A stretch of 64,000 nt of DNA, taken from NCBI GenBank assembly GCA_951802425.1, contig OX637797.1:1240001-1304000 (forward strand), in the 5' to 3' direction. Shown here in pieces: positions 1 through 64,000 of this stretch (position 1 is the stretch's first letter; each line of letters opens with the position of its first letter). Source of the DNA: Clavaria fumosa (taxonomy: Eukaryota > Basidiomycota > Agaricomycetes > Agaricales > Clavariaceae). The notes beneath the pieces are model-generated. The model ran no database searches, was not told the DNA's origin, and saw only the letters and a program-made list of their open reading frames with translations. Position numbers and translations under genes: made by a program.

Positions 1-1397
1 CTTCCTGGCGCGTCGAAAGCTTCAGCACCGACATTACATTTCGGCCTAGGCTTCGATATCCGGACAGAACCGGGAGAGAAGCGGCATCCATGCTGCGACT
101 TGCTTGACCAAGACGGTCTGCCGCTTGTGGGAGTCAAACTTTCTCCAGGCGATCCAATAGCCGCGTACATTGATGATACGACAAGGCGCACGCGTTTTGT
201 GAAGTACAAAGGGACCGAGGCAGCGTGCGTAGATGGAGTACGTCTCATCGGTGCGAGTTTCTCTTCGCCTAGGTTCAAACGCATAGTGACGTTCGATTAG
301 GCAGCGACGCAGGCGATACAGAGTTGCAAAAGGTACACATCACACTGCGAATAACCCGACCGCCTGTGATCGGCGATAAGTTTGCATCTCGTCATGGACA
401 GAAAGGCGTTTGCTCCCAATTGTGGCCTGCGGAGGACATGCCATTCACGGAGAGTGGCATGCAGCCTGACGTGATCATCAATCCTCACGCGTTTCCCAAG
501 CGTATGACCATTGGCATGTTAGTCGAGAGTATGGCGGGGAAAGCGGGTGCTTTGCACGGTCTTGCCCAAGATGCCACGCCATTCAGGTATGGTGCAATTG
601 TCCATAATATCTGTTCTTGCTGAGGGGTCTTTAGATTCTCGGAGGAAGACACGGCCGTAGACTATTTTGGAAAACAGCTGCTAGCTGCCGGATACAACTA
701 TTACGGGAACGAGCCAATGTACTCGGGGATCACCGGGCAGGAGTTTGCTGCTGACATCTACATCGGAGTCGTTTATTACCAAAGGTTGCGGCACATGGTC
801 TTAGACAAATTCCAAGTACGAACGACTGGTCCTGTCGACCCTGTCACGAGACAACCTGTAAAAGTCAGTAACATTTCACTGTCCGCTTCTCTCTCTTGAA
901 ACCGTTCCCGAATCTAGGGCCGCAAACGCGCGGGAGGCATCCGTTTTGGCGAAATGGAGCGCGACGCACTCATTGCCCACGGCACATCGTTCTTGCTCCA
1001 GGACAGGCTCATGAACTGCTCAGATTACTCAACGGCATGGGTGTGCCGCACGTGTGGGAGTCTTATTTCACTCGGCTACGAGGACGTCAGCTACGGGGAG
1101 GCGTTGGTTGGCTCCTCCGGAGATTTTACTCCATCAGGACCTGTAGGAGAATATTGTAGAGTGTGTAGGGCAGCGGCAGAAGAGAGAGACGAGTGCGGAC
1201 GCCAGGCCTGGGCTATCCGACAGCAGCCACACCCTGCTCATTTGGCAGACGTCAATGTCTCTGTACCATCGCAGCATTTGCTCGGGCGTCGCGGCAACGG
1301 CGGAGACCTAGATGTCGTTGCCGTGCCATACGTCTTCCGCTACCTCTGCGCAGAGCTTGCTTCGATGGGCATTTCTGTATCTCTCGCCATCCGCTAG
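1..1397 (+). CDS. RPA135: RNA polymerase I second-largest subunit, 3' part
   Basis: Nucleolar subunit that forms half of the Pol I catalytic cleft for rRNA transcription. The gene enters from the left edge, so the start and most of the protein are missing. Exons read 1-250, 313-586, 635-863 and 918-1397. Conserved blocks seen in order are [13 protein letters not shown], the [20 protein letters not shown] region, [33 protein letters not shown] and [13 protein letters not shown], all typical of the hybrid-binding domain of beta-like subunits. A C-terminal zinc ribbon has CRTC followed by CRVC. The motif [12 protein letters not shown] points to Pol I rather than Pol II or III. The 251-312 intron restores LIG-DTELQK and removes an apparent frameshift. 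The gene ends tail to tail with the next gene on the minus strand. Confidence 0.93.
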
Positions 1398-1611
1398 GCA
1401 TAAAGTGGCAGTATAAGAAAAATTCCTCGCACAAGATTTATGACCTGAGCATATCGAACAAACAATTACAACGGCGATGACGAAGAAGGGAAGCTAAAGT
1501 CGGATCTAAACAAGCGAAAGAACTGAATGAATATTAAATAAGTCATACAAATGCCAAAACATGGCGAGAGAAAAGATCGGATCGTGCACATCACATTGTA
1601 GATGAATTACA

Positions 1612-4600
1612 TTACGTTGCCACCTCAACATTTTGAAGCTCAGACTTAATGGGGTCCTGCTCTAACAATGTGGGAGAACGGTTGGCGCTGATACATGTCG
1701 GAGTGCTGGGTGCGGTGATGAGTTCTTGACCGACAGAGTCGGAGGCGTCGGTGCCCGAAACCGCGTCGGCACTGCCAGCCTCGGTCATCAGGTTCTGGAG
1801 AGGCATTGTTGGCGCCTCCGCACCATCACTCTGGCTACCCAACAGCAGTTCCAAGACGAAGCACTCCAGCTCGTGGGCGCTCGGATCAGCAGAGTCGCCC
1901 GGGATACTGGTTATAGCAGGCGGCGATGGAGTGGGAGATGGGTAGGGATTCTCATCCGCGGGCGGCAGCGCGGGCGACACTGGTAGACCCGATCTCGCGA
2001 AGAACATGTCCAATAAGACACGACACTCGTCCGCCGTCGTGGCTCTGGCCATCAGGCGATGGATGGTGTGCGCCTCCTCGACAGAGAATCGAAGCCGTAC
2101 ATCTGGCGGGGGGGTAGCAGCGCGTTGCGAGCTAGAGGGATGGACTTCGGGCACGGCAGAGGTGTCCTGCATGACGGGTTCAGCGGAGGGCAATGTAGGA
2201 GAACGCGCGCCACTCGAGGATGGCCTTTCAACTCCAACATCCTTGTCCTGTCGCTGTAAATCGCGTTTTGGGGGCGGCTTAGGAGCAATAGGTTCCGCAT
2301 CAAGGTCAAGCAAATGATTTGGCGAATCCTCATCGAGGTTCTTGGGGACTTTCGGTGGCAAAATTTTCCGAGAAGCAGACGGTAAATGAGAAGGCGGCGT
2401 TGGCGCAGGTGGCGTATAAGCATCTGCGGAAGCCTGCGAGGGCGAAGAAGGCGGAGAAAGCAGTGGAATGAGTGGCGCTGGCGGCGGCGGCGGCACTGGT
2501 GGTGGGTATGTAGTGATCGGTAAATTTGTTTGCGAACGCCTCCAGTTCAATGACGCGCTAAGCGTCTGAGGGGCGATAGAGCTTATGGTGGACTCAACGC
2601 CGGTGCTGGACGCGCGAGAGTGACGGTCATGCCCAATCGTCAGCCGTGAAAGCATCTTTTGTAGCCGACTAGAACTCTTTGGCTTCGTCGGCTCGATGAG
2701 TGGTAAGGGAGGTTGGGATACTTCAGGTGGACCATCGGCGAGGAAATCCATGAGAGCCCTAGTGGAAGCAGACACATGATGAGCAGGGGCTGATTGGGGC
2801 TTCGTGGTAGGCGGCGGCACAGGAGGGGCTTCCTCTGACTCATCTTCTCCCGAGCCAGCAATGACTTCATCAAGGTCCATTGATTCCCGAGGGACGACAA
2901 TCTTAGTCCCTCTAGGGGGCGGTGGCGCGTGCCGTTTGGGAGGTTGGTCATTGTTCATTCGCGCTGGGTATTGCGGAGGTGGAACCTGACGTTGGCCCTT
3001 GATCGAAGATTTGCGCAACATATTGACGCCCATAGTGCCAGATGTAGACAGCGAGCGGAACCGAGCAAAACTGGTGTTCGAGGACACAGAAGAAGTTTCG
3101 ATCTTGTTATGGTCGTACCGGTTAGTACTTTGACTGGGTCTCGTATTCTCATCATTCTCGGTGATTGAGTCTACCCTGCGAACGCCGTTCCCTGTCCGTT
3201 CAACAGACCTGTGAACAGACCCTTTCGCAGCAGGTGAGCTGAAATCGGCCACTCCGTTTGACTGTGAGGACGTTCTAATGGTGCCACGATGCCTATCCTT
3301 GTTGTGCACCTATTGACAGTCAACGAGAGCACATCGAAGGAAACAACAGTCAGACCTCCATAGTCTTGAGTCTATCAGGTGTCAACGAGACCTTCAAAGT
3401 GGAGTCAGAACGCATGAGGTTATCGAATTCCTGTTGAAGTTCAGCGTCCTAAGGTGATATGAGCCTTGTCCCATCGTTTTGCTATTAGAGGCAAGGCATA
3501 CCAGAATACCGGGCGCGATATCATAAGAGGCCAATGTTTTCCTAGTGTCAAAGCTGAGTACTGAATCAGATCTTTGATCTTGATCTTCCACGTCTCTACT
3601 AGTGCCTCTCTCTGGGTTTTGTGTAGGTTTCGGTGGGTTGAACATTTTCGTTTGCATGGCCTTGTCAACAGATGACCTCGGGGTCGTTACGCTTGCTTTA
3701 CCTTGCACGGCTGTAGAGATTGATGTGTTTGTCCAAATAGGCGTAATTTAGAAGACGGGACTAACGAGAAGTGTTCCGAGATAACGACCCAGTTTCATCA
3801 CGAGTGAATGACCTGCTCCGGCTTGGCTTGGAGACTTTGGATAGGCTTTCGATCTGCTCGTGCACTTGATCTAGGTCAATGCCACAGGCTTACTTGAGGC
3901 CAGAAGTCTTGTCACCCACCTTTCATGGATTTGAAAAGGACGTAGACGGAATGATCCTCGCACAGCGCTGTGAAAAGATCCTGGATAGTGGCCGATGTCC
4001 TGCTACTGTCACGAGCGGCAACCCTGCCAACGTTCGTCAAGATATGTCTGGACAAAACAGTCAGGACTTCTTCGTGACATAAGGATAACATACACACTCG
4101 CAGAGGGATCTAGAGGCAAAGTGGATTCAGACGATTTTTGACAGGAAAGATAAATGAAAAAAGCTCACTCTAAGATAGCAGTGAGATAAAGAGCAGCGGG
4201 TGCCACAAGAGCAGGGTTAGGAGGTGCACCACCGGTCTTAGAAAAGCGATCGTTGAGACGAGCTTCCGCGGTGGCATCCTCGTCCGATTCGTTCAGAGTC
4301 GAATAACCTTCGCACTTGAGCCGCAGCAGCTAAAGATCATGACGGTTTTAGCTATCGATCGATTGAAGGGGAGGAAAATGCGAAATGTACCTCAAAAGTC
4401 CATGCTAGGTTGAAAGATTTGGGTGCGTCGCTTTCCGTCGCTGCGGCTGTGCCGACTCGGTCCCAGTACGCCCTCAGCTCAACTTCGGCCTCTAGCAGGG
4501 CCTCCTTGCCAAGTGACGTGGGGAGGATTTGAAGAAGAGCAACTTTGAGCTTGTCGGTTGTCAAGGAACGGGCGACGCTGAGAATGGTGTAGAGCAGCTC

Positions 4601-4809
4601 GTCCAACAAAATGTTGATAGCACGAAGTGGCTCCAACTTGAGTTTGATGGGCCGAATATCAGAAAGAATGACATCCGCTGAGTGCGCTACGATGTATGTA
4701 GGTCCTACGAAAGAGATTGGAGGGAACATGCTGAGATGAGGAAGGGGTCGAACGTGGAGAAGGGATCAAAGATCTTTTCCTCACCACGTTCATCAATGGT
4801 GCCAGCCAT
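1612..4809 (-). CDS. Protein with two histone-fold-like segments and a proline-rich tail (914 aa)
   Basis: I do not recognise a named family. Nine exons keep the frame: 4809-4785, 4704-4391, 4329-4169, 4109-4098, 4047-3920, 3870-3766, 3710-3502, 3448-3356 and 3309-1612. Residues about 12-110 are helical (ADVILSDIRPIKLK, then LRAINILLDELLYTIL). Residues about 140-210 read APAALYLTAILE, GRVAARDSSRTSATI and LFTALCED. This spacing resembles histone H2A (APxYLAAxLE, then AARDxxxTxI, then LAIRND). The last exon is low complexity, rich in Pro and Ser, with PPPPRGTK and VPPPPPAPL runs. The 4809 start gives MAGTIDERGPTYIVAHSADV after splicing; a start at 4729 is possible but would keep intron sequence. 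The histone-like reading is an inference from pattern only. A nuclear or chromatin role would follow if it holds. Confidence 0.75.
4098..4109 (-). other. 12-base microexon of the histone-fold-like gene
   Basis: Exon 4 is 12 bases, bounded by ...CTCTAG upstream and GTGTGT downstream on the minus strand. It joins two phase-2 junctions and adds SLC within ILE-SLC-EHILTN. Skipping it keeps the frame but shortens the second histone-fold-like helix by four residues. Confidence 0.7.
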
Positions 4810-5170
4810 GTTGAGGAGAACAGGTCGAAGCGAGAGCAGTGTGAAAAAAAAGCGGTCCACGGGTCACAGTCAGTGCGGGCCCAGTCACTCACGTCCGGAC
4901 CACAGCGGAATTTGGCACCATCTTTTTTGTTGTTGTTGTTGGGGACCTCCTTATAAGTTAATTGTAACACACATTTTCCACAATGGCCCTGGTCTGGCCT
5001 CCCCCCACCACCCACCCACATCAAACTCGTACCCGCCGATTGACAGGAGTAAGCTATTTAGGAAATTGAAACCATATGCAAATCTGTTGGCAAACCTTTT
5101 ATGAAAAGTGAATGAAACCAAATTTGTACTGGATCAGCCAATCAAATGTATCAACTGCCGTCGCGTATCT
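4810..5170. promoter_or_regulatory. Intergenic region, likely promoter of the 1612-4809 gene
   Basis: 361 bases between the start of the histone-fold-like gene and the end of the zinc-finger gene, both on the minus strand. It holds a short GTT/TTG repeat near 4925-4940. I see no convincing reading frame or RNA gene. Confidence 0.4.
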
Positions 5171-8100
5171 TCAAACTCTGAGCATCAGTGCAATAGCATC
5201 ATCTTCATCCTCACTTGGGAGAACTGTCCATCGGTGCTCAAGATCCACCATCTCCACCAGTTCCGAGCCTTCCTGCCTTTGATTCGGTGTATGCTTTTGC
5301 TCAGAGTTGTCTGACCGCCGCACCGAGGCCGTTGGTCGTTGCCCTAAATTTTGCGGTTGCTGCTCGAATATCTCTGGTCGCGGCTCTTGAACCTCTACCC
5401 GCTGTGGGTAACTTATACCCTCTTGACGGCTATCTTCTTCTGCAACTTCCAATCCAGAGTAGGAATCATCGCTTTCCAACTCGTCAGTCTCTTCCTCCAA
5501 AAAGGCAACTCCAGAGTGAACCAGTTTCGAGATATCACGAGATTTCAGGTCCTCAAAGTGCGATATCACCTGAACTCTCCGCGATTCCGCAGAAGCGCTT
5601 TTCCCATGGCTGGAGAAAAGTGCCAGGAAGCCATATTCGTCATAACGGCGCTCTTGTATGCTCTGAGAATCATTCATATCCACAGGACGGGCTACGCTCC
5701 TCAAAGGCATAGTGGCACGGTATAATTTGGCACCCTGGCCAACTGGTCCAAGAATATTTTTCAACACCTGGCACCATCATTCTCAGTCATTTTGCAGGTC
5801 ATATTATGGTCGAGGCGTACCCATGGTCCTAAATGTGCATGCCTCTCTGGAGTGATAGATGCAGGTCGGACTTGGCAAGGCACAGTCATGTAAGTAGGAG
5901 CATACTCCGGCATTGGGGGCAAGGTGGCGAGGATTGTGGGTCTGAACGGAGCCACGCTTGGCTTTGGCTTGCTGATGGGACGAGTATGATCAACCATAAT
6001 GTGAAGATATGCTGCACCAGAAGAATCAAAAGTCTCATGGCAACCTGAAGTATTTCTGCTCTCAGATTCATTGAAAAGCCATAGATGTTGGCCCTACCTT
6101 TGAAAGGACACATCAACGACCGATGCAGATGACGTTTCATGTGGGATCGCAGCTTATCTTCATCAGGAAAATCAAGAGGACAAGCATTCCATCCACAGTG
6201 GAATGTCTTCTAGGTTCATCCTCACTATGTGATCCACAAGACAGAAGTTGATTTAACATACCGAGTCCGATATTTCCTCAACATGTTTCATGACATGTTT
6301 CTCCAGGTTGTTGATGGAATTTAGTTGGGCATCGCAATCAAGCCATCTGCATTCCCGTAGACAAAGGCGTGTTGCTATCAACTCAAAAATCCCATCCCTC
6401 TGGATCGCCGCCGCTAGCTTGCGGTCTTGAATAAGACATGAAATATTTGGGATAACGACTCACATCCTTCCGCGCCAAGGTCTTGAAACTTCCCCATAAC
6501 AGTTGTCGGTTTGCTTGTTTTAGGAATACGATACGGCGCAGGTGGTACAAGCACGTGTACCCGTTTAGTGACGCGAGAGTTTTTACGCAATAGTTGCACA
6601 GTAGAAGCTTCTGTCAGAACATCAAGTGAAATAGGCGCTGCAGTCGGCAAATGATCCTCTGATGATTTGGCCATGGGTAATACTGGCCCCTCATCTGCAA
6701 AAGGTATACCTCCAACCACAGGTGAGATACTTGGTGAAGGAAAGAAGAGAGGCACTCCAGGAGATCTTTTCTCTTGATCATCCTGGGGCACTTGTGGCAC
6801 TTCATCGGATGGGCTTGCAACTTGAGCGACTACGGTGGCTTCTAGTATGCCATCCATGGACTCATCGACACCGTTGAGAGGTAAAGGATCAGAAGAATGC
6901 GTCGCTTCTACCAACGGCGAGGGTAACGGAGCATTGGTATCCATGAGGGGCTTGGGGTCTTCCTCCTGCTGTGTAATGTCAATGTTGAGCGGAGCGGGCT
7001 CGATCGGCGTGACTGGTGCTTCTTCATGCAAACCCATATCATGTAAGCCGCCTGACTCCCCTGAGGGAGGAAGAAGTGGTGTACTTGCAGTGTTTTGTAG
7101 CACAGGAGCAGGCATGTTCAACTCGGGATGGCCTTCAGGAATTGGAAGGAGTTGACGTCGCTTTGCGGATTCTACTGTTGCTGGCGGTTCATCTTGGGTC
7201 TTCCGCTTCCTTCTGTATCCAATCGCGCGAAGGATGTCTTTAGCAAGGGTTGTTATGTTAGCAGCATTGGGAGTTCTCTCGGCGAAACTCCAACGGCTTT
7301 GAGGCGGCTGAGGGACATTTGGTTCCGTGGGTGAGGCGACCGGAGCTGTATTCGTTGGCTGCACAGGAGCCTCTAACAGTTGTGTCACCTCGGGGAGGAC
7401 GTGCGCTACATTTGATGATGGTTCGGGAGTCGATGACGGTTGTGTCGCCTGGGGGGTCTGTAAGACGGTGGAATCTGGGGATGGATCTGGCGTGGCATGT
7501 CCCACCCCACGATTCAGCTGAGTTCGCAACGGTTCGGGCGCTGAGCGAAGCTTGATGCATTTTATGGTACGGTCAGCCGACTGATGCAGCTCGTAGAATG
7601 ATGTCGAGCTTGTGGTTCGGTTGACGCCGGCTAGGCTGTCGCCGGGATTGAAGCGTCTGATTTTGCCGTCTAGTGCCTTATGATAGCCGCCCGCCGGAGG
7701 TGGAAGTAGAAGCCATGAATCAGGAGGTGACGCCTTGGTCCAATCAGAGATCGCGGGCTGTGCAATCTCTAGAAATTGCACATAACTTGGTACAGGAAGC
7801 ACTTGTATTGTAAATGGTCGGTTAGTCATTTGTACTTGCGACGAGGAAGTATGTAAGGGTTCCGCACAGTTTTGATCGGTTTTCCCATGCTGCGAAGCCG
7901 GGACGAGGTGCACGGACTTGTCTAACAAAAGTTGGACATCAACAATACAGCTTGGAGGGGAGACAGGAATCATACCTGGTGAAGCTGTGGAAGGAACATT
8001 CGACTGCAAGCCAGTGGTAGAAGACGGGTGCGGAAAAGGGGCAACAGGTTGAGTTTCAGTCCTAGAGTAAGTGCTCACATCTGGAGCGCCTAAAGGAGAG

Positions 8101-9364
8101 CCACGGCCGCGTTCGATGTTTCCGGCATTAGCATTGTGATGCGAACTAGCAACCGCACGCGCCGGATAGACAGAGGAAATAGTCTGTGCGAGTGTTGAGC
8201 CTGTAGATACAGGGGCTGAAGTTATTGGAGCGACAATCTGAGGACGCGGAAGGGAGTTGGGTGCTATCGGGGCATCTGGCGGCTGACACCCCTCTGTGTA
8301 AGAGAGTGAGGAAGGATTGTGTAGAACATAGATGTACCTTGATGACAGATGGAATCTTCGGGAAATCAACGCTAGTGGCAGAAACGTCAAGAGCCACGGT
8401 CGAAGGAGCATGTTCTGTCTCGAGTCGATTCCCTGAACCCAACGCACCAGACAAACTGGAGGATTGAAATGCAGGATTGTAGTATGATGGTGCTACAAGG
8501 GGGTCAGATTGTGCAAATGACTACATGAAACGCTTACTGTATTGTGGGTTAATTGGTGCCGCGTGCTGAAAAGAGTAAACTCCCCTGACCCGAGCATCAG
8601 AGGGGACGTGCTGGGCCACGTATGAATGTGGCATGGGAGGGGGTGCTTGTTTATGGCTAGGGTGAGCATAATATGGACGCTCAGTGCGCGATTGGCCATA
8701 CGGTGCCTGTTGGGAGGCGTTTGATTGGTTTGGGTTTTGAGTCCGCTTGCTTTGTGATGAACGTTGATCCACGTCCGGAGCGTATGGAATAAATTTATTC
8801 TGGAAGAGGAATAAAATGAGGGCAAGAATCATAGAAAGAAAGTAGTGCAAACATGGTGGGGTGGCAGCGAACTGGTGCTCGGAACCTCTTCAATGTGGGC
8901 AGTTGGTTGCAGAAACGGCCCAGCCGCGGTAACGGGTTGATTCTGCCAAAGGTGCGTCGGGGCTAACACATCTGAGGGCTGAACTGGCCTGGTAGGCGTT
9001 ATTAACCCGCTGGCCAGTGCTGTAAGAACATGCATTATGTTTCATTGCATTTGATTCACCTTCGAGAACCAGAAAGCCGTGCCAGCGTTTGCCTAAATTA
9101 ACGCATAAGTTGAAAACGATAACGCGACAAACAAAGTAGATTGACGAACTCTGCTTCTTTGCCAGCCTGAATGCGTGCCAGAAGTTCTTGTTGAGTAGCC
9201 AGAAACGCTTGATGCCCGGCTTCGTTTGCTGCCGCTGCCGTATCGACGGCTTGTTGAACCGCTGCGATGGTCTGCTGGTTGCGATGGTAGGCCTCAGGCG
9301 AAACCATGGTAGCATGTATCAGCGTATTCTGACTCGTTGGCGCATTTTGACGGCCGTTAGACAT
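5171..9364 (-). CDS. Large nuclear-type protein with three C2H2 zinc fingers
   Basis: About ten exons. The N-terminal exon begins MSNGRQNAPTSQNTLIHATM and is Ala/Gln rich. The following exons, including the long one at roughly 8297-6455, are disordered and rich in Pro, Ser and Thr, with a basic patch YRRKRKTQ. The C-terminal part carries three fingers on separate exons: CLRECRWLDCDAQLN..H..H near 6380, CGWNACPLDFPDEDKLRSH..H near 6170, and CPFKGCHETFDSSGAAYLH..H around the junction near 6050. After them come HLGPWVLKNILGPVGQGAK and an acidic tail ending DEDDAIALMLRV. Junctions at 9146-9019 are uncertain. One phase-consistent reading uses a 33-base exon at 9092-9060, with its upstream donor inside the first open frame. 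The fingers suggest DNA or chromatin binding. The protein could belong to a remodelling complex, but I cannot name it. Confidence 0.75.
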
Positions 9365-9452
9365 GGCTTTTTTACAAGTACTTGGTCGGAGATGGCAACA
9401 ACGATGGTGTTGGATATCAGGTGCCGTGACTGGCTTCGTGACACTGACATTG

Positions 9453-9496
9453 ACAAGGGTCTACTGACTAGACCCTTGTGACTAGACTCTAGTCAC
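9453..9496. repeat. Two abutting perfect palindromes
   Basis: 9453-9463 pairs with 9469-9479 (11-base stem, ACAAGGGTCTA, 5-base loop). It is followed with a two-base overlap by 9478-9486 pairing with 9488-9496 (GTGACTAGA around a single C). They lie 89-132 bases upstream of the zinc-finger gene start, in its promoter or 5' leader. They could be dimeric factor sites or cruciform-prone DNA. Confidence 0.85.
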
Positions 9497-9732
9497 GCAT
9501 CTACAACCTTTTTTTTTTGAATCTGCTCTGCATTTATGTCTAAGTTGTGTACAGAGCATATGTGTTTAAGGTAGGGGATTAATGTGTGTGATGAGGGGGG
9601 GCCACTGACTAAGCACAACCTAGTGGCTGTGCTCACATAGATAGCTTATGTAATATGTAAAGAAAAGACTTACTGTATGTTGAACAGGTATTTTTATGGT
9701 TCCTCCTGCAAAGACAATGCGGGCGCATTCTA

Positions 9733-11184
9733 TCATAGAGCATCTTTGAGACGTATCTTTCCAGATCCTCGTTGTAGAGACTTAGGTTGTGACGATGCTG
9801 GTTTCCAACCAATCTGATGTGTGATTGAGGGGGCCGACTATGGAACAAGTGCAATCACCACTAACCAAGAATATAATTTGGAAAGTGGCAGGAATAGTGC
9901 CATCCCCCTCTCCATGCAGTTCTGGATCTATAATCAGGACTGAAAGGTAATCTGTCATGCGCATACCTTTATATATGGATGATGCAGCCGCCAATGTGTC
10001 TCGATGAAGGATGTGGCGGCTGCGGAAAGTCAGTGAATCCAAGAGATCGATGAGAAGACGGCTAACCGCCCAATGATGGCATTGCTTTCACCCATGCTGT
10101 GTAGATCTTCCAAGAGCTGAAACATGGTGGGATATGTGACTTTGATCTCGTCGACATCGACTGTGAGGAGCGTAAAGCCAGCGCGCCCAAGCAGGTTCGC
10201 AATGTCTCGTGCATCTGCGCGCCCATCGTAATTAGGTGCTCGAAAAGGCAGGGAAGCACGAATACCTGTCATGGGTGAAATATGAGGGGAGACGCCTCCC
10301 TCACGCTCCATCTCCGCAAGTTGCAGAGAGGTTCTGGGGTTTCCGTGATCATGATAATGAAGCACATCGTTGGCCAACGCAGCTCACCTCAACTCGAAAA
10401 GGGTGTCACCGCCGAATAAGGCGGCGAGGAAAAGGCCGTCGGGCTTCAGTGCTTCCTTGATCTGGACAAACATTCCTTCGAATCAAAATGAGACAGGTGT
10501 GGGATTTGGTGGAGTTAGCTTTGTACCGGGGAGGTCGTTGATCCAATGTTGACTCAGACATGAAACAATAGCTTCCTGTGAATCGCGACCTACGACCTCA
10601 AGCAGACGTTCCTCATCTGCGTGAATGCGATCGACTGCCACTGTGATCTATATTAATGAGCCGCTCGTAGCCAGGGTGTGAAACACACCTTGAAATTCAG
10701 AGTCGGCGTCACGGTAGAGAGTGTTTCCTGGAGTCCATGAGCCGAAGCATCAAACTTGAAAAATGGATGCTCACGGCTTGAGTCTAGCATGAGAACTCTG
10801 CTGGTTCTATGAAGGGTCAACAGTTTTGAAAAATGTCCTGGACCAGAGCCGAGGTCAAGTATCGTAGTAAAATTGCGTTTGACGTCCTGCAGATATAAAT
10901 TGAAATATTGCGAACACATTAGTACATTCATTTAAGCGTACAGTGAGCCTTTCTATCATGTTATCTGCAGCGAAGTTGCGGACGTAGTCCACAGTCCGGC
11001 TCTTCGTGCCAGCTTCTTGGCTTGCGGCTCGGTCTTTCTGTTGTTCTTTGACATGGCGATCAAACACTTGAAATGGGCTGACAGCGTCGTGACCACATGT
11101 GGGCGAGGAGTTGGCAATGACGGCGAATCCGCGCGTGCTGCGACATGCACGAGCATTGGACGGTAAAATACATCGGAGAGACAT
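9733..11184 (-). CDS. NDUFAF5: Complex I assembly methyltransferase, NDUFAF5 type
   Basis: SAM-dependent enzyme of the mitochondrial matrix. In animals the family hydroxylates an arginine of complex I subunit NDUFS7 during early assembly. The ATG at 11184 opens a basic, Arg-rich presequence ([20 protein letters not shown]), followed by [17 protein letters not shown]. Exon 2 (10886-) carries SAM motif [16 protein letters not shown]. Later exons give [79 protein letters not shown] and [17 protein letters not shown]. The last exon reads [20 protein letters not shown] and stops at 9735-9733. Eight or nine exons with short introns fit the family from start to stop. It is divergently paired with RCF2 across 228 bases. 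Its presence indicates a complex I-containing fungus. Confidence 0.92.
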
Positions 11185-11412
11185 CGAAATGCGGGAGCAA
11201 CACAGCGGCACGTGCGTTTTCCGAATGCCATAGTCGCAGCCATATCATGCACTCAGTTTGTGTTACCACACATATCTGTTCAGACGCTTTACTAGAGAGG
11301 CGGGCGGGGCGCCGTGACTGGCAGTAACACGGCTCCACTATGCTTACACAGCCTGAATAAAACGACACAGTAGGCGTGATACGGTCTGCGACTCCGACGC
11401 ATCTTCTAGTTG
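11185..11412. promoter_or_regulatory. Shared divergent promoter of NDUFAF5 and RCF2
   Basis: Only 228 bases separate the two start codons, so both genes must draw on this segment or overlap it. I see no clear TATA box. Co-regulation of two respiratory-chain assembly genes is an inference. Confidence 0.55.
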
Positions 11413-12431
11413 ATGAAGGTGTTCCCCGTGCTCATGTGTGCCTACGCATAGCTCACCTTCTTCGCCTGCTCGGCCACTAGGTTCTCTCACCACAACAGAT
11501 TAAGGAGCATGATGCAGCTTCCGTGCGCGGTGCCATTGAGGGGACCCTCGTCAGTGGTCTTCTAACTGGAGGCGGGTCGTACGTGCTTCATCGTCGGTCA
11601 GCGTACTACCGGAGTCTGCCGCCCAGCTTAAAGCTGCTCGGCGTTGTCATCGTGGTCGCCCCGTGTCTGGCGATTCAAGCGGAGAGGCGAGGCTTGGAGT
11701 ATGACAGGAGCCAGTGGTGCGTTTGTGCCCACATCATTTCTGGCAAGGACACATGTGTGGCTGACATAGGCCGTTGCGTTATTCGAGTAGGAGTAGACCC
11801 GGTGAAACTGAACTGGACAAGCGGGCGGCGGCGGAAAAACTGCGTGCGGAGCGCCTCAACCTGTCCTCCAGGATGATGGGTTGGGCGGATAGACATAAAT
11901 GGGGCATCGTCGCTGGAAGTTGGGCTACAGGTATGGCTGTGTCTGGCGCTGTCATCTCGAAGAACAGGTGCAACCCTTTCTCTAATTCTGTATGATTGCG
12001 CGCTCACATCCCTGTTAACTTCTGTAGATATCAAACGTTCGGACAAAAAGTGCGTTTGTAGCTGCCCTGTTTGGCGCAAAGGCTGTCTGACGGCGAGGTT
12101 CAAACTTGTAGCTTGTCCAGGCACGCATGTGGGCACAAGGCCTGACGATCGCAGTGCTGATCGCGGCTGCTGTTCTGTCGCAGTCTCGAAGAGCTGCAGT
12201 AGCAGCAGAAAATGTACGTCATGTCATTATCTGCAATTATTGTGTTCATTTGCTCATCGGCTACTGGGTTATTGTTCAAACAAGGATTCGGATCATTCTT
12301 GGCAACTGGCAGTTCGTCCTAATATTTGCTGAAGAAACAACATTTGGTTGATATTTGGCATCTAGCTCGAAGATCAGGCAAAAGAGGAGGAAGAGTTTCG
12401 GGTGAACGCTGTCAGACGAGTGGCTCGCTGA
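11413..12431 (+). CDS. RCF2: Respiratory supercomplex factor Rcf2-like, HIG1 domain (199 aa)
   Basis: Inner-membrane protein that associates with cytochrome oxidase and the III-IV supercomplex. Six exons: 11413-11418 (only ATG AAG), 11481-11716, 11791-11967, 12028-12049 (22 bases), 12121-12213 and 12366-12431; lengths sum to 600. The N-terminus MKVLSPQQIKEHDAASVRGA resembles yeast Rcf2 (MKILTQDEIEAH). An N-terminal membrane pair covers about residues 20-65 (GTLVSGLLTGGGSYVL, LKLLGVVIVVAPCLAI). The C-terminal HIG1 domain has HKWGIVAGSWATGMAVSGAV and ARMWAQGLTIAVLIAAAVL. The tail is charged and ends RRVAR. Rcf1 also has HIG1, but the N-terminal half favours Rcf2. Confidence 0.9.
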
Positions 12432-12751
12432 GTAAAATCAAGCCTTCAGCCACACGACTTCCGATGGCGATGGAATTTAGACAATGAGGAATGCCACTCG
12501 TCTTTCCCTCCCATGATTACGCCGCCAGTGTGACCCATGGTGGCATGAAGCATCCATGTAATTTTTGCATCGTCCCTGTCAGCCTCAAATACTGCTCCAT
12601 AAGCGGGTGTGAATGTGATATCGTAGGAATTTTTCACCGTGGGATTTTTATTTGACCCTGTTGGTGCCCGGTGGCTGTGATTGCGTAAACGCAACCTCTC
12701 CACATCAACCGAGACCCATTCATCTCCGGAGCCAAGTTCTGCCTCCTCAAC
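12432..12751. promoter_or_regulatory. Intergenic region before the FG-repeat gene
   Basis: 320 bases between RCF2 and the next gene on the same strand. A 123-codon minus-strand frame crosses it but has no recognisable protein and overlaps the next gene's first exon. I see no RNA gene. Confidence 0.4.
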
Positions 12752-15700
12752 ATGAATGACGGCTACGACATCCTCAAAGACCCAATTTTCCAACCACGTC
12801 CTCCACCCTGGATTCATCTATTGCTCGTGAGATACCCGCTGTGTCTCATGTTGCTGTACGCTTTGTTCTTGCTCGGCCATAGAGTCGTGGCCTTTTTCAA
12901 GGCGCGCGAAGAGAATGAATACCGGGTCAGCATGCGGAGAAAGCACGGCATTCCAGACAGTGATAAAAGGCCCTTCAATGTGGCCTATGCGGCCGTCCTA
13001 CGACTCCGCCAGCAACCGGCATGGCACAAAATCGTCGGAGAAACACAGACCAGGCTGCCCGGCAGTGTGAGGCTGGAGGCTGGAGGTTCTTGGCCAGGTG
13101 CGTTGTGTCCAATAATCCCTTTTCTCTGAGGTTCCTTCGCGCGTTGCCTGACAGAATACTGATCATCGTCATTCGTATATTCATTTCGCGTCGCAAACAG
13201 AAGCGCAGGCAAGCGGCGTCGCGGGCAGATTGGCCTCTGCCCAACCTCGATCGAATACGGATCCTTTGAACTTTGAGGAACGTTACAACCCGAATCCCCA
13301 ACCTTCGACTGATGCTTTACATCGTCCTCCCGCATCTGTCACCTCCAGACGAGCCGCGCACTCTACTCGCCCAAAGGTCTTGCGTTTTGAATCTCCCGTT
13401 GTTACTCGTACGCACAAACGTGCCTACCAAAGTGATGACCCTGACGAGGAAGAAGCCGATGAGGGTATCACAAAGAGAACTAGGGTGGAAGACGAGCAAT
13501 CGACTGATGTAGATGAGTACGACGATTTGTATACCCCTGCGGAGCGTAGGAAACGAGGCATAGAAGACGGGATGGATAGGGATGGCGATAAGCGGCAAAG
13601 GAAGGGCGCTTCGACTGACGACGAAAGCAACGATGACGAGGAGACTGAGTCCAAAAAGAGGGGAAAGAAGCGGGATCGGATGGAGGCCGGCTCAAGCATG
13701 GACGGCGACGCTGAATGTCATGATGGGAGGAAAAGACGGACGATGAACGGAAGGAAACTTGATGCATCGACGGCATCTTCCTCGAGGGGAAAGAAACGTG
13801 ATAGAGAGTCCGAGTCTGTTGAGAGTGATGCGGAGCACTATAGCGCGGTCCGAGGGAAAGCAAGGAACCGAAAAAGTAAGAAAACCAAGCAGTCGGCCTC
13901 TTTGTCGCCGTTGGAAGGTTCCCCGATCGATGAATCTGTGCGAGGACGGCGAGTCGGGGAGATCTGGAAGGTCGATGGAATTACATATAAACTTAGCGCG
14001 GACGGTAAAAAGCTCAGGCAGGCGCTGCTCAAGGCACCTCGGTCTAAATTCGTCATGGTATGTTTGGATTGGACTCTGGCATGCGTTAGTTTCTGACATG
14101 CTCGCCATGCAGCCCAACGACTCGCGACATCCTGATCGTAGCGCCAATCAAGAAGTGCTGGTGGAATGTTGGGTTACCGAGTCGCAGTATCAGGAAGCCA
14201 AAGAGAGTAATGAACTTGCTTGGCAAGATACGCCGCCTGCATCATATCGTTCGTCTGCTGAACCAGAGACGCTTGACGAACCGGTGCGCTGTTCCTGATG
14301 TTGTGGTGAAGTTTATTATTCATGTCAACTCTAGTTGTCCCCTACCCCCGCCAATATCAAATTACCACACGCAAGCACGTCGCCTGGCCTGGCGCCCGGC
14401 ACCGGCAAAAAACTCCTTTGGTCCTCGACGACATCGCTGCCGCCCTCGCCACAACGCCACCCATTTGTGCCTCTACGGCAGTCGCTCGCAGGAAACACGT
14501 CCCTTTCCTCGTCTGCGAGTAATCGTCGTCTTCCATCGTCTTGGTTGCCCTCTATGAGCATGGGGCCCAGTGTCGACCTAGGTAGCCCGAAGGAGATGTC
14601 CCAAGTTTTTTCGAAGTGGGAAAGGCAGGATTTGGAGGCTGAGGCAATGAAGAAAGTGAGGACTACACTGCAGAAGGAAAAAAAAGCGAAGGCAGATGAG
14701 GCAGCTCAAGCCGTCCAGAACTCTTCCGCACTCAGACCCGCTTTCTTATACGCTCCAACGATCACAAAGTCTGTTGAGATGAAGGACTTGTCTTCTCCTC
14801 TCCCCGATCCGCCCTGCGCTGCAATGCCTACTGCGACAGACTCTACGACCCAGAATGCTGACTCGAATAAAGCCATAAAGCCGTCATCGATTCCGGATCT
14901 TTTTACCCCTCCGCAAGCAATTTCTGTTACTACTTCTACACCGTCCTTTACTTTCGACAAACCGACGCAGGCGCCGACGCAACAAGCAACAATGGCGCCG
15001 CCACAGACCACCCGAAGTTCGCATCCCAGTCCGATCCCAAATTTTTTCACAGTGCCGACGAGTTCCGGCCCATCATCTGCTTCTGCAGCAGCCCCCACGG
15101 CACCTACTCCTTCACAAACCTCAGGCTTGCCAGCAACCTCTGCGTCTATGGGTCGTTTTAGCTGGCCGGCATCAACTGCCAAATCCGAAATAGCATCATC
15201 TGGTCCCGTTTTGTCTCCTTTTGGCATGGCTACAGGTGGCGCGGGCGAAGCCAAGTCTCTTGAGGCCGCTGCAGAGAAGATAGATTCCAAGCCCTCAGTG
15301 CTTGGTGCTCCCTCGTCAAATCTTGGTTCACCGCAGCCACCAAGATCCCAGTCACATCTTGCTGCCCCACCGCCACTATTTGGAAATACATCTTCTGGTT
15401 CCTCAGTATTTGGTGCGACTTCAGCGAAGCCTTCGTTTTTCGGAGAAAAGAAATCCGAGATTCCTCGGTCGCAAAGTTTCCTGCCTTCATGGAGCGCGCC
15501 AACTGGTTTCACAACGCCTGCTCCTGCCTCCGACTCGCCTGTATTCCCTGTCAAGCCGACGGTTTCGACGACGCCACAGGGGCCACCGCCATCATCCACG
15601 GTGGGGAGTACTACACCTATGGGTGAACCACCTACCTCTTCAGGAGGGCCGAAGTTTAGTTTCAACCTCCAGAGCGGAAAGAGCGGAGCTCTGACCCACG

Positions 15701-16182
15701 CATCTGCGACTTCGACAGCAATCAATGGTCCCAGTTTGTTTAGTTCTGGAGTACAAACGAAAGGCGGAGATGCTCCCGGAACGCAGCCTGTCGTCAATGG
15801 AGCCGCAGGCGTGCCAGGAGCTGCGCCTATGTTGACGGATCAAGCCGATTTTGTTGGAGCGTCTCGGAGCGCATCTTCAGCCCAAACGTCAGCTCAACAT
15901 GGATCTTCGAGTTTGTCTAATGGCAATGCGATGCAGCCGGCGCCGTCGATTGGATTTGGCGTTTGGAGTGGGGCAAAGCCTGCGGCGTTTGGTCCGAGCA
16001 CAACACCTGCTGGTTCTCCAGCGACAGGAAACATATTCGGCGGGGCAGGAAGCGTTGGCACTACTCTGTTCGGGGCCACGGAGTCGGCTAGCGCGAGTAA
16101 TCCGGTACAGACAAGTAAGCCAGTCAAGTTTCAGTTTGGAAGTAAGAATCCGCCGGGAATTTTTCGATTTGGAGCATCGTAG
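12752..16182 (+). CDS. Membrane-anchored FG-repeat protein, nucleoporin-like (1073 aa)
   Basis: Exons 12752-13097, 13201-14057, 14113-14283 and 14335-16182 sum to 3222 bases. The N-terminus has one strong membrane segment at about residues 22-48 (LLVRYPLCLMLLYALFLLGH), followed by basic residues. Next come an acidic/basic low-complexity region with NLS-like clusters (KKRGKKRDR, RKSKKTK) and a short conserved-looking block, VGEIWKVDGITYKLSADGKK to ECWVTESQYQEAKE. The long Ser/Thr/Pro-rich C-terminal half contains scattered FG dipeptides: FGNTSSGSSVFGATS, SFFGEKK, GFGVWSG, NIFGG, TLFGATE and a final FQFGSK...FRFGAS. This order (helix, NLS, FG repeats) is that of vertebrate POM121, so a nuclear-pore membrane role is my inference. 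Sequence homology to POM121 is not shown. Confidence 0.8.
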
Positions 16183-16395
16183 AGTGTGAAGATGTATAAA
16201 CCCAGCAACATTCTGTTTCTGACTACAGTACTGTACCAATCCTGTGCCCTGTAAAGCTGTTTCAACTAAACTGGTTTAGATAATAACCACGTGATATCGC
16301 GGAACCTTTTAATGTCAGGGGCTATACCATGATGGCAGTTGTGCCCACTCTCACTTAACAGTGGATTCCTTTTGAGAGACACGCATATCGGATAG

Positions 16396-18680
16396 ATGCT
16401 AAACGCAGTTCTCGCTACTCCACGCCCACGACCCCCCGCGAAGATTCGTCGCGCGTCTGCAAATCAGCGTGGCCAGCCGTCTCCACCTCCGCCTTATGTG
16501 CCCGCCATTGAGGTTATTTCATCCGACAGGCCGGAGAACGACCGACTTGGTGCTAGCAAGGCGGCTCGCACGCACCAATGCTCATCGAGCGAAACCATGG
16601 ACGGCGTGCAAGAAGATTGGCCGAATGACTTTTCGCGTGAGGACCTTCATGAGATCTTGCAGAAGGCGGATGGCTTGATCAAGGAGCGTGCAAACGGTAC
16701 GTTTACAGTTTTCTTCGGAATATCGACACCCTTGAGCTCAGTTGTCGGGAATAATCAGAACTTGGGCTGACATCAGCTGTTGCGAGGACGCTGCACCGGA
16801 ACAGCGCAAGCCTCAAGGGCAGGCATGAAGCTCTCCTTGCGCGCATCCCATCCTCTCCTCTTTCGCCCGCTATTGCTTCTCCCGTACACTCTGCCTCTCC
16901 ATCGCTCAGTGGCTCCCAAACCCCGCATTTCTATACCGCAAGCCTCTCTCGTAGCAGCCTAGTAGTGTCTGCCGACTCACGCCTCCTCTCGGGTAACAGT
17001 CAGCCGCCGACTCCGTCATATCGCGTGCGCAAAATATCTGTGTCTCCAACGGACATCGCTCTCCTCTCTGACCAGAACGCCGAACTGATGCAGAAGCTCG
17101 AGCGCCTCGAGGCCGACTCTGCACAAGCTGACTGTGCAGGTCGGCGCAAATTGAATAGACTTGAGAAAGACATCCAGAGCTTGAAAGAAGAGTTAGAAAA
17201 GACGCGCGAGCGGAGCGATATTCTAGAGGAGAATGCGAGACGAGGATTTGAAATAGCTGCAGCGGCCACAGGGAAGAAGGAGAGGGAAGAGAAGGCGAGG
17301 ATTTTGCGAGGTGGCCGACAGACTAGGGATCCTTGTGGGCCCAAAGAGGAACACGAGGGAATAAGGGACTTCGCTCCAGGGTCAGCGATGGTAGGCTTGG
17401 GTCTGAGTTCGTGCAACCACCAGGAATACAATCGCGATTTGGTGGTGGACGATTCTCCTCTCCCAGCTTCTCACTCTGGTAGCTTTGCGCAATCTCAAGC
17501 GCCTTCTCGAGAGTACGATCTCATCACGCAGCTCCTTGTCAAATTTCAAGAGTTGGAGGAAACGAACCTTTTGATTACACGCCAGCAGGTCGAAACGACG
17601 GATCGCTTGGTCGCAGTACAACGTGACGCAGAGAACATCGGCAAACTGTATGACCTTCTTGGCGGGCAAGCAGGCCTAGATTTGGAGTTGGTCGTGGAGC
17701 CTGACGAGACTAGCCTGGTGAGCGACGGAGCCAAAGCTACAAATGAGCCCGGGACCATTCGATTCAGAAGCTTACGAAGGACTTTGGAAGGCGAGGTTCA
17801 CAGGTTATCAGCCATAGGAGGTGGTACCGTGAAAGCGACTGCACCAAAAGCAAGAAAGTCAGTTCTCGGGTACTTTGACGAAGTCCTGCCCGGCGCTCAA
17901 GAAAGAACAAAGACTGGAATGGATGCGTCCTCCTCGGGTGTGCCTTTGCAAACCCTCGCAGAGCCGAATAATCCACCGTCACCGCCCCTTTCGACGATCA
18001 GCGACCTCACGCCGCATTCCGATGCATTACGCCAGCTCGCACGGATAGCTAGTGCAAGTTCCCAGGAAAGTCGCGGATCTACCCTCGATCACGAGCTCGG
18101 GAGTGGCACTTGGACCCTGGGGCTCTGGGGTGGAAGTCATCATTTGCGCGACACGAGCCTCTATGATTTGAGCATCCCGAGTGCGGCTGAAGAACTGACG
18201 GTAGCGAAGGACGCACCGACGCAAAAAGCGGAATCGCTGTGGATAGCAGCAGACGGGATTGATAACAAAGAGGACACTGCAATGCGAGACACGCGGTCGG
18301 CAAGGTACAAGCAAATGTCCCAGACCGTTAGAAGGCGCACGAATATGTGGGAAGACGGGAGATTCAAAGGCACGATTGTAGGAGGTAATACCAGCGATGC
18401 TTCACAGGCAAAAGAAGCATCGTCTTCACCACGACAGGTGGTCGACGAGACACTCAGCAACTTCAAATTTCCCTCACCTTCAGTGTACTCTCATATCAGG
18501 GCAGACTCTACGGGCTCATCGCATGGTTATAGCCCGGAGAAGAGGCCACAGGGTGTTGTCGGCATATTTTTCCTAGAACTGTGGCTTTGGCTACAATTCG
18601 TGGTCATAATAGGGGTGTTCGTGTGGTCAGTGGCGCGTCAGGGGCCAAGGAAAGTTTTAAAGCGGACTGCGCCAGGGTAG
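16396..18680 (+). CDS. Coiled-coil protein with C-terminal membrane anchor (734 aa)
   Basis: Two exons, 16396-16696 and 16777-18680, sum to 2205 bases. The N-terminus is basic and Pro-rich. A coiled coil covers about residues 200-270 (LLSDQNAELMQKLERLEADS, then KLNRLEKDIQSLKEELEKTR). A second helical stretch is ITQLLVKFQELEETNLLITR. The middle is disordered. The last 40 residues hold one hydrophobic helix (FFLELWLWLQFVVIIGVFVW) followed by a short basic tail, RQGPRKVLKRTAPG. That architecture fits a tail-anchored protein of the ER, nuclear envelope or outer mitochondrial membrane. I do not recognise the family. Confidence 0.8.
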
Positions 18681-18817
18681 ATGGACGGGAGGCGCATAGG
18701 CCGGACGTGTAGAAGCGCATATAGAGACGTGTTCATGGACCATCACAAGCACCGGTAGATCATTAACCACTCTGTCTAGAAAGTCACATGACTGTGTATC
18801 GTGAAATGTAGCATGCG

Positions 18818-20288
18818 ATGCCCTTTTCCACTTCACTCCCGACGCCAAGTTCGTCCTTGTGTTCATCTCCTTCCGCGACGGAGCAGATCGCGGATGTCGT
18901 TGGACACAAAAGGAAGAGGCGTGTTTCAACCAGCGAACTAGAGGCCGTTCCCGGCATTTTGGGGGATGCTTTGCAAGCCAATGTCTCCTCTCACGCCGAG
19001 CGGCGCAGACAGAAAAAGCGGACGAAAATAACGGAAAAAGGGAAGAAGGTTTCCATAGGCGACACCGTATGCCAAGGGTCAAAACCGACAGCTGCAGGAA
19101 CGCGTCAGAATTCAGTATGGGTTGGCAACTTATCATTCAAGACCAAGGCAGAAGACCTCAATTCCTTCTTTGCTGGAGTTGGTGATATCACGCGGGTGCA
19201 TATGCCAATGCAACCGGGGGGGAATATAATCCGAGGGTCAGTATGCCACTCTGCGACATCCAGTGGCCGCAGTCCACGCTGACTGCAATGCCGGTATTTT
19301 AGATTTGCATACGTCGACTTTGCGACAGCAGACTCTAAGCCCCTCGCAATCGGGCTTTCTGAAAAATTGTTGCTTGGACGACGATTGCTCATCAAGGACG
19401 GTCGGTCACATGTTACTATGCGTTTCGCCGTTGCGTTGAATGTATCATTGCAGGAGATGATTTTAGCGGTCGACCTGCTGTCTCTGGCGTGGCTACTACA
19501 ACTCCTGCATCCGAAACCCTTTCCAAATCTGCGCGAAAGATCCTCCGCACGCAAAAGCAACCTCCTGGACCAACACTCTTCCTAGGTAACCTCGACTTCG
19601 AGGCAACAAGCGATGCAATCAGAGAGCTCTTCGAGGCTCATAGGAAGCATCCGAAAGCGAAAGCAAATGCAGAAATGCAAGGTAATAGCCCTTCGAGCTA
19701 TGGCCGCGACGATGTCAGAGAAGTCAAGCACGAGAAAGACTGGATCAGACAAGTAAGGATAGGAACGTTTGAGGATTCCGGTAAATGTAAAGGGTCAGTT
19801 ACATCAGCCCTTAGCGTTGGACGAATATGCTGTCCGCTCATGCGAAAACTTTTCCCGATCCTAGATGGGCGTTCGTTGATTTCACATGCACTGAATACGC
19901 GACAACGGTCCTCGTACATCCAAAAAATCACCGCCTGAATGGCCGGCATCTCGTCGTAGAGTACGCATCTCCAGATGCTGTGCGGCGTGGTAGAGCACCA
20001 AGGCTGACGAAGGGGAGTGCGGCGACGCGGGCCAAAATTTCAGATCACAAGACCCAACTGCGTCAGACGAAATCACCCGTAGAAGTCCCAGCAAAAACTG
20101 GGGCAATCATCGGGGAAGACGCCGTCAAGCACCCTCAAAATTTCCCCGATCCCATGCAACGCCTATCGGCCAACCACATCAAACGACGAGTGCCTTCTAG
20201 GAGGAAAAAACCAGGCGCTTTGCTCCGAAATGCAAAACGGGAGTCTGCAGCGATCGTCCCGAGTCTTGGACGTAAAATTAAGTTCTAA
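18818..20288 (+). CDS. NOP13: Nucleolar two-RRM protein, Nop13-like (426 aa)
   Basis: RNA-binding protein of the nucleolus linked to pre-ribosome assembly. Exons 18818-19236, 19303-19400, 19454-19793 and 19865-20288 sum to 1281 bases. The N-terminus is basic (GHKRKRRVS, RRRQKKRTKITEK). RRM1 has RNP2 VWVGNLSF and RNP1 FAYVDFAT. RRM2 has LFLGNLDF and WAFVDFTC, followed by NGRHLVVEYASPDAVRRG. The C-terminus is basic and ends VPSLGRKIKF, an ending I associate with this family. Nop12/RBM34 is the closest alternative, but the VEYASPDAVRRG block favours Nop13. Each RRM is split by an intron just before its RNP1. Confidence 0.85.
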
Positions 20289-20352
20289 GCACTGGGTGAT
20301 GTTTGTGGAGTGACGTCGGATGATTCGGTTTGTGCTGATAGCGCGTTACATC

Positions 20353-22542
20353 TTAATCGTCATCATCGTCGTCCTCTATCTGTAGTATAGCGACCTCATA
20401 CTCCCCGCACACATCCCAACGTGAGCCTTCAGCTGCGGCCGACACGTATTTTACGAAGTGTAATACGCCCTCATCTCTGAGAACCAAGAGAAGTCGATTA
20501 AAGCCAGGGTGCACAGTGAGCAAAGTGCTGCCGTCATCGTCATCCTCTCCCTCGCTGTCCCTCTCGTTCCCTCCTTGCTCTTGTGCCTCATCGCCATTTG
20601 CAACTTCCCTGTTTGAGTGGTTGACATCGCTCCCGCTTGCTTCCATCTTCTTGCGTCCGCCAGAACTGGAACGATATATCGCAGGGTCATCTTCTTCCTC
20701 GTGGGGGGCCATGTAGCACTGTTGCATAGAGCTGAGGACTAGATTTACAAGACATAAAAGGAGACTCGCCTCCCATCCGCCCCACGCGCCAGATTGCCAA
20801 CCTCTCTGCCCATCGTCAAGGCATTCGTCCGCGAGCCGCGGAGTCAGACCGAGCACTACGTCGAGCCTGGATGTGTGCGGCTCGCTCGTGGCGAGTGTAT
20901 AGTCAAAACCAGGCCTGAAACGCCGGGCCTCCGCACTATATTGCATGGTGACGAGTTTGCACACGGCGGCGAGCCACGCGCGGAACGCCTCGCTGGTGAG
21001 CAGCTCGTTTTGGAGCGCACGCACGATCTCGATGGGCGCGAGGGCCGCGCGGGGCCGGGCCGTCTCGACGCGCCCTCGCGGCGACGAGGGGGCGAGAGTG
21101 CAATAGCGCCATTTGTGCGGCGGCCCTTTGAGCGTCCACTCCGCGCCCGTCCCGGCCCCATGAGGCGGCACGCGGCCGCCTCTTTCGCAGAATGCCAGCC
21201 CATCTCGCTCGTCCATTTCACGTAAGCCAGCTTCGATCTTTCTGGCAAGGTCGGGCGCCAGGAAGGCGTGTAGCTCGAGACTGGACTCCTCCAAAAAACG
21301 AGAGGAGAGATGTGCCATCGTCCGAGGCTGGAGGTACACTGGATTCAGGAATTCTGAGAGAAAGGCAACATGGTTCTCTGATAGAGGATCATTTGGCATT
21401 GGCGGGCTCATGGACTCGGGGTAAGTTCGAAGTTCGCTTGATGTAGATGTCTAGAGAGAGCACAGGTCAGTGAAGCTCGGGCTAAGATTTTGGTGCTCGC
21501 AAAAGCGTTACCAATTGTTCCCTGGAGCTTTTGACGTCAGACACTGCCTGCTGTGGTTCATACCCTTCCTCCCCTTCCTGCGCAGCATGGAACCATCCGC
21601 TAATAGACAGCCTCTCTCTGCCGTCTTCGGTATCGCCACCCACGACGACCTCCTCCACGCTGTGGAAGCTCTTCCCTGGCTGCGTTTCGAAGAAGATGAA
21701 CTGGTTCCAGCTGGGCGGAATCATCTTGGCGGGTATGGGTAACGGCTCGGCATGACCGCTGTCGTCATCAGTGGCCGGGTGGCAAGAGTAGAGCTCGAGT
21801 GCGCCGCCCCAGTCTCGCTGCCAGAGCTGGTGGCGGGGGAGAGGCATGTAGAGGATGTAGGACACGCGGCGCGAGCCGATGACATCGTCGTGGGTGAGGA
21901 GATGGCAACCCTTTGAGTATGAGTTGACAGACATATCCTGCTTGGTGCTCGAGAGCGCGCCGCAGCCAGTGACGGCGCGCAAGAAAGCGCGGAAGCGCGC
22001 CGAGTAGAGCGCGTCGCGTAGTTGCAACAGGGACGGGAGACGCGCGACCTGGGCTGAAGAGAGGAAGGAGAGCGACGCGAGGTCGCCGGTTTGGTTAATC
22101 TTGGAAAAGGCATAGAGAACGATTAGAAAGTGCCGTGTTTGGAAGGCTTGGGGGACGGGGGACTTACTTTATAAATGTCTGTCTCCTTCTGGGAGAAGCA
22201 CAATTCGCTGAGACACTCGTCCTTGACCCGTTCGAGTAGCCCGTCCTGGAAGAGCTTCTCCACGGCGACGTGCCTAAACGGCTCGGCGCCGACGTACGCC
22301 GTGTGCAACGCCTGGATGTGCGGTGGGTCGAAGAGGCCCTTTGCGAACTGCGCCGTACATTCCTCGTTGCTGTCACCGACGTGGCTGCCGCCAGCAACGC
22401 GTCCGCTGTCCAGCGCAATTATCGTCGCTTCTTCATGGTCGGCCTTAATTTTTTTCGGCGGATTGCGGTTGGGCTCTGCGTCGGCACTGGGCGACCGGGA
22501 GCGGGTACGGGTCTTCGTCGTGAGCTGCGTGCCATTTTGCAT
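20353..22542 (-). CDS. TPA1: Prolyl dihydroxylase Tpa1/Ofd1 type (686 aa)
   Basis: Fe(II)/2-oxoglutarate dioxygenase. Family members hydroxylate a proline of ribosomal protein uS12 and tune translation termination; the fission-yeast member also senses oxygen for SREBP turnover. Exons 22542-22168, 22099-21512 and 21450-20353 sum to 2061 bases. The N-terminus carries an NLS-like PPKKIKADHEEA. The catalytic domain shows the HxD iron ligands in GCHLLTHDDVIGSRRVSYIL, a distal His in GKSFHSVEEVVVGG and the 2-oxoglutarate Arg in RLSISGWFHA. The C-terminal half is the second, non-catalytic double-stranded beta-helix. It is interrupted by an acidic insert (near SEGEDDDDGS) and ends in an Asp run. Codons in 20800-22100 are much richer in G+C than in neighbouring genes. 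Confidence 0.92.
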
Positions 22543-22866
22543 GTTTAACGGCTAGGTAGACGGCGATGAGGAGATGAAGTGGGTCAATTCCTTTATATGG
22601 TAGATGGGTGATTTCGGGTTTTCCAGTGCACAATCTGGGCCTTCGGAGTTTTGGACCCAGGCCAGACCAGGTGCAAGGGCGAGACGTAACCAGGAATGGT
22701 GGGTGGCGGAGCTTTTGTGCGAGCCTTTACGTGAATCTAGATTCTCTAGCGGTGACTTGGCATAAACATTGGGCTACAGCGCGAGACCGACTATGTACAG
22801 GACTGAGATAAATAAGAGGAGAGAGAGAGAGAGCAGTGACTACATGTAGATTTACAGTGAGTAGAT
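22543..22866. other. Intergenic region with a GA tract
   Basis: 324 bases between two minus-strand genes. It contains a short GA dinucleotide run near 22818-22832 and otherwise nothing I can assign. Confidence 0.4.
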
Positions 22867-23913
22867 TTAATTCAGGTGTGCATCCTTTTCGGGCAGCAAA
22901 CCCTCGCCTGGGCTGATGGGCAGACGGATCCTCCCAAGGTCATGGTCAAAGGGGTTGAACGAAGTCGACTCGTGGTGTCGGTGACGGTGTGCGTGCTTGT
23001 GGTGCGAGTCCGAGTCGCAGCCGGGTCGCGAGATCCAGACTTCGGTAGCTGTCGAGCGGATATCGTGTGCCACGCTAGGCGAGAGCGCATCGAGGGGCAC
23101 AGGCGCGTACACGAGAAAGTCATCGGACGGGGCCAGCGAAGAGGCAGAGAAGGCAGCAGCATTGGGTAGAATGTGGATGCGTTGATGGTAAGTCATTGTC
23201 GCGGAACGCGTGCGTGAGTTGTGAGGCAGAGATGAGTAATAATGGCGCATGAGACGTCTGTAGTAGTTTGAGACGGCAATGAGAAAATGAACCTTAGTGG
23301 GGAACAAGAAGAGTGTCAGTGCGGAAACACGGAAAATGAAAGGTTAATGAGACACGAACTCGAAGCATGATTAAGACGATCATCAGAGCCAGGAATGCCA
23401 GGACCGCTCTCTCTATCCACAACTCGCAATTCTCGAGGCTGAGACCTAACTCGGCCATCTCGCGCATCAATTCTGGTTGCTGCGATAGCTGCTCGCAGAG
23501 AGTCGCACGAAAAGGAGTTTGAAAGGCGACATAAGTGCCGACGATGGTAAAGAAGGTGCAAAAGGACACGTCTGCGATGGAATAATCGCGATAAAATTTA
23601 ATGTACGAGGGGATCCTCTTCGAAGAGAATTAAAGAACATATATTAAGGGAGTCACAACAAACTTACTCGAGCAATACCCAGAGAGCCGATGAGGCAAAC
23701 AGATGCGGCAGCGGCAAAATAGGTTGATAGGAGGGCCCACACGAGTTTTACACTGTCGAATTTCCAGACAGCGACGTTGCTTTCCCATTCGCTCTCTGGC
23801 TCCCATCTGATAGCTTTGTACTGAGCGAGGAGCTGCACGGCCAGCGCGAAATTGATGAGAGCGCCGAAGAGAGTAATGAAGAGAGACGCGGTCCTTTTGA
23901 TGACTGTGGGCAT
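22867..23913 (-). CDS. Predicted four-helix membrane protein with His-rich tail (309 aa)
   Basis: Exons 23913-23668, 23617-23360 and 23292-22867, all phase 0, sum to 930 bases. Membrane segments: residues about 9-28 (LFITLFGALINFALAVQLLA), 57-80 (LVWALLSTYFAAAASVCLIG), 95-112 (VSFCTFFTIVGTYVAF) and 148-168 (AVLAFLALMIVLIMLRV). The soluble C-terminal region of about 130 residues includes a histidine-rich stretch, HHKHAHRHRHHE, before a conserved-looking end. The layout resembles fungal tetraspan membrane proteins of unknown function. The His cluster could bind metal, which is inference only. Confidence 0.8.
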
Positions 23914-24553
23914 GATAGTGAGATGAGGGGAAAGATAAAAGGAGCGAAAGGGGAGGGTGTCGCGCTAGTGCCGTCCGTCTGTCCGCGTTTGTAACCGCAA
24001 CCTGACCTGGACCCTGACCTGAAACAACACACAGTTGTATTGAGTTGAGGGGGTAACGGTAATTCTCGGAGTTTAAACTTTAAAGCGGAGCTTGTATTTC
24101 TAACCCGGGCTGGGCTCTTAACGGCGACTCTCAATCAATCAATCCATGAGCGCAACGCCTGGGAACACGGCTTTCGCATTTGCCTTCGTTACCTCAACTC
24201 GCTACGTGGAATAGCAAAGCAGAATACCCAATCCACACTTGAATGTCTATTCATTGTAGTCGTGGCCATTCGAGCACTAGATGTGGTGTACAGATCTTAT
24301 TTTTTCGCGCCTTTCCCCCCCCCCCCCAATGATACCCATGTGGTCATATCCATCTCGTCCTCGGTAGATGTACCCCGAGCGTGATAGTCATCATCAGGAC
24401 ATCTGCAATACGGAATTGCTGGCATGCAATTAGAGTACACTCCTTCGCCCTTTTTTTTTTTTTTTCCCACAGTCGCCCCCGCAATTTTTTTGGTTTTGCT
24501 TCCATCACCACATCACTGTCGTCTTTGTCGTGTAGACGTTGCAATCCATCGCT
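23914..24553. promoter_or_regulatory. Divergent intergenic region with homopolymer tracts
   Basis: 640 bases between the start codons of the membrane-protein gene (minus) and cytochrome b5 (plus). It contains a run of about 14 C near 24316-24329 and a T run near 24451-24466, 90-240 bases upstream of cytochrome b5. No reading frame here looks real. Confidence 0.5.
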
Positions 24554-25252
24554 ATGTCGACCTCAGAGCTCAAAACGGTCTCGGCTGACGAATTCCAATT
24601 ACACACGACCAAGGACAGTCTTTGGGTCCTCATACACGGGAAAGGCAAAGCACACCATCATCAACTCGTATGCGTCCTCGATTTTTAACTACTTCACAGT
24701 GCACGACGCTACAAAATTCATTGACGAGGTTCTAAGCTCGTTGCATCCTCATCCATCACCTTTGACCTGACGACCTATACTCCAGCACCCAGGAGGCGAT
24801 GAGGTCATTCTGGGCGAGGCCGGTACGTACTCAACCACTTTCCTCTGACCCAAACAAACTCGTGAATTTCGTCTGTGGCGGCGATCCTCAGGCAAGGATG
24901 CCACTGAAGCATTCGAGGACATTGGTCATTCAGACGAGGCTCGTGAAATACTCGCCGGCTTGGTCATCGGCAGCCTCGAGGAAGGCGGGGTGCGCCATTT
25001 TTCTCCCTTTGCTAGTTTGCTTTGTATGTCCTTAACGTCCTGTAGCTTGCCAAATTGAATATGCCCAAGCGCCCGACGGGTCCCGCTCCCAGTCCTCGGT
25101 CCATGGTTGAGAAAGGGTCCAAGTTCGTTTTTCTTTGCACTCTTCTGTTCGATTGGCCCTTGACCTTCTGATGCTCCGGTAGTGTATTCTACGTCCCCTT
25201 GGCCGTCATTTTGGCGTACTTTGCTTGGCGTTATTACTCTACTCTTGTTTAA
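24554..25252 (+). CDS. CYB5: Cytochrome b5, tail-anchored (133 aa)
   Basis: ER electron carrier for fatty-acid desaturases, sterol enzymes and P450s. Six exons: 24554-24644, 24700-24728, 24786-24822, 24892-24989, 25046-25122 and 25183-25252; the sum is 402 bases. The heme domain reads SLWVLIHGKVHDATKFIDE then HPGGDEVILGEAG. The HPGG His is the first heme ligand, and the second is in the IGHSDEAREIL segment. The C-terminal anchor is VFYVPLAVILAYFAWRYY, followed by STLV. Intron 1 must start with GC (AAAG|GCAAAG) to give HGKVHDATKF. A GT donor at 24669 breaks the frame. Confidence 0.93.
24645..24699 (+). other. GC-AG intron 1 of cytochrome b5
   Basis: The 55-base intron begins GCAAAG and ends TTCACAG. 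The flanking exon bases join as AAA G|TG CAC, restoring the conserved HGKVHD of the heme domain. No GT donor nearby preserves the frame. Confidence 0.75.
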
Positions 25253-25453
25253 GGCCTGCCAATTAATTTTCTGGTAGGCGTACCACACTTGGCACGTCTT
25301 TTTCTTCATTTTCATGGGATTCGTTACGTCAGAGATCTAGAAGCACCCGCTCGTCGTGTTGCCAGGCTTAAAAAATCATAATCTAAGAGTATTCAACAAC
25401 AGTGCCTTTCCTTCGTTCTTACAAACGGCTCACGCGCGATTATCCGCGTTGCA

Positions 25454-27095
25454 TTAGGCCAAGCCCCATATCCCTGCCCGACTGACTCCCTCCATAAGAG
25501 CATCTACGTTGCCCAACAGCTCCCCCAACAATGTCTTCTTCTGCTCTGTCGTCCTGAGTGGCAGATGGCCCGGTCGCGCCGTTGTGGGCGTCAAATTTTC
25601 AGGGTTCTCCTTGTTGTCCGTGTCCCAGCCTGAGGAACTGGTGCTCTCTGCGTCGCTGAACGAGAACGAATCCACCTGCTCGAGGCGGAGCTGCTGCCTC
25701 CTCTGACTGCGCGTATGTAGCGTCTCCTGTTTCAATGATAATGACGATGACGACGAGGGTAGTGATGATGGTGCAGGCTTCCCGGGACTCAGCGGGACGA
25801 AGTGGACTTCCTGAGGGAGCAGAGACAGCGCGCGAGGATGGAGTTGTCTTCCTCCCTTCTCGTGCTCCTCCTTGGCATGCGCGTACTGACGCAAGGGCGA
25901 ATGCGACGACACAGATGAGATGGATGAGGTCTTACTACAGAACGACGACGATGACCAGAATGATGAGGATGGCGATGAGTATAGTGATGACGACGACGAT
26001 GATGATCCTGAAGTGTGACACCGAGTAGCATTCAGAGGTGCCTCGCTTTGATTTCTAGTGGGTAGGTGTCTTGTGCCTAGAGCTCGGGTCTTGTCACCAC
26101 TTGGAGACGAAGGTGCCGTGGGTGGTGGGTCGGGACTATGTGGCGACGGAAAAGGATCCTGGACAGATGCGGACGGATTTTGTTCTGCGGAGGAACCTGC
26201 CTCGTCGAGCAAATAGAAGAACAAGAATTCAAGGCATTTGATTCTGAACCCAAAGGGGCAATGTTCAGTTTGGACGCATCCGAAAGCGGAAAGACGCACC
26301 GAACTTCTCTCGGGGAACCCGCTCTCTTCAGCAACCTAACGACTGTGTGGACACCGTTCGTAGCCTCGAACGTGCGCAATGCGCACGGCGAGTCTACGAG
26401 GATGCACAGCAATGTGTCTATGACGACCGAAGTTAGAGACGCGGACTGCTGTTCGTTCCGCGAGGGTGCCTGGGCGGTGGGGCGCTCGTCACCGTCAGGA
26501 GAGTTCAGGTGTCTCGAGACGGCCAGCAGGTCTAGGAGGACTTCAAGCGCGCAACGCCTGCCCATATAGCGTTTGCTCGCATTGTGGTTCAGCGTCACGC
26601 CTTGAAGGATGAAGAGGGCTTGGCAAAGCTGAGCGGACAGCTGGATGGTTTCGGCTTGGCGGTCTGCTGCGGAACCTAAGTTCAGAGTCATTTGATGACC
26701 GGATCGATGAGGGCTCACGGCGATTAGTAGACGTTCTGTCAGTCAGACGGCCCAATGTCGCAGCAGAGCTTGAGATCCAGGTGAGCAGGCGGGACGGGAC
26801 TGATGAACCATGGAGCAAGCCATCACAACGAGTAGAGAGTTGTATGTACCATTGCATTCGAAAGAGTCTTGTAAGGCAAAGAACTCGTCTGACAGGTTCC
26901 TTGAGTTCAGATTGATGCTCGCAACTGCGATGAGATACTCTAGCGTGGCCAGTGCGCGGCCTTGCTTGTTTCGCGATGAACGAGAAGAGATTAGCTGTGT
27001 ACAGTGCGCGCATGATGAATATGTTGTGTTTCGTGAATGGAAGAGGAGTAGGCTCCTACATTGTCAAGGGCGTCTTGTAAAGTATCCCGCATCAT
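25454..27095 (-). CDS. CDC14: Septation initiation network protein Cdc14 (SIN type)
   Basis: Homologue of fission-yeast Cdc14, the Sid1 kinase partner in the septation network; it is not the Cdc14 phosphatase. Five exons begin MMRDTLQDALDN at 27095. The second reads RALATLEYLIAVASINLNSR and DEFFALQDSFECN. Then come VPSRLLTWISSSAATLGRL, ADRQAETIQLSAQLCQALF and ILQGVTLNHNASKRYMGRR, with the core block LEVLLDLLAVSRHLNS, VIDTLLCILVDSPCALRTFE and GVHTVVRLLKRAGSPREVR. The last exon begins IKCLEFLFFYLLDE. It ends in a long Ser/Pro-rich tail with a DNKENP box and a final helix KKTLLGELLGNVDALMEGV. The tail is much longer than the conserved domain needs. It is divergently paired with the FAH-family gene across 188 bases. 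Confidence 0.9.
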
Positions 27096-27283
27096 CTGAG
27101 GTCGCGGTTATTGTTGGGAGGTTGTTATGAAGAAATTACACCCGATCGCGAAACGCGTCTCACTAGCGAAGCACGTGATGGGCTGCTTATGCGCGTGAAT
27201 CGCTGATGGCAGGACAGTCCGATTTCAAACTTCCACGCATTTTCGACGGCCATCACTGATAGAGATCAACAATCAACCTGAAA

Positions 27284-28575
27284 ATGTCGCCTATTCGAAC
27301 TGTACGTAGTTTTGTGGACATCCGCGGATTCATCAACGTATATTCAATGTCTGCCAACAGCAATGGAATCGTCTCATACGTTTTCTGGCGGTTGAAACCT
27401 CCCAAATTCATATCGGCGAACCGCTGAACCCTACCCTTGACAGTACGCATGTTTGGCTATTGGCACCTATGTCTACTCAAGCTCGACGGTTATGTAGTCG
27501 GACTCGCGGTACACAACAAGGAACGCGTCCAAGCGTATGAAATCGAGGGTAGTGCACTTGATCCGACCGCCAGAGTCACCAAAAGAGTATTGACCGTCAA
27601 AAATCTGCTCACCCCGATACCCCGAGAACAAGTAGGTCTCGTAAGGTGTCTGGGGCTGAATTACGCCGACCATGCAGTGGGTTGATCCCATTGTCATCTT
27701 CGGCAGTAGATGTGACTTGCATGTGCCAGACTGAAGCCAATTTACCACTACCTACGTTCGGGCTCCAGCATTTCATGTTCTTGCCAAACACTCAATGTGT
27801 TGATTTACAGCGCACCCGTGCTTTTCTACAAACCCTTGACAACACTCATTGATCCCTCATCGTCTATCGTGATCCCCAAATGCGCCCAGCCGCCAGAAAA
27901 GTATCTTCCAGATTATGAGGCGGAGTTGGTTGTGGCAATTGGTAAACCAGCGAGAGACGTCAAAGTGGAAAATGCTCTGGATTACGTCCTGGGGTATACG
28001 GCTGGGAATGATGTGGGTTTGGTTGCATTCTATTCGCACGTAAGGCTCCTCCTGAATAACCATGCACCTCACAGACATCATTCCGCTTCCATCAATTCCT
28101 AGTATCGCAGTGGGACTTCTCCAAGGGCTTTGGTGAGGTCGAACATCCTGTCCGGACCATCATCTGACCGTATCGCGATCATAGACGATACGACGCCTAT
28201 CGGACCTGTTCTAGTTTCTCGATCACAAATTCCAGATCCTCAGAACGTCCCCCTCAAGGCGACAGTCAACGGGCAGCTCTACCAGGACGGAAGCACTTCG
28301 TTCGTCCTGCTTCTGAGCGTGTAGTCTCTATGTTGCTGACCGACGAGTCAAGGAAACAAGTTTTCACTGTTGCACAAACAATCGCCCACCTATCACAGGG
28401 CACTACTCTACTCCCGGGATCCCTCATCCTGACTGGTACCCCCTCGGGTGTTGGCTACATCAAGAAACCTTCCGTTTTTCTACGGCACGGCGATGACGTC
28501 CGGATTTGGGTCGGGGGTGGAATCGGAACACTGATAAACTCTGTTCGTGAGGAGAAGAGAGATGCGAAACTATAG
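27284..28575 (+). CDS. Fumarylacetoacetate hydrolase-family enzyme (300 aa)
   Basis: Small FAH-fold enzyme of the FAHD1/FAHD2 type; such enzymes act on short beta- or alpha-keto acids such as oxaloacetate or acylpyruvates. Eight exons: 27284-27301, 27361-27442, 27498-27676, 27730-27755 (26 bases), 27811-28012, 28075-28132, 28185-28299 and 28353-28575; the sum is 903. Core motifs: CLGLNYADHA, VLFYKPLTTLIDPSSSIVIP, the metal-ligand segment LPDYEAELVVAIGKPARDV, DYVLGYTAGNDTSFRFHQ, QWDFSKGFDDTTPIGPVLV, NGQLYQDGSTS, and TIAHLSQGTTLLPG then LTGTPSGVG. No N-terminal targeting signal is obvious. The true substrate cannot be read from the sequence. Confidence 0.9.
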
Positions 28576-29138
28576 CAGGAGGCTCCATGCATCAAATAGC
28601 ACCACCCAACACAACGCATACCCAACTCTATGACAAACCTGAAATGAAATCTTTAGACGCATTACACAATACATCGGTGCAACCTTTCTCGCCTTGATAT
28701 TGCCCGCGAACATCCTCCGCTGGCATGGTTGCGAAACCAACAACACCGCCCCATTCTCTCCACTCCACTGTCAATCGTAACTACTCTCCGGCGTGGCACC
28801 AAAGGCCTTCTGGCAACAGTAAGGTCTCTTGAGGGCCCTTCATCATCACTGGCAGACTAGACTCATATAAGAACGTAACACTGGTACATTAGATGCGCTT
28901 GAATGGTACGAAAGGCAAAGAAAGTCACGTGTACCGCGTACGAGTCCATGTGACAACAAGAACGGTACTACTACTCCTTACTGGTTGCTCGTCGTTCGTG
29001 GATTCATATGCCACCTAGTTCATTCATGTCACGCTTGGGCCCAAACCTTCGCCGGCAGCGTTGGCTCCGCGTTTTTACTCCGAATCTACCCAGGATGGCG
29101 CACACCTATGCTTCAGTTCGTTGTTTCTATTTAAGCTC
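28576..29138. promoter_or_regulatory. Intergenic region, promoter of succinate-semialdehyde dehydrogenase
   Basis: 563 bases between two plus-strand genes. I see no protein frame, RNA gene or repeat. It must hold the terminator of the FAH-family gene and the promoter of the dehydrogenase. Confidence 0.4.
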
Positions 29139-29162
29139 ATGATGTGTGGGGCCGGTGAATGA
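29139..29162 (+). promoter_or_regulatory. Upstream ORF overlapping the dehydrogenase start
   Basis: A seven-codon frame (ATGATG..., peptide MMCGAGE) whose TGA overlaps the main ATG as ATGA. If it lies in the mRNA leader, translation of the main frame would need leaky scanning or re-initiation, so it could damp expression. Confidence 0.5.
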
Positions 29163-31434
29163 CTTCGTGCACGCATCCAACTCGCCAGAAATTTGCGCTG
29201 AGGGAAACTAGTTTGGTTAAGTCGCAGGGTCTCATTGGTGAGAGCTGGGTAGGCTCGAAGGACGGCGCACAATTCCCTGTCCACAGTGCGTGCCCATTAC
29301 GCCGGCTCTCCCTGTCCAAGACGTCTGGTCGGTGCCTGAAAGTTGATGGTCCTCATTGTAGATCCTGCTACGCTGGATGAGCTAGGAACGGTACCAGAAA
29401 TGGGAGTAGGAGAGACAAAAGAAGCGATCGATGCCGCCTCGAGGGCGTTTGCCGCTTGGAGTAGGACGAGTGGGAAGGTGAGGACATGGCCAAGATCTCA
29501 CGACCGCGGCTGTTTTGTTTAACCTGCATCCCAGCATCGCCATGATATTTTGATGAATTGGTATCGGCTCATGCATGAACACAGCGACGATCTGGCTCGC
29601 ATCATTGTGATACCAACTCCAATACAATGCGCTATGCTTGCACTGATACTTCTGTTTCAAGACACTTGAGAATGGCAAACCGCTCAACGAAGCTAAAGTA
29701 TCTCTAAAAGTTCTCCTTAGGTCCTTTTCCTTAGCCTTATCATGATGTTCTTGACAGGGAGAGGTTATTTACAGTGCAACTTTTGCGGAGGTGCGCTAAC
29801 CTGATCTGCATTCTTTCATACCTTGCTACCATCACTATGTAGTGGTTTGGTATGGCTCAATTTGCTTTTATTGGAGAGGCAAGGTTGGGATTTTACACGT
29901 AATACAGCCGAGGAGGCCGTCAGGACATACGGTGGTATGTTGAACTGTGTCTCAGACGAGGCCCGCCTGAATTCCCATATGACAGAACACATCCCTTCCG
30001 CTGTCCCAAGCGTCCGAAACGTCGTCATAAAACAACCTATTGGCAAGTCTCCCTCTTTTACGTGCCAATTTTAGCCTCACGAGAGTGCATTACGTCGTAG
30101 GCGTAGTGTGGGTACGCCCACGTCACTAGGTGTACTTGAATTGAGGCCTTCCCAGATCGATATTAACGCCTTGGAATTTTCCGTCAGCAATGATTACTCG
30201 CAAGTTAGGCGCAGCTCTTGCAGCTGGATGTACCGCCGTCATAAAACCACCAGCGGAGACCCCCTTCTCCGCTCTTGCTTTGGCAGAGGTACGCCGCCCT
30301 TATGCTATCACTTGGAATGCAACTTGCCAACCTCTGAAAATAGCTTGCTCTCCGCGCTGGAGTTCCTCATGGCGTCGTAAATGTGGTCACGACTCAGAAG
30401 CACGTGGCCGACGTCGGCCGGGAGATGTGTGAAAATAAGGTCGTTAAGAAAGTCTCATTCACCGGCTCGACACCTGTAGCAAAGCTGTTATATGGGATGG
30501 CCGCCTCCACTCTCAAAAAGTAGCTTGCCTGACATCTGTGTGTCCTTATGCGCTGATTGCAGGTTGTTTAGGATGTCGATCGAGGCCGGTGGGAATGCCC
30601 CGTTTATTGTGTTCGACGATGCCGATGTCCCGGCTGCTGTGGAAGGTGTGCCCCAAACCTGGCCGGCTTCGTTAGTCGTGTTGATGCCCAATGTTTGCAC
30701 AAGGCGCGATCGCATGCAAATTCCGCGCGACGGGCCAGACGTGCATCTCTGCGAATCGGATATATGTACAATCTTCAGTGTTTGCTGATTTTGCTTCGCG
30801 CCTGGCCGAAAAAGTCTCGGCGTTCAGATTGGGGGATGGGCTTGAACCCGACACGTTAGTCAGTGGTGCATCTGAATCCCTTTCGCTCATGGATTCTTTT
30901 GTAGAACGCATGGACCACTGATACACGAACGAGCCGTAGAGAAGGTATCTGCCCACGTGGAAGATGCAGTCTCCAAGGGAGCATGTGTATTGGTAGGCGG
31001 AAAACGCCTTGACGTGCCGGGTTACTTTTATGCGCCTACGGTGCTTGCCGACGTTCCATCATCAACTCGTATATCGGATGAGGAAACTTTCGGTCCGCTT
31101 GCTGCGCTGATCAAGTTTGAAACTGAGGAGGAAGTCCTTAAGCTGGCAAATAACTCAGATGTTGGGTTGGCGGGATATTTTTACTCGAGGGATGTGGGCA
31201 GGGTGTGGAGGATTGCGGAGGCGCTGGAGGTAGGTATGGTGGGCGCCAACACAGGCATGATCTCGTCAGCCACTATCCCGTTCGGAGGAGTGAAAGAGAG
31301 TGGTCTTGGTGTGTATACTTCACCTGGATCTGTCATGACGACGCTGTTCATAAACTGATCCCGCAGGAAGAGAGGGGAGCCATGGTATTGAGGAATATCT
31401 CAATACCAAGCTGATCGCCTTTGGCGGTTTATGA
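29159..31434 (+). CDS. UGA2: Succinate-semialdehyde dehydrogenase (497 aa)
   Basis: NAD(P)-dependent aldehyde dehydrogenase of the GABA shunt, oxidising succinate semialdehyde to succinate. Fifteen exons sum to 1494 bases: 29159-29285, 29362-29477, 29535-29606, 29662-29697, 29758-29790, 29843-29849, 29908-29931, 29986-30042, 30101-30107, 30156-30288, 30344-30519, 30563-30645, 30704-30854, 30905-31308 and 31367-31434. Motifs: [38 protein letters not shown], the cofactor-site block [31 protein letters not shown], the catalytic Glu in [18 protein letters not shown], the catalytic Cys in [15 protein letters not shown], and [13 protein letters not shown]. The end reads [20 protein letters not shown]. 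An in-frame stop directly precedes the ATG, so no presequence is encoded and the product is probably cytosolic. Confidence 0.92.
29843..29849 (+). other. 7-base microexon (exon 6) of the dehydrogenase gene
   Basis: TGGTTTG sits between ...TATGTAG and GTATGG. It supplies W, F and the first base of Ala, giving [15 protein letters not shown] as in the family. Without it the frame is lost. Confidence 0.7.
30043..30107 (+). other. GC-AG intron followed by a 7-base microexon
   Basis: The intron 30043-30100 begins GCAAGT and ends GTCGTAG. The exon 30101-30107 is GCGTAGT, followed by a GTGGGT donor. Joining gives [15 protein letters not shown], matching the family block around the Rossmann fold. Phases (1, then 2) fit only if the microexon is used. 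Confidence 0.7.
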
Positions 31435-32119
31435 GGTACAATGGCTTCTCTTGGGCATTTGATTCGGCGCTTACGGTAAGCCTCGAAAGCGAGACTGGAA
31501 GGTCAACGTTCTCGCTTCACACTCGCGCACTCGTGACTTTGATGTATGACGATACAGTACACGTTTTGTGTCGTTTCCGTTTCAGACTATGGAAACTATC
31601 CGTCAGAGATACAGTGTCCCAAGGTAACACATGACCATCTACGGGCGCATACTGGGGTGCTATTGGCGTGAGGGCGCTATGTACAGTTGGGACAGGGAAC
31701 TGAGCGCTGGCTGATCTACGCGCCGCAGCCGCTCAGCGCCCATCTGCCAATAACAGTGATAGCCTTGGGGGGGAAAGCGCGGATCAACCCCGAGATGTGG
31801 CACCGCTAGTGTCTGCCGCCCATCCGCCCTTTCGCATTGGAAGCCACGTGACTGGGTTGAGGGTATGCAAACCCTCTGCCCTGTTGGAATATAATTTCCA
31901 CCAGTTTTTGTTACCTTCTCTCCCGAACCACCATCAACACAGCTCACTCAGCTACCATCTCTACCAACGTATTCGTCGTCGTGAGTATTTACTCAGTGTT
32001 CCCATGTGTCTCGTCAGGCTCAATACCAGTCTAGCCCTAGCATTTCGCTTATCTTATCAAGGTGAGCCTGCAACGAGGCCCTCCACGCGTTTATCTCGCG
32101 TGATTCACATTGTTCATAG
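31435..32119. promoter_or_regulatory. Promoter and probable 5' UTR intron of the 14-3-3 gene
   Basis: 685 bases without a convincing coding frame. A GTGAGT donor at about 31981 and a TTCATAG acceptor ending directly before the ATG at 32120 suggest an intron in the 5' untranslated region. That is an inference from splice-like signals. Confidence 0.45.
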
Positions 32120-33057
32120 ATGCCTGAGTCCCGAGAAGATTCCGTATACCTCGCCAAGCTCGCCGAACAGGCTGAGCGTTACGAGGGTGGGTTCGATGCT
32201 ATATTTGCTGATGTCATCGGCTCTGAATTGGCTTGTTCTGTGACAGAAATGGTTGAGAACATGAAGCGCGTTGCCTCTTCAGACCAGGAGCTCACCGTTG
32301 AGGAGCGTAATCTCCTATCAGTTGCTTACAAGAACGTTATCGGTGCCCGCCGAGCATCCTGGAGAATCGTTTCTTCGATTGAGCAGAAGGAGGAGTCCAA
32401 AGGCAATGAGGCACAAGTGTCGATGATTAAGGGATACAGAGAGAAGATCGAAAGCGAACTTGCAAAGATCTGCGAAGATATTCTGGATGTGCTTGAGAAG
32501 CACCTGATTCCTTCGGCGGTTTCGGGGGAATCGAAGGTGTTCTACCATAAGATGTAAGTTCGTTGAGATCTCCATAATCCACCTATCTATCGCTGATGCT
32601 CCTGGCAGGATGGGTGACTATCATCGCTATCTCGCAGAATTCGCTACCGGTGATAAACGGAAAGACAGTGCCGATAAATCTCTCGAAGCGTATAAAGCGG
32701 CCTCGGATGTTGCTGTTACGGAACTGCCCCCGACTCATCCTATTCGTCTGGGACTTGCCCTGAACTTCTCGGTGTTCTACTTCGAGATTCTTAACAGCCC
32801 CGATCGTGCTTGCCATCTCGCCAAACAGGCTTTCGATGACGCTATCGCGGAACTTGACACCTTGTCTGAAGAAAGTTACAAGGATTCGACTCTCATCATG
32901 CAGCTGCTAAGGGACAACTTGACGCTCTGGACCTCGGACATGCAAGATTCGGGTAAGTCTGAATGGCTGGTGTTGTGCGATTAGAATTTTGATTTCGATT
33001 GCGCACACAGCAGATAAAGGTGAAAAAGACGCCGACCCTACAGTAGCCGACGAGTAA
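32120..33057 (+). CDS. BMH1: 14-3-3 protein (254 aa)
   Basis: Dimeric phosphoserine/threonine-binding adaptor of signalling, cell cycle and trafficking. Four exons, 32120-32186, 32247-32553, 32609-32952 and 33011-33057, sum to 765 bases. The family signature reads [15 protein letters not shown] across the first junction. Then come [20 protein letters not shown] (phosphate-binding K49/R56-type residues), [56 protein letters not shown] and [13 protein letters not shown]. The C-terminal tail is acidic ([14 protein letters not shown]). Intron 1 is 60 bases with no in-frame stop, so the unspliced frame stays open. BMH1 is used for the family; the window shows one copy. Confidence 0.95.
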
Positions 33058-33438
33058 ATTGACTTGTGCTTGCTCCGTACATCTCTTCCTCGTGAAATTG
33101 TCTTCACCCTTGGTACCCGGCTGTTTCTTCGCACAGCGAGATGGTCGTGGTTTATCCCGGCTGCTCATGAACCGACTTCCCACCCACTTCATCATATGTT
33201 AAATAGCTTTACCCATCCAATCTCTTTTTCCTCTGTTATCACAAAGTGAGAAGTGAGAAATTCATCGAGATTAGATTTTACAAGATCAGGTGACCTACAA
33301 TACAATCCATACCACCATCAACCGTGAGATTTTCTCACTGCGCGCCGTCAGTCCCCTGTTGGCATTTACTAGACCAGGGTAGTGCATGCCCAGCTGAACG
33401 GGCCTGATATTGGCGCCGAGCACGACCCAGTCGCCGAA
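33058..33438. promoter_or_regulatory. Intergenic region before BST1
   Basis: 381 bases between 14-3-3 and BST1, both on the plus strand. I see no gene, repeat or clear motif. Confidence 0.4.
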
Positions 33439-36400
33439 ATGTCTCGGCTGGTCACTGGTGGTCTTGGCCTCTCCGTCCTCATCGCCGTTTACCTGTTTTA
33501 TCTGGCCAGCCGGGAGACTGCCCTCTCCCTCTCTCCTCAAGGATGTCGGATGTCGTGGATGTCTCCTTCGTACATTTCACAAACTAACTTCAATTCCTCA
33601 TGGACACCCTTAGCAAATCTCTATTCTTTATTGCTATACCGCGAAGTCGGCTGGCAGTCAGACCGCGTGCGCATACACTCAGCCGTCGCTCATTTTTCTC
33701 ATGTCGTGATCCTGAATCCTGGTGTAGATATCTGGCACAGGCTTGCCTGTCTTGTTCATCCCCGGTAATGCTGGATCTCCGCGTCAAATACGGTCCATCG
33801 CTTCCTCAGCTGTCTTACAGCTGTACGAGCACCCGGGGAAGGTCGCTCACGCTTTCCAGGACACCGGAGTGAGGGAATTGGATTTCTTTGCAGGTATGTG
33901 TTGCTTCTGCTTTCCCAACCTGTGTGCATCAGCGTCGCCGCACGCTCCCAGTGTACGGGCTGGAAACTCCCATGCGGCGTTTGAGTTGCTGTAGCGTTCT
34001 ACATCTCGTGCTGTCGGCTGATCTTTTGCCAGTCGATTTCAATGAAGGCCTCTCCTTCTATGGCGCCACGCTTGAGACAGAAATCGCGTATTCCTCTCGC
34101 GCAATATCTTATATCCTCTCACTATACCCTCGAAATACGTCCATTATTGTCATGGGGCACTCTATGGGCGGCGTCGTAGCCACTTCTCTTCTCCCCTCGA
34201 AGGATATCTCCGTGATCATCACCTTATCCACTCCACACTTGCTACCCCCTGTCAGGTTCGACGCACGCATCGACAAGCTCTATTCCGCAAACGCGCAAAC
34301 CCTACTTTCCGATCCGACCCCCATTCTGTCCCTTTGTGGCGGCGCGTCAGATATGACCTTTCCGTCTGAAACGTGTGCGTTACCCGAGACCGGTGTCGAC
34401 CCAAAGGTTTACAGACGGACGGTATTCACCACGGCATTGGAAGGAACTTGGGCAGGGGTAGGGCATCAAGTCATGGTGTGGTGTCATCAAGTCAGATGGC
34501 GCGTTGCGAGGACGGCCCTGGAGCTTGGGGCAGTAGCCTCGGATGTGGAGCGAGCGGCCGTGCTTGACAAGTGGCTGAGAGGCTGGCAAATGGCCCCTCC
34601 TTCAGCATCCGAACAGAATGTCACTATTCTGTCTGACCTGTCATCCTACGATGTGCTTCCACACAGCGTGCCCTTAGTGCTGAGGAGCCCTCGAGAATCG
34701 CGGGCGTATCTGGTTCCCGCGTCTGCGTCAAAGGGTGATACGCACGCGGAGTCCAAGTTCACGCTGTTTGCGTCGCGAGGTTCTGTAGGATCCGTGGGAC
34801 CATATCATCCCTCAAGCCTTCGCGTCAAGGTGTCTATTTGCCGCTCGGGGTCGTCTGGGACTTCAATCCGGTGCAGCCATCTTCAACCAAGCACCCTCAA
34901 GCTTATTCCCAACCCTCTTCATCTTCAGGAAAGCTTCCCTCCTCATGAAGGATTCGATGAATCGGATGGCGTCGTTTTGTTTGAGGCTGATGTCCAGGTT
35001 GTAGAAGACGAACAAGCGTGGGTGGGAGTGGAAGTGGACGGAGCTGACGGAAGCGGTTGGGTATTTGGAGGATTCAACCGGATTAGCATCTTGGAAAACC
35101 ACGCCAGTACCCTGGGTTGGTCACCCTAAATAATATGTCTGGTAACACGCTGATGATGTCGTTTGTAGGCTCACTGCCGCAGGGTATACACATCCCGTTC
35201 TCCGCCGAAGCGAATGCACACAGCTTCCACAACGAAATCTATCTCCCGAATCTGCTCTCGAGCGCCATTATAGTGTATGCTCTGACGGCCGCTATTAGTT
35301 CATCGCAATGCTCCGGTGTTGTATTTTCAATCTCGTCCGATTTCGGCAAGCGGGGCTTACGAGGAAAAAATGTTGATGACAGAATCGCTCCTATCTCCCT
35401 TGCTTGTTCATCATTCGGAAGACGGTGAGGCCCACTTCTTCCCTCTGTTGCCTTTCGGCAGCAGTCATCGTATCTTGCTACATACGCATAGCGCCGGTCC
35501 GTTCTTACCAAGCACGCGTCACACATTGATCGGTGGATTCCGACTTACGATATACTCATCTGGTTCGGCTGGTTGCCCATCACCAGTCGAATCACTTCAT
35601 ATCCGTGTGGACTGGTGGAGCACGTTGGGCCGATGTGCAGGGCGATATTTCACTGCACTACCAGTTTGGGGCGTCGCTGTAACTGCGCTTATTGTCTTTG
35701 AGGCGTGGAGGGTGAAAAGTAAAGGAGGTCGGTGACTTATTCCACTTGCAGAACAAACACCTCATTCCCAATTTCTTCGCGTCGTTAGGACCCATGCCAA
35801 GCGTCTCTCAATCTCTGTCGACTTTCGCAACCGGAACGTTACCGAAGCTCTCATTGGCTGCTCTTTTGCTTTCGTTTTGTCCGCTTCCCGAGTACTATCT
35901 CTTGGGCAATAGAGGAGAGCCATTCTTTGCACCCATTGCACCCATTCTGTTATTCTTGTCCGCTGGATTGGTCTGTATCAGTTGGGGATTCTTATGCTTG
36001 CTGATGTGGCCACTGATCCGGCTGGGGGGCGCTCTGTCAGGCAGGTAAGTGTGTGGCGATATTTTTCGTTTCCCTCCTCTTCCCTCTCTTCACTGCCAAG
36101 CTGATCCCAAACGTAGTCGCCCACGGCAGACTAGCGTATCAAATCGCTCAATCCTGTCGATTGCTGTAATCTCACTCCTGGTCTCCCTATTTCTGCCATG
36201 GCAAGTTGTATTTCTTGCCTACTGGCTTAAACATCTGTATACCTGCGCGACGTCGGCATGGAGAATCACCCCGAGAGCAACCTCATTTCAGGTGGCGAGG
36301 CCATCAGAGTGTCTGAATGGTAATCCTGTGGAGAAGGAGTCCGCTTTTAAACGGATCCACTGTTGCATGATTGAAAAACACCATCACGACACGCATGTTT

Positions 36401-36849
36401 TGTTATTCATGACATGGTTGTTAACCTTGGCGGCCCCTGCCTTAGCGGTGTGGGCACGGATGGCGACGACGACTGGCTTGACGACGCGTTTGTCAGGGGA
36501 TCACAGTTTCTTAGATGTGGCCCCATTCCTTGTACTCGTGGATTTTGCTTCGTGGTCTACTAGCCCCGCTCTGGAACCGCAAAAGTGCGTTGCAAATTGT
36601 TCGACGACTCCTGTTTGTGTTTGACTGTTTTTTTTAACCGTTGCCAGATTTGAACGTCGTTTTTCGTCGTCGTGGGGTATGATCGCCGTCGCGGTTATGG
36701 GCGTGACTGTGGGCTCGAGGGCGTCGTACCGAGTGACGGATATCGCTAATTTGGCCGTGGCATTCATAGTCATTGTTAGAATTGGGCCAAGGTACTGGGG
36801 GAAAGAATGGCGCCTTAGTAAAAGCGCCGTGTCGGAACGTCTTTCATGA
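33439..36849 (+). CDS. BST1: GPI inositol-deacylase Bst1/PGAP1
   Basis: ER multispanning lipase that removes the inositol acyl chain from GPI anchors so that GPI proteins can leave the ER. Eight exons. The ATG at 33439 precedes a signal-anchor helix (LSVLIAVYLFYLAS) and GCRMSWMSPSYISQ. Exon 2 joins ISGTGLPVLFIPGNAGSPRQ. Exon 3 (34033-35115) carries DFNEGLSFYGATLETEIAYS, the lipase GHSMGG with the nucleophile Ser, and ITLSTPHLLPPVRFD. The C-terminal half (exons 35169-36849) holds several membrane helices, for example SIAVISLLVSLFLPWQVVFL and LLTLAAPALAVWA. One intron (35712-35751) is only 40 bases. Junctions between 35116 and 35752 were chosen by frame and motif and are less certain than the rest. 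Confidence 0.9.
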
Positions 36850-37197
36850 TTTGGACTGAACAATGGATGTGGGTACTTTTTTTCATTTTTCTTCTAGATT
36901 AATCCCAACGGCTATGCGAGAGGCAGAATACATTTTCCCCTCGTCGAAGCGATATTTGTTGCTTGCTTTATTTGGCTGCACGTGTTCGACTTGTTACGTA
37001 AGCGTGTCTTTCGGAATCGGCAACGGCTAAAGTCAATTTCTTGCTTGCTTGATTGGTAGTGGTGCGTGAACGTGGACACTACTACTACACTCCAAACGTT
37101 TGACACACTCCCAAACTCGCGTCACAGGAAAACAGCTCATTTTCAGTCTTCGAGTTCAAGGAAATAGCGCATTGCTTTCCGTTGCTGTATCATTGCA
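36850..37197. promoter_or_regulatory. Intergenic region before the CorA transporter
   Basis: 348 bases between BST1 and the transporter on the same strand. It is T-rich near 36879-36895. Nothing else is assignable. Confidence 0.4.
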
Positions 37198-39870
37198 ATG
37201 GCTTCACGGCGAGATAGCCCACTCAATAGCTCACCCGCGTCTCTTAGGGGTGATTCTCCGGTCCGCCAACACAGAAGCAGCAGCCCTATTGAAATTGGAG
37301 AGTCCATTTCTCGTTCGCGCGTAGCACCTTCAGTCCAAAGATCTTTCGACCCAAATGATCCTGACGTCCGCGAACGGCAGCGCACGATGGACGTCGACAT
37401 GGCCATACATCTTTCTCGGGCTCGAAGAGAGACATTGCCTGTCAGTCCCGCTGCATCCCCGTACGAAGTTCCACAGCAGCAGCGGCAGTCTCCACATGTC
37501 GACGCTCGGTTCCCGATCACGTCGGACGAGCAGCGTGCGCTAGGCATTGCCCGGGGCGACCTTGCGCATCTGGACGAAGTGTATTCCAATGTCTTGACGC
37601 CTCGACCGCCGTCGCCCAGTGCACTCCTACTTCGGCATGTCAGCCCCGCTCACGACCCAGACCTCCTCGTCTCTATCGGTCATCCACAACAGGGTCTAGA
37701 TGGCCCTCCGCCCTCTCTATACGGCCTGCCTGTCTATCAAAACAGCGTGTCGCGGTCGGTCTTTGACTTCTCCCCCATGGAACAATTCGCAGTCACCGAA
37801 AAATTACAACTCGGGATTGAGTCTCCCGAGGTCAAATTCTTTGGTGATTTTGCCAAATCCCAAGCAGATCCATTACAGTCACCCCCTCCTCCCTCCGAGC
37901 TTTCAGAAGCTCTTTCGGATCCAGCAGCAGTAGCCCTTCCGCGCACCGCTCGTCAACGGAAGCTCAGTCATAGTATCGCCGGCCCCCGATTGCAACGGAA
38001 AGGTGTCGGTGGGAAAATGGCCCTGTTCGAAAATACCATGGGGCTCGGGTCACCTTCTCTCCCCAACCGTCTTGGCCTGGCGATAGGGTCCAACCTCAGC
38101 GCTTTGCCATCTGCCGAGAATCTACCCCCCGCAGGTGGCCATAAAACCAATGCTTCACCCGGGGAGCATGCCGCTCCCTTGGGGTCTCGCCCCGGCATCT
38201 TGAACACCGGACATGATCGACCATATCGTTTCTCGTTCTACTCAAACGCCCTCTCTGCCACCATCCATGCCCGCAGTCTCAGCGAGCTCCCTGCGGATGA
38301 TCAAACATTCCAGGAACTGTTCACTGGTGTCAACTCCTCCGATTCCATTGTTACGCCAACGCCGATTCCCACCCGTGTAGGGACTCCGTCTGGCCTTCCA
38401 CCTAGAGGGCCTACTGAAACAAGTGCATTTAACATTGGTCGGGTTACACCGCGGATGAACAACAGTAATGGTAACACCACCACCACCGGCACCACCACCA
38501 CGACGGCCAACATCAATAACAATAGCTCCAGTAAGAGAGGTGGGGAGACAACGAAAGTCGCATCTAACGGTGCTGTGAGTCTCGCCTGTGATACTGAAAC
38601 CGTTACCTGGTGGCTCGACATACAGAGCCCTACGGACGAGGAGATGAAGGTGTTGAGCAAGGTAATTGCCGCATCTACGTCGGCTGTCTTAGAGAATCTC
38701 ATCCTGTTTGTTCAACGAGGTTTTCTCGATACATCCCTTGACTACAGAGGACATCTTGACAGAAGAAGCGCGCGAAAAGATTGAATTGTTCCGCCATTAT
38801 TACCTTGTCTGCTTTCGCAGTTTCGACCAAGATCCTTACAGTCCCACATACCTGGAACCGTTGAATATGTATATCATAGTTTTCAAAGAGGGAACTTTAT
38901 CCGTAAGCATTTCTCTCGATATCCCGCCCAAATCATGCTCCATATCATACGAAGTTTCACTTCAGCCCTACCCCGCACCCTCAGAATGTGCGACGGCGTA
39001 TCAAACAACTTAAGGATTATATCAGCGTAACCTCCGATTGGATTTCCTACGCACTCATCGACGATATCACCGATGCCTTTGGTCCGCTGATCCAAAGTAT
39101 TGAGTACGAAGTCGATAGCATCGACGAACTCGTACTCATCCTCAAAGACAAAGACCAGAGCGACATGCTACGAAGGATCGGCACGTGTCGCAAGAAGGTG
39201 ATGGGGCTACTAAGGCTGATGGGCAACAAGGCGGATGTTGTCAAGGGTTTGGCCAAGCGGTGCAACGAGAATTGGAGGGTAGCTCCGACTTCAGACATCG
39301 TAAGTCTTTCCGGCTCGCCTGATTGATCTCCAGAAGGTTGAATCTATCATAGGGACTTTATTTGTCTGATATTCAAGTTTGTGCTTCTCTCGCCTCTCGT
39401 CCCGCTTGCCCACGCGCCTCATTCATATGCCATCCATCTTCTACGACAGGACCACCTGATAACCATGACACAAAGTCTGAACCACTATGAGAAGATCCTT
39501 TCGCGCTCGCATTCCAATTATTTGGCGCAAATCTCCATCGAGATGACAGATGCGAACAATCAGATTAACGATGTGCTCTCAAAATTGACAGCAATTGGAA
39601 CAATCCTTATCCCAATGAACCTGGTCACTGGTGAGAACGCTATCCTCATATCTACTCTCAGTCTTACTGTTGTGAAGGTTTGTGGGGAATGAATGTTCAC
39701 GTCCCAGGGCAAGGGATCCCGGTGAGATATCTTGACCATGTTCAGCTTCTGTCTGCAGGTATTGAAGAAATTGGCAGGGCTATGGTTGGTTCGTTTCCAT
39801 CGTATCCATTTTGGTGGCCTTTGCCGTTGTGGGAGGATACACTACGTATCGGTTCATCCTTCGGAACTAA
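37198..39870 (+). CDS. CorA-family Mg2+ transporter, Alr1/Mnr2 type (777 aa)
   Basis: Magnesium channel of the plasma membrane (Alr1) or vacuole (Mnr2). Seven exons: 37198-38661, 38720-38902, 38955-39299, 39353-39376 (24 bases), 39450-39630, 39678-39721 and 39778-39870; the sum is 2334. A Ser/Pro-rich N-terminus of about 480 residues includes poly-Thr and poly-Asn runs. The conserved part starts TVTWWLDIQSPTDEEMKVLS, VFSIHPLTTEDILTEEAREK and YYLVCFRSFDQDPYSPTYLE. A long stalk helix follows. TM1 is LTAIGTILIPMNLVTG, and the pore signature GMN lies in LWGMNVHVPGQG. TM2 is WFVSIVSILVAFAVVGGY, with a short basic end. The final acceptor at 39777 was chosen because it alone gives TM2 in frame. Confidence 0.92.
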
Positions 39871-40006
39871 ATACAGATATATTCAAATTGAGTTAGACAT
39901 TGCGAGAGACTCTTCACTGTATGTGACACGCCAAAATGGAACCGTAACGGTAAAGAAGCAGCCTTAATAAAACAATACTTGAAAGCAATACGCCACAAGA
40001 GGAGGT

Positions 40007-46124
<6,118 letters not shown>

Positions 46125-46905
46125 TGAACGGGGATGCGTAAGAGTCCTCGCAAGCGGTTGACTTGTCGTTTTTTTTTATTTCCTTATTTTTCGTCTTCTT
46201 GGATCAATGGGAGGTGCTGGCTCGTTGCGGGAATTGTGGCAAAGAGGACTTGGGCGGCGCGTTGTGTCTCCGCAACTGACACCAACAACTACAAATACAC
46301 GACTCTTATTGCCTTTTTATGGGAAGTAATTATGTAATGATTAAGTAGCATTGCCAATTAGCTCCGAAGCTGGACCTTGAGCGGTGCTTATTCATGTAAT
46401 TCCGTGTTGAAAAAATACTTTTGCACCTTCCAAATAAGGCAAGGTCAAAAAGAAATTGTTCGGGAACACAGCCACACGAGCACAGATTGCAAATTGGAAC
46501 GTTTGTCGCGGGCCGTGGGGGGGTGTCAGTTAACTCGCCTGGTCGTCGCGATGGATATCTGGGTAGAGGGATTCACTAGCATATAGTGCACATCCGCAGG
46601 CTTGTAAATTCTCATCACAGCGCGTTACAGCATTGGTCCGCAGCAGCGGAGTGCTGTACCGGCAGTCAACTAGTCAACACTATTATTGACTCAACAGACA
46701 ACATGTTTGTGCATTGTTAGTGACAACATTAACGGGCAATGGCTGGATATACTAGCAAAAATGGCATTGCGTTTACAGTACAATGTATCGTGTAGTCATG
46801 TTGTTGTGAAGTCATTGTAAACCCAACACCCGCCGCGAGAGGAAAGAAACTGGATATCATGAACAGATGGTCCGCATCCAGTCAGGATATCAGGAAACTA
46901 CATCG
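46125..46905. promoter_or_regulatory. Intergenic region, promoter of KDM5
   Basis: 781 bases between the 3' end of the UDS1-like gene and the start of KDM5. A T run follows the KDM5 start (46170-46178). TGACTCA, the bZIP/Gcn4 consensus, occurs at 46687-46693 beside a repeated GTCAAC (46665-46677). It lies about 560 bases upstream of KDM5, so its relevance is uncertain. No reading frame here looks real. Confidence 0.4.
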
Positions 46906-49881
46906 TTACCTCCTCAGCGCCCTCAACTGAGCCCTCAAATTCGAATTCTCAGTCTGAACGCTGTTCAGTTCGTCGAGCAGCGCGATCCGCTGATCGCTTT
47001 CGCTCATCTGCATCGCATGGATCTCTTCCTCCGCGCGCTGTAAATTCCCCTGGCACTCCTCCAGCTGCTTACGCACGAGCAGCGGCGCCGCAGCGGCCTC
47101 CTCAGCTAACCTTAGCGCCTTTGCAGATAACGCATCATTCGTCTGACTCAACTGCCGGCACGTCTCAGCTTGCTCGGCCGCCCGCGCCTCAATCCCTCGT
47201 TTTTCCCGTTGCATCCTCTCCACAGCTTCCGATAGCTGATGTATTTCGTCCTGCCTGTCAACTCGCAAGAAACGCAGGAGCAAAAAGTTTTGTTGAGAAA
47301 GCGTGTAGAAAAGGAGCGACAACGACATACAAAGCAATTTGCCTAGACGATAGATGAAGGTTTCGCTCCTCGAGAGTCCGGACCTGCTTCTGATACGTCT
47401 CCAAGGCATTCCCACTCTCTTGAGCCAATTTCTGTGCCCGCTCCGCATTCTGCCTCAATAGATCATGCGCCTGCGCAAACCGTATGAGACGCTCGATAAG
47501 CGCCTTGTCATCCACAATCAGCGCCTGCACTCGCTGCGCGAACGCCTCGATGCTAAACGGCGAGAGGTTTGGTGAGGGCGGGTGTGTGACCCTATTAGCA
47601 TCGTAAAGTGTCTTGAGCGAGCGGACGTCCAGCTCCGCGATCGACGAAACAGTCTTCGACTCACCCAACCCGGTCGGGGAGTTAGATCGCAGATTTGGCC
47701 GCACGGAAAACTTGCCGACCCTGCTCTCCGCCGAGGGTAAATTGTTCCAAATAGGTAGCAGGATAGACATCCACTTCGACGGTTCATTCTCTAGATCAGG
47801 ATTGAGAGACAAGGGGCCCGAAAAGGAACTCTTTAACGCTTGTTCCTTCGCAAGCAGTAGGATTTAAACGTTATTGCAACCTTATGAATGAGAGACCTGC
47901 TGACCTTGGTGAGAATTTCGGTACTCTGCAGCTCCGTCCTGGGTTCGTCCCTTTCCCGCCCCATCTCATCCTTCTCCTGCTGCAATTGCGCATTTTCCCG
48001 CTTGACCCTATCCATCTCCCGTCTCGCCTGGTCATTTTCCTGCTTAAGTTCATCTCTTTCCCGTCTCAAATGATCTGACAGACATTCCAACTCATCCATT
48101 TGTCGTCTTGCCCCATCAGTCTCTTTTCTTAACATATCCTTCTCCCGTCCCGCCTCATCCAATTCCCGCCTGACTTCCCCCATTTCTCGAAAAAGGGCCT
48201 CCCACTTGTCAATCCCCACACGAACATCTTCCTCCAATCTACGTCGCGAGGTATCCCATTCCTGGTGGAGCATGTCATGCCCCTCTATCTTCGCCATCAA
48301 ACCGGATAAGTGAGAGGCAATCGACGAGGTCAACGTAAGCAGAGATGTCTCTGGGGAGAGTTGCGAGATCCGGTGCTTGTGTGTCAGCTTCTGCAGCGTA
48401 CGCACCCCTTCATCGTGTACTGACTTGAGCCCGGTCAGATCACGTTGTAGTTGCTCCGTTTGGCCTGACTCGGTATCCCGTTGCTCCTCTAAAATCTTCA
48501 AGCGTCGCTCGAGCATTTCGAGTTCTGTCGTCCGCTCGGCTAGAGCCGCGCGATCCCGCTCCCAGACATTCCTTTCTTCTCGGGATGCGGAGAGGCGCTG
48601 CTTGAGTATCTCCAGCTTTCGAAGTTCCGTCTCGAGCGCCGAAATAGTGTCCTCCGCACTCTGCAGCTCCATACCCATGGTCGTCTCAATCTGTTCCTTC
48701 TCAAGCCGTATCAGTGACAGCTCACGTGCCATGTCACCCGTCTTTTGATTAGCAGCGGCTAAGGCGTCCGCAGCGGCTTTGAGTTTCTCCTCTAGTGCCG
48801 CTACGTCTGTGGCAAGAATTGTTCGGCGACGCTGGGGCACCACGCTGTCAGCATGCCCCGCAAAAAAATGCGCTCCATCAAATTTCGGTTTGGGTAAGGA
48901 TGAGGCGCTCGTCACCGACGACGCCGTCGGACTAAGCGGCACATTGTGATTCGGAGTGTTATAGCCGGAGTCTCCTCCATTTATTGAACCGCTGTTTCGA
49001 GCCATCTTCTTCTCCATGCTCCGTACGCTCATGCTGAGGACGCCAGCGCGATGCTCTAGCAGCTTTTTCTGTACGCTGTTGGCCCGCTCTGAGACACGCC
49101 AGAACTCCATTTGCGCTGCCTGAACCGTCTGATCAGAGGCATTTATCTCTCCTTCAGACTGCTTGGAGACATCCTTGTTGGGAGCATTAACTTTGGAAAG
49201 GGAGAGAGAAGCTTCGCGCATTTTGGTCTCAAGTGTGAGTTTCCTGCTCGCAGCCTCCAACCGCAAAAAAAGGATTTCCTGTTCCTGTCCAAAACGTGAA
49301 TAGATACAGCTATACTTTTTAAAAAAAACACAGACCTTCTTCAACTCTTCAACCTCTTCCGAACTAAGTATTTGGCATTCTCGGCTGTCGACTACAGCCT
49401 CGCTCGCCAACAGGCTGATGAGCAGCTCGTTACGGGTGTTGTAGATGGAGGAACCACGTGAGCGATCGTTCTCAGGCAGGAGCCGAGAGTGGAGTCTAGC
49501 CTGCGGAGAATCATCGACAGGAGTGTTGGTGCGAGAGTCTTTTAAGGAAGCCGATGCTCTGGCCACTGGTGAAGGGGTGTAAGGTGATCTGTTGACTCCA
49601 GAGCGGGTAGAGGGAGATGGTGTTCTGGAAACGCGATCGTCTGATGGTACTGTGAAGGGTTGATGTTGCCTGTCCTTGCGAATGGAAAGGGCGGAGACAG
49701 TGGTCTGAGGGGAATTGCTTGGGTTGCTGGATTGTCCTTGGCCGGAACGGGGACTTGCAGGCCACGAGGTTTTCCTCAGATCCGCGAGTGGCAAGGTAGT
49801 TGAAGGCGGTGAGGCTGGAGGTTCACTGGAAAGTGACGAAACTGCCCCCGCGCCTCCAAGAAAGCGCCGAACACCGTTCAT
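46906..49881 (-). CDS. UDS1: Coiled-coil protein with 'up-regulated during septation' domain
   Basis: The N-terminal block NTRNELLISLLASEAVVDSR, ECQILSSEEVEELKK and EQEILFLRLEAASRKLTLET matches the fungal Uds1 domain, found in proteins tied to septation and polar growth. The first ATG in this frame is at 49881 (MNGVRRFLGGAGAVSS); the frame stays open upstream to 50028 but begins there with a non-ATG codon. After a Ser/Pro-rich leader and the domain come long heptad regions (LEEKLKAAADALAAANQKTG, ERTTELEMLERRLKILEEQR, LRRERDELKQENDQARREMD). The end is a further coiled coil, NSNLRAQLRALRR. Four exons. The first intron (about 49335-49285) is 51 bases and has no in-frame stop. Divergently paired with MDM34. 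Confidence 0.87.
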
Positions 49882-50053
49882 GCGGAACCCGAGGGAAGGA
49901 TTGGAATGAGTGTCAGATGGAATACAGTAGTCGCAACAACTCCTTGCGATCTCGCAGAATGCACGTGATTGGATCTGACGTAATTTAGCACGTGACTCCC
50001 GTGAGGACACTGACCTCAGACCTCGCACTACACATGCATGTCATCACTTCTCT
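49882..50053. promoter_or_regulatory. Divergent promoter between UDS1-like gene and MDM34
   Basis: 172 bases separate the two start codons. CACGTG occurs near 49961 and again near 49989, the bHLH/CPF1-type E-box core. Both genes probably use the same region. Confidence 0.45.
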
Positions 50054-52220
50054 ATGTCCTTCAGTTTTAAATGGCCGCGTTTCTCAGACCAATTCCATGC
50101 AGATGCCATCCAAATGCTCAACAACGCACTTAATAAGGGGACTAAACCACCTGTCCTCGCAGAGAGAATCGAGGTCGTAGAACTCGAAATGGGCACTCAG
50201 GTGTGCAGCGCAGCAGAAATTCCGCCTCTACCTTTGCAAACGGCCCATATCGATAGCCTCCGGAGCTAGAGATACGCGATATAGGGGATCTGACCATGGA
50301 CCAATTCCGCGGTATATTTCGACTTAACTATGCCGGAGATGCACACATCGTCTTGAAGACGAAAGTTCAGGTACGTTCAATCAGAATATCTATCACTGGC
50401 CTCGCTCTCACTGGTCGAGACTCCCGAAGGCGAACCCTCTCAACCACAAACATCCTGATATCCACATAATGACTGGATCTCGAGGAATGCTGGCGGCCAA
50501 GCAACCACTTGTTGTCCCCATGCTTCTTCGTTTGTCGCACTTCAAGCTCAGCTCCTACGTCGTACTCGTCATCTCCAAGCAGAAGGGTATCACCCTCGTG
50601 TTCAAGACCGATCCGCTTCAGCATGTTGATATCAACAGCACGTTCGATTCGATCGCAGTCATACAACAATTCATACAGAAGGAGATCGAGGGCCAGCTGA
50701 GGCAGATGTTCAGAGAAGACCTCCCCAGCATCATACATAGACTCAGTCAGCAATGGGTCAAAGCTAAAGTTGAAGCGCCCTATTTAGACAAGAGACCACT
50801 ACTCCCACGTCGTCCAGCGACAGCGACGATTCCAAGTCGCGGAACTCATCCTAGTACTACTCATTCATCCGATGTCACTCAATTGTCTCGCCTCCCTTTG
50901 GCGAATGTCCGCAGGCCAAGTCAGTCTTCGGAAACGTCTTTGGCCAGCAGCAGCCGCAGAACATATGCAACCGCTATATCTGCCCCTTCTTCCCGGACTT
51001 CGCGCAACCCTTCGTCTCCTTCCATGTCTCTCTCCCCTGACACTGAGAGTTTCGATCCGACATATGGGCTTCGCCCAGAAGGCCTTCCCGCAAAGAGCGT
51101 CTTCCGGTCATTCAGTGAATTATACTGCCCCGACAGAGGTCTCGCCGACCTCGCGGAAGATTCCCACGAGGATAACGGATATGACGACGTCAACTCGTTC
51201 GATCTCGTCGACTGGGAGGAGGCAATCACGGATGCCAGTCCACCACCCAGCGTCTACGAGAGAGAGCTGGATGAGAATGTCGAGTACGAAGCCATCCCCG
51301 CGGTCGGAGGCGGCACCGTCATGCGGCCAAGAGTGTATCACTCTCAGTCCCAAATTCAACCCCCTTCAGGGATTACCCCGAGACAGCCCAATTTCCCTCT
51401 ACGCCGATCCACGCAGTTGTATGAGTCCTCCATCTCGGAACGAGCCTTTTTGCCCGCCGACCCCAGCGGCATGCCGAGTACCTATGCACCCCTGCCGGCC
51501 TATGGGTTTAGGTCAAATATTCTAGGCAACTGGACCCGAGATGGTATGTCGCGAACAATGCAGACGAGATCGCCTACAAATGTTACAACCCATCATCCCG
51601 GAACACCCGACAGCCTCGAGACGCAGGTGTCTGAATCATGCTCTAGTACCAACTTTACACAATCCTCCTTACCAACCCCTCCGTTCACCGACATGCCCGC
51701 AGTCGCAAACGAAACGCCCGGCAAACGTTTACTGTCTTCTCCTCGCCCGTCTTTCTCGACTTCGACAATAAACGTCGGATCTCCACCGAGCACCCTGGGT
51801 CGAAGCCCCGAACCTGATCCTAGGATTATTCTCAGACCAGCACTTAACAACACCATCCATCAATTGTCGACACTGAGCCTTTCAAACCACACGCTGTCCC
51901 CATATACTCGGTCATTGTCCCATTTCACCGTCCGCAGCTTCCCGCCGCGCTCCTCCGTCGCCGTCACTTCAGATCGACAGCCACCCAAAGCTCGGCGAAA
52001 ACGCATATTTCGGCTTGGCGGTGCGCCACAACTTCCGCCACAGGGAACACAAACTGCGGAGACAGAGCCGATTCCATCTTCTCCGGATGCTTCCTTCGAA
52101 TTCGATGCGGACGAACTTGATCGTTACTTTCGTTCCTGTGATTCGGATTTCACGCCCAACTCACCCAAAATTCACCCTACACATATGAGACGGCGTCACA
52201 CATGCAATACAAGAGATTGA
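50054..52220 (+). CDS. MDM34: ERMES subunit Mdm34 (683 aa)
   Basis: Outer-membrane component of the ER-mitochondria encounter structure that moves phospholipids. Exons 50054-50200, 50257-50370 and 50430-52220 are all phase 0. The N-terminal SMP lipid-transfer domain is nearly textbook: [106 protein letters not shown] and [20 protein letters not shown]. The remaining roughly 450 residues are disordered and Ser/Pro rich, with an acidic patch near residue 245-285. The tail includes a basic [12 protein letters not shown]. It converges with the Virilizer gene, leaving 114 bases between stop codons. Confidence 0.94.
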
Positions 52221-52334
52221 TCATATTCTTATTTCCTGCTACTTTTTCCAACTCCGGCTCCATTCGTCACATTGTGTTGAATGTAGGTGATAATGAAAGT
52301 GCGTGGAAGATTTCTGGTGAACGTTGTGACACCA

Positions 52335-55300
52335 TTATTGGAGACGAGGTGTTCGCCTGAAAATCCTGTGGGATATCTTGAGAACGCGAAGTTTCACACG
52401 GATCGCAGCACCTACATCAACGTGTGTACTCGGAAGTCTGCTAGTATTCTGCCTCGCACTAGGTATGGAGCGTAACTCCCGAAAATCGTTATTGAGATAC
52501 GTTTTCGTGAGACCAGTCACGGCCGGTGATCGTAGGAAGGCAGTTGGTGGCGAGATAGCAACCATGTTGAAGACTTCGTCTCGAGCACGATGTTCCGGAG
52601 TCAAGGGGATGGCGATGGGAGGTCGCAGAAGATTGCATATCTCATCCAAGGAAAGTGACATGCTGGAAGGCAGACCGGTAGGAGCAACCGGTTTAATGAT
52701 GCTCGTTGGGATAATTCTTGACTGGGCTACCTTCAGCCTCTTTGCATCGTTCGAGTCCACAACTTCGCTTAAGTTGCTGCACAATTGCTCCATCGCAGTG
52801 ACAGACACTGCCACTCTCGGGTCCTCCTGTTCCGACCACCATTGAAGCGTATCCAGGATCGCCTTGGCGATTTCTTCAGTCAATGGTGTCTCGGACGCCG
52901 CAAACAATGCAGCACCAACTTCGCGCCGAAGACGCCCCCAGTCAACGGTGTCGAGAGAAATTTCTTTAAGCATGGATAACGCCAAGCCAAACGATTGATG
53001 CATATTCGCGTCGAGGGAGGCACCGCAGTATAGCATGAGAATGATGGCGGCGCTGAGCTCAGCTTCAAGCTGCACGATTTTGTAACCATCAGCGAGGCAT
53101 CGCGCAATCTGACCAACGTCGGCCGAGAATAAACGATGATCCAATAAAGAGATGAAGCAATTGGCCAAAGCGTGTGAGATCTCTGGCGTTTGGATGACAC
53201 TATGGAACCATGTAGACACGCTCGGGTTTGAAATGAGATGAGAAATGAAGCGCAGCGACAAAAGTATCTGGTGTTGGGCCAAGAATCTGTGGTGCTCCTC
53301 AATGGTCGTGTCGTCCAAAAAATGAATAACACAAGAAAACTCAGAAATTTCATCTTGGAGCAGCCATTCTCCAATCCCAATCACTCCCTGATCTAATGCT
53401 ATGAGGCGCCTCAGGAGGTGGACTTTGTTTCCGGTATCGAGATTGCGGAAGAAGGCCGTTAGCGCTGGAACAACATTAGACAGGACAGAGGTGACCCAAA
53501 ATGTGCGTTCCTCCTCTGTCGCGGGCTGCGGTACAACTTCGTCCACCAGACAAAACGCTTGAAGTAGTTGCAATACGGGATCACCAGAGCTCTGTCGTGC
53601 ACCATGCTCCAACAAAGTCTCGAGAAGAACAGTCGGTGCAACGAATGCTGACTCAGAATCGCTGTCAAATGAGCTGATTTTGCGGACGAGGCTGATGCAA
53701 GCTGATCTTGCCACGTTGGCAGCAATACATACGGCATTAGCCTGAGAGTAGCACATATCAGCCGCATCCGTGTATACGAATATGTCCAGTATAGTGATCG
53801 CCAGCGCACGAATTGAGCGGCTCGTCAGCAGACACGCTGAAACAATTGGTGTGACAAGCCGGAGGATTTCATTTGCCAGATCGAATAGGCACCGCACGAT
53901 CTCGTGGGTCGTCCATGGAGGAGGCGCGACGCCAAAATGAGGGCCCAAGTCATTCTTGACCGCGGTCAGAAGATCAACAAGACGTAATATCAGCGCCGGA
54001 GCATTGTCCACCCAAGTTGCATGGAGTATACGCCATAGGCCCTCATCTGCATCTTTTAGTTCGTTCTCAAGTATGGCCAATGACACTCGAAGAGCCTTGA
54101 TCTTTCGCATCTCCAGCGGGGGCTCTATTTGCAACGCTAACTCTTCGATAACCCCCGTCAACCCACGATCGGCGATGACAGCCATGTGGCGCATGGAGAT
54201 TCGATCTTCTTCGGTGATGAAAAGTAATGGCTGCTGAAGTGATAGAATACACGTCACGAATTCTTCACGAAGGAAGGAGCGAGGTTCAGCCGCTAAATGA
54301 AGTAGAATATGTTCAACGTGCAGACCAGACTGCGTCGGAGGCCACGGGTGCGTAGCTAGGCACTCCAAACGAAGGCTCATCTGCCGCAACAAAAGAAGAC
54401 GGTTCACAATCTAAAACAGATGAAAACATGGACAAAAGAGACATGGCTGAACTCACCTCCCGATATCCATCGATAGTTTGCCATATCCGCAAGATGCCCA
54501 GGGCGCGCTCCCTGCAACCTTCATGTGGAAGGCTGTCGGCCCACGCATATGTAGCCAAGACGCAGGAGATTCCAATATAGGCTCTCACGAAGGCGATGAA
54601 ATCGTCATGAGACACTGAATCAGACGAATGATGTGGCGGAAGGGGTTTCAAGACCTGAGACATTGGAAGAACCGGGTTTTCTGAGAGAGCCATGAGTAGC
54701 TGAGGATGGCTTATTAAACATTGCACCAGAATCCCAAAAGCGAATTCTTCTGAGCCCAATTCATCCATGATAGTAGCAGCACGAGAGAAATCAGCCTGAG
54801 TATTCGATAATGCGTCTTCAAGGACATGCCAGCCTTCAATTTTGGCAAGCAGCTTTCTAGCATCCGCTCTGATTCTTTTATCGAGACTGAGATCACTCTG
54901 CATTGACTTAAGGCGGTCTGAAAACCTGTCGGTACGCATTCCTTTTGCAATGTCGACATTGCTAGCCGCAGTGAGAAGCCGGGTTATTGTCTGCTCATCC
55001 AGATCGAGAGTATCGAAAAACAAAGAACCGAAGTGTTTCTGCTTAGACTTAGTAAGAGGCCACGAGTCCAGTGCCAAATGAGAACACGAACTATCAATAA
55101 TGCGCTCATGCCTGGATGTTGCGGGGCAGAATGACGAAGGATGCCAGCGACGAGAGGTACTTGTGTAGGGACCTGACGAGTGGCGAGTACATGATTTGTA
55201 TCAAAATGCGACAGCCAGAGCTGGCTCGCACCTTGGGCACAACGCATTCTGCCACTCTCCTAGCAAAATTCTCCAGATAGTCTACAGAGCTGTCATCATC

Positions 55301-56088
55301 GACAGGCATCATCGTACATTTGTATGCGTTTTCTAGACTGAAGCCGTCGCCTTCCGGATCGAGATCAGCGTAGATGTATGGAAACTCAGGCCGATCCCAG
55401 TCGTCATTAGTAGGCTTCAGACACAGCATTAACCGTATGACAAGGGGAAGCGGTGGGGATTGAGGGATGAGAAGAAGCAGCTGTCGTGCTAAAAGGGTGG
55501 GATCTTTGGAATGCGCGGGGTCTAATTCGCGCGAAAGAGGCGAAGGTTCTATCATTGGGAGAGGCGCCGGTTCATATATTGATGCTGCTTTAGGGCCTTC
55601 TGCGACCAATTCACCGTATATGGCCAGAGAGATACTGGTAAAATCTCCCTTGATGATCATGAGTCGCGTCGAAAACTGCAGACAGCCAGTGATTAATGGT
55701 CCTTGCACAGGGGGATGCTTGGGACGTACGTCCGACGCCATATCGACAACGAATTCCATCGGCACGCCTGTGTACGCGATAGATGTCTGAAGCAAGGCAT
55801 TCGCGGCTTTCTGCTTGTTCTTGGCATCTGTAGAGAAAACAGAATGGACATTAAAGTACACATCCGCAAAGAACGAATCAGGCTCCGTCCGACTGTCTGG
55901 CTCGTGAGGGTGCGCGCTGTACCCGGCAGGGAATAAGCCACGTACGCGACGATATCGGGACTGAGTTGAAACGGTTTCGCAAGCGTCGGGAAAACTCGTA
56001 TGGAATGCACGCGCACCGGCGAGGCGAAGCGAACGGCTGCGAAACTAACAGGCTCAGCAGGCTCGAGGACTGACCAATGCAATAACAT
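52335..56088 (-). CDS. VIR: Virilizer-like m6A methyltransferase complex subunit (1194 aa)
   Basis: Virilizer (VIRMA) is the scaffold of the nuclear METTL3-METTL14 RNA adenosine methylation complex. Exons 56088-55946, 55892-55161, 55090-54457 and 54410-52335 sum to 3585 bases. The N-terminal Virilizer domain reads PVSFAAVRFASPVRVHSIRV, FPTLAKPFQLSPDIVARTEP, DSFFADVYFNVHSV, then TRLMIIKGDFTSISLAIYGE. The rest is helical, repeat-like sequence without clear motifs, as in the family. The junction near 55161-55091 is one of two frame-consistent choices. No catalytic residues are expected. Start codons of this gene and ORM1 are only 110 bases apart. Confidence 0.85.
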
Positions 56089-56198
56089 CGTCCGTTGAGC
56101 GGTGGGCTGAGTTGTGAGAATTCCCAGTCACGTGTCTCTGGCGGCAACGGTCGAGAAATTGGCGGATGCCCTCCTCTCCCAGTGGACTGCGGCACGCT
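56089..56198. promoter_or_regulatory. Compact divergent promoter of VIR and ORM1
   Basis: 110 bases between opposite start codons. The two 5' leaders probably overlap or are very short. It contains CACGTG near 56129-56134. Confidence 0.5.
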
Positions 56199-57115
56199 AT
56201 GACTCGCTCAACCAAGCTGAAGTTTTCACCTCTAGCTGCAGCCTCATCCAAGACTGGCAATCGAAGAAGAAGCGCCAGCCTCGTCAAGGTAGAGGAGATC
56301 GGCGATCGTTCACAGGAGGAAGTGCTAGACCGCAGCGCGTACGTCAATATCAACGCTGCATGGGTCAACTACAAAGGTACATCTGAGGAAATTACAGGAC
56401 CACCACTTTCTGACGTCTCCTTAGGAGCTTGGCTTATTCACATCGTTTTGATATGCGTCGGCAAAGTCATCATCGACAACATACCTGGAATGACCCAGCA
56501 AATCAGCTGGACAATGGTCAATCTTCTATACCTTGCGGTACGCCTGTCAAACCCTACCGACCGCATCACCATGGAACTCAAGGAGCATTGCTGCAGTTGA
56601 CCTATCTGATGTTCCATTGGGTCACGGGAATTCCGTTCGAGAATGACTTGCATGGCGGAGCCTACGACGAGCTGACACTATGGGAGCAAATCGACGACGG
56701 CGCGCAGTACACTCCGGCAAAGAAGTGGTTGCTGTCAGTTCCAATACTATTGTAAGTAAATCTCACGCTACCGTATACTCCCTAACTGTCTAATCTTTTA
56801 TTTTTTCAGGTTCCTCGCGTCCACACACTACACCAACTATAACCCTTGGCTATTTTCTATCAATATCACCGCACTGATATTTGTCCTCATACCCAAATTG
56901 CCCCAAGTACGTGATTGCTTCTACCCGAAGTCCCGTTGCAACGAATGCCTCGTTTTCCTTCTCAGCTCCACCGAAAACGAATCCTGGTCATGGCTGAGGA
57001 TGCTAAAGATTCGAGCATCCCAACGCCAGCCACATCCAGTTGCCCTGGCTCAGGGGCGCAGACCCCAAGTAGTTTACCTGATTATTCCATAATCTCAGAA
57101 GCACACTTCGCTTAG
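56199..57115 (+). CDS. ORM1: ORMDL-family sphingolipid regulator (230 aa)
   Basis: ER membrane protein that restrains serine palmitoyltransferase; in yeast its N-terminal serines are phosphorylated to relieve inhibition. Exons 56199-56376, 56425-56537, 56597-56751, 56810-56906 and 56966-57115 sum to 693 bases. The core reads YVNINAAWVNYKGAWLIHIV, DNIPGMTQQISWTM, YLMFHWVTGIPFEND, GGAYDELTLWEQIDDGAQYT, KKWLLSVPILLFLASTHYTN and LIFVLIPKLPQLHRKRI. The basic, Ser-rich N-terminus (GNRRRSASLVK) has an RRxS site that could be phosphorylated. The C-terminal 50 residues are longer than in yeast Orm proteins and look disordered. Confidence 0.94.
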
Positions 57116-57227
57116 CTATCTTTTTTCCTCTCCCTCTTACACTAGAGATTTGTATCAAGAACTAGATCCCTTGTACATAACTCGATACATATCATGCGTT
57201 GCTGCCTTCGCCGTCTTTTACATCTCT

Positions 57228-58780
57228 CTAGTCTCTGATCTGCGCGCTAGCTACGCCTGGCTCAGACAAGAGTTGCTTGTACTGCTGCAGCCGCAATAAG
57301 TTGCGTAGCAGCATCATAATCGTGACCTTGCCAATAGCAGGGATGTATATCGAAGCCTGTGTATAACGGACACGTCCAGAATGGGAGGTATCAGAAACGA
57401 AGACGTCAATTCTGGCAAGAGACGACATTCTTGCCTTGTCGCGGACGTCGCTTTCAAAGTTTTTATCCGCCGCAACATTGATACAGATGCACCCCTCTTT
57501 GAGCCACGCCGTTGGAACCTTGTATTGCGCACTCGGGACGGCAGAGACAACGACATCCGAGAGGGCGAGGCACTCTTGTAGCGACACATCGCATGGGCAC
57601 ACCCAGTGCCGTGGATGATATCGACGCTTGTCCTTAGTCTCGTTCACTGGTCGTTTCGTGTAAACCTGGGATCACCATCGACGTGAGTCTCTTGTCCAGG
57701 CCTTTCTCAGAAGAAAAATGCAACGACGCAAAGGCAGAAAAAAAAGTAGATGGGCAACAAACCTGAATAGAATCGATGTCGGCGGAAAACACGCGCGCCC
57801 CATCGTTCGCGAGGAGCGCTGCGAGAGGTCTACCCACCAATTCCGATCTGTTACAAAATGATGTTGGTGCGAGAGCGAACGAGGTCCCAGACTCGCCACG
57901 TGTACCTGTTGATGACGGTGACTACGCGCCCATAGGCACGGTCGCCATACGGCAGGATTTTGTTGTACACGCCGACGTGCTCAAGACACTTGACAATCGC
58001 GAGGGGAGTGCAGGGAATGATAGACTTGACCGTGCATGCTGGCGCCGCGTCCTCAGAGGCAGGCACTGCCGCTGCTACAGCTACCGTAGGTGGAGAAAGT
58101 CGCGGGGACAGCAAGGAGCTGGGCTCGAGATACCGGATGCTACAAGGCGGGTGAGCGCGGCAAAACGGTGACAGAAAGAGCTCCGGGCACTTGTGATATA
58201 GATTATAATGAAATGTAAAATGTAGACCCTCGACGTCCTTGAATGGGGATACGACCTGAGACTGCTCTGGATCAAGTTCTATGAACAGCCAAGTAATTCT
58301 ACCTGTTGCAGGTAATGATCCTGTGGGCAGAGACCATCAATATTTATGACGAAATGTCTGTCGCGAGTGGTGCCCACACGCACCTGCTGCACTCCAAAAA
58401 TTGGATAGTAAACCTGCAATGCAATACAGCGCGGCTGAGCGAGAAAACGAGCGTAAAGATCGCACCATGATCCCATCTACGCTCTCGTCTTCGTTCGCCT
58501 CGATGATGGCCTGCTCGACGCCGTCCGCCCCGTCACCGGCCTGCGTTCCGCTATCTACGGCCCCTGTCGTCCTTAGCACAAAATCTACACCTAGCTCTTT
58601 ACACTGCTTCCGCGTGAATTCGGCGTAGGACTTGCTGGGAGTCGATGAGGTAGCGAGGATTCCCATGAGTTTGGGTGGCCGCGCGCACTTCGCAATCGAG
58701 CTCTTGATCTCATCGCAGAAAGTGGCGGCGATATTGTCGGCTTTGAGGAGAAGCCCTTCGCCCGTGTCACCCGAGACCAT
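57228..58780 (-). CDS. MTD1: NAD-dependent methylenetetrahydrofolate dehydrogenase (368 aa)
   Basis: Cytosolic one-carbon enzyme interconverting 5,10-methylene- and methenyl-THF. Eight exons: 58780-58466, 58413-58384, 58320-58303 (18 bases), 58255-58191, 58139-57906, 57847-57763, 57665-57435 and 57356-57228; the sum is 1107. Motifs: KSYAEFTRKQCKELGVDFVL, ESVDGIMVYYPIFGVQQDHY, VKSIIPCTPLAIVKCLEHVG, YGRVVTVINRSELVGRPLAA, VVVSAVPSAQYKVP, CICINVAADKNFESDVRDK and ASIYIPAIGKVTIMMLLRNL. The last intron (57434-57357) starts GCAAGA and is 78 bases with no stop. It is called an intron because the joined DKASIYIP fits the family. There is an Ala/Pro-rich insert after YLEPSSLLS. Confidence 0.92.
57357..57434 (-). 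other. GC-AG intron 7 of MTD1, 78 bases and stop-free
   Basis: The donor is AAG|GCAAGA and the acceptor is TACACAG|GCT on the minus strand. Retention would add 26 residues in frame between VRDK and ASIYIPAIGK without a stop. Confidence 0.7.
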
Positions 58781-58962
58781 AGTTGGCGTATCGTGCAAAG
58801 CTTCCTTGTGCCAGATGCGACGTTACAGTAAGAGGGAGTCGAACTTGGTCGGAAATTGCATTACAGGAACACCCTACAGTCTGATCGGAGAGCTATGGAT
58901 AAATGGTACATGCAAATATGGTGAATACAAGCGGATGTCAGAAACGGAGTTGTACACGAAGA

Positions 58963-60076
58963 TCAAGAGCCCGCGAATGGCGATTCATGTGTCTGTCCAT
59001 TGACTCTGATGATGTTCGGGACTGCGGGGGGAGGAAAAATGAAGTCGCTGTCTTGAATTCTGGTTCCGATCTCATCATTACTTTCCACGTCGGACTCCCC
59101 TCCGGGCTTGTTTTGATTGACTCTGATGATGTCCGGGACTGCGGGGGGAGGAAAAATGAAGTCGCTGTCTTGAATTTTGGTTCCGATCTCATCATCACTT
59201 TCCACGTCGGACCCCCCTCCGGGCTTGTTTTGATTCCTCTGCCGCGCCAGCTGCAAAGAAGGGATCAGCCAATAGCGTTAGTAAAGGAAACCATGATGAA
59301 TTTGGCTTGCCTGCATCGCGTGTCGGGCTTCGTTCGAGTAATGCCTCTTCCGAGCCACCCTAAACTCGGCGCTCTTCGCAGCGGCTACCGCAAAAGTGAT
59401 TACCAATTGGTCAACACTGAAGCAGACAGACACGGAAAAGCATTCAGGTACCTTCTATCTCCTCTCCCGTGCCCCCTTCCGAGGCCCTGATCTCCTCAGT
59501 CGCGTCCTTGATCGAGTCCTTGGGCAGGTTGAACGACGTTCTCCTGCTCGAGCGACCCGAGCTCGAGCGGCCAAGGCTCGTGATGGAGCTTCGGCGAGAG
59601 GGCATTTCGGAGACGTCGTCGTTCGTGTTGGGGCTCTCGGGTAGAGATGACTGCAGTGCGAAAGGTGAGGCAGACTGAGGCAGACTGCCGCTGTTCCGAC
59701 CCAGATCGAGAGAAGGAATTTCTGGAAACAGTGGTTCAGTTCAATCGTTGGGTGAATAGATCGAGGGTGTAGGCGTCGTGGCGTGGAAGGGGAAGAGCTG
59801 GGGACAAGTTTTGCCGCGAAAGGAGGACTCACCGCCTTCTACTTCGTCAGTCGCAGCGTTGTATCGGACATAAGGAGTTTTTGGCTCTGTGATCTTCATC
59901 AGACTGTCCTTCTGTATCTCGGTCAAGGCGATGTTGGCTTCGTCCCATTTGAGGCCGTTTGGACGGGAAACGCATTGTGTGGTATTCGGGTTGGGATTAC
60001 TATTCTTTAGTATACCTTTAGGCTTGGGGTGGGAGGCGGAACTAGACGGAAGCGAGACTGGCAAAGGCTGAGCCAT
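58963..60076 (-). CDS. GLC8: Protein phosphatase 1 inhibitor-2 homologue, Glc8-like (291 aa)
   Basis: Regulator of PP1 catalytic subunit. Exons 60076-59833, 59721-59452, 59384-59311 and 59250-58963 sum to 876 bases. The N-terminal PP1-contact box is [13 protein letters not shown], followed by the family block [20 protein letters not shown] and [20 protein letters not shown] (the TP is the usual kinase site). Exon 2 is Ser-rich ([20 protein letters not shown]). Exon 3 carries the second PP1 site, [19 protein letters not shown] (HYSNE-type). Intron 3 (59310-59251) begins GCAAGC, a GC-AG intron. Exon 4 encodes two near-identical 39-residue units not typical of the family (see repeat at 59002-59235). 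Confidence 0.88.
59002..59235 (-). repeat. 117-base tandem duplication inside the GLC8 3' exon
   Basis: Two head-to-tail copies, 59002-59118 and 59119-59235, differ at about four positions by eye. 117 is 39 codons, so the frame is kept. Each unit encodes [34 protein letters not shown]. Confidence 0.92.
59251..59310 (-). other. GC-AG intron 3 of the GLC8 homologue
   Basis: The donor is ATGCAG|GCAAGC and the acceptor is CTTTGCAG|CTG. It joins the [11 protein letters not shown] exon in phase 0 to [12 protein letters not shown]. No GT donor lies close by. Confidence 0.65.
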
Positions 60077-60250
60077 GAAATGTGTGCGGAAGTGGAACGT
60101 CAACCAAGGCTCACAGCCACATACGGTAGGTAAACAGAGTCATTACATTACAGACAGTACAGTGCAAAATAACAAGGGCCATTTCACGACGACTACAGGA
60201 CGATAAATACTTTCAACGAGCTCAGGCTGTTGTACGGTATTCGGGGCGCT

Positions 60251-61151
60251 TTAGAACTGCGCAGCTGCATTCAACAAAAACCTCGAATCTTCAAGCGAAA
60301 GCCCAATCTTCCACGCGTTCACAGGGGGCCACCACTTGGCAAGCGTGGCCTCTTCTCCCTCCCCTCGCGGCGGCTGCTCGACCTCCACAGAACACAGCTT
60401 CGCTTTCTTGCAACTGAGTACGAAAAGGCTCCGTGCCCACTTCTCTGTCCCTACGAGTTCCTCCTCCCCAGCCTTCCCACTTGCGGGTAGCGGGGGTTGC
60501 GTGATCAGTGGCTTCGAGGTGAACGGCAACGCCGGAGACCACCACCTCGGGCGCAGGGTTGCCGTGAAGAAAGGTGTACTTGCTGTTGGATTATTGGCAG
60601 GAGGGAACACTTGCACTCTCAGGCGAGACGGATTAGACAGTTCGGTCCATACAAAGCGTACGACGTGCTTGGGGAGATTCCACGCGAGTCTTCCTGTTTA
60701 TAAGGTAAAGAAAAAAAATTAAATTTTCAAAAAGGGAGGCGTGAGCCCTTGGTTGGTCGAACGCACCATTATAGGTGGTTTCCTTTTGGTCAACATAGAT
60801 CCTCGTGACCCTCGACGTCTTGCCCCGTTGTCCGGGGACGTCAAACGCGCCGGGGATGAACACCATCTCGTTGTAAGGCCCGAGCGGCGTCTCCTTGTAT
60901 CGCAGCAGCATTACCAGGCCCAGACCGCCTCGAAACGCACCCGCCTTCGAAGGTTGGGAAAACGCGTCCGAGGCAGCCTCAAGCGGAGAGTACGCGTCTT
61001 GCGGCAGACGCCCGCCTTGAGTGCGGAACAATATCCAGTAAACGTTGCATCGACACTCCCACGGAGGTGAGGCGAGAGGGAAGGGGGATGAAGCGGTCGC
61101 ACCAGCGGCGGCGGTAGTATTCGACGGGTGTGATGCAGCTGGTTCAGACAT
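60251..61151 (-). CDS. Acetoacetate-decarboxylase-fold protein (275 aa)
   Basis: Exons 61151-60767 and 60693-60251 sum to 828 bases. Conserved-looking parts are PPWECRCNVYWILFRTQGG, AYSPLEAASDAFSQ, GGLGLVMLLRYKETPLGPYN, EMVFIPGAFDVPG, TRIYVDQKETTYNGRLAWNL and PKHVVRFVWTEL. This order (a small molecule-binding beta barrel with GPYxE and IP..WNLPK blocks) is that of fungal acetoacetate-decarboxylase-like proteins. I see no obvious catalytic Lys context as in bacterial acetoacetate decarboxylase, so enzyme activity is doubtful. The role is unknown. The start at 61151 is the first ATG in frame. Confidence 0.75.
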
Positions 61152-61508
61152 ACTGTTACCGGGGAGGCCAGTTGAATTACTGTAGAAAAAAGACAAGGCC
61201 CCCTTTTTTTATTGAGCCCCAGTGCTACTACTAGTACTACTCTGTGGTGGCGGCCATTATGGCAATCACGGAGATGTTCAGGTCGGTCACTCCGGTCATC
61301 ACGGAGGCGGTTTTTCCCACCCTACGAGGGCATATCGGGGTCACAAACGAGTTGCTTGGTTGTGTCAATCTCGGAGGAGAGAGAGAGTTGCTTGGTTGTG
61401 TCGATCTCGGAGGAGAGAGAGAGTTGCTTGGTTGTGTCAATCTCGTCTCATAATAATATAATATATATAATCATGGAGCAAAATAAATAAATAATCATGT
61501 GGGTAAGT
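61152..61508. promoter_or_regulatory. Intergenic region upstream of the decarboxylase-fold gene
   Basis: 357 bases. It contains a C/T homopolymer junction at 61199-61210, a near-palindromic CTACTAC/AGTAGTA cluster near 61224-61240 and the 36-base repeat described separately. No gene is seen. Confidence 0.45.
61349..61445. repeat. 36-base tandem repeat, 2.7 copies
   Basis: Units start at 61349, 61385 and 61421 with GAGTTGCTTGGTTGTGTC and end in a GGAGGAGAGAGA purine run. They differ at one position (A/G) by eye. They lie about 200-300 bases upstream of the decarboxylase-fold gene. Confidence 0.9.
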
Positions 61509-62541
61509 TCACCACCTTCGAGTCCTCTTCCACGGAGCATCTGCTACTTTCTTCCCTGCTGCTTCGATCACGCTCCCACACCAATCCCATCCGAAATACA
61601 ACCCGACGGCGGCGTTGAACAGCTGAAGAGCAAAGCAGGCCCATATGACTATATTGAACACATTGGTTAAGAAAATACCACACGGTGAAGATTATAACAA
61701 ATGCACGCACAACCATGGGAACCCCCCAGATGTACTGTGAAGGGGTAGTTTCCGAGAGGTGGGGAGTTGTCGGTTGGTTTCCTTCGCACGGTGTCAATAA
61801 TGTTCGTACGCCTGACAAAATTCACGATGACTATTGTGCCAATAAAAGTGCCTGAACTCAGACCGGAAATGAACACCATAATAATAATAAAGGCCGAGGG
61901 GATGAGGCACTCACATATCAAGAAGTGGATAACTTCCACTATCGCGTATGTTTTAGCTTTCCACGTCTTTCTTAGACCGGCACCACAGCACTCGCGGTGG
62001 TGGGCGCACTCCTGCAATCTGCAGCAAGCTGCTGTTGAATACAGCGTAGTAACCCCCCATGAGATCATGAAAGGCAATAGGAAGAGAGCAACGTAGATCC
62101 GAGTCAATATATCCGGTTTTAACTGATCACGAATATTTCCATCGTAATGACCTCCCAAGTCTGATTGATCCAATGTCAGTATTTTAACCGATAATCGATT
62201 GCATGTCAGAAAGGCAAACAAACCCCAAAGTGGTTGAAAGTCAAACTTCTTGTGATTAATGTCTTTGCAATCCCACACTCCTTTGGTAAGTTGGCAAGAT
62301 GCTGAATAAATATGCTCAAATAAATAGACGAAAGGTCAGGGAGGAACGTTGTAATCTTACTCAATGGTCCAAAGAAGTGCCAAACGCCATTGATGAGATC
62401 GTCTGGTTTGAAAAACATCATTGACAACCATCGACCAGAATTGAAGAAAGCCAATAGCATAAAGCCGAATGCGACATAGTGAAAGAAACAGCTAGGGATC
62501 CATAGGCAGTCGCACTCGTCCTTGCAATGACACCTAGGCAT
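61509..62541 (-). CDS. Tetraspan membrane protein, left paralogue (265 aa)
   Basis: Exons 62541-62361, 62301-62224, 62160-61915, 61851-61699 and 61648-61509 sum to 798 bases; every intron is phase 1. It starts MPRCHCKDECDCLWIPSCFF, so the N-terminus is Cys rich. Membrane helices are near residues 18-40, 98-118 (RIYVALFLLPFMISWGV), 150-185 and 215-245 (IWACFALQLFNAAVGLYFGW). Exon 2 encodes a short extracytoplasmic segment, TSCQLTKGVWDCKDINHKK, with a Cys pair. A Cys-rich loop (CCRLQECAHHRECCG) follows helix 2. The start, exon phases, donor GTGAGTGCCTCA and the SC..T.G....CK..N pattern are shared with the divergent gene at 63049. I do not recognise the family. Function is unknown. Confidence 0.78.
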
Positions 62542-62628
62542 TATTTATGTGATGTTCGAGAGGAAGGCGACTGGAATGCTGGATGGACGCAAGGAAGTGG
62601 CGGCTTAGCAGTAGAGACAGTTGGGAAC

Positions 62629-62636
62629 TTTTTATA
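62629..62636 (-). promoter_or_regulatory. TATA box of the left tetraspan gene
   Basis: TATAAAAA on the minus strand, about 95 bases upstream of the ATG at 62541. The same element occurs in the mirror position of the other arm. Confidence 0.65.
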
Positions 62637-62768
62637 AGATGTTGGCAGGTGGGATGCTCTGGGGATTGCACATGATGTGTTAGGAGCTCAGGAGACAAAC
62701 TGACACGCCGAATGGTGTTGGATTGTCGAGTTGCGAGTCAAGTTTCGGAGAATCAAGCAGTGCACTTT

Positions 62769-62821
62769 GTCATAGAAACTTTGTAATGCTCCAGCATTGC
62801 TTTTCGTCATAGAAACTTTGT
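62769..62821. repeat. 16-base direct repeat in the palindrome spacer
   Basis: GTCATAGAAACTTTGT occurs at 62769-62784 and again at 62806-62821, 37 bases apart. Both copies are in the same orientation, unlike the flanking arms. They could be paired factor sites or traces of the rearrangement. Confidence 0.85.
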
Positions 62822-62943
62822 GCGATACACGATTCAAAACTTGACATGCAACTCGACAATCCAACACCATTCAGCGTGTCAGTTTGTCTCCTGAGCTCCT
62901 AACATCATGTGCAATCCCCAGAGCATCCCACCTGCCAGCATCT

Positions 62944-62951
62944 TATAAAAA
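62944..62951 (+). promoter_or_regulatory. TATA box of the right tetraspan gene
   Basis: TATAAAAA, 105 bases upstream of the ATG at 63049. It mirrors the box at 62629-62636. Confidence 0.65.
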
Positions 62952-63048
62952 GTTCCCAACTGTCTCTACTGCTAAGCTGCCACTTCCTTGCGTCCATCCA
63001 GCATTCCAGTCGCAACTGAGTTCCTTCCTCTCGAACATCACATAAATA

Positions 63049-64000
63049 ATGCCTGTGTGCCACATAGGGTATCGCTTCCAGGCCTGCTGGTTTCTTACCT
63101 TCCTCCTCCACACCGGAATGATATTATCGTTCCCTCTTCTTTTGCTCGCCCCGAACTACTCCCCGCTCCGGAAGTCGAATCCTGCAATGCTGTATTTCAA
63201 GCCAAATACGACTGGTGGTACTTCTTACCATTTTGGGCTGTTGGGTAAAATCACATTACTCCATCCCTTCGTCTCTTTGTTCGAACGTATATATTGCCAG
63301 ACTCTTGCAAATACACTAACGGAGAGCCGTCCTGCAAGACTCCTAATAATCCCTTCGTGCCAAATTGGGGTTCGTTTCTTGATGCGCAATTGGTCTCATC
63401 GGGTGATGCTAATCGATCGATCAGATTCGGGAAGTGATTTTTATATCAATAGGATAATGACACCAGATAAAATTTTGGTCGGAGCTCTTGCTCTCTTTGA
63501 GATCAGTGGCGGCATGTCGTTTCTTTCCTGGCCGTTTACATTAGTCGCCACCTACGGGGCATGCAGACGTTTCCGTATGAGTCCTAGCAAGAGAGCGAAA
63601 GAGCCAGCTTACCTGGGGCCTCCATGTGGCCCATACCTCAACAAGGTCAACGGGTATATGAATATTGCCAATATGGTGTTGGGTGAGTGCCTCACCCTCT
63701 ATGCATTTGCGCATCCATGGTATTCATTTCCGGTGGCCCAGGTTTAATTGCAACCACGGCATTCGTGACGTCGCTCTCCACAACTAAGTCAGGTCTTGAC
63801 CCCCTCGTGGATCCAGCAGGGGACGTGACACAAACAAGGGAATACGATTTTGAGGTACTTACAGGGGGTGCCTTCGGCTGTACGTGCATTCTTGGTAATC
63901 TTCGCCATGTCCACTTTTCTTAACTAATGTATTCATTATAGTTTTGTGGGCTAGAGATGGTCTTCAAATAGCCATTGCGATTTTCACATCGCATGTATCA
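63049..64000 (+). CDS. Tetraspan membrane protein, right paralogue, 3' end cut off
   Basis: Exons 63049-63244, 63301-63369, 63425-63682, 63742-63894 and 63942 onward, the last cut by the window edge. All introns are phase 1, and exon 4 is 153 bases as in the left paralogue. It starts MPVCHIGYRFQACWFLTFLL. Exon 2 reads DSCKYTNGEPSCKTPNNPF, with the same Cys pair as the left gene. Exon 3 begins DSGSDFYINRIMTPDKILVG and contains the second helix (SGGMSFLSWPFTLVATYG). Exon 4 ends GGAFGCTCIL, matching GGSHGCACI of the left gene. Exon 5 begins LWARDGLQIAIAIF. Overall similarity is weak outside these points. Function is unknown. Confidence 0.78.

Follow-up and report, generated by a model that had tools for sequence, protein, structure and literature searches.

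How can two neighbouring genes keep almost the same promoter in mirror image while the proteins that they encode have become barely comparable? The question arises in a 64,000-nt window of the Clavaria fumosa genome (the whole stretch of DNA analysed here, C4:1240001-1304000), for which a preliminary description had placed a palindrome at 62539..63051, between two divergent genes for four-span membrane proteins, with arms about 97% alike by eye, a 91-base spacer and TATA boxes inside the arms. The inverted repeat is present there, flanked by a head-to-head gene pair (Table 1), and computation bears out the estimate by eye: the left arm (204 nt) and the right arm (212 nt) are identical at 197 of 202 aligned bases (97.5%), with one 2-nt and one 10-nt gap, the spacer measures 91 nt, and TATAAAA starts at matching places in the two arms. 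The likeness of the arms is far beyond chance, with none of 500 alignments of shuffled arms scoring as well. A single strand of the region folds to -267.6 kcal/mol, compared with -68.4 ± 4.8 kcal/mol for 100 shuffled versions, none of which was as low (z = -41.9).

Table 1. Features of the locus and comparison features. Positions are those of the window unless a contig or stretch (L number) is named; the last five rows are near-perfect palindromes of 1.1-1.6 kb.
Feature	Position	Strand	Description
Left tetraspan gene	61509..62541	-	261 residues, five exons, four phase-1 introns
Left gene exons	62541-62361, 62301-62224, 62160-61915, 61851-61711, 61648-61509	-	hand-built splice model
Left arm	62542..62745	-	promoter, TATAAAA from 62636 downward, and inferred 5'UTR of left gene
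Asymmetric spacer	62746..62836		91 nt between arms
Right arm	62837..63048	+	promoter, TATAAAA from 62944, and inferred 5'UTR of right gene
Right tetraspan gene	63049..64000, on to 64138	+	285 residues; runs 138 nt beyond the window (L008)
Right gene exons	63049-63244, 63301-63369, 63425-63682, 63742-63879, 63942-64138	+	hand-built splice model
Third paralogue	contig C11, L009 4997-3966	-	264 residues, hand-built splice model
Palindrome	L010 2592-4180		
Palindrome	L021 1894-3433		
Palindrome	L019 669-2268		
Palindrome	L025 7071-8140		
Palindrome	L027 6905-7980		

The two flanking genes and a third paralogue on contig C11 were compared using splice models built by hand, which are backed by the same introns in all three. 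Each of the three has four introns of 51-66 nt at the same positions, all in phase 1 and with GT...AG ends, and each encodes a protein with four hydrophobic stretches that are predicted membrane spans. The left and right genes also align along most of their length. Their common exon/intron layout and four predicted spans therefore mark them, on sequence comparison, as paralogues from an inverted duplication, and this paralogy is firmer than the preliminary description could show, with all four intron positions and phases and a near full-length alignment behind it. The inverted repeat is accordingly flanked by genes that are paralogous in introns, phases and alignment and that stand in divergent orientation. 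Both genes look intact. An apparent frameshift had invited a pseudogene reading of the right gene; it disappears once the second intron, common to the three paralogues, is recognised, and so does a stop in the unspliced frame of the C11 gene. The right protein carries a longer tail in its last exon (63942-64138) with PPSY, which we take to be a PPxY-type motif and which is missing from both other paralogues.

The coding parts of the pair have diverged strongly. Protein identity is 25.6% for left/right, in agreement with the earlier remark that the proteins share only scattered residues, 29.9% for left/C11 and 29.6% for right/C11; for codon-aligned coding DNA the values are 44.7, 49.8 and 50.5%. 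Synonymous Jukes-Cantor distances, taken from filtered and unfiltered alignments with two aligner settings, are 1.35-1.66 (left/right), 1.00-1.17 (left/C11) and 0.83-1.18 (right/C11). Trimmed introns are identical at 72.9% of sites for left/right (140/192), 70.7% for left/C11 and 75.4% for right/C11, compared with about 58-63% in shuffled controls. The arms are thus far more alike than the age of the duplication predicts, differing at 2.5% of sites compared with about 27% for the trimmed introns of the same pair, whose synonymous distance is above 1; at the intron rate, the chance of five or fewer differences in 202 sites is 4.9e-21.

The C11 gene, which is no farther from the left or right gene (synonymous distance 0.83-1.18) than these are from each other, provides a comparison within the family. 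Its upstream region is identical to the two arms at 65.1 and 64.3% of sites, where shuffled sequences reach 60%, and none of 500 shuffles scored as well. This small excess suggests that the C11 gene inherited the ancestral promoter, which then diverged to about the same extent as the exons, and it speaks against the view, based on a 47% alignment without a control, that the C11 promoter is wholly unrelated. Since the C11 gene is as near to the pair members as they are to each other and yet has a diverged promoter, the arms are alike because of their place in the palindrome rather than their membership of the family. The weak upstream match may also mean that the C11 gene received a different promoter on moving, which would weaken it as a control. 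Taken together, near-identical arms, proteins at 25.6% identity, synonymous distances above 1 and a diverged C11 promoter argue that independent evolution of the arms since the duplication is not possible.

A separate observation concerns introns and exons. Among the three paralogues the trimmed introns (71-75%) are better conserved than the adjoining exons (59-64%, close to shuffled sequence); the right gene and the C11 gene, for instance, agree at 40 of 46 positions in intron 3, and synonymous sites look more diverged than introns. When exons were treated as introns, they gave 63.2, 59.2 and 63.6% (left/right, left/C11, right/C11), near the shuffles in identity, with alignment scores that mostly lay above the shuffles (z 0.7 to 9.4; introns, z 1.6 to 10.1). 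Function within the introns or fast change of the exons is a possible cause. Positive selection on the exons is unsupported, as pN was below pS in 12 of 12 comparisons; in the filtered alignments pN exceeded pS in a share of 0.02-0.03 of bootstraps for left/right and of 0.07-0.20 for the C11 pairs, so that the filtered C11 comparisons are not decisive.

Where the likeness begins and ends was followed in blocks of 30 alignment columns. From the centre outward, the blocks hold 16, 20, 27, 28, 30, 29, 29, 20 and 30 identical positions, and further outward 15, 17, 12, 14, 17, 14, 18, 20 and 22; the block scoring 20 between 29 and 30 is the one with the 10-nt gap, and the outermost blocks reach intron 1. 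The match had been described as stopping abruptly at the opposing ATGs. A sharp fall does occur there, from 30/30 to 15/30 between adjoining blocks, but about five similar codons beyond the ATGs (MPRCH/MPVCH) still belong to the match. All three paralogues have AATAATGCC in common at their start. The outer ends of the arms lie at homologous points of the two genes, and the 3' flanks of the genes share nothing beyond exact words of 10-14 bases.

The spacer is built differently. Its halves are weakly symmetric, with 30 of 1000 shuffles scoring as well, and it holds two direct copies of GTCATAGAAACTTTGT (62769-62784 and 62806-62821). A genome scan for this motif with up to two mismatches gave 106 matches, compared with 20 for the reversed control, and the two spacer copies are the only exact ones among the matches listed. 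At 62753-62821 lie two 32-nt direct repeats, 84% alike and 37 nt apart. Because these repeats are direct and not inverted, they probably either postdate the inverted duplication or result from a local inversion; they are possible shared upstream activating sites.

The genome searched measures 48.8 Mb in 17 contigs. A search with the whole inverted-repeat region returned only its match to itself, on both strands; the search, which skips very common words, found no second copy. As queries for further family members we took the first exon of the left gene, the right gene's unspliced frame and two frames from C11, and no convincing fourth member was found with them; weak matches at L006, L007 and L039 were judged by eye to be chance, and we judge that the known members in this genome are three. 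Beyond this genome, a search with the three-member alignment found no homologue at E ≤ 10 among 5386 candidates, by a word-based method that can miss fast-evolving proteins. A control query, the Ofd1-type neighbour at 20356-21450, gave 447 database matches, and many of the best 120 of these carry fungal names; fungi are therefore represented in the database. The best named relatives of this neighbour are 53-57% identical to it; two of them, Panus rudis and Amylocystis lapponica, belong to the Polyporales, an order of Agaricomycetes, so that the database most likely contains no close relative of this Agaricomycete. Pfam searches gave no match for the unspliced frames and, for the spliced proteins, two chance-level matches from one member each, to PF10785 (E = 0.1) and SUR7 (E = 1.4). 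Membership of SUR7/PalI (PF06687) thus stays outside the cut-off, with one of three members matching at E = 1.4, and a genome search with this family found three other places, one of them above the cut-off and none of them these genes. A profile search of solved structures gave one chance-level match (E = 0.95).

We also surveyed palindromes elsewhere, in 20 stretches of 10 kb at regular, chosen (not random) places on contigs C1-C3. In five stretches (L010, L019, L021, L025 and L027) there is a palindrome that matches itself at 96% or better and whose arms measure about 500 bases or more; at the same threshold the window contains no other palindrome. The five fall into four families, as the L025 and L027 palindromes match each other and are copies of one element, and three families are multicopy by genome search: the three of the five palindromes that were searched for gave at least 69, at least 72 and at least 88 matches, counting both arms and fragments among the best candidates scored. 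Like the promoter palindrome they are near-perfect, with little or no spacer. Among the matches listed, the L010-family places on C1, C2, C4 and C11 lie within about 0.33 Mb of a contig end. Weaker or wider-spaced inverted repeats were seen in L010, L016, L017, L019, L022, L023, L026 and L027. L017 also holds a tandem array with a 585-base period (2611-9779), whose unit includes a stretch that is about 73-75% self-complementary. In addition, GTTATAGGAACTTTGT recurs every 655 bases in arrays (for example C11:30152-36702, C9:121215-124490 and C8:763281-767211), several of them near contig ends, and is likely a satellite.

The reading that we favour, with a probability of roughly 0.55, is gene conversion from arm to arm, recurrent or recent, confined to the promoter and 5'UTR. 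On this view a four-span gene was long ago duplicated in inverted orientation, so that two copies, each keeping a promoter of its own, stood head to head with the junction near 62791. Afterwards the two arms, made up of promoter and 5'UTR, would have overwritten each other in this short-spacer palindrome, by pairing within the molecule, repair from the sister chromatid or template switching. Exchange would halt at the start codons where the coding parts are too diverged, or exchange there may be selected against, while the spacer, we infer, lost its symmetry, which is expected to stabilise the palindrome. The outcome would be one promoter module in two mirrored copies, with similar regulation of both genes likely and the proteins free to diversify. 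Arm-to-arm conversion would explain the linkage of the arms, their homologous outer end points and the diverged spacer; it predicts that the outer ends lie at homologous points of the genes, as they do, and the pattern of like arms and unlike spacer resembles a case described in PMC1803023. On the other side, conversion, whose tract ends vary, would hardly be expected to leave so sharp an edge at the ATGs unless heterology blocks it. The arms also show no clear increase in G+C. The preliminary description had suggested looking for biased G+C; at 48.5 and 47.2%, the arms do not clearly rise above the adjoining genes (45.4 and 48.2%) or the window (51.9%). More tentatively, the mirrored module may have been kept by repeated conversion while the proteins became near-unrecognisable, with equal expression selected and coding conversion blocked.

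The closest competitor differs from recurrent conversion in the number of events only. One promoter may have been replaced once, long after the duplication, by an inverted copy of the other's, through fold-back template switching or a single conversion, with the joint in the short homology around the start codon. The high identity over the whole arm and the sharp edge at the ATG fit such a copy, AATAATGCC at the start of all three paralogues offers a possible joint, and a single event would account for the linkage, the homologous outer ends and the diverged spacer; the outer ends of the copy must, however, fall at homologous points. We consider this reading somewhat unlikely. The late capture of a copied promoter, one of three explanations offered earlier, is in effect this single conversion event and fits as well as recurrent conversion. 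Homogenisation of the arms emerges as the best supported of the three, given 2.5% difference in the arms against about 27% in introns and synonymous distances of 1.35-1.66, whereas strong selection for a symmetric promoter does poorly by itself. Acting without exchange, selection would need to preserve almost all of some 200 nt, 5'UTR included, in genes whose introns and synonymous sites diverged strongly, and the C11 upstream region shows no such constraint; the TATA box at a matching place and probably a whole 5'UTR in both arms speak for it, yet we think it improbable. Selection for symmetry is a possible reason why conversion was tolerated.

The two remaining explanations are more improbable still. 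A fold-back (palindromic) transposable element could have landed between the genes and become their promoter, in a genome where long palindromic repeats are common (present in 5 of the 20 stretches of 10 kb surveyed). The three genome palindromes searched for are multicopy, however, whereas the promoter palindrome matches only itself in a search that skips very common words, and its arms end outward at the corresponding ATGs of two paralogues; a transposon origin was rejected on copy number, a self-match alone standing against at least 69, at least 72 and at least 88 matches. Palindromes are a weak point of assemblies, and a fold-back read or over-polished arms might have produced the structure, but five substitutions and two indels separate the arms, the spacer lacks symmetry and the two sides lead into different, apparently intact genes. 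Because of these points against each, selection by itself, a transposon and an artefact account for the data less well than conversion or a single late copy.

If arm-to-arm conversion is correct, duplicate genes can follow opposite evolutionary tracks, their control regions evolving in concert and their proteins free for new function, and fungal genomes would seem able to retain a palindrome whose arms measure about 200 nt and whose spacer measures 91 nt. Both genes would then likely be under similar regulation from the mirrored module. Inverted paralogues in a fungus are also found in the Saccharomyces flip/flop region, where, as Salzberg et al. describe it, continual homogenisation preserves the likeness of sporulation genes in inverted repeats (Salzberg et al., 2022, PMC9731477). 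There, two 4-kb repeats with the genes inside them stand at the ends of an inverting 24-kb region (PMC9731477), whereas here the repeat is a 0.2-kb promoter with a 91-nt spacer.

Our literature search, with most subscription journals outside its coverage, found no closer case than a nematode precedent, the Caenorhabditis pairs of divergent paralogues that arose by inverted duplication and have intergenic inverted repeats (Zhao et al., 2007, PMC1803023). As reported there, F44E5.4/F44E5.5 of C. elegans have arms of 160 bp at 95.7% identity, a spacer of 126 bp and genes that are 100% identical, and in a duplicate of C. remanei the arms and coding parts changed more slowly than the spacer (PMC1803023). 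In the C. briggsae pair CBG13231/CBG13232 the inverted repeat was kept while the C-terminal parts diverged, the first 297 nt being 100% identical and the whole 59.6% (PMC1803023). Gene conversion is named as one mechanism, and selection on the structure is also argued (Zhao et al., 2007, PMC1803023). In the nematode pairs described, the structure is shown in several species and the conserved tract extends into the coding parts or right across them, whereas the fungal palindrome is known here from one genome and its likeness ends at the start codons. With proteins at 25.6% identity, the fungal pair is a more extreme case of the behaviour seen in Caenorhabditis.
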